From: Lutibacter profundi | Lineage (GTDB): Bacteria > Bacteroidota > Bacteroidia > Flavobacteriales > Flavobacteriaceae | Length of the DNA: 64,000 bases | Direction: 5' to 3' | Assembly (NCBI RefSeq): GCF_001543325.1 | Contig: NZ_CP013355.1 | Coordinates: 2,755,001-2,819,000 of the forward strand | In this document: positions 1-64,000 of the stretch, in pieces | Layout: every line of letters starts with the position of its first letter | How positions within the stretch are numbered: the first letter of the stretch is position 1 | Position numbers and translations under genes: made by a program | Notes under the pieces: model-generated | Database searches by the model: none | Told to the model about the DNA's origin: nothing | The model's input: only the letters and a program-made list of their open reading frames with translations

Positions 1-461
1 TTTGTTCCGTTAATTAAGTAAAGGTCTCCTTTATCAATAGCTGTTGTACGTTGTGAAGTAGCGTCAGATCCTGCTTCAGGTTCACTTAAACAAAAAGCTC
101 CAATTATTTCACCTTTTGCTAGTGGTACTAAATATTTTTGTTTTTGTTCTTCAGTGCCAAAAGTTTCAAGTCCCCAGCAAACGAGTGAATTATTTACAGA
201 CATTACAACTGAAGCAGATGCATCAATTTTAGAAATTTCTTCCATAGCTAAAACGTATGAAACAGTATCTAAACCGCTTCCTCCGTATTTAGGGTCAACC
301 ATCATCCCTAAGAATCCAAGTTCTCCCATTTTTTTGACTTGTTCGGTAGGGAATTGTTGTTTTTCGTCTCGTTCAATTACTCCTGGTAATAGTTCATTTT
401 GTGCAAAATCGCGAGCGGCATCGCGAATCATTATGTGTTCTTCAGTTAAATTAAAATCCAT
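1..461 (-). CDS. Acyl-CoA dehydrogenase, N-terminal part (runs off the window)
   Basis: Reading the minus strand from the ATG at 461 gives an open frame to the window edge (about 153 residues, no stop). It begins MDFNLTEEHIMIRDAARDFA and contains the family features EMEEISKIDAS-like and GAFCLSEPEAGSD. The latter is the flavin-proximal segment of acyl-CoA dehydrogenases, which oxidise acyl-CoA to trans-2-enoyl-CoA with FAD. The first residues match the usual start of family members, so the start is well placed. A Bacteroidota -7 box (TATATTTG, plus-strand 499-506) lies about 40 bp upstream. The rest of the protein, including the catalytic glutamate, is outside the window, so chain-length specificity cannot be judged. 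Confidence 0.9.
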   Translation of the reverse strand, partial: MDFNLTEEHIMIRDAARDFAQNELLPGVIERDEKQQFPTEQVKKMGELGFLGMMVDPKYGGSGLDTVSYVLAMEEISKIDASASVVMSVNNSLVCWGLETFGTEEQKQKYLVPLAKGEIIGAFCLSEPEAGSDATSQRTTAIDKGDLYLINGT

Positions 462-498
462 AATTACTAACAGGTTTAAATAATAATTTAATTTTTTT

Positions 499-506
499 CA
501 AATATA
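499..506 (-). promoter_or_regulatory. -7 promoter box of the acyl-CoA dehydrogenase gene
   Basis: Minus-strand TATATTTG matches the Bacteroidota sigma-A -7 consensus TAnnTTTG, 38 bp before the ATG. No clear -33 TTG was found at the usual distance. Confidence 0.45.
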
Positions 507-579
507 AGCCTTTTATGACTTAAATTTTGCTAAATATGTAAAATCTTAAAGGTTATTGTAATTGGTTAAAATAGCCATT

Positions 580-1911
580 TTAGTTGGGGTAATGTTTGTG
601 AAACTGTTTTAGCCTAAATTCTAAATCTTTAAACTGGGATGGTTTTGTTTGGGAAACACAAGCGCGTAAACCTTCAGTATGCTCACTTCCTGTAATAGCC
701 AAGGAAATAGCTGAAATACCATAGTATAACAGCCTTTCTAACAATTCATCTCCATTCATGTTTTTATATGAAAATGTGAAATAAAATCCATCAGCTAGAG
801 GTTTGTCTTCATCTTTATCATATACAATTGTAAACCCATTTTCAATAAATATTTTTTTCATAACCTTAGCTCTTCTTCCATATTCTTTTACTTGTTCAAC
901 AAAATTAAAAGAACCAATATTAACGGCATTCAACATTGCGGCTAAACCGTATTGAGCAGAGTGAGTTACACCAGAAGATAAAGCATATAATACTTTGTAA
1001 ATGAGGTTATAACCAAACAGAGGGTTTCCTAGTTTTTTTTCTAACTGAGAGTATTTTTTATTAAATAGTTGGTCGCTTATAACCATCATACCAACGCGTT
1101 GCCCTGCGTAAGAAAATATTTTTGAACTTGAAATTAATAAAATCCAATTATTGGTGTAATTAGCTACTGATGGCTGATAAGGTGGTTTTCCTGGTTTTGA
1201 ATAATCTTTTCTAAAATCCATGGCGAGATAAGCCAAATCTTCAATAACAATGATATTGTATTTAATAGCTAAATCAGCAATTATTTTTAGTTCTTTTTCT
1301 GAGAAACAAATCCAAGAAGGGTTATTAGGATTTGAATAAATAATTGAAGAGATATTTCCTTTCTTTAAATAGGATTCTAACTTTTCTTTTAATGCTTCAC
1401 CACGAAAATTATACACATCAAAAGTTTCATATTTTTGTTCTAAAATTTCTAATTGCTGTTTTTGTACTGGAAATCCAGGGTCAATAAATAAAACAGTATC
1501 CTTTTTTTTATTTAATTTGTTTATCATTAAAAAGGAAGCAAAGCCACCTTGCATAGATCCAACCGTTGGAATACAACCCTTTCTATCTACATCAATATTT
1601 AAAAAGTTTTTAACAAAAAGAGAAATTTCATCTTTCAAATGTGCAATTCCATCAATCATAGGGTATTTAGAAGCAACGCCATTTTTTAAAGCCGTTATTT
1701 CGGCATTTGTGCCAATTGTGGGAGATGCTAAACCAGGGACCCCCATTTCCATTCTTATAAATTTTTCATTAGAGTTGTCTTCAATATTATTAACTAATCT
1801 AACTAGCTCTCTTATAGATGATTTGCCAATATTTTTAATCCCAGATATTTCAATTTCAGCTTTTACAATATCATAATTTATAGGTGTATATTTGTTTTTT
1901 ATAAGAGTCAT
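580..1911 (-). CDS. PLP-dependent class I/II aminotransferase
   Basis: 443 residues, fold-type I aminotransferase. Visible landmarks are the SNPNNPSW segment around residue 196 (substrate/PLP-contacting Asn), EDLAY around 225 (Asp that contacts the pyridine nitrogen) and SSSKIFSYAGQRVG, where Lys264 is the expected Schiff-base lysine and the Arg that follows contacts the phosphate. It should transfer an amino group between an amino acid and a 2-oxo acid in the cytoplasm. Substrate specificity cannot be read from the sequence; the family includes aspartate, aromatic and alanine aminotransferases and some MalY-like lyases. It stands alone: the gene to the right is divergent and 206 bp away. The ATG at 1911 gives a start near the usual family length. 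Confidence 0.85.
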   Translation of the reverse strand: MTLIKNKYTPINYDIVKAEIEISGIKNIGKSSIRELVRLVNNIEDNSNEKFIRMEMGVPGLASPTIGTNAEITALKNGVASKYPMIDGIAHLKDEISLFVKNFLNIDVDRKGCIPTVGSMQGGFASFLMINKLNKKKDTVLFIDPGFPVQKQQLEILEQKYETFDVYNFRGEALKEKLESYLKKGNISSIIYSNPNNPSWICFSEKELKIIADLAIKYNIIVIEDLAYLAMDFRKDYSKPGKPPYQPSVANYTNNWILLISSSKIFSYAGQRVGMMVISDQLFNKKYSQLEKKLGNPLFGYNLIYKVLYALSSGVTHSAQYGLAAMLNAVNIGSFNFVEQVKEYGRRAKVMKKIFIENGFTIVYDKDEDKPLADGFYFTFSYKNMNGDELLERLLYYGISAISLAITGSEHTEGLRACVSQTKPSQFKDLEFRLKQFHKHYPN

Positions 1912-2117
1912 TTCAGCTTGATTTAAAGAGAGTGTTAATGCTTTGTAAACTTTTAGTGTAAGTTTAAGGAATTAACTTTATATTTTCAATCTTTTACTGA
2001 ATTATTTAATAAATAATATACAGTTAACAAGTATTAGATTATTTATGGAATATAGAAAAATTATAAAGGTTCTTTTCTCTAAAATTTTATATATTTATCG
2101 AAATTTAAATTTAAATT

Positions 2118-3509
2118 ATGACATCAATAATTATACTTGTTTTTGTATTGGGTTATTTATCCATTACATTAGAGCATCCTTTGAAATTAGATAAAACGGT
2201 TCCAGCATTATTTATGGCAGCCTTTATGTGGGCTTTATTAGCAATTGGTTTTCATCAGGGTTGGTTAACTTTAATAGATGGGCATGAGGAAACTTTTAAA
2301 GCCGTAAATGGTGTTATTGATGAACATGCAGAGGAAGGGTTTGCTAATTTATTATTGCATCATTTAGGAAAAACAGCTGAGATTTTAGTGTTTTTAATTG
2401 GAGCAATGACTATAGTTGAAATTATTGATTTACATAGAGGTTTTGAAATTTTAAAAGGTTGGGTTACTACCAAAAGTAAAACAAGGTTACTATGGATAAT
2501 TGCTGTATTAGCTTTTTTCCTTTCAGCTGTTATAGATAACTTAACATCCACAATTGTTCTTGTAACCCTACTAAGAAAACTAATACCAAACAAACAAGAT
2601 CGTCTTTGGTTTGCAGGTTTAATAGTTATTGCTGCAAATGCAGGTGGAGCCTGGTCTCCTATTGGTGATGTTACTACAACAATGCTTTGGATTGGAAAAC
2701 GCACTTCGGCATTACATTTAGTTGAACGGTTATTTTTACCATCATTAGTAAACCTTATTGTGCCAGTAGCATTAGCAACTATGTTTATACCTGCATTTAA
2801 AGGGAAAATAAAAGAAGTAAAAATTAGTGAAGAGGAAAAAGCATCAGAAAATTTATTGAGTAGTAAAACTATGTTATTTCTTGGAATAGGAATGATATTA
2901 TTTGTACCTGTTTTTAAAACTGTTACACATTTACCACCATATTTAGGAATGATGTTGGGATTAAGTGTTGTTTGGCTTGTTTCTGAATTTATACATCCTG
3001 AGGAGGATTTTTCTAAAGAAAGAAGACATTTATATTCTGCACATAAGGCGTTATCACGTATTGAAATGTCAAGTATTTTATTTTTCTTAGGAATTTTAAT
3101 GGCAGTAGCGGCTTTAGAATCATTAGTTTATGGAACTGTTATGATTGATGGGCAACTTACTTCTGTTGGCACATTACGCTATTTGGCCGAAATGCTTAAT
3201 CAAGCTATTCCAAATCAAGCTATTGTGATATCTATTTTAGGAGTTCTTTCAGCAATTATAGATAACGTACCCTTGGTAGCAGCTTCTATGGGTATGTATG
3301 ATGCGCCAATGGACGCAAGTGTTTGGCATTTAATAGCTTATGCTGCTGGTACAGGTGGTAGTATGTTAATAATTGGTTCTGCAGCAGGTGTAGCTGCAAT
3401 GGGAATGGAGAAAATTGACTTTATTTGGTATATGAAAAAAATATCTTGGTTGGCAGTTGTGGGTTACGTTCTAGGCTATATATTGTTATTATTTATGGAG
3501 TCCTTATAA
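2118..3509 (+). CDS. nhaD: Na+/H+ antiporter, NhaD family
   Basis: 463 residues, about 12 hydrophobic segments, ion-transporter superfamily. Landmarks are the AVIDNLTSTIVL motif near residue 140 and GGAWSPIGDVTTTMLW near 180, both typical of NhaD, plus a second SAIIDNVPLVAA half-repeat near 380 that mirrors the first, as expected for the inverted-repeat fold. NhaD proteins exchange cytoplasmic Na+ (or Li+) for protons, a common need in marine bacteria. An acidic loop (GHEETFKAVNGVIDEHAEEG) lies near residue 60. Its operon context is weak: the ExbB-like gene follows after 77 bp. Identification is strong, but ion selectivity is inferred from the family. Confidence 0.92.
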   Translation: MTSIIILVFVLGYLSITLEHPLKLDKTVPALFMAAFMWALLAIGFHQGWLTLIDGHEETFKAVNGVIDEHAEEGFANLLLHHLGKTAEILVFLIGAMTIVEIIDLHRGFEILKGWVTTKSKTRLLWIIAVLAFFLSAVIDNLTSTIVLVTLLRKLIPNKQDRLWFAGLIVIAANAGGAWSPIGDVTTTMLWIGKRTSALHLVERLFLPSLVNLIVPVALATMFIPAFKGKIKEVKISEEEKASENLLSSKTMLFLGIGMILFVPVFKTVTHLPPYLGMMLGLSVVWLVSEFIHPEEDFSKERRHLYSAHKALSRIEMSSILFFLGILMAVAALESLVYGTVMIDGQLTSVGTLRYLAEMLNQAIPNQAIVISILGVLSAIIDNVPLVAASMGMYDAPMDASVWHLIAYAAGTGGSMLIIGSAAGVAAMGMEKIDFIWYMKKISWLAVVGYVLGYILLLFMESL

Positions 3510-3586
3510 ATTTAACTTTAAATAGATTGTACAATTTTCGAAAGAATCTATCGTTTCATACTTTATAGAATTTAAAAAATTATTAT

Positions 3587-4288
3587 ATGCTTATTGGTAT
3601 TCAGCAGATGGCTAATTCTTCACAAAATATTGTTGAAGATGAAACATCTCAAGAGAAAACATTGTCTATTTACAACCTAATAATGGATGGAGGTTTAGGA
3701 GGTCAAATTATTATTGCGTTATTAGTTGTTTTATTAGTTGTTGCACTTTACATTTATTTTGAACGCTTTTTTACTATAAAAGCAGCTTCAAAAACCGATA
3801 GCAATTTTATGAACAAGATTAGAGATTATGTTATTCACGGAAAATTAGATGCAGCAAAAGTTCTATGTGCACAGGTAAATTCACCCGCTTCTCGTTTAAT
3901 TGAAAAAGGTATAACACGAATTGGAAAACCTTTGGCCGATATTCATACCGCCATTGAAAATGCAGGGCGATTAGAAATTTATAAATTAGAAAAAAATGTA
4001 AGTGTATTAGCAACAATTGCAGGAGCAGCTCCTATGATAGGTTTTTTAGGAACGGTAATTGGAATGATTGTTGCCATTCATGAAATTGCGAATGCTGGAG
4101 GACAAATAGATATTAAAATGTTATCTGATGGGTTATACACAGCAATGACTACAACTGTTGCGGGACTTGTTGTAGGGATTATTTCATATGTTCAATATAA
4201 CCATTTGGTGGTAAGAACCAATAAAGTTGTTTATGAAATGGAAGCTAAATCGGTTGAATTTCTAGATTTATTGAATGAACCTATTTAA
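3587..4288 (+). CDS. exbB: ExbB/TolQ/MotA-family proton channel protein
   Basis: 233 residues. A short N-terminal tail is followed by a membrane helix at about 37-58, a cytoplasmic domain, and two further helices at about 138-165 and 178-200; the latter contain the conserved APMIGFLGTVIGM and GLYTAMTTTVAGLVVGI segments of the MotA/TolQ/ExbB channel. With an ExbD/TolR partner it uses the proton gradient to energise TonB- or TolA-like proteins across the periplasm. The next two genes (ExbD-like and TonB-like) complete the machine. An internal ATG at 3608 is an alternative start, but the longer N-terminus resembles what I recall for flavobacterial homologues. Whether it serves TonB-dependent import or outer-membrane integrity (Tol) cannot be decided here. 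Confidence 0.9.
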   Translation: MLIGIQQMANSSQNIVEDETSQEKTLSIYNLIMDGGLGGQIIIALLVVLLVVALYIYFERFFTIKAASKTDSNFMNKIRDYVIHGKLDAAKVLCAQVNSPASRLIEKGITRIGKPLADIHTAIENAGRLEIYKLEKNVSVLATIAGAAPMIGFLGTVIGMIVAIHEIANAGGQIDIKMLSDGLYTAMTTTVAGLVVGIISYVQYNHLVVRTNKVVYEMEAKSVEFLDLLNEPI

Positions 4289-4384
4289 TTTATGTGTAAT
4301 TGTTTAAAAGTTGAAATGTTTAACAAGCAATTCAGCAGTTATATTTAAACGATTAAACAAATAAACACTTCAACAAAAATAAGT

Positions 4385-4777
4385 ATGGATATTAGAGGTA
4401 GAAATAAAATAAATCCAAATTTTAATATGTCGTCTATGACGGATATTGTGTTTTTGCTACTCATATTTTTTATGATTACTTCAACGTTGGTTACAACAAG
4501 CGCATTAGATATTTTATTGCCTAAGGCAAGTGGTAAAACAGAAAATAAAAAATCTGTTTCAGTAAGTATAACCAAAAAATTATTGTATTATATTGATAAT
4601 AAAAAAGTTAAAGAATCTAAATTGGAGCAAAACTTGTTGAAGTTATTATCAAAGAAACAAAATCCAACCATAGTTTTAAGAGCTGAAGAAGGTGTGCCCA
4701 TTGAAAAAGCAGTAAAAATTATGGATATAGCAAACCGTAATAGATATAAAATAATATTGGCAGTTCGTCCTAAATAA
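4385..4777 (+). CDS. exbD: ExbD/TolR-family biopolymer transport protein
   Basis: 130 residues with one N-terminal membrane helix at about 18-40. The segment FNMSSMTDIVFLLLIFFMI is the diagnostic ExbD/TolR helix, with the essential Asp (MTDI) that carries protons in the ExbB-ExbD complex. The rest is the small periplasmic domain (YYIDNKKV, RAEEGVPIEKAVKIMDIA). It starts 96 bp after the ExbB-like gene and ends 2 bp before the TonB-like gene, so the three should form one operon. Confidence 0.92.
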   Translation: MDIRGRNKINPNFNMSSMTDIVFLLLIFFMITSTLVTTSALDILLPKASGKTENKKSVSVSITKKLLYYIDNKKVKESKLEQNLLKLLSKKQNPTIVLRAEEGVPIEKAVKIMDIANRNRYKIILAVRPK

Positions 4778-4779
4778 AA

Positions 4780-5661
4780 ATGAATCGATTTTTAAATACA
4801 AAAAATAAAAGAAAATCAGCAGCACTTACAAGTGTAATAATGAGTTTATTATTAGTTTCTATTTTTTTTCTTGGGATGACTTATTTAGATCCTCCAGAAG
4901 AATATGGTATTGCTATAAACTTTGGAACATCAAATGTGGGTATGGGAAATGTTCAACCTAAAGAGCCTTTAAAAAAAGTTTCAGAAGAAAAAATAATTGA
5001 GGTAGCGGAAAAACAAGAAAAAATAATTGAATCTGAAGCTACAGAAAAGGAGCCTGAAGTATCAGAAGAAGTAGTAACTCAAAATAATGAAGAAGCAATT
5101 GCTATAAAGAAAGCAAAGGAAGCAAAAAAAAAGGCTGATGCAATTGCAAAAAAAGTCCAATTCGAAAAAGAAAGAGTTGAAAGAATTAAGCAAGCAGCTA
5201 TTGCTAAAAAGAAAGCTGAAGAAGATGCCAAAAGAAAAAAATTAGATGCTCTAATAGGAGGAATTAACAATTCTAATGGAACAGCAACAGGAGGAGAAGG
5301 AAATGATAATAAAGCTGGAGATAAAGGCAACAGTAATGGAGCTCTAAATGCCAATGGATATTATGGAAATGGCGGCGGTGGTGGAAATGGAGATTACAAT
5401 CTAGGAAATAGAAAACCTATAAATCGTCCAAAGCCTAACTATATTTGTAATGAAGAAGGTTTGGTAGTAGTTAGAATAGAAGTTAATACTTACGGGAAAG
5501 TTATAAAAGCAACACCAGGAGTTAAAGGATCTACAAATACAGCTCAATGTTTATTAATTCAGGCTAAAGAAGCAGCTTTAAAAACAACATGGCAGCCAGA
5601 TACCAATGCGCCTTCAAAACAAGTAGGTACCATAAAATACAGGTTTTCACTTTCTCAATAA
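4780..5661 (+). CDS. TonB/TolA-like energy transducer
   Basis: 293 residues with TonB/TolA architecture. There is one N-terminal membrane helix (about 17-36), then an acidic stretch, a long charged Lys/Glu/Ala region (about 105-160, probably helical) that would span the periplasm, a Gly/Asn-rich linker (about 163-205) and a C-terminal domain with VVVRIEVNTYGKVIKATPGV, typical of TonB C-terminal-like domains. It would carry the force generated by the two upstream proteins to outer-membrane receptors or envelope components. The Ala/Lys-rich rod is more TolA-like; the C-terminal domain is more TonB-like. It begins 2 bp after the ExbD-like stop and is followed after 4 bp by folC. Confidence 0.82.
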   Translation: MNRFLNTKNKRKSAALTSVIMSLLLVSIFFLGMTYLDPPEEYGIAINFGTSNVGMGNVQPKEPLKKVSEEKIIEVAEKQEKIIESEATEKEPEVSEEVVTQNNEEAIAIKKAKEAKKKADAIAKKVQFEKERVERIKQAAIAKKKAEEDAKRKKLDALIGGINNSNGTATGGEGNDNKAGDKGNSNGALNANGYYGNGGGGGNGDYNLGNRKPINRPKPNYICNEEGLVVVRIEVNTYGKVIKATPGVKGSTNTAQCLLIQAKEAALKTTWQPDTNAPSKQVGTIKYRFSLSQ

Positions 5662-5665
5662 TTTT

Positions 5666-6883
5666 ATGAAATATATAGAAACTATTGATTGGATGTTTTC
5701 ACAATTGCCAATGTTTCAAAGGCAAGGTAAAACAGCATTTAAAAAAGATTTAACCAATAGTTTAGCTTTTTCAAAACATCTTAATTATCCTGAAAAAAAG
5801 TTTAAGTCAATTCACGTGGCAGGAACTAACGGAAAAGGATCTACAAGTCATATGATAGCTTCTGTACTACAAGAAGCAGGTTATAAAGTAGGTTTATATA
5901 CTTCACCTCATTTAAAAGATTTTAGAGAGCGTATTAAAATTAATGGAAAAGTAATTCGAAAAATTGATGTTATAAATTTTATCAAAAAGAATAAATCTTT
6001 TTTAAAAAGTAACAAACTTTCTTTTTTTGAAATGACTGTGGGTTTAGCATTTGATTATTTTGCAAAACAAAAGGTTGATATAGCACTAATTGAAGTAGGG
6101 TTAGGAGGAAGGTTAGACTCTACAAACATTATTACTCCAGAAGTATCTGTTATTACAAATATAGGGTTAGATCATACACAGTTTTTAGGGGAAACATTAC
6201 CTGAAATTGCTTTTGAAAAAGCAGGTATTATTAAACAAAAAATTCCTGTTGTAATAGGAGAGTTTCATAAAGAAACATTTCCTGTTTTTAAAAAAATTGC
6301 ACAAGAAAAAAAGGCATCTTTATTTTTGGCTTCTTCTACAATTAAAAAGATATATCCATCTGATTTAAAAGGAATTTATCAAATTCATAATATTAAAACA
6401 GCTATCAAAACTTTAAATATTATGAAGGATAAAGGATATATTATTTCTGAAGAAAATATTAAAAATGGGATGCAAAATATTACTGTAAACACTGGACTTT
6501 TAGGTAGGTGGCAACAATTAAGAGCACACCCAAAAGTAATATGTGATACAGGACATAATAAAGAAGGGTTACTATATGTTTTTAGACAGTTAAAACAAGA
6601 AATATTTGAAAAACTTCACATTGTTTTAGGAGTTGTAAATGATAAAGATTTAACTACAATATTACCTTTATTCCCAAAAAATGCAATGTACTATTTTTGC
6701 AAACCAAACATACCACGAGGATTTGATGCTGAAACATTAAAAAGGGAATGTTTAAAATTTAAATTGAAAGGTGAAGCTTATATTTCGGTTGATGAAGCAT
6801 ACAAATCTGCTTTGAAAATTGCTGGAAGTAACGATTTAATTTTTATAGGAGGTAGCACTTTTGTTGTTGCAGAAGTCGTTTGA
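5666..6883 (+). CDS. folC: Folylpolyglutamate synthase / dihydrofolate synthase
   Basis: 405 residues, Mur-ligase-like ATP-dependent amide ligase. Visible motifs are the P-loop HVAGTNGKGSTSHM near residues 51-64, TSPHLKDFRERI, the family signature EVGLGGRLDSTN near 142, and DTGHNKEG near 295 in the C-terminal domain. The enzyme adds L-glutamate to dihydropteroate and further glutamates to reduced folates in the cytoplasm. It starts only 4 bp after the TonB-like gene, so it is probably co-transcribed although functionally unrelated. Length fits the family (400-430). Confidence 0.93.
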   Translation: MKYIETIDWMFSQLPMFQRQGKTAFKKDLTNSLAFSKHLNYPEKKFKSIHVAGTNGKGSTSHMIASVLQEAGYKVGLYTSPHLKDFRERIKINGKVIRKIDVINFIKKNKSFLKSNKLSFFEMTVGLAFDYFAKQKVDIALIEVGLGGRLDSTNIITPEVSVITNIGLDHTQFLGETLPEIAFEKAGIIKQKIPVVIGEFHKETFPVFKKIAQEKKASLFLASSTIKKIYPSDLKGIYQIHNIKTAIKTLNIMKDKGYIISEENIKNGMQNITVNTGLLGRWQQLRAHPKVICDTGHNKEGLLYVFRQLKQEIFEKLHIVLGVVNDKDLTTILPLFPKNAMYYFCKPNIPRGFDAETLKRECLKFKLKGEAYISVDEAYKSALKIAGSNDLIFIGGSTFVVAEVV

Positions 6884-6913
6884 TTTTTTATTTCAATTTT
6901 TTACAAAAAATCG

Positions 6914-6944
6914 TTGTGTAATAAGAAATCAAGTTATATATTTG
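6914..6944 (+). promoter_or_regulatory. Promoter of tRNA-Val (TTG-N20-TATATTTG)
   Basis: TTG at 6914-6916 and TATATTTG at 6937-6944, separated by 20 bp, match the Bacteroidota sigma-A consensus. The -7 box ends 10 bp before the mature tRNA 5' end. Confidence 0.75.
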
Positions 6945-6954
6945 CATCCGCTTA

Positions 6955-7032
6955 GGGCAATTAGCTCAGTTGGTTCAGAGCACCTCGTTTACACCGAGGG
7001 GGTCGGGGGTTCGAATCCCTCATTGCCCACCA
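6955..7032 (+). tRNA. tRNA-Val (anticodon TAC)
   Basis: Complete cloverleaf: acceptor GGGCAAT pairs with ATTGCCC, D arm GCTC/GAGC, anticodon stem CCTCG/CGAGG with loop TTTACAC (anticodon TAC, reads GUA and other Val codons), and a T arm around TTCGAAT. The discriminator A is at 7029 and CCA is encoded at 7030-7032. Confidence 0.97.
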
Positions 7033-7038
7033 AGATTT

Positions 7039-7065
7039 AAGCTTCCATTTATGGAAGCTTTTTTT
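7039..7065 (+). terminator. Rho-independent terminator of tRNA-Val
   Basis: AAGCTTCCAT (7039-7048) pairs perfectly with ATGGAAGCTT (7051-7060) and is followed by a T run to 7065. Confidence 0.85.
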
Positions 7066-7377
7066 ATACATTAAATTTAGCTAAATTATTGATTTTGATA
7101 GAAATTAATTTTTACAATATTTCTTAAAATATACAATTTGCTTTAGAATTAGATACCCAGAAAAGCATCAAAAAAAAATACAATTCTGAATACATATAAA
7201 ATAAGAATACTGTTTCTTTTAGGTAAAACTAAAAATTAACAAACAATGAAAATACCTATTGACTAACAAAAATAGAATCACACTATTTTTAGTGAGCTTT
7301 TTTTTGCTTAAAATTTAATAAAAAAAAAGCCTATCAATTACGACAGGCTTTTTTACAAATAAGTTAGAAGTAATAAA
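7066..7377. other. Intergenic region without a recognised gene
   Basis: 312 bp between the tRNA-Val terminator and the cold-shock gene. No convincing coding region was seen. It holds a hairpin (AAAAATAG 7268-7275 with CTATTTTT 7283-7290) followed by a T run near 7299-7305, preceded by a tiny frame of six codons (ATG at 7245), and the terminator of the cold-shock gene at 7323-7354. Confidence 0.5.
7323..7354 (-). terminator. Terminator of the cold-shock gene
   Basis: AAAAAAGCCT (7323-7332) pairs with AGGCTTTTTT (7345-7354). The stem extends inward on the minus strand as GCCTGTC/GATAGGC with one G-U pair, and T runs flank both sides. It lies 24 bp after the stop at 7378. Confidence 0.8.
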
Positions 7378-7569
7378 TTAAATTACTTTAACATTTATTG
7401 CGTTCAATCCTTTTGGGCTTTCTTCTACATCAAAGCTAACTTTGTCTCCCTCATTGATTTCATCAATTAGCCCATTTACATGTACAAATACATCTTTGTT
7501 ACCTTCTTCTGGGGTAATGAATCCAAATCCTTTAGAATTATTAAAAAATTTTACTGTTCCGTTACTCAT
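7378..7569 (-). CDS. Cold-shock domain protein (CspA family)
   Basis: 63 residues, a single cold-shock domain. RNP1 is KGFGFI (residues 13-18) and RNP2 is VFVHV (27-31), the two aromatic nucleic-acid-binding strands. The N-terminus MSNGTVKFFN and the charged middle EGDKVSFDVEESPKG are typical. It binds single-stranded RNA/DNA and acts as an RNA chaperone; whether it is cold-induced cannot be seen. It is a single-gene unit with its own promoter (7593-7600) and terminator (7323-7354). Confidence 0.96.
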   Translation of the reverse strand: MSNGTVKFFNNSKGFGFITPEEGNKDVFVHVNGLIDEINEGDKVSFDVEESPKGLNAINVKVI

Positions 7570-7592
7570 AATTAAAAATTTTATTTAGGGTA

Positions 7593-7600
7593 CAAATATA
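7593..7600 (-). promoter_or_regulatory. -7 promoter box of the cold-shock gene
   Basis: Minus-strand TATATTTG fits TAnnTTTG and lies 24 bp before the ATG at 7569. This implies a leader of only about 15-20 nt, much shorter than the long cold-sensing leader of E. coli cspA. Confidence 0.55.
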
Positions 7601-7849
7601 TAGTTTTGTATCTAATTTTATTGCATTGGGAGTAAGTTATTTAAAAAGATGAATGATTTTTGTAATCTTTCATTGCTTATAGGTTAGAAGTACTGCAAGA
7701 AATTACGTGATTTTTTATACCCAAAAATCACCGAATAATGAATGAGAGTATCAATTTATATACACTTAATTATTGAGATGATAAAAATCACTAACTATTA
7801 GGTTAAAACTGTTTACATTAGGATTTAAATATTAAAAAAATAAAATGTT

Positions 7850-8572
7850 ATGAAAAAGATAATGATATTTCTATTGGCTATATCAATGTTAATTCCCAAT
7901 AAAGCTGAGGCTCAAAAAAAAGGCACAGGTGTTGCTATTGCAGCAGCAGGACTTCTTGCTATAGGAGCCGGAATAGCTGCGGTTAAACAAATGCAGGAAA
8001 GAGCAGAATTAACAGCAACTCAATGGGTATTGTCAAATCGGCCAAAATTGACTAGTTTTTCATTAAAAACACTTGATTTTGAAGGTAAAAAATTAAAAGA
8101 TATGTCTTCTGTATCTGTAATTTTATTTAATATTCAAGAGTTTGAACCACAAGATAAACCAATTTTAAATGGTAAAAAACAGGTTCTATTTGGTTTTACA
8201 AGCCATGGATGGATTAGTGAACAGGGGATTAATTTTGAAAAAGTTAGGTGGTATTTAATTGATGAAACTGAATGGATGAATATGATGACTTCATATGTAA
8301 AAGTAGCATCCAATGAGAAAGATATGAATACGATTAAAGCAATATTAAGGACAGGGAAAATTGTAAATAAAGGAGTGAAAACTAGAAGTAAACTTTCTAT
8401 ACCATTTTTTAAATTATCTGGTGATATGTATGTTGTAACTGACTATTCAGATGCAATGAAACTTATATATAATGAAAAATCTTTAGGTATTTTTCTTAAA
8501 GAAACAAGAGATTTAGTTCAGATAGGAAGAAGTGAAATTATTAAAATACACAACTTCTTTTTTGATGATTAA
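7850..8572 (+). CDS. Secreted protein of unknown function
   Basis: 240 residues; not recognised. A signal peptide covers about residues 1-21 with likely cleavage after AEA, giving a mature N-terminus starting with Gln. A small-residue segment (GVAIAAAGLLAIGAGIAAV, about 26-44) follows and could be a membrane helix or glycine-zipper. The rest is soluble and mixed, with no Cys or repeat pattern, and contains FKLSGDMYVVTDYSDAMKLIYNE. It sits 80 bp before a small lipoprotein gene and may be co-transcribed with it and the following hydrolase. The ATG is preceded by an A-rich stretch, usual for flavobacterial starts. Periplasmic or envelope location is inferred. Confidence 0.75.
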   Translation: MKKIMIFLLAISMLIPNKAEAQKKGTGVAIAAAGLLAIGAGIAAVKQMQERAELTATQWVLSNRPKLTSFSLKTLDFEGKKLKDMSSVSVILFNIQEFEPQDKPILNGKKQVLFGFTSHGWISEQGINFEKVRWYLIDETEWMNMMTSYVKVASNEKDMNTIKAILRTGKIVNKGVKTRSKLSIPFFKLSGDMYVVTDYSDAMKLIYNEKSLGIFLKETRDLVQIGRSEIIKIHNFFFDD

Positions 8573-8652
8573 ATTAAATATTAAATGATGTTTTTATATT
8601 TATTAAAAATAATGTAAATTGTAAAAAAAAAATTAATACAAAATTTTATTCT

Positions 8653-9027
8653 ATGTTAAGATTAAATTTTTTTGCTAGAAAAGGTTCTTTTAAATTATTA
8701 GTATTGGGTTTCCTATTTATTTTGTTCCAAGGGTGCAAAGTTTATGAGGATTCTATCACTGTTGATGAAGCCGCTAATAGTGAGAAAAAGAGCTATTTAA
8801 AAATAACAATGCTAAACGGAGATAAATATATTTATGATGCTATAGAATCAATAGGTGATGATTATTATGGTATTTATTATAAGGAAGAAGAGAAATTGAG
8901 AACACTCCTTAAAACAACCGAAATAAAAGATGTACAGTACCACAATGAAAAAGTATCAGCAGGTAATAATGTTATAGGTATTGGTATTGGTGTGTTATCT
9001 TTAGCTGCAGGAATTTTGATGTTTTAA
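8653..9027 (+). CDS. Small lipoprotein of unknown function
   Basis: 124 residues. A hydrophobic N-terminal segment ends in FQGC with Cys at residue 28, a probable lipobox. Then come a short polar domain with YLKITMLNGDKYIYDAIESIG and EIKDVQYHNEK, resembling small beta-rich surface-sensing lipoproteins, and a C-terminal glycine-rich helix (NVIGIGIGVLSLAAGILMF), typical of a membrane-inserted glycine zipper. No enzyme motif is visible. It lies 80 bp after another unknown envelope gene and 21 bp before the hydrolase gene, suggesting one transcript. Confidence 0.72.
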   Translation: MLRLNFFARKGSFKLLVLGFLFILFQGCKVYEDSITVDEAANSEKKSYLKITMLNGDKYIYDAIESIGDDYYGIYYKEEEKLRTLLKTTEIKDVQYHNEKVSAGNNVIGIGIGVLSLAAGILMF

Positions 9028-9048
9028 CTTAAAATCATATACTGATTT

Positions 9049-9840
9049 ATGCAATATTTTTTTATTACTATTATTAGCTTGTTGTTTATTTCTTGTAATC
9101 TTTCTTCTAAAAAGAAAGACCTTAAAATAGTTAATAATGGAATACTAAAAGAACAAGAAACTCCTAATATTTACATAGTAAAAACAATTATTTATGCTAC
9201 TAAGGATAGCTTACCAATTACAGCTGATATTTATGAGGTAAATAATATAAAACCAACCATTTTGTTATGTCATCAAGCAGGGTTTAGTAGAGGAGAATAT
9301 AAAGAGACTGCATTGAAATTAATGGAATTAGGTTTCTCAAGTATTGCAATTGATCAGAGGTCAGGAAAAGAGGTAAATGGAGTTGTAAATGAAACTGCAT
9401 TGGCGGCTAAAAATAGAAAATTACCAACAAATTATTTAGATGCAAAACAAGATATTGAAGCAGCCATAGATTATATGTATGAAATAAATGACCATCAGCC
9501 AATTATTCTTGTAGGTAGCTCATATTCAGCTACTTTAGCATTGTTAATAGGAGGTGCTTCTAAAAAAGTAAAAGCCATTGTTGCCTTTAGTCCAGGTGAA
9601 TATTACAAATCTATTGATGTTAAAAACGCTATTAAAAATATTGACAAACCTATTTTTGTTACTTCTTCAAAAAAGGAAATACCCAAACTAGAAGTGTTAG
9701 TTTCTTTAATAAAACCTATAAATGTGACTCATTACAAGCCAATTGTTAATGGTATTCATGGCTCAAAGGCACTGTGGAGTTCAACAGTTGGGAACGAAAA
9801 TTATTGGCAGTCTTTTAGTAGTTTCTTAAAAGAACAATAG
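9049..9840 (+). CDS. Alpha/beta-hydrolase lipoprotein (dienelactone-hydrolase-like)
   Basis: 263 residues. The N-terminus ends in LLFISC, a lipobox with Cys at residue 16. The chain then shows an alpha/beta-hydrolase core: the PTILLCHQAGFSRGEY strand/oxyanion region near 64-80, the nucleophile elbow VGSSYSA near 158 (GxSxS, Ser at the centre), and a late histidine in NGIHGSKAL near 242. It should hydrolyse an ester or similar bond in the periplasm or at the outer membrane; the substrate is unknown. It follows the small lipoprotein after 21 bp and converges with the minus-strand glucan-locus gene that ends at 9862. Confidence 0.8.
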   Translation: MQYFFITIISLLFISCNLSSKKKDLKIVNNGILKEQETPNIYIVKTIIYATKDSLPITADIYEVNNIKPTILLCHQAGFSRGEYKETALKLMELGFSSIAIDQRSGKEVNGVVNETALAAKNRKLPTNYLDAKQDIEAAIDYMYEINDHQPIILVGSSYSATLALLIGGASKKVKAIVAFSPGEYYKSIDVKNAIKNIDKPIFVTSSKKEIPKLEVLVSLIKPINVTHYKPIVNGIHGSKALWSSTVGNENYWQSFSSFLKEQ

Positions 9841-9861
9841 GGTAAACATAACCTATAATTA

Positions 9862-10563
9862 TCAGTCGGTTACAAAGTTCCAGATTTGCCCAATGGTTTG
9901 GCCTCCTTTATCATCTTTTACTACCACTTTCCAATAGTAATTGGTAGAAGCTGTTAAACTTACATTTAAGCTATTTGTAGTTAAATTTGAAGACTCCATT
10001 GTCACAGGAGGGTTAACCGTATCAAAATAAACATCGTATGTTAAGGTATCTGAAGTATCAACGTCACTTGCAGTCCATTGTAATGTTGTAGTTGTGCCTG
10101 TTTCTGTTGTATTTAAACTTGGTGATACCAGTACTGGTGAAAATGGCAAGTAATTTGAAACACCATTACCCTCTGTATAGAATTGGTTCGTACTTGAGTA
10201 ATCACTTGATAAATTTTTACTATCTGTAGCCCTTACTCTCCAATAATAAGCAATCCCTTTTTCTAAAGAAAGTGTTCTTAGTGTATTAGTTTCAGATACC
10301 GTATGTACTATTTGTGTAAAATTAGCATCTGTTGCTACCTGTACCTGATAAGTAATAGTATCTCCCTCAGGATCTGTTGCGGCATTCCAATTAAAATCCA
10401 ACACATTATTAATACACAATAAATTATTTGTTGGATAAACCAATGTAGGTGTTGTTGGTGCTTTGTTTGCAGGAGGTGGTGGTGGAGGTGGAGTATCTCC
10501 TCCGCTTCCGCCACAAGACCATAAAACTGTACCTAATACAAGTGTGAATATAAATTTTTTCAT
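9862..10563 (-). CDS. Fibronectin-type-III lipoprotein of the glucan locus
   Basis: 233 residues. The lipoprotein signal ends in LWSC (Cys17); a Gly/Ser and poly-Pro stretch (GGSGGDTPPPPPPP) follows as a flexible tether. Two tandem beta-sandwich domains come next (about 35-135 and 138-233), each with the fibronectin type III pattern: PTTPTLVYP...NFNW and YYWRVRATDS in the first, PFSPVLVSP...TLQWTASD and YYWKVVVKDDKGG in the second. No catalytic motif is seen. It begins 2 bp after the amylase gene and is the last gene of the minus-strand half. A surface-exposed spacer, carbohydrate-binding or SusE/F-like role is inferred from location. Confidence 0.78.
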   Translation of the reverse strand: MKKFIFTLVLGTVLWSCGGSGGDTPPPPPPPANKAPTTPTLVYPTNNLLCINNVLDFNWNAATDPEGDTITYQVQVATDANFTQIVHTVSETNTLRTLSLEKGIAYYWRVRATDSKNLSSDYSSTNQFYTEGNGVSNYLPFSPVLVSPSLNTTETGTTTTLQWTASDVDTSDTLTYDVYFDTVNPPVTMESSNLTTNSLNVSLTASTNYYWKVVVKDDKGGQTIGQIWNFVTD

Positions 10564-10565
10564 TT

Positions 10566-13500
10566 CTATTGTTTTATAATTTTAAGGGTTACAGGTTTAT
10601 CTAATTGTACTTTTACTATATACAACCCTATTGGTTTGTTTGCGATATTTAACTGTACTTTTCCATTTATTATTGGATATACCTTTCTTGATATTAATTG
10701 TGAATGGATACTGTACAAACTTATTGTTACCTCTTTCTGTGAAACTGGTAAGGCTATCTCTAAAACACCACTTGTTGGATTTGGATATGCAACAATACCT
10801 TCTAATAATGCTATTGTTTTACTGTAAACCCCCTCACAAGATTTTGACGTTTTTACCTCTAATAAATCTCCGTGTTTTACTTCAACATTAAATACCGGTG
10901 AGTTTGTTTCCAATACCTCTTGCCCATTTACATAAATAATAAATGGTGCCGTGCCTTCTGCTATCTCTATGGTGGCTCTATTTGAACTTACGCTTGATTT
11001 TCCCGATACGGTAACCCCTGCTATAACTTCCACAACAAAACACTGCTCATAGGTTTCTCCTGTAACGGTAATACAAAAATTATACATTCCCGGAGCTAAA
11101 CTATCAACGGTTAAACTATCGGTAAAAGTATAAGCTGTACCATTAATTGTTACGGCATAATTTTGAACTGTTTGAGCTGTGATAACTAACTGGCCGTTGT
11201 TTTTATCTGGACAGGTTTCACTAATTACTTGAACATTAAAATTGTCCTCGGGTAAACTAAAAATAGGACATCCCGTTGTATTTACAGCTATTCCTGTTGG
11301 GGTATTAGGACATAGATCTTGTGTATCAACAATACCATCTCCATCACTATCATCAATAGCTGTTCCCCCTCTTGGGTCTAACAATCTTACTGTAGAATAT
11401 AACCTGTATTCTCCAGGGTTTAATGTTACTGATTCAGAAGTATTAGATATCTCTTTTTGAACTCCTGTAAAATATTCATACCAAGTGCCTGTTTGAGTAA
11501 ATTGCGGGGTTATAGTTTTAGTAACAATATCAAAATTCCCCACAATAACTACATCCATTGAAGCATCTCTTAATACAATAGATTTTGTTAAATTCCCAAC
11601 GTTTAAGCTAAAATCAACTGAATTAAATACTGGTTGTTTCTTTTTGAATGCAATAAGTGTTGACCAAACATTATATATATTTTTTCTATTAACATCATCA
11701 AAATATTCCCAGTGTATTGGTTTTCTTCCAGTTCGCCCATTTTCATCTATACTAATTTCGTAGCCGAGTTCACCAAATTGCCATATCATTTTTGGTCCAG
11801 GAATAGTAAAAAGGAACATTCCAGCTAATTCTTCTCTAGCTAAGGCAGTATTTAAATTTTTGACATTATAGTTTTCATTACTATTACCAAAGTTCAGGTT
11901 TTTGAACATCAATCGTTCTTCATCATGACTTTCCATATATCCTACAAGATTTGGATTATTCCACCCTCTTTCTTGATAAGACATTGAACTAATATCTGAG
12001 TCAGATGCATAACCCATAGTATTTTGGCTGTAATTATGGTTGCTATTGCCCCATAATAGAAATCCGTAATTTGCTAAAACAGTTTCTTCAGAATTATCTG
12101 CAAAATGTTCTAAAATTAAATAAATGTCAGAGGAAGTATTTGTCCAAATATCAGTTGCATAATTTTCTAAAATCGCAATTCTGGACGCATCATAATTACC
12201 CCAAGCAGCAACATCAGTAGGGTTATTTGTTTGGGTAAATCCTTTAGATAAATCAATTCTAAAACCATCAATTTTAAATTCGTTTATCCAATGCTTCATT
12301 GTTTGTTTTACATAATTTTTTGTATAAATACTTTCATGATTAAAATCGTTACCAACACTAAAAGGATGTGTTGCATCAGTATTTAACCAAGGATTATCTG
12401 CTGCGGGTTTATTATTTGCACTATCCCAATACATTTGAGCTAATGGGCTTTGTCCAAATGCCTGATTATATACAACATCAAGTATTATGGAAATACCTCT
12501 TGCATGGCACTCATCTACAAATTTCTTGAAATCATTTTTTGTTCCATAAGCTTTATCTAATGCTCCATGAAAAGAAGGATTGTAACCCCAACTATCATTT
12601 CCTTCAAATTCGCTTATAGGCATTAATTCTATAGCATTTATACCTAATGATTCTAAATAATCTAGGCGAGTTAAGGCTTCATTATAGGAGTCAGATTCGG
12701 TAAAATCTCTTATGTGTAATTCATAAATGATTAAGTTATCTTTTGCTGGTTTCTCAAAATTAGTAACATTCCAAGTATATATAGGTTCATTAATTATAAA
12801 AGTAGATACTATTCCTGTGGTTAAACCAGCAGGGTAGCTTTTTAAATTAGGATATGTTGTGGAAGGTATGTATTGGTCGTTATTTGGATCTAATATTTTT
12901 TCTGAATAAGGATCAGCCACTTTAATGGTATAGTCTACCAAATATTGATAAGCAAATTCTGTATTAATATCTAAACCAGTTAAAGTTATCCAAAAGTCAT
13001 CACCATCTTTGGCCATTTGGAAGGAATTATCTAAAGTCCAGTTATTAAAATCACCCAAAAGGAGAACATCTGTTTTTTGAGGAGCTTGCAATAAAAAAGT
13101 AACCGAATTATCAGTATTTTTATTTAAGCCATATTTTAAACCAGTTGGTTTTGTACTATTTATTGTTGGCGTTTTTACATATACAGTAATGCTAGTTTCT
13201 TTTGTTTCTCCATTGGCAGTTGCTATTACTTTTATAGTTTGAGACCCTGAAGAATCTAAATTATAAGTTACTGATATTGTAGTTGTTGCAGTAGCGGTTT
13301 GTTGTGAAATATTATTTACAAAAAGTTCTAGATTAGCATCAATAGAAGATACAGCGGAGATTGTAATAACTTCATTCAAATTATAGACACTTTGATTTGA
13401 TGGATTTGTAAATGCAACGTTTAATCCTTCGGCATAAATAGCTATAAAAATATCAGGATTTGTTTGTTTTGTTCCATCAGAAGATCTAAAAACAAAGCTC

Positions 13501-13838
13501 AATTCTGTTACAGTATCAGAAGTTGAAACTCCATAAAATGTAAAAACATCAGGAGAGATAAGAAGCGTATATAAATTAGGGTTTGAACCATCTCTTGTAA
13601 GTTGTGGTTGCGTAGTATTATCACCCCAAGAACCAATTACATTTTGCCATTGATTACCGTTTACTGTGGCACCTGTGTGTGCATAAATATCACCGGTATA
13701 GCCATCTAATCCAGTTCCAGTAGCATCAAATATAATAGTAATTTCACTATTTACTATAGGTATAGTTGGGTTGGTTGTTATTTGCGAGAAAGTAAATATA
13801 GGTAGAACAAGAAGAAATAGGATTAGTTTTATTTTCAT
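10566..13838 (-). CDS. Secreted multidomain GH13 alpha-amylase with type IX sorting tail
   Basis: 1090 residues. A signal peptide (1-18, then Gln) is followed by a beta-rich N-terminal module (about 20-140), an Ig-like linker, a starch-binding E-set/CBM48-like domain (about 235-325; VLLLGDFNNWTLDN, FAYQYLVDY) and a GH13 barrel (about 370-800). Catalytic residues are visible: region I DVVYNQ, region II GFRIDLSKG (Asp529 nucleophile), region III LILEHF (Glu577), region IV ESHDEER (Asp639). Region I has Gln where His is usual. After the barrel come a calcium-type thrombospondin-3 segment (DDSDGDGIVDTQDLCP), a beta domain, and a C-terminal type IX sorting domain (AYPNPTSGVLEI, then GLYIVKVQ). The protein should be exported across the outer membrane, cut by PorU and anchored or released to degrade starch. 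It follows the SusE/F-like gene after a hairpin terminator (13881-13913). Confidence 0.93.
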   Translation of the reverse strand: MKIKLILFLLVLPIFTFSQITTNPTIPIVNSEITIIFDATGTGLDGYTGDIYAHTGATVNGNQWQNVIGSWGDNTTQPQLTRDGSNPNLYTLLISPDVFTFYGVSTSDTVTELSFVFRSSDGTKQTNPDIFIAIYAEGLNVAFTNPSNQSVYNLNEVITISAVSSIDANLELFVNNISQQTATATTTISVTYNLDSSGSQTIKVIATANGETKETSITVYVKTPTINSTKPTGLKYGLNKNTDNSVTFLLQAPQKTDVLLLGDFNNWTLDNSFQMAKDGDDFWITLTGLDINTEFAYQYLVDYTIKVADPYSEKILDPNNDQYIPSTTYPNLKSYPAGLTTGIVSTFIINEPIYTWNVTNFEKPAKDNLIIYELHIRDFTESDSYNEALTRLDYLESLGINAIELMPISEFEGNDSWGYNPSFHGALDKAYGTKNDFKKFVDECHARGISIILDVVYNQAFGQSPLAQMYWDSANNKPAADNPWLNTDATHPFSVGNDFNHESIYTKNYVKQTMKHWINEFKIDGFRIDLSKGFTQTNNPTDVAAWGNYDASRIAILENYATDIWTNTSSDIYLILEHFADNSEETVLANYGFLLWGNSNHNYSQNTMGYASDSDISSMSYQERGWNNPNLVGYMESHDEERLMFKNLNFGNSNENYNVKNLNTALAREELAGMFLFTIPGPKMIWQFGELGYEISIDENGRTGRKPIHWEYFDDVNRKNIYNVWSTLIAFKKKQPVFNSVDFSLNVGNLTKSIVLRDASMDVVIVGNFDIVTKTITPQFTQTGTWYEYFTGVQKEISNTSESVTLNPGEYRLYSTVRLLDPRGGTAIDDSDGDGIVDTQDLCPNTPTGIAVNTTGCPIFSLPEDNFNVQVISETCPDKNNGQLVITAQTVQNYAVTINGTAYTFTDSLTVDSLAPGMYNFCITVTGETYEQCFVVEVIAGVTVSGKSSVSSNRATIEIAEGTAPFIIYVNGQEVLETNSPVFNVEVKHGDLLEVKTSKSCEGVYSKTIALLEGIVAYPNPTSGVLEIALPVSQKEVTISLYSIHSQLISRKVYPIINGKVQLNIANKPIGLYIVKVQLDKPVTLKIIKQ

Positions 13839-13880
13839 ACTGTATAGTTTAAGAGATTACAAATAGAAATAAAGATAAAT

Positions 13881-13913
13881 AAAAATCTGCATAGATTATC
13901 TATGCAGATTTTT
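13881..13913 (-). terminator. Strong hairpin between the SusE/F-like gene and the amylase gene
   Basis: AAAAATCTGCATAGA (13881-13895) pairs perfectly with 13899-13913 over 15 bp around a 3-nt loop, with T runs on both strands. It lies 27 bp after the SusE/F-like stop, so it probably ends or attenuates the susCDE-type transcript before the amylase gene. Confidence 0.8.
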
Positions 13914-13940
13914 ATTTATTATTTAAAATGAATAAACATT

Positions 13941-15230
13941 TTAGTTTATTGTATATGTGGGCGCATCAGGATTACTAAAATCTAAAACAATGTTGTAAGT
14001 TCCCGCAGAAACAGGGATATTTGCACCATTTTGTTCCAATGTTCCATCATTACCATCATCGCCATAATTTACATCCCAGCTATCATTAGTTCTAAATTTA
14101 ATTTCACCATCGGTTAGTGTTATTCCATTTAAAACCCAAACGCCATCTGTACTATAATCAGGTGTAAATTTAACATTTGGCCCACCCCATCCGTTTGGTG
14201 CTGCAGAGCCAACAATACCCCAAATATCTATAGGTTCAATGCTGTATTCTAAATTGTTTAAATCTAGTGTTACTAAATAATTTCCAGCAGAAACAGCAAT
14301 ATTAGCTCCACCAGGCTCTAAAGACCCATCACCTCCATCGTCACCATAATTAAGTCCCCAGTCATTATTAAATCTAAATTTAATTTCACCACCACCTAAA
14401 GTAACTACTGCTTTCCAAGTATCTGAAAATGAATCATAAGCTAAAGGCATATCAGGACCACCCCAACCGTTTGTTGTGGCGTCACCTACTAATCCCCAAG
14501 AATAAGCTTCAATAGTGTATGTTAAGTTGGCGATATTAAATACTATTTTGTAATTTCCAGCAGAGACGGGTATATTAGCACCACCAGGTTCTAAGCTACC
14601 ATCATTACCATCATCACCGTAATTTACAGTCCAATCATTATTTTCACGAAACTTAATTTCACCATCATTTAAAGCAACATAAGCAACTAATTCATCGGAG
14701 TTACTAGTTCTATAAAAAGGCATATCAGGGCCATTCCAACCATTTATAGTTGCACTACCAACAACTCCCCAACTTGTAGATAAATCTAATTTATCTACAT
14801 AGGCAGTTGCTGTTAAAGATGTTGTGTTAGACTCTAACTCTTTGTACTCACTTAAAATAGCTTTTATTTGTATTGAGACAAGAGTTGGCACATTTCCTTC
14901 TAAACCTAAATTAAGAAGAATTTTGTTTAATTCAACAGTTTCAAATTCTTTAAATAATGAATTGCCTACAGCCACTGAATTAGAAAACTCACCATTGGTA
15001 AAAATTATTTTATAGTCTACTGCAGCACTAAAACCGTAATTTGGATCATCCCAAGAAACCGTCAACGCAGTTTGTCCAGCATTATCTTTATCTAGTGCTA
15101 CTTCATCTACAGATAAACTTACTGTAGTAGAAGCACTAGGGTTTAATACTGTTAAATCGTCTTTACTACACCCTACTAAAAAAATAGTAGTAGCGAATAA
15201 AATTAATATGTTATTTAAAAATATTTTCAT
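13941..15230 (-). CDS. SusE/SusF-like outer-membrane starch-binding lipoprotein
   Basis: 429 residues from the ATG at 15230. An upstream in-frame ATG at 15260 would overlap susD and place extra residues before an otherwise perfect lipoprotein signal (KIFLNNILI...FLVGC, Cys21), so the downstream start is preferred. After an N-terminal SusE-type beta domain (about 30-150) come three tandem modules at about 154-242, 245-332 and 337-429. Each begins WG(V/L/I)VG and continues NGWGGPDM, DGEIKFR, NDW..NYGDDG and GxYxIxxD. These resemble the starch-binding modules of SusE/SusF, which hold maltooligosaccharides at the cell surface. The same module is inserted in the neighbouring SusD. It follows susD with the start 17 bp beyond its stop. 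Confidence 0.88.
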   Translation of the reverse strand: MKIFLNNILILFATTIFLVGCSKDDLTVLNPSASTTVSLSVDEVALDKDNAGQTALTVSWDDPNYGFSAAVDYKIIFTNGEFSNSVAVGNSLFKEFETVELNKILLNLGLEGNVPTLVSIQIKAILSEYKELESNTTSLTATAYVDKLDLSTSWGVVGSATINGWNGPDMPFYRTSNSDELVAYVALNDGEIKFRENNDWTVNYGDDGNDGSLEPGGANIPVSAGNYKIVFNIANLTYTIEAYSWGLVGDATTNGWGGPDMPLAYDSFSDTWKAVVTLGGGEIKFRFNNDWGLNYGDDGGDGSLEPGGANIAVSAGNYLVTLDLNNLEYSIEPIDIWGIVGSAAPNGWGGPNVKFTPDYSTDGVWVLNGITLTDGEIKFRTNDSWDVNYGDDGNDGTLEQNGANIPVSAGTYNIVLDFSNPDAPTYTIN

Positions 15231-15246
15231 TGTTTCTTTTTTAATA

Positions 15247-17133
15247 TTAATACCCAGCATTTTGTGTTAAATTAGGATTTGCATTTAAGTCTGTGGCAGG
15301 TATAGGTAAAAGGTTTAAATAACTTGGAGTGGAAGTACCTTCCATAACTCCGCCTTTCCATGGCCATACATAATTACCATCAGTAAATTTTCCAAATCTA
15401 ATTAAATCAGTTCTTCTGTGCCCTTCCCAAAATAATTCTCTAGCTCTTTCATTTAAAATAAAGTCTAAATTAATAGACGTTACTTTACCAAAGTTACCTG
15501 CTCTATCTCTTAATTCATTCATATAAGAAACAGCAGTTGCTTCGCTACCTCCACCACCTCTTAGAGTTGCTTCAGCGTACATTAAATATACATCAGCAAT
15601 TCTAAATAATGGAAAATCAGTATCTGTAAAATTACCGCTAGTATCAGATCCTGGCATACCATTTCTATCAACATTTTTAAACTTAGTAACAGCATATCCA
15701 TCAGTAAAAGTACTTATAGATTCAATTTCCAATGTTTGTCCGTCTGTATGGAACATTGCTCTAGGATCTTGTTCAATAGTATATGTTAGGTTTCCTAAAT
15801 CTAACGTAATTTTATACAAACCTGCCGCAATTACAATGTTAGAACCTCCATCTTCTAAAGTTCCATCAGCTCCATTGTCTCCAAAATTGAAGCCCCAGTC
15901 ATTATCTCTTCTGAATTTTATTTCACCATCTGATAAGTTAAAAAATCCAGCATATACATTAGCTGTCCCTGTTTGGTGTAAAGACATATCAGGTCCTCCC
16001 CAACCATTAGCAGTTGCAGAACCAACTAATCCCCAGTTTGAAGCAGCTCCAATAGCATTGTTTGATGCATTTGTATCAATTCCAGAATTAAATGCATTTA
16101 CCAAAGCGCTGGTTGCTCTATTTCCTCCCCAACCACCGTTGATACCAAAATCAGCAGGATTCATACTTCCACCAACAGAGGCGTGGATTAAAAATGTTGT
16201 TCCGCCATAAGATTGTGTACGAAGACCATCAAAAGCAATAGGGAAAATTACACCACTAGCAGTATTGTTGTCTGCCAAAAATAAATTTTCATAAGAAGGC
16301 TCTAAACTATAACCTGCATTTATAACTTTAGACGAATAAGTTACGCAATCACTATATCTTGCAGAACCAGTATATACTTCAGCATTTAAATATAATTTAG
16401 CCAATAATGTCCAAGCTGCTGCTTGGTCAGCTCTAGCGTATTCATTAGATTTTGGTGCAACCATACCATCTTGTATGGTTAATAATTCACTTTCTACAAA
16501 ACTAAATAAATCAGCTCTACTTTTTTGTTCTGGAAAGAAAAATCCAACTTCATCATTTTCTGTTACAAACGGAAAATTACCAAATAAATCTAATGCGTGA
16601 TAATAACTTAAGGCTCGTAAAAAACGAGCTTCTTTTTTATAAAGTTGAATATCAGCTAATAGTTGTCCTGAAACACCTCTTGAATTTAATTTTTCAGGAG
16701 TAGTTTCTCTTAGGAATGCATTACAAGAAGTTATTTGATAAATAATTCTATTGTATAAGGCCGCAACAAATTCGTTACTTGATGTCCAATCATGTTCATG
16801 GTAATCAGGTAAACTACCATCAGCCCAACCAATAACAGCCTCATCAGTTGTTACTTCTTGTGCTAACCAATATTGTCTTAAGTATTGACTAAAACCTTCA
16901 TCAATACCTGTAATATCAGGTAAACCTGCGGGTCCTTGTTGACCACTAATGGCTAAACCGGCATACAATTTAGCTAATACCTGTTTGTATGCAGCTGGAT
17001 CATTAAATAACTCATCAGCCAATACAATATCTTTGTCTTTAGGAAGTGTATCTAAATCATTTAGACACGAAGTCATAGTAAATAAACTTACTATTATTCC
17101 TATCATTAATATTTTAAAAGAATATTTTTTCAT
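15247..17133 (-). CDS. susD: SusD/RagB-family starch-binding lipoprotein with an inserted SusE/F-type module
   Basis: 628 residues, about 100 longer than a typical SusD. The lipoprotein signal ends at TMTSC (Cys23). The SusD fold is shown by the TPR-like N-terminal half (YKKEARFLRALSYYHALDLFGNFPFV near 165-190; ADQAAAWTLLAKLYLNAEVYTG near 235-255) and the C-terminal MYAEATLRGG, FILNERARELFWEGHRRTDLIRFG and YLNLLPIPATDLNANPNLTQNAGY. Between TSALVNAF and DPRAMFHTDG, which are adjacent in ordinary SusD proteins, lies a foreign module (about 365-455) that starts NWGLVGSATANGWGGPDM. It is nearly the same as the modules of the next gene product. SusD forms the lid of the SusC channel and binds glucan. 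It lies 12 bp after susC. Confidence 0.95.
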   Translation of the reverse strand: MKKYSFKILMIGIIVSLFTMTSCLNDLDTLPKDKDIVLADELFNDPAAYKQVLAKLYAGLAISGQQGPAGLPDITGIDEGFSQYLRQYWLAQEVTTDEAVIGWADGSLPDYHEHDWTSSNEFVAALYNRIIYQITSCNAFLRETTPEKLNSRGVSGQLLADIQLYKKEARFLRALSYYHALDLFGNFPFVTENDEVGFFFPEQKSRADLFSFVESELLTIQDGMVAPKSNEYARADQAAAWTLLAKLYLNAEVYTGSARYSDCVTYSSKVINAGYSLEPSYENLFLADNNTASGVIFPIAFDGLRTQSYGGTTFLIHASVGGSMNPADFGINGGWGGNRATSALVNAFNSGIDTNASNNAIGAASNWGLVGSATANGWGGPDMSLHQTGTANVYAGFFNLSDGEIKFRRDNDWGFNFGDNGADGTLEDGGSNIVIAAGLYKITLDLGNLTYTIEQDPRAMFHTDGQTLEIESISTFTDGYAVTKFKNVDRNGMPGSDTSGNFTDTDFPLFRIADVYLMYAEATLRGGGGSEATAVSYMNELRDRAGNFGKVTSINLDFILNERARELFWEGHRRTDLIRFGKFTDGNYVWPWKGGVMEGTSTPSYLNLLPIPATDLNANPNLTQNAGY

Positions 17134-17144
17134 TTCTTATTTAA

Positions 17145-20102
17145 TTAAAAGTTTAAATTAACACCAAGCATATAAATTTTTGGTCTAGGGTAAATATTAT
17201 AATCAATACCTCCACTTACTTCAGGATCTAAACCTTTATAATCAGTAATAGTAATTATATTTTGGGCTGATCCAATAATTGATAAATTAGAACCTTCACT
17301 TAATACATTACCAAAATTATAGCCTACGCTAATATTATCTAATTTTAGGAATGAAGCATCTTGTATATAGTAATCTGATAAATATCTTTCAGCTCCACCG
17401 TTTATAAATCCTGTTTCTAAAACATTCTTAACACCATTTGAAATCACATTTGGAAATGCTGCATTTAATAATTGATGATTGAAACCTAGATTAGAATCAA
17501 CATTATTGTATGCATAGTTTCCTAGGCTACCTCTCCAGGCCATATTAAAATTCCATTTTTTATAATTTAAGTCTGTCGTAAATCCGAAGGTGAAATCAGC
17601 TGCGGGTTTTTCATTTCTGTATTTATCAGCAATAGTTATTACACCATCGTTATTTCTATCAACATAAACACCTTCAATTGGTTTTCCAGTTGAATCATAT
17701 ACTTGTTGATATACAAAGAATGCACTAGGCGCATAACCAACACTGTGAATTTGAACGGTATTACCAACACCTCCACTAAAGATACCTACAGGAACACCTT
17801 CGTAATCTGGACCATCATTAGTTGTTAATTGTGTTATTTCAGTATCAGCATATGTAAAGTTTAAGCCTATGTTTAAATTTAAATCATCAGTTCTAATAGG
17901 TTTAATATTAAGCATAAGTTCAACACCTTTATTTTCCATTTTACCAATATTAGCATCTCCTGCGTTTGATAAAGAAGAACCTCCTGGGAATGGAATAAAG
18001 TTTAATAAATCTTTTGTTCTTCTGAAGTAAGCATCAATAGAACCTGTTAAGTAATCATCAAATAATCCAAAGTCTAAACCTGCATTATAAGTTTCAGTTT
18101 CTTCCCATTTTAAGGTTGTATTAAATGGTTCAGCTCTAAATGTTGTGATATATGAACTGCCAAATTGATATTGAGCTGTATTGGTACCAGCCAAATAAGT
18201 TGCAATTGCTGGGTAATAACTACCTATATCTTGTTGACCTGTGATACCCCAACTTAAACGAAGTTTTAAATTAGAAAACGTTTTAGAGTTTTTCATGAAA
18301 TCTTCTTCATAAATTTTCCAAGCTAAAGCTGCAGCAGGGAAGTTAGCCCATCTGTTTTCTTTGCTAAATCTAGAAGATCCGTCTCTTCTATACGTTAAGG
18401 TTAGTAAATATTTATCAGCAAATGCATATTTAAGTCTTCCAAAAAACGATTGTAAATTTAATTCGTTATAGTAATCAAAAGTTTCTGTTAAAGTAGGATC
18501 TTGAATATTATTTGTATTAAACCCTTCATTAGTAAAGTTTTGGTAAGAATATCCTGCCATAACATCAATAGAACTATTGATTGATTTTAAATCTTTAGCA
18601 TAATTTAAATAAAAATCTGATAATATATTCTTTTTACTTTGTTCATAATGAGTTATGTTACCTAGTTTTGCTAGTTCAACTGAACTTGCTGTAGCAGAGT
18701 TAAAAGTAGTATCATCTCCGTAACTATTTGATATATCATATCCTAAATTTAGATTAGCTCTTAATTCAGGTAAAAAATGCATTTTATAATCAAATTGAAT
18801 ATTTCCAATACTTCTGGTTGCATTTGAAGAATTATTTCTTTGTTTTAATAAAGCTACAGGATTTTTAGGAGCTCCAACAGCTACAGGGTTTCCATCAGGT
18901 TGAAGCCATTGAAAATAACCTCCGTATGGTGAAGCGTTATCGTAAACAGGTTTTGTTGGGTCAAAGGCAATAGCATTGCTAATAGCTCCTGTGTCAGCAA
19001 ACCGGTTATTAATCATAGAAACTTTGGTGTTTAGATCTATTTTTAAGTGATCGTCTAATAGTTTTGAAGCAACACTTAATGAAAATGTTGATCTTTCAAG
19101 TTTGGAAGTTAATAATGTACCTTCTTGGCTTGTATATCCAATAGATCCTCTAATTCTTAAATTTTCAGTACCACCTCTTAAACTTAAATTATGGTCTGTA
19201 CCATATCCTGTTCTAAATATTTCATTTTGCCAATTTGTATTTGCATTACCTAATAAGGCAATATCACTTGGTAATCCATTTGCATTTACATAATCTCTAA
19301 ATTGATTTACCGAAAGAACATCAACAGTACTTATATTTTCGTTTACAGAAAAGTTAGAGCTATAAGTTCCTTTAAGCCCATCAGCAGTTCCTTTTTTAGT
19401 TGTAATAATAATAACACCATTTGAAGCTCTAGAACCATAAATTGCAGTTGCAGAAGCATCTTTCAAAATAGTATATGATTCAATATCATTTGGATTAATT
19501 GTGTTTAAAGGATTTCTTAATCCAGAAATACCCTCTTTATCTACAGGCACACCATCAATAATAAATAAAGGGTCATTGGAAGCATTCAATGATGCTCCAC
19601 CTCTAATTCTAATTGTAGATCCGCTACCAGGAGCACCACCATTCGATATTACTTGAATACCAGCAATTTTACCAGTTAACATTTGATCAGGTGATACAAT
19701 TACACCTCTATTTAAATCTTTTGGTTTAACTGTTGTAATTGATCCTGTGGCATCTTTTACAGTTGTTGTACCGTAACCAATAATTACAACTTCATTTAAT
19801 GTTTCTGTATCTTGCTCTAACGCTACATTAATAGTAGTGTTATCTCCTACAGTTATTTCCAGGGTACTAAACCCAATATAAGAAAATACAAGTACATCCC
19901 CCTTCTTTACGTTTTCTAAGGAATATTTTCCGTCAAAATCAGTTGAGGTTCCCTTTGTAGTCCCTTTTATAATAATACCAACTCCTGGTAATTCACTACC
20001 AGTAGCTTTTTCTGTTACTTTACCGGTTACTGTTTGTTGTGCAAACAAACTAATAGGTAAAAATACAATAACAGTCAATAGAAAAAGTTTGAAATTTTTC
20101 AT
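17145..20102 (-). CDS. susC: SusC/RagA-family TonB-linked outer-membrane receptor
   Basis: 985 residues. A signal peptide is cut before QQ (about residue 22). A carboxypeptidase-regulatory-like domain follows (TVTGKVTEKATGSELPGVGI...SYIGFSTLEI), then the SusC family plug (GYGTTTVKDATGSI, GKIAGIQVISNGGAPGSGSTIRIRGG, PLFIIDGVPVD, ILKDASATAIYGSRASNGVIIITTKKG) and a 22-strand-type barrel ending in PRPKIYMLGVNLNF with the terminal aromatic residue. With SusD it imports maltooligosaccharides into the periplasm using energy from an ExbB/ExbD/TonB system such as the one at 3587-5661. First gene of the minus-strand half of the locus. The 398-bp upstream region shared with the LacI-type regulator carries two operator-like palindromes. 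Confidence 0.95.
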   Translation of the reverse strand: MKNFKLFLLTVIVFLPISLFAQQTVTGKVTEKATGSELPGVGIIIKGTTKGTSTDFDGKYSLENVKKGDVLVFSYIGFSTLEITVGDNTTINVALEQDTETLNEVVIIGYGTTTVKDATGSITTVKPKDLNRGVIVSPDQMLTGKIAGIQVISNGGAPGSGSTIRIRGGASLNASNDPLFIIDGVPVDKEGISGLRNPLNTINPNDIESYTILKDASATAIYGSRASNGVIIITTKKGTADGLKGTYSSNFSVNENISTVDVLSVNQFRDYVNANGLPSDIALLGNANTNWQNEIFRTGYGTDHNLSLRGGTENLRIRGSIGYTSQEGTLLTSKLERSTFSLSVASKLLDDHLKIDLNTKVSMINNRFADTGAISNAIAFDPTKPVYDNASPYGGYFQWLQPDGNPVAVGAPKNPVALLKQRNNSSNATRSIGNIQFDYKMHFLPELRANLNLGYDISNSYGDDTTFNSATASSVELAKLGNITHYEQSKKNILSDFYLNYAKDLKSINSSIDVMAGYSYQNFTNEGFNTNNIQDPTLTETFDYYNELNLQSFFGRLKYAFADKYLLTLTYRRDGSSRFSKENRWANFPAAALAWKIYEEDFMKNSKTFSNLKLRLSWGITGQQDIGSYYPAIATYLAGTNTAQYQFGSSYITTFRAEPFNTTLKWEETETYNAGLDFGLFDDYLTGSIDAYFRRTKDLLNFIPFPGGSSLSNAGDANIGKMENKGVELMLNIKPIRTDDLNLNIGLNFTYADTEITQLTTNDGPDYEGVPVGIFSGGVGNTVQIHSVGYAPSAFFVYQQVYDSTGKPIEGVYVDRNNDGVITIADKYRNEKPAADFTFGFTTDLNYKKWNFNMAWRGSLGNYAYNNVDSNLGFNHQLLNAAFPNVISNGVKNVLETGFINGGAERYLSDYYIQDASFLKLDNISVGYNFGNVLSEGSNLSIIGSAQNIITITDYKGLDPEVSGGIDYNIYPRPKIYMLGVNLNF

Positions 20103-20223
20103 CTATTTTAAGTTAATTAATAATTAAGTTTTTAAATAATTTGTACTATTTTCATTACATTTCACTGTGTGAAGTTAAGAAGTTAACATTTGTTTAACAA
20201 TGATTACTGTCACTTTTAAAAAT

Positions 20224-20239
20224 ACGCAAACGTTTTCGT
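20224..20239. promoter_or_regulatory. LacI/PurR-type operator 1
   Basis: ACGCAAACGTTTTCGT is a near-perfect palindrome about the central CG, in the form recognised by LacI-family proteins (identical in pattern to the E. coli PurR box). The gene next to it encodes a LacI-family regulator. Confidence 0.7.
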
Positions 20240-20256
20240 GTTCATAACTTTTCAAC

Positions 20257-20269
20257 TCAAACGTTAAAG
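20257..20269. promoter_or_regulatory. LacI-type operator 2
   Basis: TCAAACGTTAAAG has the same AAACGTT core. Its central CG is 31 bp from that of operator 1, about three helical turns, placing both on one face of the DNA. Confidence 0.55.
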
Positions 20270-20378
20270 TAAATTAACTTTATGAGTACTTTTTTTTTAT
20301 AAATATGGATTTTTCAGTATTTTATTGTGTTTCGGATGAATCTTTCAGTCTATTTTTATATTATATGACTATAAATTT

Positions 20379-20386
20379 TATCTTTG
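20379..20386 (+). promoter_or_regulatory. -7 promoter box of the LacI-type regulator gene
   Basis: TATCTTTG matches TAnnTTTG. It predicts a leader of roughly 105 nt before the ATG at 20501. No clear -33 TTG was seen. Confidence 0.5.
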
Positions 20387-20500
20387 TAACAAGGGAAAGT
20401 AAGGCCTTGTTTATTTAAAATATACGGATATCAATTTCTTGTATAGATAAACTATTACAAGTGAATTCATTCTAATTAAAAAAAGCAATAAAAACGACAT

Positions 20501-21526
20501 ATGAAACCAAGAATTACTTTAAAAAAAATAGCAAAAGAATTTGGAGTATCTATATCAACGGTTTCAAAAGCGTTAAAAGACAGTCATGAAATTAGTGAAG
20601 AAACAAGGGGAAAGATAAAAGCCTTTGCAGATTATTATAATTACAAACCTAATAGTTTGGCACTTCAACTTCGCAATCAAAAAACATCAGTGATAGGTGT
20701 TATAATTCCTGAAATTGTTCATCATTTTTTCTCTACAGTTATCAATGGAATTGAGCAGTATGCTAATGAAAAAGGATACAATGTAATGGTCTGTTTGTCT
20801 AACGAATCCTATGAAAAAGAAGTTTCAAATTTTAGTGTACTAACAAATGGTAGTGTTGATGGGCTAATTGTTTCTATAGCAAGAGAAACTCAAGAAAACG
20901 AGGGATATAAACATTTTGATGCTATTATTTCTGATGATTTTCCATTGGTACTATTTGATAGAATAATTGATGAATTAAAATGTGACAAAGTAATAATTGA
21001 TGATATTGGGGGAGCATTTAAGGCAACAAACCATTTGATTGAAATTGGAGCAAAACGTATTGCATTAATAACTACTCAAGATTTTATTACGGTAGGTTCA
21101 TTAAGAAAGCAAGGCTATTTAAAGGCGTTGAAAACGAGAGGGATAACTATTGATGAAAATCTGATTTATAAAATTGATGATACTAAAGATTTATACAAAC
21201 AAATTGAAAAGGTTATTCAGGTTAAAAACCCACCAGATGCAATTTTAGCTGTAAATGAAATTTATGCAGCTATTGCCTTAAAAATAGCTAAAGAAAAGGG
21301 GTTGTCTATACCTAAAGATATTGCTATTATAGGCTTTACAAGCGGTTTAATATCTGAATTTACAGATCCAGCATTAACTTCAGTTGAGCAACATGGTGAT
21401 TTAATGGGAAAACAAGCAGCGGAGTTGTTAATAAATAGAATTGAAAATACTGCACCAAGTGAATATCAAAAAGTAGTAATATCATCAAATTTAAAAATTA
21501 GGAAATCTACTTTATCAGAGAACTAG
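20501..21526 (+). CDS. LacI-family transcriptional regulator of the glucan locus
   Basis: 341 residues. The N-terminal helix-turn-helix and hinge helix are clear: TLKKIAKEFGVSISTVSKALKDS (about 4-26), then NYKPNSLALQLRNQKT. The periplasmic-binding-like effector domain follows (VIGVIIPEIVHHFFSTVINGIEQYA, VDGLIVSI, LVLFDRII, AIIGFTSGLISEFTDPALTSVEQ). It should bind CG-centred palindromes such as those at 20224 and 20257 and respond to a sugar, probably maltose or a maltooligosaccharide. It is divergent to susC and precedes the MFS-PgmB-GH65 operon. Note that B. theta's Sus regulator SusR is a different, membrane-bound type; LacI regulators of this position are known in flavobacterial maltodextrin loci. 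Confidence 0.92.
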   Translation: MKPRITLKKIAKEFGVSISTVSKALKDSHEISEETRGKIKAFADYYNYKPNSLALQLRNQKTSVIGVIIPEIVHHFFSTVINGIEQYANEKGYNVMVCLSNESYEKEVSNFSVLTNGSVDGLIVSIARETQENEGYKHFDAIISDDFPLVLFDRIIDELKCDKVIIDDIGGAFKATNHLIEIGAKRIALITTQDFITVGSLRKQGYLKALKTRGITIDENLIYKIDDTKDLYKQIEKVIQVKNPPDAILAVNEIYAAIALKIAKEKGLSIPKDIAIIGFTSGLISEFTDPALTSVEQHGDLMGKQAAELLINRIENTAPSEYQKVVISSNLKIRKSTLSEN

Positions 21527-21628
21527 TGTTAAAAAAAAATCTATATAACTCAAAGGTTATAGTACTTGATTTGTAGGGTTCTAACTAAAATCTTCTTTCA
21601 AAAAAAATTAAACTTCATTTTTTTTATT

Positions 21629-21636
21629 TATATTTG
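21629..21636 (+). promoter_or_regulatory. -7 promoter box of the maltodextrin-degradation operon
   Basis: TATATTTG matches TAnnTTTG, 105 bp before the MFS start at 21741. No good -33 TTG was found, consistent with regulation. Confidence 0.55.
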
Positions 21637-21691
21637 TCGGGTAAAAGACAATTTTACAACATACTATTTTTTCACACTTCACGCGAAACAT

Positions 21692-21711
21692 TTAAAGCAG
21701 TACTGCTTTAA
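21692..21711. promoter_or_regulatory. 20-bp perfect palindrome in the operon leader
   Basis: TTAAAGCAGTACTGCTTTAA is fully self-complementary and lies downstream of the -7 box and 29 bp before the MFS start. It could be a repressor site or an RNA hairpin near the ribosome-binding region. Confidence 0.5.
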
Positions 21712-21740
21712 GCTGTTTGTTTATTATAATAGAAATATTT

Positions 21741-23105
21741 ATGGAAAAACGGAAACTTAGTTTCTGGGAAATCTGGAATTTAAGTTTCGGATTCTTAGGA
21801 ATTCAAATGGGTTTTGCTTTGCAAAATGCCAATGCAAGTAGAATATTACAAATTTTTGGTGCTCATGTTGAAGAGTTATCATGGTTTTGGATAGTTGCTC
21901 CGCTTACAGGATTAATTGTTCAGCCTATAATTGGATATTACAGTGATAGAACATGGACTCGTTTAGGTAGAAGGCGTCCTTATTTTTTAACAGGAGCAAT
22001 TTTAGCTTCTTTAGGACTTATTTTTATGCCAAATGCAGCTATGTTTACAGCTTTTTTACCTGCTTTATGGGTAGGTGCAGGTCTGCTAATGATAATGGAT
22101 GCATCTTTTAATATAGCAATGGAACCTTTTAGAGCATTAGTTGCTGATATATTACCATCAGATCAAAGAACCTTAGGATTTAGTATTCAAACTATTTTAA
22201 TTGGTATTGGAGCAGTTGTTGGTTCGTGGTTACCGTATGCTTTAACTAATTGGTTTGGTATTGCAAACACGGCTCAGTCAGGAGAGGTACCTTTAAACTT
22301 GCTATTATCTTTTATAATAGGTGCAATTGTACTATTAGTAAGCATAATAGTTACAGTAGTTACTACTAAAGAGTATTCTCCAGAAGAAATGGCGCAAATG
22401 CAATTAAGTGAAGAAGGCAATATTGAAGAAGAAGAGAAAGAAGAAGAAAAATCAAGTATCTTGGATATTTTTTCTGATTTTAAGAAAATGCCATTGACTA
22501 TGAAACAATTGAGTTTTGTTCAATTCTTTTCATGGTTTGGTTTATTTGGTATGTGGGTTTTTTCTACCCCAGCTATTGCTCACCATATTTATGGACTACC
22601 ATTATCAGATTCTAGTAGTGAAGCGTATCAAAATGCCGGAGATTGGGTAGGAGTTTTGTTTGGTGTATATAATTTGGTTTCAGCCATATATGCCTTTTTC
22701 TTACCTGCAATTGCTAAAAAAATAGGTAGAAAAAGAACACATGAAATTTCATTAGTTATTGGAGGTTTAGGATTGGTGTCAATATTTATAATGCCAAATC
22801 AATATTGGTTAATTTTATCTATGGTTGGAGTAGGAATTGCTTGGGCAAGTATTTTGGCTATGCCATATGCAATTTTAGCAGGTTCAATTCCAGTTAAAAA
22901 AATGGGGGTTTATATGGGTATTTTTAACTTTTTTATTGTAATTCCTCAAATAATAAATGCTTTAATTGGTGGGCCAATTGTAAAATACCTATACGGAGGC
23001 GATGCAATTTATGCATTAATAGCAAGTGGTGTCTCATTTTTAATTGCCGCAATGTTAGTATCAAGAGTAAAAGATGTTGATGATAAAGTAGTTATAGTTA
23101 AATAA
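21741..23105 (+). CDS. MFS sugar transporter (SLC45/GPH-like), probable maltose carrier
   Basis: 454 residues from the ATG at 21741; an upstream in-frame ATG at 21717 adds only a weak MFIIIEIF extension. Twelve hydrophobic segments. Landmarks are GYYSDRTWTRLGRRRPYF (about residue 70-88, the MFS loop 2-3 signature in the SLC45/sucrose-transporter form), FRALVADILPSDQRT near 130, and an acidic central cytoplasmic loop (EEEEKEEEKSS) between the two halves. It should move maltose or short maltooligosaccharides across the inner membrane with protons. First gene of an operon with pgmB (overlap/abutting) and a GH65 phosphorylase, which strongly suggests maltose. Confidence 0.9.
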   Translation: MEKRKLSFWEIWNLSFGFLGIQMGFALQNANASRILQIFGAHVEELSWFWIVAPLTGLIVQPIIGYYSDRTWTRLGRRRPYFLTGAILASLGLIFMPNAAMFTAFLPALWVGAGLLMIMDASFNIAMEPFRALVADILPSDQRTLGFSIQTILIGIGAVVGSWLPYALTNWFGIANTAQSGEVPLNLLLSFIIGAIVLLVSIIVTVVTTKEYSPEEMAQMQLSEEGNIEEEEKEEEKSSILDIFSDFKKMPLTMKQLSFVQFFSWFGLFGMWVFSTPAIAHHIYGLPLSDSSSEAYQNAGDWVGVLFGVYNLVSAIYAFFLPAIAKKIGRKRTHEISLVIGGLGLVSIFIMPNQYWLILSMVGVGIAWASILAMPYAILAGSIPVKKMGVYMGIFNFFIVIPQIINALIGGPIVKYLYGGDAIYALIASGVSFLIAAMLVSRVKDVDDKVVIVK

Positions 23106-23762
23106 ATGAAAAAAGAAATAGGTTTTATATTCGATTTAGATGGTGTTATAGTTGATACAGCAAAGTATCATTACTTAGCCTGGAAAAATTTAGCAAATTC
23201 ATTAGGTTTTAATTTTACTGAAAAACAAAATGAGCAATTGAAAGGAGTTAGTAGGGTTAAATCGCTTGAAATATTGCTAAAATATGGAAATGTTAAGCTA
23301 TCTGAAGAAAAAAAACAATCTTTATTACTCGAAAAAAATAAAGAATATTTAGAATATGTTTATAAAATGACACCCAAAGAAATTCTTCCGGGAGTAAACC
23401 AACTATTAACTTTTTTGGAAACAAACAATATAAAGTTTGCCTTGGGTTCAGCTAGCAAAAATGCACCATTAATCCTGGAAAAAGTTGAATTGTATAAGAG
23501 GTTTACTGCAATTGTTGATGGTAACGATGTTTCTAAAGCAAAACCAAACCCGGAAGTTTTTTTAATAGGTGCCAAAAAATTAGGTATGAAACCTGAAAAT
23601 TGTATTGTAGTTGAAGATGCAATAGCAGGAATTCAGGCCGCTAATGCAGCTAAAATGATAAGTATTGGAATAGGAGATAAAAAAGTATTAAGTGAAGCAG
23701 CTTATGTTTTTAAGGACATGACGGAAATTACTCCAGATTTTTTAAAAAATCTAATCAATTAG
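23106..23762 (+). CDS. pgmB: Beta-phosphoglucomutase
   Basis: 218 residues, HAD superfamily with a helical cap. Motif I is FDLDGVIVDTAKYH, with nucleophile Asp10 and acid/base Asp12. The GVSRVKSLEILL cap segment is typical of beta-PGM. Motif II is GSASKNAP, and motif III/IV is KAKPNPEVFLIGAKKLG with VEDAIAGIQAANAA. The enzyme converts beta-glucose-1-phosphate to glucose-6-phosphate in the cytoplasm. It starts directly after the MFS stop and is followed 4 bp later by the GH65 phosphorylase that makes its substrate. Confidence 0.95.
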   Translation: MKKEIGFIFDLDGVIVDTAKYHYLAWKNLANSLGFNFTEKQNEQLKGVSRVKSLEILLKYGNVKLSEEKKQSLLLEKNKEYLEYVYKMTPKEILPGVNQLLTFLETNNIKFALGSASKNAPLILEKVELYKRFTAIVDGNDVSKAKPNPEVFLIGAKKLGMKPENCIVVEDAIAGIQAANAAKMISIGIGDKKVLSEAAYVFKDMTEITPDFLKNLIN

Positions 23763-23766
23763 AAAA

Positions 23767-26073
23767 ATGAATAAAAATTATATAGTTCCAAATGAATGGT
23801 CAATTGTAGAGGAAGTTTTTGACACAAAAAATGTCAAAGCTTCTGAAAGTCTGTTTAGTATTGGGAATGGATCAATGGGGCAACGAGCCAATTTTGAAGA
23901 AGATTATTCAGGCGAAACACTACAAGGAAGTTATATTGGAGGTGTTTATTACCCTGATAAAACTAGAGTAGGTTGGTGGAAAAACGGATACCCAGAATAT
24001 TTTGCTAAAGTGTTAAATGCTCCCAATTGGATAGGCATCCATATACAAATTAACGGTACTAATTTAGACTTAAATTTGTGTGAAGTTGCTAATTTCAGAA
24101 GAGAGCTAAACATGAAAGAAGGTTGGTTAAGTCGCTCTTTTAAAGCAACACTAAAAACAGGAGAACAAATACTAGTTAAAACCAAAAGATTAATAAGTAT
24201 TGAATTAAACGAAGTTGGAGCTATAGAATATAGTATTACAGCAGTTAATTTCTCAGGAGAAATCACCTTTTCACCTTATATTGATGCTGGTATCGTAAAT
24301 GAAGATTCAAATTATAATGAGTATTTTTGGGAAACATTGCAGATTGTAGAGGGAGAAAATAAAGGAAGTATTTTATCTAAAACTCTGAAAACAGAATTTC
24401 ATGTAGCAACAGCAATGAATGTTTCTTTTACATTAAATAATCTAAAGTTAGAGGTTTTACAGGAAACCAACATAGAAGAAAAATCATTAACTTATAGTTA
24501 TAAAATCGATGTTTCACAGGGGGATGTAGCTACAATTTATAAATATGGAAGCTATGTGAGTTCTCTTAACTATAAAAATAATGAATTAATTGAAGCCTCG
24601 TTTCAAAATGTTCAAACAGCAAGTGAATTAAGGTTTGAAGATTTGTTGAACCTTCAAAAGCAATCATGGGCAACAATTTGGCGTACAGCTGATATAGTAA
24701 TTGAAGGAGATATAAAAGCGCAACAAGGAATACGGTTTAATATTTTTCAATTAAATCAGACTTATATGGGGACTGATGCCCGTTTAAATATAGGTCCAAA
24801 AGGATTTACAGGAGAAAAATACGGAGGAAGCACCTATTGGGATACTGAAGCTTATTGTATTCCTTTTTATATGGGGACAAAAGATGCCCAAGTTGCAAAG
24901 AATCTTTTATTATACAGATACAATCAGTTAGATAAAGCTATAGAAAATGCTCAAAAATTAGGATTTACAAATGGAGCCGCATTATACCCAATGGTTACTA
25001 TGAATGGTGAAGAATGCCATAACGAGTGGGAAATTACTTTTGAAGAAATTCATAGAAATGGAGCCATGATTTACGGAATTTATAACTATGTAAATTATAC
25101 AAATGATTTTGAGTATATTCCTAAATTTGGATTAGAAGTTATGATTGGTGTTGCGCGTTTTTGGTATCAAAGAGCTAACTTTTCAGCAGTAAAAAACCAA
25201 TACGTAATTTTAGGAGTAACAGGACCAAATGAATATGAAAATAATGTAAATAATAATTTTTACACCAATTATTTGGCAAAATGGTGTATAGAATATGCTG
25301 TTGAATCTTTGCAAAAAGTTAAAAACGAATATCCAGAAGATTATAGTAGAGTATTTGCTAAAGCAAGTTTAACAGAAACTGAAACTAAAGAATGGTTACA
25401 AGTAGCCAATAATATGTATTTTCCCTTTAGTGAAAAACATAATGTTTACTTACAACAAGATGACTTTTTAGATAAAGAATTAATTCCAGCGGCAGAATTA
25501 TCAAAAAAAGAACGTCCAATAAACCAAAAATGGTCATGGGATCGTATTTTACGTTCATGCTATATTAAACAGGCCGATGTTTTACAAGGAATGTTCTTTT
25601 TTGAAGATAAATTTACAAAACAAGAATTAGAACGCCATTTTGATTTTTATGAGCCATTAACGGTTCATGAATCTTCACTTTCTCCTTGTGTACATTCTAT
25701 CTTGGCAGCTTCAATTGATAGAATGCCAAAAGCATACGAACAATATGTGAGGACTGCTCGGTTAGATTTAGATGATTACAATCATGAAGTAGATGAAGGT
25801 TGCCATATCACTAGTATGGCAGGTACTTGGATGTCAATTGTTCAAGGTTTTGGAGGTATGAGAGTTTCTGAAGATGGAAAATTAGTATTCAACCCTCAAA
25901 TTCCTAAACAGTGGAAATCTTATTCATTTACAATTAACTTTAGAAATCAAATTCTAAAAATAAAAGTAAATCAAGCCAAAACTATTTTTGAACTTGAAGG
26001 GACACATGAATTACAAATTAAAGTAAATAATAAAACAATTATTGTTACACCCAATAATTTGGTAACAGTTTAA
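23767..26073 (+). CDS. GH65 glycoside phosphorylase, probable maltose phosphorylase
   Basis: 768 residues, usual GH65 length. Landmarks are the N-terminal beta-sandwich (FSIGNGSMGQRANFEE), the (alpha/alpha)6 barrel with GEKYGGSTYWDTEAYC near 350, GEECHNEWEITFEEIHRN near 414, and GPNEYENNVNNNFYTNYLAKWC with the general acid Glu489. No signal peptide, so cytoplasmic. Maltose plus phosphate gives beta-glucose-1-phosphate and glucose. Specificity for maltose over trehalose or kojibiose is inferred from the amylolytic neighbours and the HNEWEITFEEIHRN form. It sits between pgmB and a GH13 gene with gaps of 4 and 10 bp. Confidence 0.92.
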   Translation: MNKNYIVPNEWSIVEEVFDTKNVKASESLFSIGNGSMGQRANFEEDYSGETLQGSYIGGVYYPDKTRVGWWKNGYPEYFAKVLNAPNWIGIHIQINGTNLDLNLCEVANFRRELNMKEGWLSRSFKATLKTGEQILVKTKRLISIELNEVGAIEYSITAVNFSGEITFSPYIDAGIVNEDSNYNEYFWETLQIVEGENKGSILSKTLKTEFHVATAMNVSFTLNNLKLEVLQETNIEEKSLTYSYKIDVSQGDVATIYKYGSYVSSLNYKNNELIEASFQNVQTASELRFEDLLNLQKQSWATIWRTADIVIEGDIKAQQGIRFNIFQLNQTYMGTDARLNIGPKGFTGEKYGGSTYWDTEAYCIPFYMGTKDAQVAKNLLLYRYNQLDKAIENAQKLGFTNGAALYPMVTMNGEECHNEWEITFEEIHRNGAMIYGIYNYVNYTNDFEYIPKFGLEVMIGVARFWYQRANFSAVKNQYVILGVTGPNEYENNVNNNFYTNYLAKWCIEYAVESLQKVKNEYPEDYSRVFAKASLTETETKEWLQVANNMYFPFSEKHNVYLQQDDFLDKELIPAAELSKKERPINQKWSWDRILRSCYIKQADVLQGMFFFEDKFTKQELERHFDFYEPLTVHESSLSPCVHSILAASIDRMPKAYEQYVRTARLDLDDYNHEVDEGCHITSMAGTWMSIVQGFGGMRVSEDGKLVFNPQIPKQWKSYSFTINFRNQILKIKVNQAKTIFELEGTHELQIKVNNKTIIVTPNNLVTV

Positions 26074-26083
26074 AAGCATTTAT

Positions 26084-27937
26084 ATGAAAAAAATTAGTCT
26101 TTTTTTAGCATTAATAATTATTAATTTTTCTATTAAAGCTCAAAAAATTAAAAAAATAGAACCCCCATTTTGGTGGGCAGACATGAACTATAATCAACTT
26201 GAATTGTTAATTTATGGAGATAATATTGCTAGTTTTACTCCTTCAGTTGAAAATGAAGATATTCTAATTACAGGGGTTAAAAAAACGGAAAACAACCGTT
26301 ATTTATTTTTAGATTTAGATGTATCAAAAGCACAGGTAGGAACGTTTAAAATAAATTTTACTAAAAAAGGAAAAAAAAATAATTTTTCAGTAAATTATGA
26401 ATTAAAACAACGAAGTTCAAATTCAAAATTCAGAACAGGTTTTGATAGCTCTGATGTGGTTTATTTATTAATGCCCGACCGGTTTGCTAATGGTGATGTT
26501 ACAAATGATTCTTCAAGTGAAGTTATAGAAAAAGGGAATAGAAGCTTAAAAGGAGGTCGTCATGGAGGTGATATCCAAGGAATTATTAATCATTTAGATT
26601 ATATTAAACAATTAGGTGCTACCGCTATTTGGAGTACACCTTTATTAGAAGACAATCAATCAACCTATTCGTATCACGGTTATGCAATTTCCAATCCTTA
26701 TAAAATAGACCCTCGATATGGAACTAATAAATTATATAAAAATTTAGCTGAAAAAGCACATGAAAAAGGCTTGAAATTAATTATGGATTATGTTACAAAC
26801 CATTGGGGAAGTGCTAACTGGATAATTAAAGATTTACCAACTAGAGATTGGATTCATCAGTTTCCTAATTTTCAACGTTCAAATTATAGAATGACTACTC
26901 AATATGATCCTTATGCTTCTAAAATTGATACTAAATTGTGTATGAATGGATGGTTTGATACTACTATGCCAGATTTAAACCAAAACAATCCTTTAGTTTT
27001 AAATTATTTAATTCAAAATGCTATTTGGTGGATTGAATATGCCAATTTAGACGGACTTAGAGTAGATACTTATTCCTATAATGACAAAGAAGGAATTTCA
27101 AAATGGACAAAAGCAATTATGGATGAATATCCTAATTTTAATATTGTTGGAGAAGTTTGGATGCATAATCAGGCCGCTATTTCGTATTGGCAAAAAGATA
27201 GTAAAATAGGAGCTATTGAAAGTTATAATTCTTATTTGCCAAGTGTTATGGACTTTACGTTGCACGATGCACTTACAGCAATGTTTAATGAAGATAATGC
27301 AAGTTGGAATGACGGAATGATTAAAGCTTATAATAATTTTGCTAACGATTACTTATATTCGAATAGTAATAACTTGTTGGTTTTTGTAGATAATCATGAC
27401 ACCCAGCGGATTAATGAAATTTTTAATGGTGATATTCATAAATATAAATTGGCACTAACACTAATCTCAACTGTGCGTGGTATTCCTCAATTGTATTACG
27501 GAAGTGAAATAGGTATGAGAGGGAATAAAAATAATGGAGATGGTGATATCCGTAAAGATTTTCCTGGTGGTTGGGAAAACGATAGCAATAATGCATTTAT
27601 TAACTCAGGAAGAACAAAAAAGCAACAAGAATATTTTAATTTTACCAGTAAGCTACTAAACTGGCGTAAAAATTCTAAGGTAATTCAAACCGGAAAAACA
27701 ACACACTATATTCCTGAAAATAATGTATATATCTATTTTAGATATAATGAAAAAAAATCTGTAATGGTGGTTATCAATAACAACCCTAAAGAGCAAATAA
27801 TACCATTAAAGAGATTTGCTGAAAACTTAAAAAAATACACTTCCGGAATAGATATTTTAACCAATACTAAATTTGATTTAACCCAAAAAGAGATATCCGT
27901 TCAAGGAAAAACAGCCTTAGTTATTGAATTAAACTAG
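26084..27937 (+). CDS. Periplasmic GH13 neopullulanase/cyclomaltodextrinase (SusA-like)
   Basis: 617 residues. A signal peptide (1-19) ends at KA followed by Gln. The N-terminal Ig-like domain (about 22-105) and the catalytic barrel (about 120-520) match cyclomaltodextrinase-type GH13 enzymes. Region I is MDYVTNH, region II DGLRVDTYSYND (Asp328 nucleophile), region III IVGEVW (Glu357), and region IV FVDNHDTQR (Asp439). A C-terminal beta domain closes the chain. It should cleave alpha-1,4 links of imported maltooligosaccharides or cyclodextrins in the periplasm. Gap of 10 bp from GH65 and 7 bp to the esterase gene; one operon. Confidence 0.93.
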   Translation: MKKISLFLALIIINFSIKAQKIKKIEPPFWWADMNYNQLELLIYGDNIASFTPSVENEDILITGVKKTENNRYLFLDLDVSKAQVGTFKINFTKKGKKNNFSVNYELKQRSSNSKFRTGFDSSDVVYLLMPDRFANGDVTNDSSSEVIEKGNRSLKGGRHGGDIQGIINHLDYIKQLGATAIWSTPLLEDNQSTYSYHGYAISNPYKIDPRYGTNKLYKNLAEKAHEKGLKLIMDYVTNHWGSANWIIKDLPTRDWIHQFPNFQRSNYRMTTQYDPYASKIDTKLCMNGWFDTTMPDLNQNNPLVLNYLIQNAIWWIEYANLDGLRVDTYSYNDKEGISKWTKAIMDEYPNFNIVGEVWMHNQAAISYWQKDSKIGAIESYNSYLPSVMDFTLHDALTAMFNEDNASWNDGMIKAYNNFANDYLYSNSNNLLVFVDNHDTQRINEIFNGDIHKYKLALTLISTVRGIPQLYYGSEIGMRGNKNNGDGDIRKDFPGGWENDSNNAFINSGRTKKQQEYFNFTSKLLNWRKNSKVIQTGKTTHYIPENNVYIYFRYNEKKSVMVVINNNPKEQIIPLKRFAENLKKYTSGIDILTNTKFDLTQKEISVQGKTALVIELN

Positions 27938-27944
27938 CGTTTAT

Positions 27945-28913
27945 ATGAAATTCATAAAAATATTTTTATTGATACTAATTAGTGTTGTTTTTTATAATTG
28001 TAAAAATAATAAAACAAAAAAACCAACAAATGAAGGTATTAAAGTGATTGCTGTTAAGGCAGTGTTATCTTCAGGTAAATTAGAACGAGTAGTTAATTTT
28101 CCATCAAAATTTGTACAACCAAGAAATGTAGATATTTGGCTACCAAATAATTATTCTTCTAAAAATAAATATGCTGTATTGTATATGCATGATGGTCAAA
28201 TGTTATTTGACAGTACTAAAACGTGGAATCATCAAGAATGGAAAGTGGATGAAATTGTTGGTAAGTTGTTAGCTGAAAAAAAAATAAAAAACACTATTGT
28301 TGTGGGTGTTTGGAATCGCCCAAAAAATCGTCATACAGATTATTATCCTAAAAAGGCTTTTGAGTTTTTGCCCAAAAAATTTAAAGATTCTATTTTTAAA
28401 ATTACTGAAAAGCAATATGTATCGGATTTTAAAGTTTTACAATCTGACAATTATTTAAAGTTTATTGTTAAAGAAGTAAAACCTTATATTGATTCACATT
28501 ATTCAACCTTTACTACAAAAGAAAATACCTTTATTGCTGGCTCTAGTATGGGAGGCTTAATTTCGTGGTATGCTTTATGTGAATATCCAAATATTTTTGG
28601 AGGAGCGGCTTGTTTGTCCACACATTGGATTGGTTTTAAACCGCAAGGAAATAGCCCAGTGCCAAATTCTTTTTTTACTTATTTAGAACAAAATTTACCT
28701 TCTTCAAATAATCACAAAATATATTTTGATTATGGTACAAAAACGTTGGATAAATTTTACTTACCGTATCAACACAGAGTAGATGAGATTTTAAAAACGA
28801 AAGGTTACAATGAATTAAATTCAAAAAATTTAAAATTTGAAGGATTGGATCATTCAGAAAATTCCTGGAATCAACGTTTTCAAATCCCTGTTGAATTTCT
28901 TTTAAAAAAATAA
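27945..28913 (+). CDS. Esterase-D-fold lipoprotein of the glucan operon
   Basis: 322 residues. The signal ends at FYNC (Cys19 lipobox). The core is an alpha/beta-hydrolase of the putative-esterase (esterase D/enterochelin esterase) type: VDIWLPNNYSSKNKYAVLYMHDGQMLFD near 65-92, nucleophile elbow AGSSMGGLISW near 195 (Ser), DYGTKTLDKFY near 265 and a late His (GLDHSENSWNQR). Such enzymes cleave short acyl esters or act as transferases. Its place between two glucan hydrolases with gaps of 7 and 3 bp is clear; its substrate is not. Proteins of this type often accompany alpha-amylases in Bacteroidota. Confidence 0.82.
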   Translation: MKFIKIFLLILISVVFYNCKNNKTKKPTNEGIKVIAVKAVLSSGKLERVVNFPSKFVQPRNVDIWLPNNYSSKNKYAVLYMHDGQMLFDSTKTWNHQEWKVDEIVGKLLAEKKIKNTIVVGVWNRPKNRHTDYYPKKAFEFLPKKFKDSIFKITEKQYVSDFKVLQSDNYLKFIVKEVKPYIDSHYSTFTTKENTFIAGSSMGGLISWYALCEYPNIFGGAACLSTHWIGFKPQGNSPVPNSFFTYLEQNLPSSNNHKIYFDYGTKTLDKFYLPYQHRVDEILKTKGYNELNSKNLKFEGLDHSENSWNQRFQIPVEFLLKK

Positions 28914-28916
28914 ATT

Positions 28917-31319
<2,403 letters not shown>

Positions 31320-31330
31320 ATATAAATATC

Positions 31331-32689
31331 ATGAAAAAATTAATAGTACTAATAATCCTTATCAGCATTGTTTCTTGTAATACAAAAGGGCAAAACAAAA
31401 AAGAAACAAGTGAAAACAAACAAAGTGTACATACAATTACAGATTCAGATTTAGAAACCGCTGTAATTTACGAAGCTAACATTCGACAATATTCACCTGA
31501 AGGAACTTTTAACGCATTTACTAAAGACATTCCTCAATTAAAGCAGTTGGGAGTCAAAATAATTTGGTTAATGCCCATTTCTCCAATTTCAAAAAAAGAC
31601 AGAAAAGGACCGCTTGGTAGCTATTATGCAATTCAAGATTATACGAAGGTGAATCCTGAATATGGAAATTTAGAAGATTTAAAAAAATTGGTTGATACAG
31701 CTCATGAAAATGGCATGTTTGTAATTTTAGATTGGGTAGCAAACCATACAGGTAGAGACCATCACTGGTTAACAGAACATCCAGATTTTTATGTTAGAGA
31801 TGATAAAGGAAGTCCTGTAGCTCCTTTTGATTGGACGGATGTAGCAAAACTAGATTATTCAAATCCAAACCTTAGAAAAGAAATGATAAGTGAAATGCAA
31901 TATTGGTTAAAAAATGCTGATATTGATGGCTTTAGGTGTGATGTAGCAGCCCAAGTCCCTGTTGATTTCTGGGAAGATGCTGTTAAAAAATTAAAGCAAA
32001 CAAAGCCTGTATTTATGCTTGCTGAAGCTTGGGAGCCTAACCTTTTAGTTAATGCTTTTGATATGGATTATGGTTGGGATACACACCATATATTTAATAA
32101 AATTGCTCAAGGAAAAGAGACAGTTAAAGCTTGGGATAATAGGATGAAACAAGTAGATACACTATACCAAAAAGATGATATTTTAATGAATTTCGTGACC
32201 AATCATGATGAGAATTCGTGGAATGGAACCGTAAAAGAACGTATGGGAGACGCTTCTGAAGTAATGTTAGCATTGTCGTACTGTGCACCAGGAATGCCAT
32301 TAATTTATAGCGGTCAAGAATATGATATTGACAAGCGACTTCGTTTTTTTGATAAAGATACTATTCAAAAAAACAAAGGTAAAGTTTGGCCATTGTTAGA
32401 AAAATTAGGAAAGTTAAAAAACACGAATAAAGCGCTAAATGGAGGTAAAAAAGCTGCTTCATATACCAAAATAAATTCTTCAAACAACAATCAGGTTTTA
32501 ATTTTTAAAAGAGAAAAAGAAGGAGAAAAATTAATATTTATTGCAAACTTGTCGGATAAAGATGTAACATTTACAACCGATTTATTCGGTGAATTTTTAG
32601 ACTACTTAACTCAAGAAAAAACAACTATAAACAAGAACCAAAAGTTGATGTTTAAACCTTGGGAATATAAAATACTATTAAATAAATAG
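31331..32689 (+). CDS. GH13 alpha-amylase lipoprotein
   Basis: 452 residues. A lipoprotein signal ends at SIVSC (Cys16), followed by a polar tether (about 17-38). The compact GH13 barrel has region I LDWVANH, region II DGFRCDVAAQVP (Asp204 nucleophile), region III FMLAEAW (Glu232) and region IV FVTNHDENSW (Asp293); a short C-terminal beta domain ends the protein. The AEAW and NHDENSW forms are typical of small Bacteroidota amylases that act on maltooligosaccharides. It probably sits on the periplasmic or outer face of the outer membrane. Last gene of the operon; the terminator is at 32727-32756. Confidence 0.92.
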   Translation: MKKLIVLIILISIVSCNTKGQNKKETSENKQSVHTITDSDLETAVIYEANIRQYSPEGTFNAFTKDIPQLKQLGVKIIWLMPISPISKKDRKGPLGSYYAIQDYTKVNPEYGNLEDLKKLVDTAHENGMFVILDWVANHTGRDHHWLTEHPDFYVRDDKGSPVAPFDWTDVAKLDYSNPNLRKEMISEMQYWLKNADIDGFRCDVAAQVPVDFWEDAVKKLKQTKPVFMLAEAWEPNLLVNAFDMDYGWDTHHIFNKIAQGKETVKAWDNRMKQVDTLYQKDDILMNFVTNHDENSWNGTVKERMGDASEVMLALSYCAPGMPLIYSGQEYDIDKRLRFFDKDTIQKNKGKVWPLLEKLGKLKNTNKALNGGKKAASYTKINSSNNNQVLIFKREKEGEKLIFIANLSDKDVTFTTDLFGEFLDYLTQEKTTINKNQKLMFKPWEYKILLNK

Positions 32690-32726
32690 CAATTTAAGTA
32701 ACTGGTAATAAGCTTGTTATTTTGTT

Positions 32727-32756
32727 AAAAAGGGGTTTTGAATAAAACTCCTTTTT
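32727..32756 (+). terminator. Terminator of the maltodextrin operon
   Basis: AAAAAGGGGTTTT (32727-32739) pairs with AAAACTCCTTTTT (32744-32756) over 13 bp with one G-U pair, loop GAAT, ending in T5. Confidence 0.85.
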
Positions 32757-32824
32757 AAGTATTTATTACGAAATCGTTTTAGTGAATAAAGGCTATTTTA
32801 GTAGGAAAAAAAGCCATTTAAAAG

Positions 32825-32832
32825 TAATTTTG
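32825..32832 (+). promoter_or_regulatory. -7 promoter box of pfkA
   Basis: TAATTTTG fits TAnnTTTG and lies 17 bp before the ATG, so the leader would be only about 10 nt. Confidence 0.5.
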
Positions 32833-32849
32833 AACTTATATTTTTATAG

Positions 32850-33836
32850 ATGAATGAACCAATAAAAAAGATTGCAGTTTTAACATCTGGAGGAGATGCT
32901 CCGGGCATGAATGCAGCTATTAGAGCTGTAGTTAGAGCCTGTACATATTATAGAATTGAATGCATTGGAGTTTATAGAGGATATCAAGGTTTAATAGAAG
33001 GTGATTTTGAATCACTTTCGGCAAGACACGTTAGTAATATTATAAATAAAGGAGGAACAATACTAAAGACTGCTCGTTCATTAGAATTTAAAACGAAAGA
33101 AGGAAGAGAAAAAGCCTATAAAAATTTAAAAAAAGCTGGTGTTGGAGCAATTGTAGTTATTGGAGGAGATGGAACTTTTACAGGTGGTTTAAAGTTTATT
33201 AAAGAGTTTAATTTTCCTCTTGTTGGAATTCCGTGTACAATAGATAATGATATTTATGGAACTGATAATACAATTGGGTATGACACCGCTTTAAACACTG
33301 TTGTTGAAGTAATTGATAAAATTAGAGATACGGCAAGTTCTCATAATAGATTGTTTTTTATTGAAGTTATGGGAAGAGATGCCGGTTTTATTGCATTAAA
33401 CACTGGTATTGGAGCAGGAGCAGAAGAAATTTTAATTCCAGAAAAAAACTTAGGTCTAGATAGGTTGGTTGAATCTTTAAATAAAAGTAGGGAAAGAGGA
33501 AAAACATCAAGTATTGTTGTTGTTTCAGAAGGAGATAAAATAGGTAAAAATGTTTTTGAATTGGCTGATTATATAAATGAAAATTTTCCAGATTATGATA
33601 TTAGAGTATCCGTTTTAGGACATATGCAACGTGGAGGTTCTCCAAGTTGCTTTGATAGAGTATTAGCAAGTAGATTAGGAGTTGCAGCAGTGGAAGAACT
33701 GTTAGATAAGTCAACAGGCATTATGGTTGGTTTTACGAACAAAAAAATATCTAAAGTGCATTTAGATAAAGCCATAAAAATGAATAATGATATTAATAAA
33801 GAATTATTAAAAGTAGCTGAAATAATTTCAGTATAA
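32850..33836 (+). CDS. pfkA: ATP-dependent 6-phosphofructokinase
   Basis: 328 residues, bacterial PfkA type. Motifs: LTSGGDAPGMNAAIRA near 10-25 (ATP-binding Gly-rich), GGDGTFTGG near 106, PCTIDNDIYGTDNTIGYDTA near 128-147 with the catalytic Asp of TIDND, and VMGRDAGFIA near 172. A Gly (GGDGT) rather than Asp follows the GGD, which favours ATP over pyrophosphate. It phosphorylates fructose-6-phosphate in glycolysis. It lies directly downstream of the glucan operon and 30 bp before gap, so sugar released by the locus feeds into it. Confidence 0.96.
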   Translation: MNEPIKKIAVLTSGGDAPGMNAAIRAVVRACTYYRIECIGVYRGYQGLIEGDFESLSARHVSNIINKGGTILKTARSLEFKTKEGREKAYKNLKKAGVGAIVVIGGDGTFTGGLKFIKEFNFPLVGIPCTIDNDIYGTDNTIGYDTALNTVVEVIDKIRDTASSHNRLFFIEVMGRDAGFIALNTGIGAGAEEILIPEKNLGLDRLVESLNKSRERGKTSSIVVVSEGDKIGKNVFELADYINENFPDYDIRVSVLGHMQRGGSPSCFDRVLASRLGVAAVEELLDKSTGIMVGFTNKKISKVHLDKAIKMNNDINKELLKVAEIISV

Positions 33837-33863
33837 TATAGAATGATAATAATAAAAATATAA

Positions 33864-34868
<1,005 letters not shown>

Positions 34869-34887
34869 TAAATGTAAATCATAAAAA

Positions 34888-35748
34888 ATGATTCTAATAG
34901 CTGATGGAGGTTCAACTAAAGCTGATTGGGTTTTGCTTAAAAAATCAGGAGAAGAGTTGCTTAGAACAAGAACTGGAGGGTTAAACCCTGCTGTTTTTGA
35001 TGAGGAATTGTTAGCAAAAAGAATTCGAGAAAATACAGATTTGGTAGCCTATAAAGATGAGGTTACCCATGTTTATTTTTATGGTGCTGGTTGTGGAACC
35101 GAAAAGCCTACATCACAACTAAAATCAATATTCGAATCATTTTTTATAAATGCAGCAGTAGATGTTAAAGAAGATACGTATGCGGCAACGTATGCTGTAA
35201 CTACAGAGCCTGGAATTGTTTGTATACTAGGAACAGGATCCAACAGTTGTTATTTTGATGGGGAAAATGTGGATGTTAGAATTGCTTCATTAGGATATAT
35301 TTTAATGGATGAAGCTAGTGGTAATTATTTTGGGAAAAAGTTAATAAGAGATTATTACTATCATAAGATGCCAGTAGATATTGCAAAACAATTTGAAGAG
35401 CAATTTGATATTGATGCAGACACAATTAAAAAAAATATTTATAAAAAGGATAATCCAAATACTTATTTAGCCCATTTTGCAGAATTTATTTTTAAGAATG
35501 AACGCAATGTGTATTTTAATAAAGTTTTGCATAAAGGGATGAAAGATTTTTTTAAGAATAAGATATTGCCTTACAAAGAGTCAGAAAGTGTTCCTGTACA
35601 TTTTGTAGGCTCAATAGCCTATTTTGCTCAAGATATTATTAAAGATGTTGCTAGATTTAATATGATTAAACTGGGCAATATTGTAAGGCGCCCTATAGAT
35701 GGTTTAATAGATTATCACAGAAAAAAATTAAAGTTAGAGAAGCTCTAA
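34888..35748 (+). CDS. N-acetylglucosamine-kinase-like BadF/BcrA ATPase-family protein
   Basis: 286 residues, ASKHA (actin-like) fold. The N-terminal phosphate-1 motif is IADGGSTKADWVLL, a typical Asp-Gly-Gly-Ser/Thr-Lys-Thr-like signature; CILGTGSNSCYF near 110 is the second phosphate motif, and LMDEASGNYFGKKL near 140 is a feature of GlcNAc kinases. It probably phosphorylates N-acetylglucosamine from cell-wall recycling. It lies 19 bp after gap and its 3' end overlaps the convergent murF by 15 bp. Confidence 0.82.
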   Translation: MILIADGGSTKADWVLLKKSGEELLRTRTGGLNPAVFDEELLAKRIRENTDLVAYKDEVTHVYFYGAGCGTEKPTSQLKSIFESFFINAAVDVKEDTYAATYAVTTEPGIVCILGTGSNSCYFDGENVDVRIASLGYILMDEASGNYFGKKLIRDYYYHKMPVDIAKQFEEQFDIDADTIKKNIYKKDNPNTYLAHFAEFIFKNERNVYFNKVLHKGMKDFFKNKILPYKESESVPVHFVGSIAYFAQDIIKDVARFNMIKLGNIVRRPIDGLIDYHRKKLKLEKL

Positions 35749-36996
35749 AATACGTTCTAACTCCATTCTACGAGAACCTTTGATAAGAATTGTAGCAGGG
35801 CTATTAAATTTTAAATTTTTAGTTGAAGTTTTAAAAGCTTCAAAAGTTGTGTAAACTAAAATATTTTTCACCTTGGTTGTTGCAAACTCTTTCCCTATTA
35901 AATAAACTTTTGAAAAGTTGTATTTGGTTAGTAAATCTGCAATCTTTTGGTGCTCTATTTTGCTGTCTTTACCCAGTTCAAACATATCACCTAGAAAAAC
36001 AATTTTATGAGAGCCATTTAATTGATTAAAATTTTCAAGAGCGGCAAACATACTAGTTGGATTAGCATTATAAGCGTCTAAAATAACTGTGTGAATTCCT
36101 TTTTCTATTATTTGAGAGCGGTTGTTTGTAGGTGTATAGTTTTCAATAGCACTCTTAATATTTGTTTTAGAAACGTTAAAATAATCTCCAATAGCAATTG
36201 CAGCAGCAATATTAGGGTAATTGTATTTCCCTATCAAATTACTTTTTATTTCTGTATTTTTAAATTGAGTTTTTACGAAAGGATTCGATTCTACGTATTT
36301 TATAAGATTCTTGTCAAAATAAATTGAGTTAACTCCAATTGATTGTTTCATTTGAATTTCATCATCCTTATTTACAAAAGCAAATCCTTGTGTTTTTTTT
36401 ATAAAATTATAAAGTTCAGATTTACCTTTAATTACCCCTTCTACACTACCAAAACCTTCTAAATGTGCTTTTCCAAAATTTGTGATATAACCAAAATTAG
36501 GTTGTGCAATTTGGCATAAAAAATCTATTTCATTTAAATGGTTTGCACCCATTTCAACAATACCTATATCAGTATTTGGAAGCATAGACAGAAGAGTTAG
36601 AGGTACTCCAATATGGTTGTTTAGATTACCTTCTGTGGCTATTGTTTTGTATTTTTTACTCAATACAGCCTTTACTAGTTCTTTGGTTGTGGTTTTTCCA
36701 TTGCTGCCAGTTAAAGAAATTATTGGAATATTTAATTGTTTTCTATGAAAATTAGCTAAATTTTGAAGTGTAATCAATACGTTTTTTACTAGAATGGTAT
36801 TTTGAGATTTCTGATATTTTTCTTCATCAATAATTACATAACGGGCACCATTTTTTAGAGCTTCATTAACAAATTTATTTCCATTAAAGTTTTCGCCTTT
36901 TAAAGCAAAAAATAAACTTCCTTTTCGAATTTTTCGAGTATCAGTATCTACTTTGTAATTTTCAGTATATAAGCTATATAATTGTTCTATATTCAT
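35734..36996 (-). CDS. murF: UDP-N-acetylmuramoyl-tripeptide--D-alanyl-D-alanine ligase
   Basis: 420 residues, Mur ligase. The N-terminal domain has RKGSLFFALKGENFNGNKFV; the P-loop is ISLTGSNGKTTTKELV near 100; the central domain has IVEMGANHLNEIDFL and NFGKAHLEGFGS; the C-terminal domain has DAYNANPTSM and LGDMFELG. It adds D-Ala-D-Ala to the UDP-MurNAc-tripeptide in the cytoplasm. In this family the next gene upstream on the strand is gldJ, an order I recall from other flavobacteria. Its 3' end overlaps the kinase gene by 15 bp, convergently. Confidence 0.95.
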   Translation of the reverse strand: MNIEQLYSLYTENYKVDTDTRKIRKGSLFFALKGENFNGNKFVNEALKNGARYVIIDEEKYQKSQNTILVKNVLITLQNLANFHRKQLNIPIISLTGSNGKTTTKELVKAVLSKKYKTIATEGNLNNHIGVPLTLLSMLPNTDIGIVEMGANHLNEIDFLCQIAQPNFGYITNFGKAHLEGFGSVEGVIKGKSELYNFIKKTQGFAFVNKDDEIQMKQSIGVNSIYFDKNLIKYVESNPFVKTQFKNTEIKSNLIGKYNYPNIAAAIAIGDYFNVSKTNIKSAIENYTPTNNRSQIIEKGIHTVILDAYNANPTSMFAALENFNQLNGSHKIVFLGDMFELGKDSKIEHQKIADLLTKYNFSKVYLIGKEFATTKVKNILVYTTFEAFKTSTKNLKFNSPATILIKGSRRMELERILELL

Positions 36997-37011
36997 TGTC
37001 TAAATATAAAA

Positions 37012-37039
37012 AAACCTCACTGAATTTACAGTGAGGTTT
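37012..37039 (-). terminator. Terminator of gldJ
   Basis: AAACCTCACTG (37012-37022) pairs with CAGTGAGGTTT (37029-37039), 11 bp perfect, loop of 6, with a T run on the minus strand toward murF. Confidence 0.85.
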
Positions 37040-37059
37040 ATATTTTATTTTAAATATTT

Positions 37060-38766
37060 TTAATATCTAATTTTTGTTGTAGTTGGTTTTCTTCTTTTAT
37101 ATGTCATAGGACCCAATCTATCTGTAGCACATCTGAAACCAATATAATTTGTAGCCATATATTCTGGTAAATATCTTCGTTGAGAAGGATCTAACCAATA
37201 TTCTCTATCTCTCCAAGAGCCTCCTTTGTAAACACGTGATTTGTCACTAATTAACGTGTTTCTTTTTTTAGTGTCATATTGTTGTTGTATAAAACCACTC
37301 TCCCCAATAACTCTAGGTTTAACAGGTGAATTATACATGCGTGGCTTTGTCTCTAACTCATCTTCATCTTTATCATAAAGTTTTGTTGAAGCTAAATCAC
37401 CATCTCTTGCATCTACATTGTAGGCTTTATCATAATTATTTCTCATATAAGCGTCACGCTTAGAAACAGGAATGTATTTTATGCTTCCAGGTAAGGCCTT
37501 TGGAACTATTTTTCCGTTATCTAATGTGTCATATTCAACTGAAGCATCATCTACCATAACAACTCTACCATCTGCATCAATCATTTTTTTAGTAAAAATA
37601 TTACCTCTGAAATAGTTAAAATCATTGGCATCATTATCTATTATAGGTCTGTAAACATCGGCAACCCATTCAGCTACATTTCCAGACATATCATAAAGGC
37701 CAAAAGCATTTGGGTTATAAGATCTTACCTGAATTGTAATATCAGCTCCGTCACTACTCCATCCAGGAATACCACTATAATCACCTTTGCCTTGTTTAAA
37801 GTTAGCTAATTGATCACCTCTAAACTTTTTAGACTTATTTCGAGTATATTTTCCATTCCAAGCATATTTTTTTCTACCTCTAATGTTGTTGTACTCTCTG
37901 TTTTCTACAATAGCTTTTGCTGCATATTCCCATTCAGCTTCTGTAGGTAATCTAAATTTAGAAGTTAAAATACCGTCAGATATTTTCACATGTCTTCCTG
38001 TAAATGAACCTCTTGAAGGTTTAGGTGCTCCTTTTTTTCTTTTTGCATTTGAAGGTAACCCTTTTCTGTAAATAGTAGAGTCTCCATTAAAAAGTAAATT
38101 AGGGTTAGATAGATATGTATCAGTATTAAAATTGTTTTGCCCTATAACTTCAAGTGAATCACTTCTAAATAAGGGATTTAAAACACCTTTATCCATTAAT
38201 ATTTTTTCATTAACTCTATCGGTTCTCCATTTGCAATATTGGTTTGCCTGTACCCAACTTACACCAACAACAGGGTAGTCTGCGTATGCAGGGTGTCTTA
38301 AGTAATTTTCAGTTAGTAGCTCATTAAAACCTAAAACATTTCTCCAAACAAGTGTATCAGGTACAGCAGATAAATAAATATCTTTATAGTTTAAATCATT
38401 TGGAGGGAAAACTTTTTCCATCCATTGTAAATAAAATAAATATTCAGAATTTGTCACTTCTGTTTCATCTAAGTAAAATGAACGAACTTGTTGCTTTACA
38501 GGGGTAGTATTCCAATCAAATAACACATCATCTTGTACATGTCCCATAGTAAAAGATCCTCCTTCAATTAAAACCATTCCTGGAGGAGCTTGTTGTCCTT
38601 TGAAATTTTTGTTAGAAGAAAAACCTCCAGCAGCTTTATCTTTTGATGACCAGCCAGTTAATGAAGATTTGTTGTCGTATGTTCTGTTGTGGCAGCTCGC
38701 AAATAATATTGTTGCAAACACCAATGTTAAAAAACGTGTTACATTAAATAAATTTTTTATAGTCAT
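37060..38766 (-). CDS. gldJ: Gliding-motility lipoprotein GldJ
   Basis: 568 residues. Lipoprotein signal ending TILFASC (Cys25). The body is a formylglycine-generating-enzyme-like (sulfatase-modifying factor) domain: MVLIEGGSFTMGH near 63, FYLDETEVTNSEYLFYLQW near 93, YPVVGVSWVQANQYCKWRT, RLPTEAEWEYAA near 268, YDMSGNVAEWVADVYR near 358, and RVYKGGSWRDREYWLDPSQRRY..YIGFRCA at the end. In GldJ the fold is structural, not catalytic; the protein supports the gliding machinery and stabilises GldK. It is divergent to porU, 171 bp away. Confidence 0.95.
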   Translation of the reverse strand: MTIKNLFNVTRFLTLVFATILFASCHNRTYDNKSSLTGWSSKDKAAGGFSSNKNFKGQQAPPGMVLIEGGSFTMGHVQDDVLFDWNTTPVKQQVRSFYLDETEVTNSEYLFYLQWMEKVFPPNDLNYKDIYLSAVPDTLVWRNVLGFNELLTENYLRHPAYADYPVVGVSWVQANQYCKWRTDRVNEKILMDKGVLNPLFRSDSLEVIGQNNFNTDTYLSNPNLLFNGDSTIYRKGLPSNAKRKKGAPKPSRGSFTGRHVKISDGILTSKFRLPTEAEWEYAAKAIVENREYNNIRGRKKYAWNGKYTRNKSKKFRGDQLANFKQGKGDYSGIPGWSSDGADITIQVRSYNPNAFGLYDMSGNVAEWVADVYRPIIDNDANDFNYFRGNIFTKKMIDADGRVVMVDDASVEYDTLDNGKIVPKALPGSIKYIPVSKRDAYMRNNYDKAYNVDARDGDLASTKLYDKDEDELETKPRMYNSPVKPRVIGESGFIQQQYDTKKRNTLISDKSRVYKGGSWRDREYWLDPSQRRYLPEYMATNYIGFRCATDRLGPMTYKRRKPTTTKIRY

Positions 38767-38819
38767 TTTTACTTAATTAGGGTTTTAATGTCTCGCAATT
38801 TACATTAAATAAATTTTTT
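38739..38819. repeat. 20-nt direct duplication across the gldJ start
   Basis: TTACATTAAATAAATTTTTT occurs at 38739-38758 (inside codons 3-9 of gldJ) and again exactly at 38800-38819 in its upstream region, 61 bp apart. Confidence 0.85.
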
Positions 38820-38937
38820 CACAAGAAATAATTTTAATAAAATATCTTATTATGTTTTTGTAACGATTGTTTTTGTTCTTTATTATATGTAATGTTGTAT
38901 TATATAAAAAATAACAGCAAAAACTCAAGGTTATTTA

Positions 38938-41900
38938 ATGAATTATTTAAAACGGAATTTAATACTTTTATTTATTATTGTTGGTAATTTGTTATTAGCT
39001 CAACAAACTAAAATTAAACAATTTCAGTTAAACTGGATTGATAATGTTGATTTTACCATTAATAAAGAACTTAGAATTAAAGTTAGTTTAGTTAAAAATA
39101 ACTTAATAGATGAAAATTTAAATCCTACTTTTACTTCGAGTTGGGATATTGGAAACGGAGTAGAGATAGGTAGTTTTTCTATTAAAAATATACAATATGA
39201 ACCTATTAATAATTCCAATTTATACGGTGTTAATTATATCCCTAAAACATTAGATGTAAAATTTAACATTGTTAAAGCTAGAAATAAAAGTACTGTAATT
39301 TTAAATATGATGCCCCTTTTAAAAGAGGGTACTACAATAAAAAGAATAATATCTTTTGATCTTGAGTATAATATGGTTTCTAATAAGAAAAGTAAAAAGG
39401 CTAAAAGATCAACTGTTAAAAATTCTGTATTAGCTTCAGGTAATTGGTATAAATTTGCAGTAGACACAACAGGAGTTTTTAAAATCGACAAAAAATTTAT
39501 GGAAAATTTAGGAATTGATGTAAAATCAATAAATCCTAAAAACATCCAAATTTATGGTAATGGAGGTCAAATGCTTCCCTTTAAAAATAGTGATTTTAGA
39601 TATGATGGTCTGCAAGAAAATGCGATACTTGTTATTGGAGAAGAGGATAACAGTTTTGATAGTAATGATTATATATTGTTTTATGCAAAAGGTCCGCATA
39701 CATGGAAAAACACGAATAGCGCAAATTTAAGCGAAGTTGAACACCAATATAATATCTTTTCAGATAAGGCTTATTATTTTATTACCATAGCAGATACTGC
39801 AGGAAAAAGAATTGAAGAACAAACAAAAATCATCAATACAGCCAATCAACAAGTTACCACATTTTACGATTATACTTTTTATGAAAAAGATGAAATAAAT
39901 TTGTTTGCAGTAGGGCAACAGTGGTTTGGAGATAGTTATAATATTGAAAATATACACTCCTATACAATACCATTTAATAATATAGATTCTTCAGGAAATA
40001 TAATTGTTAGAGTGAGAGGAGTGGTAGAATCATCACTTACATCTCAAATGAATGTTAAAGTAAATAATCAAAATTTGTTTGATGTAAGTTTCTATGCAAA
40101 AGGAGGGTTAACAAAAGCCGTTGCAAATAAGAATAGTGGTTCTATACAATTATCAGGTAATTCGGTAAATATTGAAATAACATACAATAATAATGGGAAT
40201 CCGTCGGCTAAAGCCTATTTAGATTACATAGAAATTTTAGGTAAAAAAAAGTTGGTAGGAAATGAAAAACAGTTTTCTTTTAGGAACTTTGATGTTGATA
40301 AAACAGCAGGTGTGTATGAATATTTAATTGAGAATGCTTCATCCATTAATGCGGTTTGGGATGTTACTGATGCAATAAACCCCATGGTAATATCAAATGA
40401 ATCTACCACTAATAATTTTATATTTAAAGCGGTAGGAGGTATCCCAAAAGAATATATTGTTTTAAATGAGAAAGACTATTATGTTCCTCAAAAGGTTGAA
40501 GATACCCAAATTGAAAATCAGAACTTACATAGTTTAAATAACATTGATTATGTAATTATTACGAAAGATTTTTTAAAAGGACAGGCACAACGATTGGCAG
40601 ATTATCACATTCAAAATTCAAATTTAAAAGTACAGGTAATTTCATTACATGAAATTTATAATGAATTTTCATCAGGTTCACCAGATATAACAGCTATAAG
40701 AGATTTTGTAAAACATTTATACGATAATGCTACAACTAATAAAATTAAATATGTATGTTTATTTGGAGATGCATCCTATGATTATAAAGATAGAATAGGA
40801 GGGAATAATAACATAGTTCCTGTTTTTGAAGCATATACAAGCTTTAATTTAGCAACTTCCTTTGTAACCGATGATTTTTATGGAATGATGGACTCCAATG
40901 AAGGAGAGATGAATTTATTTGAACGACAAGATGTTGTAACAGGGAGAATACCTGTTTCTGAACCCCTTCAGGCAGAAAAAGTAGTAGATAAAATTTTAAG
41001 CTATTACAATCCTAAATCTTTTGGAGATTGGCGCACTCAAATAACTTTGGTGGCTGATGATGTTGATGCATTAGGTGAAGAAGTATTACAAAATGAGATG
41101 GAGGAAATAGCTGATACAATTTCAGCAAATAAACCTGTTTTTAATCTAAAAAAAATATATATGGATGCCTACAAACAGCAAACTTCATCTGGAGGGAATA
41201 GGTATCCAACAGTAAACACCGAAATAACAAATCAAATAGAAAAAGGAACATTATTAATTGATTATTTTGGGCACGGAGGAGAGGATGGTTGGGCAAGTGA
41301 ACGAATTTTAGAGGTGTCAGACATTCAAAGTTGGAAAAATGATTATAGACTTAATTTATTTATTACAGTAACTTGTGAATTTTCTAGGTTTGATAATCCA
41401 CTTAGGAAAACTGCAGGGGAATTTGTTCTTTGGAATGAAAATGGAGGAGCAGCATTATTAATCTCAACAACAAGAGAAGTTTATATAAGTGTTGGACAAA
41501 TTTTTAATGAACAACTTATAAAACCATTGTTAAATTTTAAGAACGAAAATTATACAATTGCAGAAGCATTAATGCATGTAAAAAACCAATTTACTACAAC
41601 TCAACGATATTTTGTGTATGCACTTGGAGACCCAGCGATGAAATTAAGTATTCCAAAGCCAACAATTGAAATAACAAAAATGAATGCTATAGATATTACC
41701 CAAAGCATAGATACAATTAAAGCCCTTTCTTATGTTAAATTTGAAGGAAATATAACAAATTTGAGCGGTGCAATCTTAAGTAATTTCAATGGAGAATTAG
41801 ACGTTACAGTATATGATAAACCTATAATTAAGAGTACATTAGATAATGACAATAGAAATATTACAATGCAGTTTGAAGCTATTGAAAGTAAAATATTTAA

Positions 41901-42741
41901 AGGAAGGTCAAAAGTTGAAAATGGTAAATTTAGTTTTGATTTTGTTGCTCCAAGAGATATAAAAATTGCCTACGGAAAGGGAAAACTTAGTTTTTATGCT
42001 TCAAATGAATCAATAGACAAGGCTGGTTATAGTTTTGATGTAACTATAGGAGGTATAAATGCAAATGCTCCTGAAGATAATGATGGTCCAAAAGTACAAT
42101 TATACATGAATGACCAAAATTTTGTAAATGGAGGAAATACCAATGAGTCACCTCTATTTATTGCAGTTCTTGAGGATGAAAGTGGTATTAATACTTCAAT
42201 TACAGCTGTTGACCATGACATTGTAGCAATTTTAGATGAAGACCAATCAAATCCAATTATATTAAATGATTTCTATCAAACAGAGCTCAATGATTATAGA
42301 AAAGGGAAAGTAAATTATCAATTTAGAAATCTTTCAGCAGGCTTACATACCTTAACTTTAAAAGTTTGGGACACTTACAATAATTTATCAGAAACTACGT
42401 TTACGTTTTTTGTAGTTGATGACAGTGATTTAATATTAAGTAATGTTTTAAATTACCCAAATCCGTTTATAAATTACACAGAGTTTTGGTTCAATCACAA
42501 TAAACCAAATGAGTCATTAAGTGTTCAAATACAAATTTTTACCGTGTCAGGTAAATTGGTAAAAACAATTAATGAAACAGTACAAACTGAAGGTAATTTA
42601 TCAAAATCAATTAGTTGGAATGGTTTGGATGATTTTGGTTCAAGGATAGGAAAAGGAGTTTATATATATAAATTAAAAGTAAAATCTAATAATTCAAATG
42701 CAAAAGCAGAAAAAGTTGAAAAATTAGTTATACTTCAATAA
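38938..42741 (+). CDS. porU: Type IX secretion system sortase PorU
   Basis: 1267 residues. The signal peptide is cut before QQ (about 22). A long N-terminal beta region precedes the gingipain-like C25 protease domain (about 540-920): VPVFEAYTSFNLATSFVTDDFYG, the catalytic His in IDYFGHGGEDGWASE and the catalytic Cys in FITVTCEFSRFDNP. A C-terminal Ig-like/FlgD-like domain (LNYPNPFINYTEFWF, WNGLDDFGSRIGKGVYIYKL) ends it. PorU cuts the C-terminal sorting domain of type IX cargo at the cell surface and, with PorV, PorQ and PorZ, transfers cargo to an anchor. A cargo candidate is the amylase at 10566. PorV follows after 38 bp. Confidence 0.95.
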   Translation: MNYLKRNLILLFIIVGNLLLAQQTKIKQFQLNWIDNVDFTINKELRIKVSLVKNNLIDENLNPTFTSSWDIGNGVEIGSFSIKNIQYEPINNSNLYGVNYIPKTLDVKFNIVKARNKSTVILNMMPLLKEGTTIKRIISFDLEYNMVSNKKSKKAKRSTVKNSVLASGNWYKFAVDTTGVFKIDKKFMENLGIDVKSINPKNIQIYGNGGQMLPFKNSDFRYDGLQENAILVIGEEDNSFDSNDYILFYAKGPHTWKNTNSANLSEVEHQYNIFSDKAYYFITIADTAGKRIEEQTKIINTANQQVTTFYDYTFYEKDEINLFAVGQQWFGDSYNIENIHSYTIPFNNIDSSGNIIVRVRGVVESSLTSQMNVKVNNQNLFDVSFYAKGGLTKAVANKNSGSIQLSGNSVNIEITYNNNGNPSAKAYLDYIEILGKKKLVGNEKQFSFRNFDVDKTAGVYEYLIENASSINAVWDVTDAINPMVISNESTTNNFIFKAVGGIPKEYIVLNEKDYYVPQKVEDTQIENQNLHSLNNIDYVIITKDFLKGQAQRLADYHIQNSNLKVQVISLHEIYNEFSSGSPDITAIRDFVKHLYDNATTNKIKYVCLFGDASYDYKDRIGGNNNIVPVFEAYTSFNLATSFVTDDFYGMMDSNEGEMNLFERQDVVTGRIPVSEPLQAEKVVDKILSYYNPKSFGDWRTQITLVADDVDALGEEVLQNEMEEIADTISANKPVFNLKKIYMDAYKQQTSSGGNRYPTVNTEITNQIEKGTLLIDYFGHGGEDGWASERILEVSDIQSWKNDYRLNLFITVTCEFSRFDNPLRKTAGEFVLWNENGGAALLISTTREVYISVGQIFNEQLIKPLLNFKNENYTIAEALMHVKNQFTTTQRYFVYALGDPAMKLSIPKPTIEITKMNAIDITQSIDTIKALSYVKFEGNITNLSGAILSNFNGELDVTVYDKPIIKSTLDNDNRNITMQFEAIESKIFKGRSKVENGKFSFDFVAPRDIKIAYGKGKLSFYASNESIDKAGYSFDVTIGGINANAPEDNDGPKVQLYMNDQNFVNGGNTNESPLFIAVLEDESGINTSITAVDHDIVAILDEDQSNPIILNDFYQTELNDYRKGKVNYQFRNLSAGLHTLTLKVWDTYNNLSETTFTFFVVDDSDLILSNVLNYPNPFINYTEFWFNHNKPNESLSVQIQIFTVSGKLVKTINETVQTEGNLSKSISWNGLDDFGSRIGKGVYIYKLKVKSNNSNAKAEKVEKLVILQ

Positions 42742-42779
42742 TAAATTAAGATATTTGTTAAGTTAAATTTACCCAATTA

Positions 42780-43919
42780 ATGAAAAAAATAATCGTATTA
42801 ATACTTATCGTTTTTACAGCATTTTCTAAAATGAATGCACAAGAACAAAATACAATAACAACAGCAGCCCCATTTTTATTAATAGCTCCTGATGCAAGAG
42901 CTGGAGGTATGGGAGATATTGGAGTAGCAACATCACCTGATGCTAATTCGCAACATTGGAATGCTTCAAAATTTGCATTTATGTCATCTCAATACACAAT
43001 AGGAGTTACGTATACACCTTGGTTACGAGAATTAACAAATGATGTTTTTTTAGGTGGTTTTTCATTCGCTAATAGAATAGATGATAGAAGTGCTTGGGCA
43101 ACGAGTTTGAAATATTTTAATTTAGGTCAAATAGATTTAACAGATATTAATGGACTTCCACAAGGTACTGAAAAGTTAAATGAATTTTCAATAGATGCTT
43201 CATACTCATTGAAACTAAATGAAACATTTGCAATGGGTGTTACCATGCGTTACATTCGATCAGATTTAGGAATTGAATCTGCAAATTCACCAGTACAACC
43301 AGTAAATACTTTTGCAGTTGATATTTCTGGTTATTTTCAATCTGATGAACGTAATTATGGAAATTTTAATGGAATTTGGAGAGGAGGATTTAACATCTCT
43401 AATATTGGGCCAAAAGTATCCTATTCAGATGATGGACAAGATAATTTTATTCCAACAAATTTAAAAATTGGAGGTGGTTTTGATTTTATTTTGGACAATT
43501 ACAATAAAGTAAGTGTAAATTTAGAGTTTAATAAGTTGCTTGTGCCAACGCCAAGTGTTTCAATAGCAGGTGATGGTACACCACCGTACGAACAAGATGA
43601 TGTTAGTTTTTTTAGCGGTATTTTCTCATCGTTTGGTGATGCTCCAGGAGGTTTTAGTGAAGAACTAAAAGAATTTACTTGGGCTTTAGGTGCTGAGTAT
43701 ATGTATGATAATTCATTTGCAATTAGGGCAGGTTATTTTAATGAAAGTGACCTAAAAGGCGCTCGTAAATATTTTACATTAGGTTCAGGGTTTAACTTTA
43801 AAAGTTCAAAAATTGATATATCATATTTATTCAATGCATCAGATATTAATAATCCTTTAGAAAATACGCTTCGATTTTCATTGTCGTTTGATTTTGGAGA
43901 ATTATTTGAAATTAACTAA
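42780..43919 (+). CDS. porV: Type IX secretion outer-membrane protein PorV (LptO)
   Basis: 379 residues. Signal peptide ends MNA, followed by Gln21. The PorV family start TTAAPFLLIAPDARAGGMGDIGVATSPDANSQHWN is clear, and the rest is an FadL-like 14-strand barrel (GVTYTPWLREL, GFSFANRID, ALGAEYMYDNSFAIRAGYF) ending with a terminal hydrophobic strand. PorV shuttles folded cargo from the secretion pore to the sortase. It lies directly after porU and 18 bp before cdd, the usual flavobacterial order as I recall. Confidence 0.95.
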   Translation: MKKIIVLILIVFTAFSKMNAQEQNTITTAAPFLLIAPDARAGGMGDIGVATSPDANSQHWNASKFAFMSSQYTIGVTYTPWLRELTNDVFLGGFSFANRIDDRSAWATSLKYFNLGQIDLTDINGLPQGTEKLNEFSIDASYSLKLNETFAMGVTMRYIRSDLGIESANSPVQPVNTFAVDISGYFQSDERNYGNFNGIWRGGFNISNIGPKVSYSDDGQDNFIPTNLKIGGGFDFILDNYNKVSVNLEFNKLLVPTPSVSIAGDGTPPYEQDDVSFFSGIFSSFGDAPGGFSEELKEFTWALGAEYMYDNSFAIRAGYFNESDLKGARKYFTLGSGFNFKSSKIDISYLFNASDINNPLENTLRFSLSFDFGELFEIN

Positions 43920-43937
43920 AATAGCTTATAAATTTTA

Positions 43938-44420
43938 ATGAGAAAAATTGAAATAAAAACTCAAATTACTGTTTTTGAGACCATTGAAGAGCTTTCAATA
44001 TTGGAAAAGAAATTGATGAATAAAGCTATTGAAGCAAAACAAAGTGCTTATGCTCCATATTCAAAATTTAAAGTTGGAGCAGCGTTGCTTTTAGAAGATG
44101 GTACAATTGTTACAGGTAATAATCAAGAAAATGCAGCTTATCCATCTGGAATGTGTGCAGAACGAGTTGCTATTTGGAAAGCTTCTTCTGAGTTCCCAAA
44201 CCACAAAGTCTTAAAATTAGCTATTTCAGCAGGCGCATCAACGCATGTAACTAAAGAACCTGTGGCACCTTGCGGAGCTTGTAGGCAAGCATTATCTGAA
44301 TATGAAATTAAACAAAAAGATAAAATAGAAATTTATTTTATGGGAGAAGTAGGACAAATTATTAAAACGAATTCATTATTAGATTTACTCCCAATTGCTT
44401 TTGATAAAACTTTTTTATAA
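43938..44420 (+). CDS. cdd: Cytidine deaminase
   Basis: 160 residues. Zinc-binding motifs: NAAYPSGMCAERVAIWKA near 68-85 (catalytic Cys-Ala-Glu) and PCGACRQALSE near 110-120. The YAPYSKFKVGAALL segment binds the nucleoside. It deaminates cytidine and deoxycytidine to uridine forms in pyrimidine salvage. The N-terminal 20 residues extend beyond most CDA proteins; a later ATG at 44018 (MNKAIEAKQ) would still leave the domain intact. Follows porV after 18 bp. Confidence 0.94.
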   Translation: MRKIEIKTQITVFETIEELSILEKKLMNKAIEAKQSAYAPYSKFKVGAALLLEDGTIVTGNNQENAAYPSGMCAERVAIWKASSEFPNHKVLKLAISAGASTHVTKEPVAPCGACRQALSEYEIKQKDKIEIYFMGEVGQIIKTNSLLDLLPIAFDKTFL

Positions 44421-44430
44421 GGCTGTATTA

Positions 44431-44814
44431 ATGAAAAAAGATATTGAAAATAGAGAAGATATTTATTTGTTGGTTAAAGAATTTTATGTGAAGTTGATGA
44501 ATGATGATTTAATGCATCATTTTTTTGAAGATTTTTCAAACCCTATTCTCTTAGAGAGTCACTTACAAACGTTGGTTGATTTTTGGGATAATGTTATTTT
44601 TTATTCCGGTGAATATCGTAAAAATGCCATGGAGCCACACTTAAAATTACAACAAACAAAACCATTTAGTTCTAAGCACTTTAAGTCTTGGTTGTCAATG
44701 TTTAACAGTACAGTTGATGAGTTGTTTGAAGGTGATAATGCACATGCAGCAAAGTCGAGAGCACTATCAATAGCCACCGTAATGGAAATTAAAATTTCAT
44801 CACTAAATAAGTAA
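44431..44814 (+). CDS. Group III truncated haemoglobin
   Basis: 127 residues from the ATG at 44431. A longer frame from 44395 would overlap cdd by 26 bp and is less likely. The chain fits the 2/2 globin fold of group III: LVKEFYVKLMNDDLMHHFFEDFSN, LVDFWDNVIFYSGEYRKNAMEPHLKLQQTKPF with the proximal-site His in the MEPHLKL region, and FKSWLSMFNSTVDELFEG. Such proteins bind haem and O2, NO or peroxide; the physiological role is unknown. It lies 10 bp after cdd. Confidence 0.88.
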   Translation: MKKDIENREDIYLLVKEFYVKLMNDDLMHHFFEDFSNPILLESHLQTLVDFWDNVIFYSGEYRKNAMEPHLKLQQTKPFSSKHFKSWLSMFNSTVDELFEGDNAHAAKSRALSIATVMEIKISSLNK

Positions 44815-44846
44815 TTGATTTTAAATTTGGATATTAATTTTTTATA

Positions 44847-45920
44847 ATGAAAATACAATCAGTAATTACAGGAGTAGGAAGTTACATTCCAACAATTGTA
44901 AAAAAGAACTCAGATTTTTTAAATAATCAATTTTTAAATGAAGACGGATCTCCTTTAGGATATCAAAATGAGGTGGTTATTGAGAAATTTAAAGCCATCA
45001 CAGGTATTGAAGAAAGAAGATACGCAAAGCCTGAATTAACTTCTTCAGATTTAGGTTATTTTGCAGCTCAAAAAGCGATTGAAGATGCGGGTATAAATCC
45101 TGAAGAGCTAGATTATATAATATTAGCACATAATTTTGGAGATGTAAAAAGTACAGCCATCCAAAGTGATATTTTACCAAGTTTGGCATCAAGAGTTAAA
45201 CACAAATTAGGTATTAAAAATCCTAATTGTGTTGCTTACGATATATTATTTGGTTGTCCAGGATGGATTCAAGGAGTTATACAAGCAGAAGCGTATATTA
45301 AATCTGGGATGGCAAAAAAATGTTTAGTAATTGGAACTGAAACATTGTCAAGAGTTTTAGATGACCATGACAGAGACTCTATGATTTATTCAGACGGTGC
45401 AGGAGCCACAGTTATTGAAGCTAGTACTAATAAAAATGAAACTTCTGGTATTCTTAGCTATGCTGCACAAACCAACACTTTAGATGAATGTTATTATTTG
45501 TTTTTTGGGAAATCATTTGATAAAAACAACAATACAAATCAGCGATATATAAAAATGTATGGTCGTAAAATTTATGAATACGCCTTAAATAATGTCCCAT
45601 TAGCAATGAAAGAAGCTCTGGATAAAAGTGGTGTTAACATATTAGATGTTAAAAAGATATTTATTCATCAAGCGAATGAGAAAATGGATGAAGCAATTGT
45701 TAAACGCTTCTATCGACTATATAAAATGCAATTACCTAAAGATATTATGCCTATGAGTATTCATAACTTAGGGAATAGTTCTGTTGCTACAGTTCCTACA
45801 TTATTTGATTTAGTTAAACGAGGTCAAATAGAAAATCAGGAAATAAATAAAGGAGATATTGTAATTTTAGCTTCTGTAGGAGCAGGTATGAATATCAACG
45901 CCATTGTATATAAATACTAA
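44847..45920 (+). CDS. 3-oxoacyl-ACP synthase III-family protein (FabH-like)
   Basis: 357 residues, thiolase fold. Catalytic residues: Cys in DILFGCPGWIQG near 130, His in IFIHQANEKMD near 272 and Asn in HNLGNSSVATVP near 310. IEDAGINPEELDYII and GSGASAV-like YSDGAGATVIEA match KAS III. It would condense acyl-CoA with malonyl-ACP. Its gene neighbours are not fatty-acid genes, and the sequence has extra inserts compared with housekeeping FabH, so a specialised role is possible. It lies 32 bp after the globin. Confidence 0.85.
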   Translation: MKIQSVITGVGSYIPTIVKKNSDFLNNQFLNEDGSPLGYQNEVVIEKFKAITGIEERRYAKPELTSSDLGYFAAQKAIEDAGINPEELDYIILAHNFGDVKSTAIQSDILPSLASRVKHKLGIKNPNCVAYDILFGCPGWIQGVIQAEAYIKSGMAKKCLVIGTETLSRVLDDHDRDSMIYSDGAGATVIEASTNKNETSGILSYAAQTNTLDECYYLFFGKSFDKNNNTNQRYIKMYGRKIYEYALNNVPLAMKEALDKSGVNILDVKKIFIHQANEKMDEAIVKRFYRLYKMQLPKDIMPMSIHNLGNSSVATVPTLFDLVKRGQIENQEINKGDIVILASVGAGMNINAIVYKY

Positions 45921-46109
45921 TTTTTTACTTTAGAATATTGCAATAATAGCATTTGTTAATTTTTTTTTACACTACCTTAAAAAGCGTGTAAACTTAAAAA
46001 TATAGTTATAAATTGAATTTAAAATAAATTCCTATGGCTATATTTCGTGAACTGATACGGTTTTTAAAAGAATAATTTTATTATCCTAAAAAGGAATGTT
46101 GGAATTATC

Positions 46110-47786
46110 TTATTCTAAAATTTCATAAATTAATTCATTAGTACTTCCACTAGGCTCAGTAATACGCAAAAAATGTGCTAATGTAGGAGCAATGCTTGTG
46201 ATTGGATAGTATTTGTTTGTTTTTCCTTTTTGAATTCTATTTCCGTAAAATATTAAAGGAACATGTGTATCATAATTGTAACCAGACCCGTGAGAAGTTC
46301 CTTTCTTAGAATGCTTAATAGTTGAGGGTTCTAAAGAAAAAAGAATATCTCCAGACAACTTTTGATTGTACCCATTTTGAATTGTTTTTAAAATGCCAGA
46401 AGTAAAGCTAGTGGTTTGAAGGGTATGCGCTGTTACACTTTTATAAACTTTGTCAAAATTAATTATTTCATCAGCAATAATTTGAGATACATTGTGTACA
46501 TTTAAATTTAAAGATTTTACCTTTTCTTTATTTAAGAAAATTTGATAATTTGAAATATTTTCAATCAACTCACCTGAATTAAAATAGTTTAAAGTAATTT
46601 CATTTACAAATTTTTCAAACTCTTTTGACTCAAAATAGCCTCCAGGTATTTTTATGGAGTTTAAATATGCAGGTACAGGAACTACAGCATGGTCAGCTGT
46701 TAAAAACAACATGTAATTATTTTCACCAACTTGATTATCTAAAAAAATCAATAATTTTTCAAGTTCTTTATCTAATCTAATATAAGTATCTTCAAGTTCA
46801 ATAGAGTTTGGCCCAAATAAATGACCTACATAATCTGTACTTGAATAACTAATAGTTAAAAAGTCTGTAAATTTTGTTTCCCCAAGGTTCTCACCAATAA
46901 TAGTAGCCTCTGCAAAGTCAGTAGTAATAGCATTTCCTTGAGGCACAGCCTTCAGCAAATCATAGTTATTATTTAATTTTCTTAACACCGCCAAATTATA
47001 GGGAAAAGTAGGCGTATTTTTACCTTTATACAAACCTTCATAAGGGTTGTTATCAGCTAATGATTCAGTATAAGTTGAAATATCGTAATAGGTATTCCAA
47101 GTTTCATTTAAGTAAGTATTTGCTTTTCCTGAGTTGTTAAATGCAATTACCCAACTAGGAAGTTCATTCATATAAAAAGTACTCGTAATAAATTTACCTT
47201 CATTATTCCCTTCAAACCAATAAGCAGCCGTTGCTGTATGACCAGCAGGTAAAATGGCCGCTCTATCTTTTATAGCAATACCAATTGTTTTACCCTTCAT
47301 GTTTTGAGATAATCGAAGCTCATCGGTTATGGTAGTAGTTAGTATTCTTTGAGGAGATTTATTACCTCCAGATTTTGCACCTACAGTACTATATCTATCA
47401 TCATCAGCACAATAAATATATTTTTTACTAAATTTATCATACCAATTGTTTGAAATAATACCGTGGGTAGCAGGTGTGGCACCTGTGTAAATTGATGTAT
47501 GCCCAACGGCAGTATATGTAGGAATATAATTAAAATGTACATTCTCTAAATTATAACCTTTATTCATCAACCTTTTAAAACCTCCATCGCCATATTTGTT
47601 ATAAAACTTGATTAAATAATCATAACGCATTTGATCTATTACAATACCAACAACTAGTTTTGTTGGGTTTATTTGTTGGATGTTATTTGATAAAGAACTA
47701 ACTGGGGTTGTAGTAGTTGTAGATTTAATAGCAATACATTGTACTAAACTTAAGCTGATAAATAATAAAAAAAATAGTTTCTTCAT
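46110..47786 (-). CDS. PafA-type alkaline phosphatase
   Basis: 558 residues. Signal ends at LVQC (Cys17), a probable lipobox. Alkaline phosphatase superfamily, phosphodiesterase/NPP-like PafA group: VVGIVIDQMRYDYL near 45 (first metal Asp), nucleophile Thr92 in PTYTAVGHTSIYTGATPATHGI, STDYVGHLFGPNS near 318 (metal Asp/His), FLTADHAVVPVP near 362 (Asp-His) and SGYNYDTHVPLIFYG near 510 (last metal His). It should hydrolyse phosphomonoesters in the periplasm; PafA of Bacteroidota is not phosphate-repressed. It is divergent to mlaE, with a -7 box at 47819-47826. Confidence 0.9.
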   Translation of the reverse strand: MKKLFFLLFISLSLVQCIAIKSTTTTTPVSSLSNNIQQINPTKLVVGIVIDQMRYDYLIKFYNKYGDGGFKRLMNKGYNLENVHFNYIPTYTAVGHTSIYTGATPATHGIISNNWYDKFSKKYIYCADDDRYSTVGAKSGGNKSPQRILTTTITDELRLSQNMKGKTIGIAIKDRAAILPAGHTATAAYWFEGNNEGKFITSTFYMNELPSWVIAFNNSGKANTYLNETWNTYYDISTYTESLADNNPYEGLYKGKNTPTFPYNLAVLRKLNNNYDLLKAVPQGNAITTDFAEATIIGENLGETKFTDFLTISYSSTDYVGHLFGPNSIELEDTYIRLDKELEKLLIFLDNQVGENNYMLFLTADHAVVPVPAYLNSIKIPGGYFESKEFEKFVNEITLNYFNSGELIENISNYQIFLNKEKVKSLNLNVHNVSQIIADEIINFDKVYKSVTAHTLQTTSFTSGILKTIQNGYNQKLSGDILFSLEPSTIKHSKKGTSHGSGYNYDTHVPLIFYGNRIQKGKTNKYYPITSIAPTLAHFLRITEPSGSTNELIYEILE

Positions 47787-47818
47787 TTCTATATTAAAAA
47801 GTTACAATTTATAGATTT

Positions 47819-47826
47819 CAAAATTA
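47819..47826 (-). promoter_or_regulatory. -7 promoter box of the PafA-type phosphatase gene
   Basis: Minus-strand TAATTTTG fits TAnnTTTG, 32 bp before the ATG at 47786. Confidence 0.5.
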
Positions 47827-47915
47827 CTTTATTTTTAGTATTTAAAATGATTTTTATGTTACAAAAACATTATTAGGTAGTATTAATTTAATATTTTAGC
47901 CAAAAAGAAAATTAA

Positions 47916-48656
47916 ATGAACTACTTAAAGCATATTGGAAAGTATTTTATTATGCTAAAACAGGTTTTTAAAAAACCTCAGAAATGGTCGGTATTCAGAG
48001 AGGTTTTATTTAGAGAGATTGAAGATTTAGGTTTAAAATCAATGGGTATTATTATGTTTATTTCGTTTTTTGTAGGCGGTGTTGTTGCCATACAAACAGC
48101 TATGAATATTGAGAGCCCTTTTATACCAAAATATTTAATAGGTTTTGCAGCAAAAAGATCTATGATTTTAGAGTTTGCACCAACTTTTATGTCTATAATT
48201 TTGGCCGGAAAGGTAGGCTCTTACATAGCGTCAAGTATTGGAACTATGAGAGTTACGGAACAAATTGACGCCCTTGAAGTAATGGGGATAAACTCTTTAA
48301 ATTATTTAATTTTACCAAAAATTATTGCTGCCCTTTTCTTTTACCCTTTACTCATTTTATTAGCAATGTTTTTAGGTATACTTGGAGGGTATTATGCAGG
48401 TATTTTAACCGATTTGTTTTATAGTGAAGATTATATTTATGGAATTCAATTAGATTTTGACCCTTATTATATAAAATATGCGTTAACTAAAACAGTAGTT
48501 TTTGCTTTTGTAATAGCAACAATTCCCGCGTATCATGGGTATTATGTTAAAGGAGGATCTTTAGAAGTTGGAAGAGCAAGCACACAAGCTGTGGTTTGGA
48601 CTAGCATTGTTATTATTTTATTAAACTACTTTTTAACTCAAATGATTTTAGGATAA
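47916..48656 (+). CDS. mlaE: MlaE-family ABC transporter permease
   Basis: 246 residues, five or six membrane segments. The MlaE family pattern is visible: FVGGVVAIQTAMNI near 50, LEFAPTFMSIILAGKVGSYIASSIGTMRVTEQIDALEVMGIN near 88-128 (the GxxGxxIAAELGTM-like coupling segment) and VKGGSLEVGRASTQAVVW near the end. With the ATPase encoded next it forms an inner-membrane phospholipid transporter that maintains outer-membrane lipid asymmetry. The ATG of mlaF begins directly after the stop. Confidence 0.93.
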   Translation: MNYLKHIGKYFIMLKQVFKKPQKWSVFREVLFREIEDLGLKSMGIIMFISFFVGGVVAIQTAMNIESPFIPKYLIGFAAKRSMILEFAPTFMSIILAGKVGSYIASSIGTMRVTEQIDALEVMGINSLNYLILPKIIAALFFYPLLILLAMFLGILGGYYAGILTDLFYSEDYIYGIQLDFDPYYIKYALTKTVVFAFVIATIPAYHGYYVKGGSLEVGRASTQAVVWTSIVIILLNYFLTQMILG

Positions 48657-49424
48657 ATGATTGAAGTAACAGATTTACATAAAGAATTTAATGGTGTTCC
48701 TGTTTTGAAGGGTATTTCAACATCGTTTGAAAAGGGAAAAACAAGCATGATTATAGGGCAAAGCGGATCTGGTAAAACAGTTTTTTTAAAATGTTTACTT
48801 GGTTTATTTGTTCCAGAAAAAGGAATAATTTGTTTTGATGGAAGAAAACATACTGAACTTAGTATTAAACAGCAGCGGCAATTAAGAAAGGAAATTGGCA
48901 TGGTTTTTCAAGGAGGAGCTCTATATGATTCTTTAACAGTTGAAGAAAATATAATGTTTCCTTTAAAAATGTTTACTAATAATAAGCCTTCAGAAATGTT
49001 ACACCGTGTAAATGCTGTTTTAAAAAGAGTAAACTTAGAAAATGTAAACAAAAAGTTTCCAGCAGAGTTATCTGGAGGTATGCAAAAACGTGTTGCTATA
49101 GCAAGAGCAATTGTGATGAATCCCAAATATTTATTTTGTGATGAACCCAATTCAGGTTTAGATCCAATTACTGCTACTGTTATTGATAATTTAATTCAAG
49201 AAATTACAAAAGAATACCAAATGATAACTATTATTAATTCGCATGATATGAATTCTGTAATGGAGATTGGAGAAAAAATTATTTTTTTAAAAAATGGTAT
49301 TAAGGCTTGGGAAGGAACTAATAAAGATATTTTTAAAACTGAAAATGAGACGGTTGTAGATTTTGTGTATTCATCTAATTTATTTAAGAAAGTTAGAGAA
49401 GCTTATTTAAATGAAACAAAATAG
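48657..49424 (+). CDS. mlaF: MlaF-family ABC transporter ATP-binding protein
   Basis: 255 residues. Walker A GQSGSGKTVFLKCLLG near 36-51, Q-loop MVFQGGALYDSLTV, ABC signature LSGGMQKRVAIARA near 138, Walker B YLFCDEPNSGLDP near 163, and switch His in NSHDMNSV. The MVFQGGALYDSLTVxENxxFPL form is typical of MlaF. It powers the permease encoded by the upstream gene. No substrate-binding (MlaD) gene follows; tRNA-Lys comes next. Confidence 0.94.
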   Translation: MIEVTDLHKEFNGVPVLKGISTSFEKGKTSMIIGQSGSGKTVFLKCLLGLFVPEKGIICFDGRKHTELSIKQQRQLRKEIGMVFQGGALYDSLTVEENIMFPLKMFTNNKPSEMLHRVNAVLKRVNLENVNKKFPAELSGGMQKRVAIARAIVMNPKYLFCDEPNSGLDPITATVIDNLIQEITKEYQMITIINSHDMNSVMEIGEKIIFLKNGIKAWEGTNKDIFKTENETVVDFVYSSNLFKKVREAYLNETK

Positions 49425-49433
49425 AAAAGAAGT

Positions 49434-49463
49434 TTGTTTTTGTAAAATTTACAGTTATATTTG
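49434..49463 (+). promoter_or_regulatory. Promoter of the tRNA-Lys/tRNA-Tyr region
   Basis: TTG at 49434-49436 and TATATTTG at 49456-49463, 19 bp apart, match the Bacteroidota consensus and end 23 bp before tRNA-Lys. Confidence 0.7.
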
Positions 49464-49486
49464 CACCCGCTAAAAAGAAAAAGAAT

Positions 49487-49559
49487 GACCTGGTAGCTCA
49501 GTTGGTAGAGCACCTCCCTTTTAAGGAGGTGGTCCTGGGTTCGAGCCCCAGCCAGGTCA
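49487..49559 (+). tRNA. tRNA-Lys (anticodon TTT)
   Basis: Cloverleaf: GACCTGG/CCAGGTC acceptor, GCTC/GAGC D stem, CCTCC/GGAGG anticodon stem with loop CTTTTAA (anticodon TTT), and CTGGG/CCCAG T stem around TTCGAGC. No encoded CCA. Confidence 0.97.
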
Positions 49560-49579
49560 CATTTGGGATGAAAATTTTA

Positions 49580-49630
49580 TGGGCGAGAAGTTTATGCTGA
49601 GCGTAGCCGAAGTAAGCCCAGCCAGATTAC
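49580..49630. repeat. Small repeat-like insert with a tRNA-Lys-tail look-alike
   Basis: Contains CTGAGCGTAGCCGAAG, a form I recall as a dispersed intergenic repeat in Bacteroidota, flanked by TGGGC (49580-49584) and GCCCA (49616-49620). It ends in AGCCCAGCCAGATTAC, resembling the tRNA-Lys 3' end AGCCCCAGCCAGGTCAC. Confidence 0.5.
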
Positions 49631-49660
49631 AAAAACTTCTCAAATTTGAGAAGTTTTTTT
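49631..49660 (+). terminator. Terminator downstream of tRNA-Lys
   Basis: AAAACTTCTCAAA pairs with TTTGAGAAGTTTT without mismatch and is followed by T residues; there is essentially no loop beyond the inner AAATTT. Confidence 0.75.
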
Positions 49661-49667
49661 AAATTTT

Positions 49668-49748
<81 letters not shown>

Positions 49749-49750
49749 CA

Positions 49751-49779
49751 AAAAAGCAAGCGAACTAGCTTGCTTTTTT
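49751..49779. terminator. Bidirectional terminator between tRNA-Tyr and the DUF389 gene
   Basis: AAAAAGCAAGC (49751-49761) pairs with GCTTGCTTTTT (49768-49778), loop of 6, with T runs on both strands. It can serve the tRNA and the convergent DUF389 gene, whose stop is at 49790. Confidence 0.85.
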
Positions 49780-49789
49780 CTTTTCTAAA

Positions 49790-51223
49790 TTACTCGGATT
49801 TAACTATTAGGGTATCTAGATTTAAACGTGTTTTTAGCCATTTTGTTAGTAATAGTTTCTGTTGAGAGGTATTTGGAACAGAATCGTACCATTTAGCATT
49901 AAAAACAGTAATAGTATCTGTAGTATTAAAGTTTGTTCTCACCATTTTAGCATAACTTAAATTTGATAAGCCATTATAGTTAATTTGGGCTTCTTTGCTA
50001 ATTTGAAGAAACGGAATTTGATTTTCATAATATTTTGTTAGTTCATTTTCTAACAATTTAATTTTCTGCTCTTTCTCTTTTATTGATTCATCTCTTGACG
50101 TAATTATTTTTTGATTATGAGTATATAAATCACTTAAGTTTTTTACTTCATTACGCAAATCAGAATCATCCATACCTTGTTGTAAAATTAATTTTGTATC
50201 ATTTAAGCCATATTCAGGAAGTTTAGCATTCCAATAATCTTTATCCTCTTTAGATAATTTGTTACCATAAATAACAAGTTTTATACTTCTATTTTTATAG
50301 TTTATATTTTTGTCTTCTTCATCAATAATGCTAATTTTACTCTTTTTAACATCATTAATAAAGTGTTGGGCAGCTCGTTTGAACTGGTTTTCTTTAAATA
50401 AATTAAAAAATAAAAAAATACTACCAGCAAAAACCATCAACGCTACAAAAGAGGCTATTCTTGCAATACGTTTTCTTTTGGTTGAATTAATATATTTAAG
50501 CATTGGAAATCGTAAAAACTTAACAATTACAAATGTAGCTAAAGCTATAAAAATGGTGTTAATGGTAAATAAAAACATAGCACCTCCAAAATAATTAAAA
50601 TTCCAAGTTGCTAATCCGTAACCAGCTGTGCAAAGTGGAGGCATTAGTGCAGTTGCAATGGCAACACCCGCAATGGTATTGGTTTGTTTATTTCTTCTAC
50701 TCAAAGCAATTATTAGAGCTAAGCCACCGGCAATTGCTATAAAAACATCTCTAACATCTGGTGACGTTCTTGCTAAAATTTCAGGAGTTTCATCTCTAAA
50801 AATAGGAATTAAAAAGAATAGAAATGAGGTTACTAAACTCAATCCAATCATAACTCCTAAATTTATTAAGGAACGCTTCAAAGTATCAATGTCATTAATG
50901 CCAATAGATAAACCAATACCTAAAATAGGCCCCATTAAAGGAGAAATAAGCATAGCACCAATAACAACAGCAGTAGAGCTAATATTTAACCCTATAGATG
51001 CTATTAAAATTGAGAAAACCAGTACCCATGCTGTATGACCTTTCATGGAGATATTAGCTTTAATATCTTCAATGGTGCCATCTTTATCTGTATCAAGCCT
51101 AATATCTAACAATTCAAAAATAAATTGTTTTATGGTAAACCAAGCTCCTTTAACTTCATCTTTAGTTGGAGGGTTATTTACAACTGATTTTTTTTCGGAG
51201 TTATTAGATTTAATGTTTTCCAT
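49790..51223 (-). CDS. DUF389-domain membrane protein
   Basis: 477 residues. An N-terminal soluble segment (DIRLDTDKDGTIEDIKANI) precedes six or more membrane helices (about 65-270). These carry the DUF389 hallmarks SSTAVVIGAMLISPLMGPILGIGLSIGI near 82-108, ISPDVRDVFIAIAGGLALIIALSRRN, and AGVAIATALMPPLCTAGYGL near 185-205. After the membrane part, a charged C-terminal half (about 275-477) includes a predicted coiled coil (IKEKEQKIKLLENELTKYY) that probably lies outside the membrane. Molecular function of the family is unknown. The C-terminal extension is longer than in minimal DUF389 proteins. It precedes the guanylyltransferase gene on the same strand. Confidence 0.85.
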   Translation of the reverse strand: MENIKSNNSEKKSVVNNPPTKDEVKGAWFTIKQFIFELLDIRLDTDKDGTIEDIKANISMKGHTAWVLVFSILIASIGLNISSTAVVIGAMLISPLMGPILGIGLSIGINDIDTLKRSLINLGVMIGLSLVTSFLFFLIPIFRDETPEILARTSPDVRDVFIAIAGGLALIIALSRRNKQTNTIAGVAIATALMPPLCTAGYGLATWNFNYFGGAMFLFTINTIFIALATFVIVKFLRFPMLKYINSTKRKRIARIASFVALMVFAGSIFLFFNLFKENQFKRAAQHFINDVKKSKISIIDEEDKNINYKNRSIKLVIYGNKLSKEDKDYWNAKLPEYGLNDTKLILQQGMDDSDLRNEVKNLSDLYTHNQKIITSRDESIKEKEQKIKLLENELTKYYENQIPFLQISKEAQINYNGLSNLSYAKMVRTNFNTTDTITVFNAKWYDSVPNTSQQKLLLTKWLKTRLNLDTLIVKSE

Positions 51224-51233
51224 TTTTAATTAT

Positions 51234-52310
51234 TTAAATAAATTCATCTCCAAATTTAATCTTAACATCTTTTGTAATTTCTTTTATTTCCTGCTCTTTA
51301 CTTTTTGGACAAATAAGCAATACATCATCTTTTTCAACAACAATAAAATTATTTAACCCTTGAATTACAACACGTTTTCCAGATTGGGTTCGTACTATAT
51401 TGTTTTTAGAGTCTCTAAAAATTACATTACCGCCAATAGTTGCATTCTGTTGTTCGTCTTTGTCTAATTTACTGTAGAGAGAACCCCAAGTTCCAAGATC
51501 ATCCCATCCAAATTCAGCAGGTAAAACATATACATTTGAGGCTTTTTCTAGAATTCCAAAGTCAATTGAAATATTTTCAGATAGCATATAATTATCTTCT
51601 ATAAAAAGAGTTTCTAAGGAAGTGTTGTAACTATTTTTTCCTTTTGAAAGTAAGGTATACATGGTAGGTAAGTTTGTTTTAAAAGCCTTTAAAATACTTT
51701 TTACACTCCAAACAAAAATACCCGCATTCCAAAGGTAGTTTCCTTCTTCAATAAATTGTGTTGCTTTTTCTAAATTAGGTTTTTCAGTAAAATTAATAAC
51801 TTTTTTAATGTTGTTTTTTGAATGTTTATATTTAATGTAACCGTACCCTGTGTTTGGAGAAGTTGGTTTAATTCCAAGAGTCATCAACGTATCATTTTTA
51901 TCACAAAAATTAAAGGAGGTTTGTATATTTTTTAGAAATTCTTTTTCATCACTAATGGAGTGATCAGAAGGAGCAACAACCATAATGCCATCAGGATTTT
52001 TACTGTGAATTTTCAAAGCACTGTACAAAATACAAGGTGCGGTATTTCTCATAGCAGGCTCTAACAATAATTGTTTTGAGGAAACTTCAGGAAGTTGTTC
52101 TTTTACTAAATTTTCATATTTTTTATTGGTTGCAATTAAAATATTCTCAGAAGGAATTAAATTGTTAAAACGATTAAAAGTTTGTTGTATTAAGGTATTT
52201 CCAGTACCTAATAAATCGTGAAATTGTTTTGGTAATTGTTGGGTGCTTACTGGCCAAAATCGAGATCCAACTCCACCGGCCATAATAACAGCATAATAAT
52301 TTTTATTCAT
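51234..52310 (-). CDS. manC: Mannose-1-phosphate guanylyltransferase
   Basis: 358 residues, nucleotidyltransferase fold. The signature is MAGGVGSRFWPVSTQQLPKQFHD near 11-33; VAPSDHSISDE near 110 carries the metal Asp, followed by TLGIKPTSPNTGYGYI, FTEKPNLEKATQFIEEGNYLWNAGIFVW and FGWDDLGTWGSLY. It makes GDP-mannose from GTP and mannose-1-phosphate for surface polysaccharide or glycoprotein synthesis. No fused isomerase domain. It lies 4 bp after the SprT-like gene and 10 bp before the DUF389 gene, one operon. Confidence 0.93.
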   Translation of the reverse strand: MNKNYYAVIMAGGVGSRFWPVSTQQLPKQFHDLLGTGNTLIQQTFNRFNNLIPSENILIATNKKYENLVKEQLPEVSSKQLLLEPAMRNTAPCILYSALKIHSKNPDGIMVVAPSDHSISDEKEFLKNIQTSFNFCDKNDTLMTLGIKPTSPNTGYGYIKYKHSKNNIKKVINFTEKPNLEKATQFIEEGNYLWNAGIFVWSVKSILKAFKTNLPTMYTLLSKGKNSYNTSLETLFIEDNYMLSENISIDFGILEKASNVYVLPAEFGWDDLGTWGSLYSKLDKDEQQNATIGGNVIFRDSKNNIVRTQSGKRVVIQGLNNFIVVEKDDVLLICPKSKEQEIKEITKDVKIKFGDEFI

Positions 52311-52314
52311 TGTG

Positions 52315-52905
52315 TTATTTTAAAATAATTACTTCAGCATTTTGATTGAATAAATAGGTTTTATTACTACTTAATTCAACACATTCAAATCTAGTTCTTC
52401 TTATATTTCCTTTTTTATAAGATTTATTATTAAATGTAAAAATGCTTCCGTGTTGTAGTTCAAATATAAAATTCTTTCCTGACATTTCATCGTACTGTTT
52501 TAAAGCGTACGTTAAATTTACATCTGAACTTGTACTTGCTTTTGGGTTTTTAAGGTAATTTGCTAGCACTGGGAGTACATTGTTAGGGAAAATAGTTGGT
52601 TGTAAAAAGGGGAGCATTAAATACTGAAAATTTTGTTTCCATTCATAGCCATGAGGTTTTGTCCTTTTATAGTGTTTGTACGTAACTAAATGTGCAATTT
52701 CATGAATGAGTGTTAGTAGAAATTGATATTTATTTAAATCTTTATTCAATGTAATTTGAAGAGAACCATTCTTTAATTTTTTAAAATCACCATGTTTTGT
52801 AGTTCTTCTGTTTACAATTTTGATATCAATAGGGTGATTTATTAGAATTTCATGCACTAATTTAACAGCTTCTTCTGGAATATATTTTGAAAGAGTATCA
52901 ATCAT
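52315..52905 (-). CDS. SprT-like zinc-metalloprotease-domain protein
   Basis: 196 residues. The zincin motif is LTLIHEIAHLVTYKHY near 66-81 (HExxH), with the third ligand His in KPHGYEWK near 93. The C-terminal half has ELQHGSIFTFNNKSYKKGN...RTRFECVEL, a small beta domain in place of the usual zinc ribbon. SprT-like proteins relate to SPRTN/DNA-protein crosslink proteases, but bacterial function is poorly known. It lies 3 bp after the SDR gene and 4 bp before the guanylyltransferase gene. Confidence 0.85.
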   Translation of the reverse strand: MIDTLSKYIPEEAVKLVHEILINHPIDIKIVNRRTTKHGDFKKLKNGSLQITLNKDLNKYQFLLTLIHEIAHLVTYKHYKRTKPHGYEWKQNFQYLMLPFLQPTIFPNNVLPVLANYLKNPKASTSSDVNLTYALKQYDEMSGKNFIFELQHGSIFTFNNKSYKKGNIRRTRFECVELSSNKTYLFNQNAEVIILK

Positions 52906-52908
52906 ATA

Positions 52909-53589
52909 TTATGGTGTTGTAGTTGAAACTTGTAATATTTTACCATTGTAAAATTTATTCCCAGTCAAGGCAAAGTTAAAAATATAATGAGCCATTTCAT
53001 TTGCTGAAACTGAAGCTTTATAGCCAGGAAACGCTTCCTCTAACATTTCAGTTTGTACGGCACCTAAAGCTAAAACATTAAAAGAAATTTGTTGTTCCTT
53101 GTATTCTTCAGCTAATAACTCGGTAAGTGTTATTAAAGCTCCCTTTGAAGAACTGTAAGCTGCCAACCCAGAGAATTTTAAACTACCTTGAACACCACCA
53201 ATACTACTAATATTTACTACGTGACTTCCTTTTTTTAAAAAAGGAATTAATTGTCGAGTTAATTCGGCTACACTAAATATGTTTACTTTATAAATCTCTA
53301 AAAAATAGGAAGTTGTTAATTCTTTAAAAGGTTTATGAATTAATTTGCCAGCGTTATTAATTAAGATATCTACAGTTTTCCAATTTAAAGAGATAAAATC
53401 AGTTACTTTTTCTATTTCATTTTCTTTAGATAAATCAATTGAAATAGTTGTGATATTTTTGATATTAAGTATTTCTAGAGGTGTAGAGTTTCTAGATAAA
53501 GCCAAGACTTTATGACCATTTTTTGCAAAAAGTTGAGCCAACTCAAAACCTATTCCTCTACTAGTTCCAGTTATTATAACATTTTTCAT
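52909..53589 (-). CDS. Short-chain dehydrogenase/reductase
   Basis: 226 residues, classical SDR. Cofactor motif TGTSRGIGFELAQLF near 7-21, NNAG near 78, catalytic Ser in NISSIGG near 127, and YSSSKGAL (Tyr-x3-Lys) near 145. The Arg after TGTS suggests NADP(H) preference. Substrate unknown. First gene of an SDR-SprT-ManC-DUF389 operon with 3-, 4- and 10-bp gaps; its -7 box is at 53611-53618. Confidence 0.9.
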   Translation of the reverse strand: MKNVIITGTSRGIGFELAQLFAKNGHKVLALSRNSTPLEILNIKNITTISIDLSKENEIEKVTDFISLNWKTVDILINNAGKLIHKPFKELTTSYFLEIYKVNIFSVAELTRQLIPFLKKGSHVVNISSIGGVQGSLKFSGLAAYSSSKGALITLTELLAEEYKEQQISFNVLALGAVQTEMLEEAFPGYKASVSANEMAHYIFNFALTGNKFYNGKILQVSTTTP

Positions 53590-53610
53590 CTTTAAATTTT
53601 TTTAATAAAT

Positions 53611-53638
53611 CAAACTTATAAATAATTTGATATATTTG
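53611..53638. promoter_or_regulatory. Back-to-back -7 boxes of two divergent genes
   Basis: Minus-strand TAAGTTTG (53611-53618) serves the SDR gene and plus-strand TATATTTG (53631-53638) serves the amidohydrolase. Only 12 bp separate them, so the two polymerase footprints must overlap. Confidence 0.5.
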
Positions 53639-53668
53639 GCTAAAATAAATTATTTACACTATCTAATT

Positions 53669-54949
53669 ATGAAAAATCAAATCATTTTTTTAAGCTTCTT
53701 TTTTTTAACAACTATTTTATTTGCACAAAATACCTATTTGCATTGTGGTAAATTAATTGATACAAAATCAGGAAAAATTTTAAATGAAATGACTATTGTT
53801 GTTTCAGGGAATAAAATTATAAATGTTAAAAAGGGCTATATTCCTACTAAAAATAAGGAAGATAAGCTTATTGACTTAAAAAATAAAACGGTTATGCCTG
53901 GATTAATTGATATGCATGTTCATATAGAAATGCAGATGAAACCATCAATTTACTTAGATAATTATACGTTAAATGAAGCCGATATAGCCTTTAACTCGGT
54001 TAAGTATGCTGAAGTTACTTTGTTGGCTGGGTTTACTACGGTTAGAGATTTAGGAGGAACAGGTGTTAATGTGTCTTTACGTAATGCCATTAATAAAGGA
54101 AAAATTATGGGGCCAAGAATATTTTCTGCAGAAAAAGCTATTGGAACTACAGGAGGGCATGCAGATCCAACAAATGGAGCTAGCAGAAAATTAATGGGTG
54201 ATCCAGGACCTAAAGAAGGTGTTGTAAATAGTGCTGCAGATGCAAGAAAAGCTGTAAGGCAAAGGTATAAAAACGGAGCAGACGTAATAAAAATTACTGC
54301 CACAGGAGGTGTATTAAGTGTTGCAAAAAATGGACAAAACCCTCAGTTTACAATTGAAGAAATTAAGGCTATAACCGAGACGGCAAAAGATTATGGAATG
54401 CATGTTGCTGCTCACGCTCACGGTGATGAAGGAATGAGACGAGCTATTTTAGGCGGTGTTAAAACAATAGAGCACGGTACCTTAATGAGTGAAGAAACAA
54501 TGGATTTAATGATTAAATACGATGCTTATTTAGTACCAACAATAACTGCAGGAAAAGAGGTTTCAGATAAAGCTAAAATTAAAGGATTTTATCCTGAAAT
54601 TATTGTGCCTAAAGCTCTTGAAATAGGTCCTAAAATTCAGAATACTTTTAGAAAAGCCTACAAAAAAGGTGTTGGAATTGCTTTTGGAACAGATGCAGGT
54701 GTTTATGACCATGGTAAAAATGGAAAAGAATTTGGATATATGGTTGAGGCAGGAATGCCAGTAATAGAAACAATTCAAGCTGCTACCATTACAAATGCTA
54801 AGATTTTAAAAGAAGAAAATAATATAGGGACTATTGAAAAAGGAAAATTAGCTGACATTATAGCTGTTGATGATGATCCAACTAAAAATATACACACTAT
54901 GGAAAATGTAACTTTTGTTATGAAAAATGGTGTGATATATAAGCAGTAG
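53669..54949 (+). CDS. Secreted amidohydrolase-family metal hydrolase
   Basis: 426 residues from the ATG at 53669, which starts a clean signal peptide (KNQIIFLSFFF...LFA, then Gln). An upstream in-frame start at 53627 would put 14 polar residues before it. The metal-dependent TIM barrel shows PGLIDMHVHIEM near 75 (HxH), the carboxylated-Lys candidate in NGADVIKITATGGV near 205, HVAAHAHGDEGMRRAI near 245 (His), IEHGTLM near 268 (His) and AFGTDAGVYDHG near 350 (Asp). Family members cleave dipeptides (Xaa-Pro, Xaa-Arg/Lys) or organophosphates; a periplasmic dipeptidase is most likely. Divergent to the SDR gene. Confidence 0.88.
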   Translation: MKNQIIFLSFFFLTTILFAQNTYLHCGKLIDTKSGKILNEMTIVVSGNKIINVKKGYIPTKNKEDKLIDLKNKTVMPGLIDMHVHIEMQMKPSIYLDNYTLNEADIAFNSVKYAEVTLLAGFTTVRDLGGTGVNVSLRNAINKGKIMGPRIFSAEKAIGTTGGHADPTNGASRKLMGDPGPKEGVVNSAADARKAVRQRYKNGADVIKITATGGVLSVAKNGQNPQFTIEEIKAITETAKDYGMHVAAHAHGDEGMRRAILGGVKTIEHGTLMSEETMDLMIKYDAYLVPTITAGKEVSDKAKIKGFYPEIIVPKALEIGPKIQNTFRKAYKKGVGIAFGTDAGVYDHGKNGKEFGYMVEAGMPVIETIQAATITNAKILKEENNIGTIEKGKLADIIAVDDDPTKNIHTMENVTFVMKNGVIYKQ

Positions 54950-54982
54950 AAAGGATGTTTGGTTAATAAGTGATATGTATTT

Positions 54983-55528
54983 GTGGGTGTATTTTTTGAA
55001 ACAGGTAGGTTAATTTTACGTGAATTTGAATTAAAGGACATGCAAGCGGTTTATAATTTTGCTTCTGATGTTGATGTTCTAAAATATACCGGTGATGCAA
55101 TTTTAAATAATTTAAATCAAGCAAAAGAGCTTATCGAAGATGTATGGTTTTCTGATTATAAAAAGTATGGATATGGAAGATGGGCAGTTGTGTATAAAGA
55201 AGAAAATAAAGTTATAGGATTTGCCGGACTTAAATACTTGCCAGAACTAAAAGAAACAGATATTGGATTTCGGTTTTTACCAGAATATTGTGGAACAGGA
55301 ATTGCAACTGAAGCCTCAAAAGGAATTATTAAGTACGGCTTTGAAGTCTTAAAACTAAACAGAATAATTGGTGTTGCAATGCCAAAAAATGTTGCGTCAA
55401 ACAAAGTGCTTAAGAAAATAGGATTGATTTTTTATAAATTTGATTTGTATGAAGGAGAAGATGAACGTAAAAAATATAACTGGTATAAAATGGATAAAAA
55501 GATATATTTAGACTTATACGGTAGATAA
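54983..55528 (+). CDS. GNAT N-acetyltransferase (RimJ/RimL-like)
   Basis: 181 residues with a probable GTG start at 54983; the same frame has a stop at 54971 and no ATG in between. The N-terminus FETGRLILREFELKDMQAVYNFASD is typical of RimJ/RimL-type acetyltransferases. The acetyl-CoA segment is DIGFRFLPEYCGTGIATEASKGIIKYGF near 90-115, followed by NRIIGVAMPKNVASNKVLKKIGL. It transfers acetyl from acetyl-CoA to an amino group; target unknown. It starts 33 bp after the amidohydrolase gene and ends 14 bp before the convergent next gene. Confidence 0.85.
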   Translation: MGVFFETGRLILREFELKDMQAVYNFASDVDVLKYTGDAILNNLNQAKELIEDVWFSDYKKYGYGRWAVVYKEENKVIGFAGLKYLPELKETDIGFRFLPEYCGTGIATEASKGIIKYGFEVLKLNRIIGVAMPKNVASNKVLKKIGLIFYKFDLYEGEDERKKYNWYKMDKKIYLDLYGR

Positions 55529-55542
55529 CTTGTTTTAGATAT

Positions 55543-57060
55543 TTAAAAATCTATATGCTGATATGCACCAATATCTGCAGGAATATCTCTTAAAACGCCT
55601 AAAATATCATTTGGCACTTGTGAGGTTCCTTGTGTGTTAGCTTTTTGATTGGCATCTGAATTTTTACCTATAATTAAATCATTGTCTACAGGAGATTTAA
55701 AGTTAGGATTTCCATTCAAAACATTGTCTAGATAGTAATTTGTGTCTTCAAAATTATATTCGGGAATTTCAGAATAGGAATTATTTAAATCATTGAATTT
55801 CAATAAATTATTTTTAAAATAATAATTAAAATTAGCTCCTTCAACTTTGTCTAAAGCTAATTCTACATTGTTATTTCCATCAATAATGCAATTGGTAAAA
55901 TTGGCAGCATTTAAATCTCTTGTCTCAATAATTTGTGTATTATTTTCTGTGTAAGTAAAAAAGTTGTTGATTAAAACAGTTGGGTATTGTCGTAAGCTAT
56001 AACTCCAAAAATTACCAAAGGATGAATGTGTAAAATTATAAGTACCTCCAATAATACAGGCCAAAGATGATTGTCCACTATTATTAATCACCAAATTTTC
56101 ACCTTTAATATTGGTTTCACGTGCTAATATCCCAAAGTTAGAGCTGTTATAAATTTGAGTATTTTTAATAGTTAACGTAGGAGTAGAGTTACTTCCAATA
56201 GAATCTATAATAATTCCTGCGGAAGCATTTTTAATAATTGCATAATTTATGTTGTGATTTTTACTTCCTGCACGTAACCAAATAGTTCCCCATTGGCCAG
56301 GAATATCACTAAATTTAGTTTCAAGCCTATCACCTTCAATTAATACTTCATTGTTAAGTTCTCCCTCAATAATTAAGGTGGCATTTTTGTTGATAATTAA
56401 TCCTGAGTTTGAGTGAAAGTGAATATTTGTACCAGCTTCAATAGTTAATGTTTTGCCTTCAGGAATTGCACAATATCCATAAATAACATACGGCTTTTCA
56501 TTGGTGAAAGTAGTGTTCTCATTTAAGTAAAACCCATTTACAGTTACTTCTTCTCCAGTAGCATCAATACCAATATTAATGGTTTCAATAAGTCCATTTA
56601 AATCTTTTGAAGGGTATAAGAAATACGCGTCTTTAACCAATGTAATTAGCTGAATTTTTTGTGAATTATCTTCGGTATCAAAAATAATTTCATCCGTATA
56701 AATAGGATCAGTAACTAAGTTGTAATCTATCGTAGTTTCAATAAATATATAAAGACTGTCATTAGCTAAAATTTCGATATTTTCAAATGTTTTCCCAGGA
56801 GTACCATCAACATTTAAACGATATAAAGAATTTTCACCTTTGCCTAATTGAACAGAAGGAATTGAAATTGCCTTATTGCTTTTATTGTACACTTTTAAAT
56901 TGTAAGTGCTAGAGCCAATATTGGAGAATATAGTATCTAAATAAACAGTATCTTTTGAAAATTGGAGGTTTCCAGTACTCAAACTTGTTGAAAAATCTTT
57001 TCTACATGAAGAAAAAAATACCAATGTAATTATAAGAAGAAAAGTTAAATAATAACGCAT
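55543..57060 (-). CDS. Beta-helix-like surface lipoprotein of unknown function
   Basis: 505 residues. Lipoprotein signal ending VFFSSC (Cys19). An N-terminal Ig-like domain (SNIGSSTYNLKVYNKSNKAISIPSV) is followed by a long right-handed parallel beta-helix-like region (about 180-450). This has short repeating strands such as LTIEAGTNIHFHSNSGLIINKNATLIIEGE and ISTPTLTIKNTQIYNSSNFGILARETNI, and the chain ends DIGAYQHIDF, a form common at the end of pectin-lyase-like proteins. No catalytic residues were recognised. It lies 40 bp downstream of the glutaminyl cyclase gene on the same strand. Adhesin or polysaccharide-binding roles are possible. Confidence 0.75.
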   Translation of the reverse strand: MRYYLTFLLIITLVFFSSCRKDFSTSLSTGNLQFSKDTVYLDTIFSNIGSSTYNLKVYNKSNKAISIPSVQLGKGENSLYRLNVDGTPGKTFENIEILANDSLYIFIETTIDYNLVTDPIYTDEIIFDTEDNSQKIQLITLVKDAYFLYPSKDLNGLIETINIGIDATGEEVTVNGFYLNENTTFTNEKPYVIYGYCAIPEGKTLTIEAGTNIHFHSNSGLIINKNATLIIEGELNNEVLIEGDRLETKFSDIPGQWGTIWLRAGSKNHNINYAIIKNASAGIIIDSIGSNSTPTLTIKNTQIYNSSNFGILARETNIKGENLVINNSGQSSLACIIGGTYNFTHSSFGNFWSYSLRQYPTVLINNFFTYTENNTQIIETRDLNAANFTNCIIDGNNNVELALDKVEGANFNYYFKNNLLKFNDLNNSYSEIPEYNFEDTNYYLDNVLNGNPNFKSPVDNDLIIGKNSDANQKANTQGTSQVPNDILGVLRDIPADIGAYQHIDF

Positions 57061-57100
57061 TAAGGTTGTTTTTGTAAATGTAAAAATAATTTAATGAAGA

Positions 57101-58135
57101 TTATTTTTTTATAAATTCAACTTCATATAATTTACTCCAGTGTTTTCCAGTAATAAAAATGCGATTATTTTTCTTGTCAAAAGCAATACCATTTAATACT
57201 TCATCACTATCATCTAATGTTTGTTCTTGTTGTATTTTAGCTTTTAAACTATTTAAATTAACAACTCCTTCAACTTTTCCTGTTGAAGGATTAATAATTA
57301 ATATTGAATTTAATTGCCATCTGTTTGCATAAATTTTACCATTTATGTACTCTAACTCGTTTAATTTTTCAACCTTTTGTTTATTGGTATATGCTTCAAT
57401 ATAATTTTCTTCAAGAAGCGTGTCAGGATTTAGAAACCAAATACGTTCTGTGCCATCAGTTTTTATTAATTGTTTGTTATTATTTGTCAATCCCCAGCCT
57501 TCAAGGCTCTTAGTATATTTAAAATCTTTTTCTTTTTTAAACGTTTCTAAATTGTAAATAAAACCAATGCCTGATTGCCAAGTTAATTGATATAGTTTAT
57601 TTTTGAAAATGGTAATTCCCTCACCAAAATATTCTCGGCTTAAATCGTATTGTTGTAAAACCTCTCCAGTTTTTAAGGCAACCTTCCGAATGGAAGAACT
57701 TCCTTTTCTACCTGTTCCTTCATATAAAAAGCCATTGTGAAAGGCTAAGCCCTGGGTATAGGCGCTTTTATCATGTGGATAGGTGTTTATAATTTTGTAG
57801 GTGTAAATTTCTGGCGCTGTATCTGCCATAAAATAAATAGGTTTACTAATTTTTTTAGTTTTATTTTCATAAAAAATAATGGCAGTTATAGTGTGTTTTC
57901 CAAGTTTGTAATTATTTACTTTTAAAGAAACAGTATTTTTACTGCTCTGTATTTTTTTTGAATCTATTGAAAATTGAACCGAATCAATTGGCTTACTCCC
58001 TTTTTCAGAGATAGAAATTGTTAGTTCTTGACTTGATTGAATTTTTTTAGGAGTATTTAAAACAAATTTATACTCACTTTTGCATGATAGAAGGAATGTA
58101 AATATGAATAAACTAAAAAATGACTTATATAACAT
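57101..58135 (-). CDS. Glutaminyl-peptide cyclotransferase (glutamine cyclotransferase), lipoprotein
   Basis: 344 residues. Lipoprotein signal ending TFLLSC (Cys17). An N-terminal Ig-like domain (about 25-105) precedes a five-bladed beta-propeller with family motifs YTQGLAFHNGFLYEGTGRKGSSSIRKV near 125, LTWQSGIGFIY near 180, EGWGLTNN near 205, LNELEYINGKIYANRW near 255 and LNGIAFDKKNNRIFITGKHWSKLYEVEF at the end. It converts N-terminal Gln to pyroglutamate. In Bacteroidota many exported proteins begin with Gln after signal-peptide removal, and eight in this window do. It is the first gene of a two-gene unit. Confidence 0.92.
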   Translation of the reverse strand: MLYKSFFSLFIFTFLLSCKSEYKFVLNTPKKIQSSQELTISISEKGSKPIDSVQFSIDSKKIQSSKNTVSLKVNNYKLGKHTITAIIFYENKTKKISKPIYFMADTAPEIYTYKIINTYPHDKSAYTQGLAFHNGFLYEGTGRKGSSSIRKVALKTGEVLQQYDLSREYFGEGITIFKNKLYQLTWQSGIGFIYNLETFKKEKDFKYTKSLEGWGLTNNNKQLIKTDGTERIWFLNPDTLLEENYIEAYTNKQKVEKLNELEYINGKIYANRWQLNSILIINPSTGKVEGVVNLNSLKAKIQQEQTLDDSDEVLNGIAFDKKNNRIFITGKHWSKLYEVEFIKK

Positions 58136-58184
58136 AATTTTAAAATTGTATTTTATGAATTTTTATGTAAATAAACTAAAATAT

Positions 58185-58217
58185 TTGTTTGAAGTTTCAA
58201 AAATATAGTTAAATTTG
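58185..58217 (+). promoter_or_regulatory. Promoter of the ribosomal L31 gene
   Basis: TTG at 58185-58187 (22-bp spacer) or 58189-58191 (18-bp spacer) and TAAATTTG at 58210-58217. Predicted leader about 35 nt. Confidence 0.65.
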
Positions 58218-58256
58218 CAGTCTTAAAAATAAAAATAGCATTAAAACGAGTTTACA

Positions 58257-58508
58257 ATGAGAAAAGGTATACATCCAGAGAATTATAGAATGGTAGCATT
58301 TAAAGATATGTCAAACGAAGATGTGTTTTTAACTCGTTCAACAGTAAACACTAAAGAAACGCTTGAAGTAGATGGTGTTGAATACCCTTTAGTCAAATTA
58401 GAGATTTCAAGAACTTCACATCCTTTTTACACAGGCAAAACTAAGTTAATAGATACTGCAGGACGTATTGATAAGTTCAAAACTAAATACGCTAAGTTTA
58501 AAAAATAG
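58257..58508 (+). CDS. rpmE2: Type B 50S ribosomal protein L31
   Basis: 83 residues. The start [19 protein letters not shown], the middle [13 protein letters not shown] and the end [11 protein letters not shown] are those of type B L31. The zinc-binding Cys pairs of the type A form are absent, as usual in Bacteroidota, so synthesis does not depend on zinc. Single-gene unit with its own promoter and terminator. Confidence 0.97.
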
Positions 58509-58528
58509 TTATTTAGGTAATAATATTT

Positions 58529-58560
58529 AAAAACTCTACAATTAATTGTGGAGTTTTTTT
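58529..58560 (+). terminator. Terminator of rpmE2
   Basis: AAAACTCTACAA pairs with TTGTGGAGTTTT (one U-G) around TTAA, with a T run on the plus strand, about 22 bp after the stop. Confidence 0.8.
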
Positions 58561-58631
58561 ATGCAATAGATTTGAAATTTTATTGTAGAATAGGAGTTGT
58601 GGTAATTGTTTTGAAAATATAGAAATGTTAC

Positions 58632-58663
58632 AATAAAAAAGCCCATTGTTAACAACGGGCTTT
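58632..58663 (-). terminator. Terminator of the pdhA-pdhC operon
   Basis: AAAGCCC (58638-58644) pairs with GGGCTTT (58657-58663) with an inner TTGTTAACAA palindrome; on the minus strand a T run follows at 58640-58635. It lies 22 bp after the E2 stop. Confidence 0.8.
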
Positions 58664-58684
58664 AAATTATACTATAAACTATGT

Positions 58685-59932
58685 TTATGCTAACATAGTA
58701 ACCGGATTTTCAATAAATTGCTTTAAGGTTTGTAAAAATGCAGATCCAGTTGCGCCATCAACTGTTCTGTGGTCGCAAGCTAATGTTACTTTCATAGTGT
58801 TTCCAACAACAATCTCTCCATTTTTAACAACGGGTTTTTGAATAATTGCACCAACTGATAAAATAGCAGAATTTGGCTGGTTTATAATGGAGGTAAATTC
58901 TGAAATACCAAACATACCTAAATTAGAAACTGTAAATGTGCTTCCTTCCATTTCTGCAGGAGTCAATTTTTTTGTTTTAGCTCTTAGAGCCATATCTTTC
59001 ACTTCATTTCCAATTTGAGTCATACTTTTTTGATCAGTAAAAGGAATCACAGGTACAACTAATCCATCTTCAACAGCAACAGCAACACCAATATTAACAT
59101 AGTGATTAACACGAGTTCTATCATCAAACCACTGGGAATTTACTTTAGGGTGTTTTTTTAATGCCATTGCACTTGCTTTTACTATAATATCATTGAATGA
59201 TACTTTGGTGTCAGGGAGTTCGTTTATAGCTTTTCTAGAAGCTATAGCGTTATCCATATCAATATCAATCATTAAATAATAGTGAGGAGCCGTAAATTTT
59301 GATTCGGCCAATCTTCTAGCAATAGTTTTACGCATTTGCGAATTAGTGCTTTCTTCAAAACTTTCTTCACCTGCAATTGGCAAATTACTTGTAGCAGTTG
59401 TTACAGTAGGAACGTAGTTCTCAATATCACGTTTTATAACTCTACCATTTTCACCAGATCCAGTAATTGAATTTAAATTAATTCCTTTTTCTTTGGCCAT
59501 TTTTTTTGCCAGTGGTGAAGCAATAATTCTTCCAGAATCACTAATTTCCTCATTATGAGTTGGCTGAGTGCTAATAGAAACCTCTTTCTTAGGTGTGTTA
59601 ATTTCAGGTTTTGGCTGTTCTTCTTTTACAGGTGTACTTTCTTGTTCAGAAGTTTTAACTTTAAAATCTTCAATTATTTTATTAATATCTTCACCTTCCT
59701 CACCTATAATGGCTAATAAAGAGTCTACTGGTGCAGTTTCACCTTCATTTAAACCAATGTATAAAAGTGTACCTTCATTGAAAGATTCAAATTCCATGGT
59801 GGCTTTATCTGTTTCAATTTCAGCTAGAATGTCGCCTTCTGAAACTTTGTCACCAACTTTTTTTAACCATTGAGCAACAACTCCTTCAGTCATTGTATCA
59901 CTTAATCGGGGCATTGTTATAATTTCAGCCAT
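58685..59932 (-). CDS. pdhC: Pyruvate dehydrogenase complex E2, dihydrolipoamide acetyltransferase
   Basis: 415 residues. One lipoyl domain (about 1-80) with lipoylated Lys in EIETDKATMEFES (Lys43); a charged Pro/Glu linker (about 90-125); a peripheral-subunit-binding domain (RIIASPLAKKMAKEKGINLNSITGSG, about 133-165); and the catalytic domain with NSQMRKTIARRLAESKFTAPHYYLMIDIDM near 200 and ACDHRTVDGATGS near 385 (His/Asp). It transfers acetyl from lipoamide to CoA. Only one lipoyl domain is present, against two that I recall in many flavobacterial E2 proteins. It abuts pdhA with no gap. Confidence 0.94.
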   Translation of the reverse strand: MAEIITMPRLSDTMTEGVVAQWLKKVGDKVSEGDILAEIETDKATMEFESFNEGTLLYIGLNEGETAPVDSLLAIIGEEGEDINKIIEDFKVKTSEQESTPVKEEQPKPEINTPKKEVSISTQPTHNEEISDSGRIIASPLAKKMAKEKGINLNSITGSGENGRVIKRDIENYVPTVTTATSNLPIAGEESFEESTNSQMRKTIARRLAESKFTAPHYYLMIDIDMDNAIASRKAINELPDTKVSFNDIIVKASAMALKKHPKVNSQWFDDRTRVNHYVNIGVAVAVEDGLVVPVIPFTDQKSMTQIGNEVKDMALRAKTKKLTPAEMEGSTFTVSNLGMFGISEFTSIINQPNSAILSVGAIIQKPVVKNGEIVVGNTMKVTLACDHRTVDGATGSAFLQTLKQFIENPVTMLA

Positions 59933-60925
59933 TTATCTATGTTTTAAAAAAGGATAATCTTCTTGCTCGTATACAATATCGTACATTAATTGCTTATCTG
60001 GGTATGGAGATTCTTCTGCAAATTTTTGGCATTCAGCCACCTTCTCTTTAACCTCTTTATCCCATTCTTTTATTTCATTTTCAGATGCATATTTTTTCTT
60101 CTTGATAACATCTAAAACCTGTGTTATTGGATCAATTTTACGATATTCATCAACTTCATCTTTAGTCCTGTATTTTTGAGCATCACTCATTGAATGACCT
60201 CTATAGCGATATGTTTTTATATCTAATAACGTTGGTCCATCACCTCTTCTAGCACGTTCAATTGCTTCTTCCATAGCTTCAGCAACTTTCACAGGATTCA
60301 TTCCATCAACAGGCCCACAGGGCATTTCATATCCTAAACCTAATTTCCAAATATCTTCATGATTTGCTGTGCGTTCAACAGAAGTCCCCATAGCATAGCC
60401 ATTATTTTCACAGATGAAAACTACTGGTAATTTCCAGTTAATTGCCATATTGAAAGTTTCGTGTAAAGAACCTTGACGAGCAGCTCCGTCACCAAAATAG
60501 GTAAGTGTTACACCATCTCGTTCAAAATATTTATCAGCAAAAGCTAATCCAGCTCCTAATGGTATTTGACCTCCTACAATTCCATGACCACCATAAAAAT
60601 TATGTTCAGGTGAAAAAATATGCATAGAGCCACCCATACCATGAGAAGTACCAGTATCTTTCCCTAGTAATTCTGCCATAATTCGTTTGGGGTCAACTCC
60701 TAAACCAATAGGCTGTACGTGGTTACGATATGCGGTAATCATTTTATCGTTCTTTTTCATAGCGTGTAACGCACCTGCTAATACAGCTTCTTGCCCATTA
60801 TATAAATGTAGAAATCCTCTAATTTTTTGTTGAATATAAAGAGCTGCTAATTTGTCTTCAAATTTTCTCCAGAAGAGCATATCTTTGTACCAATTAATAT
60901 AGGTTTCTTTCGTAATTTTTTTCAT
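59933..60925 (-). CDS. pdhA: Pyruvate dehydrogenase E1 component, alpha subunit
   Basis: 330 residues. Thiamine diphosphate motif GDGAARQGSLHETFNMAINWKLPVVFICENNGYAMGT (Gly-Asp-Gly at about 165, Asn-Asn at about 194). Also RGFLHLYNGQEAV near the N-terminus, GHGIVGGQIPLGAGLAFA near 113, and YRYRGHSMSDAQKYRTKDEV near 243, the phosphorylation-loop region of E1-alpha. With E1-beta (not in the window) it decarboxylates pyruvate and acetylates the E2 lipoyl group. E2 starts at the next base. A -7 box lies at 60956-60963. Confidence 0.95.
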   Translation of the reverse strand: MKKITKETYINWYKDMLFWRKFEDKLAALYIQQKIRGFLHLYNGQEAVLAGALHAMKKNDKMITAYRNHVQPIGLGVDPKRIMAELLGKDTGTSHGMGGSMHIFSPEHNFYGGHGIVGGQIPLGAGLAFADKYFERDGVTLTYFGDGAARQGSLHETFNMAINWKLPVVFICENNGYAMGTSVERTANHEDIWKLGLGYEMPCGPVDGMNPVKVAEAMEEAIERARRGDGPTLLDIKTYRYRGHSMSDAQKYRTKDEVDEYRKIDPITQVLDVIKKKKYASENEIKEWDKEVKEKVAECQKFAEESPYPDKQLMYDIVYEQEDYPFLKHR

Positions 60926-60955
60926 CTATTATATAATATAAGATTTGTAGAATTG

Positions 60956-60963
60956 CAAAAGTA
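60956..60963 (-). promoter_or_regulatory. -7 promoter box of pdhA-pdhC
   Basis: Minus-strand TACTTTTG fits TAnnTTTG, 30 bp before the ATG. It places the start of transcription well inside the intergenic region, so the hairpin pair at 61186-61319 is not part of the pdhA leader. Confidence 0.55.
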
Positions 60964-61185
60964 CTGTTTTGAATTTTAGAATAAAAATAACTAGTATTTT
61001 TTTTACTACAATGTTTTCGTAGTGCTAAATGCTGAAAATTAAATTATTATTAATAACTTTATATGTTTTATTAATTTAATTATCATAAATATATTAAAAT
61101 AGTTGGTTTATTTTAGAAAATATTATTTTAGAAAAGTAAGCCTATAAATAAAAAAATTGAAAATCTATTCAGTTATAATGCTAAA

Positions 61186-61319
61186 GGTTAAAGCTATACT
61201 ACCGTTGTGGGGACGACAATTGCTTTAATTGCTTATACCTGATAGTTTTCTGGTTGTTGTTATTTGTAAAAGAATTACAATAATATTATACTACCGTTGT
61301 GGGGACGACAAATATTATT
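61186..61319 (+). ncRNA. Candidate structured RNA: two hairpins with an identical core
   Basis: A 25-nt core (TATACTACC-GTTGT-GGGG-ACGAC-AA) occurs at 61195-61219 and 61287-61311, same direction, 92 bp apart. Each copy lies inside its own outer stem of unrelated sequence: GGTTAAAGC/GCTTTAATT (61186-61194 with 61222-61230) and AATAATATT/AATATTATT (61279-61287 with 61311-61319). The inner stem GUUGU/ACGAC closes a GGGG loop. The U-G pair of the inner stem, and two G-U pairs of the first outer stem, work only in plus-strand RNA. No family was recognised; a DNA-binding or mobile-element origin is the alternative. Confidence 0.55.
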
Positions 61320-61347
61320 ACTTTTATTTAATTGCATAATTAGAAAA

Positions 61348-61379
61348 GAAAAGTCTCGAGATTTATCTCGAGACTTTTC
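61348..61379. terminator. Perfect 14-bp hairpin terminator
   Basis: GAAAAGTCTCGAGA (61348-61361) pairs with TCTCGAGACTTTTC (61366-61379) around a 4-nt loop. On the minus strand CTTTTCTTTTC follows gcvP (stop at 61407); on the plus strand it could also end a transcript of the hairpin element. Confidence 0.85.
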
Positions 61380-61406
61380 AATTTTAAAAGCTATTTTTTA
61401 TTTTAC

Positions 61407-64000
61407 TTATAAATAATCTTCAATAGGGTTGCAGGAACATACTAAATTTCTATCTCCAAAAGCATCATCAATTCTTCTGACTGAAGGCCAAAATTTGTTT
61501 TCTTTTAAGTAAGGGAGTGGAAAAGCAGCCTTTTGTCTTGTGTATGGGTAGTTCCATTCATTTGAAGTAAGCATCTCTTGCGTATGTGGCGCATTTTTTA
61601 GTACTGAGTTTGTGTCTCCACTTTTCATTTCATTTATTTCACTTTTGATAGCAATTAATGCATCGCAAAAACGATCCAATTCATTTTTATTTTCACTTTC
61701 TGTTGGTTCAATCATAAGTGTTCCATGCACAGGGAATGAAACTGTTGGTGCATGATATCCAAAGTCCATTAATCTTTTAGAAACGTCTGTCACATCAGCT
61801 CCTTTCTCTTTAAATTCCCTAAAATCAACAATCATTTCATGAGCGGCAAATCCATTTTCACCTGTATATAAAATTTTGTAATGTTTTTCTAATCGTGCTT
61901 TAATATAGTTAGCATTTAAAATAGCGTACTTGGTTGATTGTTTTAAGCCGTTTGCACCCAACATTCTAATGTAGCTATAAGATATTAGTAATACCAATGC
62001 AGACCCCCAAGGAGCAGATGAAATTGCAGTTGTAGCTTTTTCTCCTCCAGTAGGTATTATTGGGTTGGATGGTAAAAAAGGAACCAAATGTTTGGCTACA
62101 CAAATAGGACCAACACCTGGTCCGCCACCACCATGGGGAATAGCAAATGTTTTATGTAGGTTTAGATGGCAAACATCTGCGCCAATACTAGCAGGATTGG
62201 TTAAGCCTACTTGAGCATTCATATTTGCGCCATCCATATAAACTTGCCCGCCAAATTCATGAATAATTTTAGTAATTTCTTTTATTGAACTTTCAAAAAC
62301 TCCATGAGTTGAAGGGTATGTTACCATTAAAGCGCCTAAACTATCTTTATATAATTCTGCTTTTTCACGTAAATCATCTACGTCAATATTTCCTTTCTCT
62401 GTTGATTTTGTTACAACAACTTTAAACCCTGCCATTACAGCAGAAGCGGGGTTTGTTCCATGAGCTGAGGAAGGTATTAAACAAATATTTCTATGTTTAT
62501 TTCCTTTTGATTCATGAAAAGCTTTGATAACCGTTAAACCAGCGTATTCTCCTTGTGCACCAGAGTTTGGTTGTAATGATGTAGCTGCAAAGCCAGTAAT
62601 TTCATTGAGATAGGTTTCCAAATCTGTAATAACTTCTTGGTATCCTTGCGCTTGCTCAATTGGTACAAAAGGATGCATATTACCCCAATTTGGCCAACTC
62701 AACGGAAGCATTTCGGTTGCTGCGTTTAATTTCATGGTGCAAGAGCCCAAAGAAATCATAGAGTGTGTTAATGATAAATCTTTTAGCTCTAGTCTTTTAA
62801 TGTAGCGCATCATCTCAGTTTCTGAATGGTACTTTTTGAAAGTGTCATTTTCCATAAAAGGAGATTGCCTTGTTAAATTTTTAGGAATAGAATTTTCAGC
62901 TATTGAATTTGAACCTATATATTTTTTATCTTCTGCTTCTGCTAAAACGGAAATAATTTCATGAATGTCTTCTAAATTAGAGGTTTCATTGATTGAGATA
63001 CTCACCAAATTAGGTGAAGGATAGAAAAAGTTAATTTCTTTTTTTTCTGCTATTTCTTTAAGTTTTACAGTATTAGAAACTTCAATCGTTAAAGTATCAA
63101 AAAAGGCAGTATTTAATTGTTTTATATTTAATTGTTTTAATCCTTCGTTTAAGGTGGTAGTTAATTTCTGAATTTTACTTGCAATATAAATTAATCCCTT
63201 TGAGCCATGATAAACGCCGTACATACCAGCCATTACAGCCAATAATACCTGTGCAGTGCAAATGTTTGAAGTTGCTTTTTCTCGTTTTATATGCTGCTCA
63301 CGAGTTTGTAAAGCCATACGTAAAGCACGATTACCATCTTTATCATGTGAAACACCAATAATTCTTCCAGGTATTGCACGTTTGTAAGCTTCTTTAGTAG
63401 CAAAATAACCAGCATGAGGCCCGCCGTAACCCATTGGGATACCAAATCGTTGAGTAGTGCCTATTACAACATCAGCACCCCATTCTCCTGGAGGGGTTAA
63501 TATTGTTAGACTTAATAAATCTGCAGCTACAGCTATTTTTGCATCAACAACTTTTGCTTTGTTAATAAAAGTAGAATAATCATATATTTGACCATTTTTA
63601 GAAGGATATTGAATAAGTACTCCAAATACAACTGATGTGAATTCGAAATTTTGGTGGTTACCAAAAACTAATTCAATACCAAGTGGATAAGCTCTTGTTT
63701 TTAAAACATCAATGGTTTGTGGTAAAACTTCATTAGAAACAAAAAATTTAGTTGCATTTTCTTTTTTTTGGGCTCTTGTTCTTGAATTGAATAACATTAA
63801 CATAGCTTCAGCTGCTGCTGTACCTTCATCTAATAAGGAAGCATTTGCTAATTCCATTCCTGTAAGTTCCATTACCATTGTTTGGTAATTTAATAAGGCT
63901 TCTAATCTGCCTTGTGAAATTTCAGCTTGGTATGGGGTGTATGAAGTATACCATCCTGGGTTTTCAAGAATATTACGCTGTATTACTCCAGGTAAAATAG
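61407..64000 (-). CDS. gcvP: Glycine dehydrogenase (decarboxylating), P-protein, C-terminal part
   Basis: The frame is open from the stop at 61407 to the window edge, about 864 residues; the N-terminus lies outside. The residues upstream of the first internal ATG (63878) continue the family sequence ([26 protein letters not shown]), so that ATG is not the start. PLP-binding Lys is in [21 protein letters not shown], and other landmarks are [59 protein letters not shown] and SAPWGSA. The protein decarboxylates glycine and passes the aminomethyl group to the H-protein. Its lower end is marked by the hairpin at 61348-61379. Confidence 0.97.

Follow-up and report, generated by a model that had tools for sequence, protein, structure and literature searches.

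The CsrB/CsrC and RsmX/Y/Z RNAs are intergenic, carry one loop motif repeatedly on hairpins of variable stem sequence, end in a terminator and are encoded at several loci per genome. The motif in their hairpin loops is A(N)GGA, and CsrB and RsmZ titrate the protein CsrA. REP/RAYT repeats are likewise intergenic hairpins behind genes, with tandem copies and a CTAC/GTAG tetranucleotide by the stem; GTAG or GTGG stands at the 5' foot of the hairpin, and copies number dozens to hundreds. The attC sites of integrons form imperfect hairpins on the strand opposite the preceding gene, have RYYYAAC/GTTRRRY end boxes, and combine conserved arms with a changing centre. The Flavobacteriaceae have conserved structured small RNAs of their own; one of them, Rfp18, is widely conserved in Flavobacterium according to PMC9723704.

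Here we describe a hairpin element of Lutibacter profundi that has likenesses to each of these systems and differs from each. It lies in a window of 64,000 nucleotides (NZ_CP013355.1, 2,755,001 to 2,819,000, forward strand; the whole stretch of DNA analysed, numbered from its first letter), in the gap that separates gcvP from a pdhA-like gene. A preliminary description had reported an exact 25-nt direct repeat here, spaced by 92 bp, with flanks that differ between the copies and pair within each. The repeat is present on the plus strand as described, and both the letters and the folds bear out the pairing of the flanks. The parts of the site are as follows.

59933..60925, minus strand: pdhA-like gene (E1_dh), divergent from the unit
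61165..61379, plus strand: candidate RNA unit, made up of both core hairpins plus the terminator, with an approximate start; block and consensus structure kept in 16 genomes
61169..61242, plus strand: hairpin 1 with outer arms UCAG../..CUGA and UAUAAUGC/GCUUAUA, from a single-stretch fold
61188..61228, plus strand: hairpin 1 middle stem, TTAAAGC (61188-61194) with GCTTTAA (61222-61228), around core copy 1; from the letters, folds and RNAalifold
61195..61219, plus strand: core copy 1, TATACTACCGTTGTGGGGACGACAA; exact repeat, present genus-wide
61246..61347, plus strand: hairpin 2, outer arm UUUUCUGGUU (61246-61255) paired with AAUUAGAAAA (61338-61347); alignment helix 3
61279..61319, plus strand: hairpin 2 middle stem, AATAATATT (61279-61287) with AATATTATT (61311-61319), around core copy 2; from the letters, folds and alignment helix 5
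61287..61311, plus strand: core copy 2, same letters as copy 1; exact repeat
61348..61379, plus strand: terminator hairpin AAAAGTCTCGAGA..TCTCGAGACTTTT; from the letters, the inverted repeat and the alignment
61407..63998, minus strand: gcvP (GDC-P), 3' end facing the unit; the gene extends past the window end

Searched with a 22-nt core and at most three mismatches, the window contains exactly these two sites, and 100 shuffles contain none. In each module, a stem that is free in sequence leads to an asymmetric internal loop, where ACUAC(C/A) is conserved, and then to a short apical stem with near-invariant GUUGUGGGGACGAC. The CAG..CTG outer stem around hairpin 1 recurs at other sites; the outer part of this hairpin is absent from the RNAalifold structure of 16 aligned units. 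The terminator-like hairpin of the preliminary description indeed pairs perfectly over 14 bp around a loop of 4 nt, and 12 of its pairs are retained in 16 of 16 genomes, one by change on both sides. Its arms are A-rich and U-rich, and it could act on either strand. In one genome, a group II intron (L091:1342-1643, minus strand) lies 3' of the unit's terminator, on the same strand as the unit. Class C group II introns tend to insert behind terminators; the position would fit that habit, and we count it in favour of a terminator-ended RNA unit. No convincing promoter was seen upstream of the unit, where no -33 TTG stands out. By reading, an exact TATTTTTG lies upstream of 6 of the 16 units and is missing from the window's own; a flavobacterial promoter motif, TAnnTTTG, is named in PMC9723704.

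Our preferred reading is that a structured RNA some 215 nt long is encoded on the plus strand of the gap, with two modular hairpins and then an intrinsic terminator, and that a lineage-specific protein would recognize the hairpin module. We give this statement as a whole a probability of roughly 0.5. One part of it is considerably firmer: comparison between genomes makes it very probable that the element represents a real family of plus-strand structured RNA, at multiple sites, in Lutibacter and one other Flavobacteriaceae genus.

The family is apparently a new one, undescribed so far. At gathering score, Rfam 15 finds only three tRNAs in the window, in keeping with the initial failure to recognize a described family. 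With E values up to 10, the region 60900-61450 gives 12 matches, mostly on the terminator hairpin and none at gathering score; the best of these permissive matches is BSnc120 (E 0.00075, 26.4 bits against a cut-off of 114). Four further loci give no Rfam match at E 0.1. Titles and abstract openings of open-licence papers contain no description of the hairpin element that we could find.

Homologues with conserved pairing are present across the genus. Allowing at most three mismatches, we found the 23-nt core in 35 of 38 Lutibacter genomes, with 118 matches where the reversed pattern has 2, and in all 29 that are at least 90% complete and no more than 5% contaminated; the three genomes lacking it are incomplete (69, 87 and 86%). 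The L. profundi genome has four such places. A second scan of that genome at three mismatches returned the four known copies and two weak ones, one adjoining a known copy, compared with three matches for the reversed control; it revealed no weaker copies at gene starts that might serve as targets for a titrated regulator. A covariance model of 63 copies gives five matches in the same genome, one of them weak (the 63 were kept from 144, dropping those more than 90% alike to a kept copy, at an end or containing N).

In the GTDB collection, a 21-nt pattern with one free base matches 64 stretches titled Lutibacter, Flavobacteria, Flavobacteriia, Flavobacteriaceae or Bacteroidetes; three are Gelidibacter stretches of a single MAG. 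Of 299 family genomes the covariance model finds 4: three are Lutibacter and the fourth belongs to a second genus, hence 1 of 296 outside Lutibacter. In an order scan our own genome is the sole match among 296, with 0 of the 295 others; these scans are partly overlapping samples, and their stricter filters lose weak matches. This distribution differs from that of Rfp18, a comparison made by the description in PMC9723704 and not by sequence. Within that second Flavobacteriaceae genus, the hairpin is found in 9 of 14 genomes (E no more than 0.01).

In isolation each hairpin shows a modest gain in stability over shuffles (z -1.10 and -0.58), so the case for structure rests on comparison between genomes and not on folding energy; a 256-nt stretch that includes the terminator reaches z -5.32. 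For 24 aligned copies with CAG..CTG arms, RNAalifold gives a 9-bp outer stem, a 5-bp GUUGU/ACGAC apical stem and one isolated pair. In this set 97.3% of cells pair, which 0 of 500 shuffles achieve, and slid versions of the structure drop to 24-75% paired. Both sides have changed in 22 cells, compared with a shuffled mean of 6.5 (0 of 500). Two of the five measures give a weak result: doubly changed pairs number 5 (2.6 in shuffles, of which 5 in 500 get as far), and further pair types number 12 (11.2 in shuffles, of which 187 in 500 get as far). The double changes sit in the outer stem, the apical stem being almost invariant in this set. These statistics are valid for the main core type only, as the alignment holds 24 of 38 non-redundant CAG-armed copies and the 14 omitted by eye have mostly variant cores (for example ATCGTGGGGACGAC and GTTGTGGGAA). 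Over 280 units, the middle pair of the apical stem is U-G in 139, U-A in 84, C-G in 26, C-A in 15 and something else in 16.

For 16 aligned pdhA-gcvP units, the RNAalifold consensus contains the terminator, hairpin 2 and, except for the outermost arms, hairpin 1. The alignment takes in 16 of 18 site units, 15 of the 16 being distinct; L073, with one module, and L051, which did not fit the search expression, were left out. Changes on both sides affect 12 of 49 pairs, three of them in the outer-arm helix of hairpin 2, compared with 3.5 in shuffles; doubly changed cells number 24 compared with 6.4. On all five measures 0 of 500 shuffles do as well, although shuffle tests ignore the relatedness of the sequences and such fractions are not probabilities. 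Selection on the folded form, earlier argued from two copies in one genome, thus receives support from the comparison of 16 units. Paired arms that vary while pairing holds, around near-fixed loop and apical bases, are the signature of a recognition element. We set aside a coding reading of the core because third positions are conserved along with nearly all its other bases.

The inner stem is more complex than the GUUGU-GGGG-ACGAC originally drawn. RNAalifold chooses that register for copy 1 and for the family; for copy 2 it takes (C/A)GUU-GUGGG-GAC(G/U), so the loop is GGGG or GUGGG depending on the alignment. The copy 2 register covaries in the 16 units (A-U 9, C-G 6 and one A-G). Moreover, the minimum-energy fold of copy 1 alone, with 4 bp and a 5-nt loop, has the shape of the copy 2 register. 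Both registers may form.

Wobble pairs indicate which strand folds. Cells that read as G-U on one strand read as A-C on the other, and the 16-genome unit favours plus by 59 to 2. Among 280 units the apical stem has 207 cells that favour plus and 46 that favour minus, and among 133 units the outer arms have 126 and 21 respectively; this last tally covers 133 of 286 units selected on CAG/CTG plus Y/R at two further pairs, which makes pairs 2-4 invariant by construction. Consensus energies for plus and minus are -30.37 and -19.77 in one alignment and -11.2 and -1.49 in the other, and single-sequence energies favour plus in 16 of 16 site units and 21 of 24 aligned copies. A T-run (at least 6 T in 9 nt) stands at the stem end in 91 of 123 CAG..CTG-armed copies, and the mirror-image A-run before the stem in 61 of 123. 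We conclude from these sequence comparisons that the folded strand is plus, as the preliminary description had proposed.

Copies occupy fixed kinds of site, several per genome, a feature that goes beyond the preliminary description. The recurring settings of the strict set are the position behind an OmpA-type gene, the pdhA-gcvP tandem pair, the neighbourhood of a thioesterase gene and places at genes for CAP-domain lipoproteins. There is overlap among them, as a CAP gene often lies on the other side. Copy positions are conserved between species. The pdhA-gcvP unit, with two hairpins and a terminator in about 215 nt, is kept in 16 genomes, which agrees with the earlier idea of a unit resembling a small RNA; in L070 and L119 the tandem unit lies directly 3' of the OmpA-type gene and not beside pdhA. 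The setting behind an OmpA-type gene with PD40 repeats accounts for 42 distinct copies, which without exception share the gene's strand; for 25 the distance from the stop is 34-55 nt, for the others 74-497 nt. A mechanically called ORF lies downstream of 104 out of 110 distinct copies; 97 of these copies face its 3' end and 7 do not. Some tandem duplications take in gene ends. A variant element combines the same CAG..CTG arms with another core (ACCGTTGTGGGAA, GGT-like on the 3' side) at L038:354-424, L060:5349-5421, L117:2194-2265, L120:3773-3843 and near position 924 of L201 (minus strand), where it sits between a small ORF and the start of a CAP gene.

The T-runs, the orientation towards gene 3' ends and the position behind OmpA-type genes all suit another reading, in which each element is chiefly an intrinsic terminator or 3'-end structure, a long hairpin with a U-run where a gene ends, and its conserved loop only tunes termination or RNA decay. 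We regard this as unlikely. The window's own site has a separate terminator hairpin with a U-rich arm, so that the two modules are not needed for termination there, and elsewhere up to seven modules stand in a row. To our knowledge, ordinary terminators do not conserve loop sequence at such a level.

The same positions bear on whether the folded molecule could be DNA. A single-stranded DNA hairpin recognized by a transposase or recombinase, REP-like or attC-like and dispersed without regulatory function, would explain several intergenic copies per genome, their 3'-end orientation and the duplications that include gene ends, and G-T wobble is tolerated in folded DNA too. We nevertheless consider it improbable, to a degree well beyond the terminator reading. 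The own genome has just four strong copies, in positions conserved between species. We rejected REP/RAYT on this copy number, on synteny and on the transposase, which does not track the element: Y1_Tnp is found in 20 of 38 Lutibacter genomes (the own copy being partial with a stop) and the element in 35 of 38. The core also places its tetranucleotide differently from REP repeats, with GTAG 3' of the hairpin and not at its 5' foot; GGTAGT comes after the hairpin on the minus strand, and CTACC before it on the plus strand. Integron attC was rejected for want of end boxes, which 0 of 24 copies have on either strand, and the architecture is opposite, with a conserved centre and changing arms. We also rejected a mobile-element origin, since plasmids and phages searched with the 246-nt unit and viral contigs searched with an exact 18-mer gave no match. 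RNA would be the folded molecule, because a terminator and a unit resembling a small RNA are present.

The second feature beyond the preliminary description is a strong antisense tie to a locus encoding a CAP lipoprotein and a small ORF. CAP genes gave 71 matches in 35 of 38 Lutibacter genomes. A strict element lies within 1500 nt 3' of 35 of the 71 genes, always on the opposite strand, and 40 of 118 strict elements are CAP-linked by this limit; further CAP loci hold degenerate arrays such as TAAAACCGTTGTGGGGACAAC. With a weight matrix built from the units we found units within 1 kb 3' in 27 of 30 CAP loci (all but L172, L183 and L188), 79 antisense and 0 sense, with 1-7 modules in a row per locus; the 30 are those of the 71 matches with loci made, best-scoring first, and orthology inflates such counts. 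One unit lies 5' of a CAP gene. The matrix used gave 1 match of score at least 12 in 0.59 Mb of Markov-resampled sequence, and a first matrix gave 0 of score at least 8 in 0.9 Mb of shuffled sequence.

The small ORF follows the CAP gene within 500 nt, on the CAP strand, in 28 of 30 loci. Its product is mostly 47-62 aa long and has the pattern IYINTLxPxFxYxN; examples are G000:C1:2438972-2439148 and 362102-362269 in our own genome and L168:1247-1432 (minus strand). A third profile match in the own genome, G000:C1:2442237-2442338 (L204), lies between ORFs that read as purE-like and M3-peptidase-like, and G040 (L199) has a small ORF in the same neighbourhood. Among 199 family genomes the profile matched 4, of which two are Lutibacter and two come from other genera. 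In the loci of these two other genera we saw no unit, save one of score 9.4 inside a long ORF. By reading, L198 (G217), from another genus, has a CAP/small-ORF locus accompanied by a short direct repeat of its own, ACTAACCTT; it looks as if arrays recurred behind the locus with other sequences. One genome of the second hairpin genus (L163, G342) carries ACTACTGTTGTGGGGACAAC units in a tandem array, and the spacers between them are in part repeated too.

We considered the small-ORF product as the hairpin's binding partner and did not adopt it, because it has no family or fold match and was not found in the second hairpin genus. None of 41 members matches NCBIfam. Pfam gave contacts with Uma2 (0.0023) and HAT1_C (0.0029), for a single member in each case, and another scan touched S1_2 at 0.084, below cut-off; we take all of these as chance. 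A PDB search returned one chain at E 0.52. The structure model has low confidence (pLDDT 71.9, pTM 0.27), and a fold search with it found no match (best E 5.8). In the second genus 0 of 14 genomes have the product, an empty result that alone shows little, though the profile did match two other genera.

With 79 antisense units, no sense ones and a conserved small ORF on the CAP strand, control in cis comes to mind: an array RNA made towards the CAP/small-ORF operon would act by convergent transcription or antisense pairing. This too seems improbable, if slightly less so than folded DNA. Many copies end in a T-run ahead of the operon, and the second genus has the hairpin with no detectable small ORF. 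It also leaves unexplained those OmpA-linked sites that lie next to other genes, and the window's own site, where our searches gave neither a CAP gene nor a small ORF.

The least probable reading that we weighed, and a very remote one, makes the tandem hairpins a small-molecule aptamer or ribozyme with a pocket formed by the internal loop and the G-rich loop. Near-invariant unpaired bases around a short stem, the tandem layout and the neighbouring glycine cleavage gene gcvP would suit it. As a sense leader, though, the unit has no gene to precede: gcvP, which comes next in the plus direction, is encoded on the minus strand, and other sites have unrelated neighbours.

Changing stems around near-fixed loop bases, together with repetition of the module, point to recognition by a protein. 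By analogy, the Csr/Rsm RNAs would be the nearest working counterpart of the module arrays. The Lutibacter motif is nevertheless different, GUUGUGGGGACGAC with ACUACC where those RNAs have A(N)GGA in the loop, and CsrA was found in 0 of 38 Lutibacter genomes by a search whose control was positive in 3 of 14 genomes (E. coli, B. subtilis and T. maritima). On both grounds we rejected CsrA as the partner and membership of the Csr/Rsm group.

We infer that a lineage-specific RNA-binding protein would recognize the hairpin module. Multi-hairpin RNAs, if the modules of a site share one transcript (two modules in the pdhA-gcvP unit, one to seven behind CAP genes), could titrate this protein much as CsrB and RsmZ do CsrA. 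Single modules in terminator hairpins, such as those behind the OmpA-type gene, might mark or protect RNA 3' ends. Protein binding with titration is a tentative proposal, at somewhat less than even odds. More speculative, and on balance doubtful, is its extension to a Csr-like titration system that does without CsrA, in which a protein held by CAP arrays and free RNAs would link the CAP lipoprotein and the OmpA-type protein in one RNA regulon.

In Lutibacter, then, comparison between genomes strongly supports a structured RNA element that is genus-wide and unmatched in Rfam. One conserved module appears in three settings, as a unit resembling a small RNA, in terminator loops and in antisense arrays, and such use in several settings is unusual. 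The element has also brought to light a family of small proteins tied to CAP lipoproteins, with no trustworthy Pfam or NCBIfam match. We know of few RNA-binding regulators in the Flavobacteriaceae, and the 45-nt hairpin could lead to a new bacterial one.
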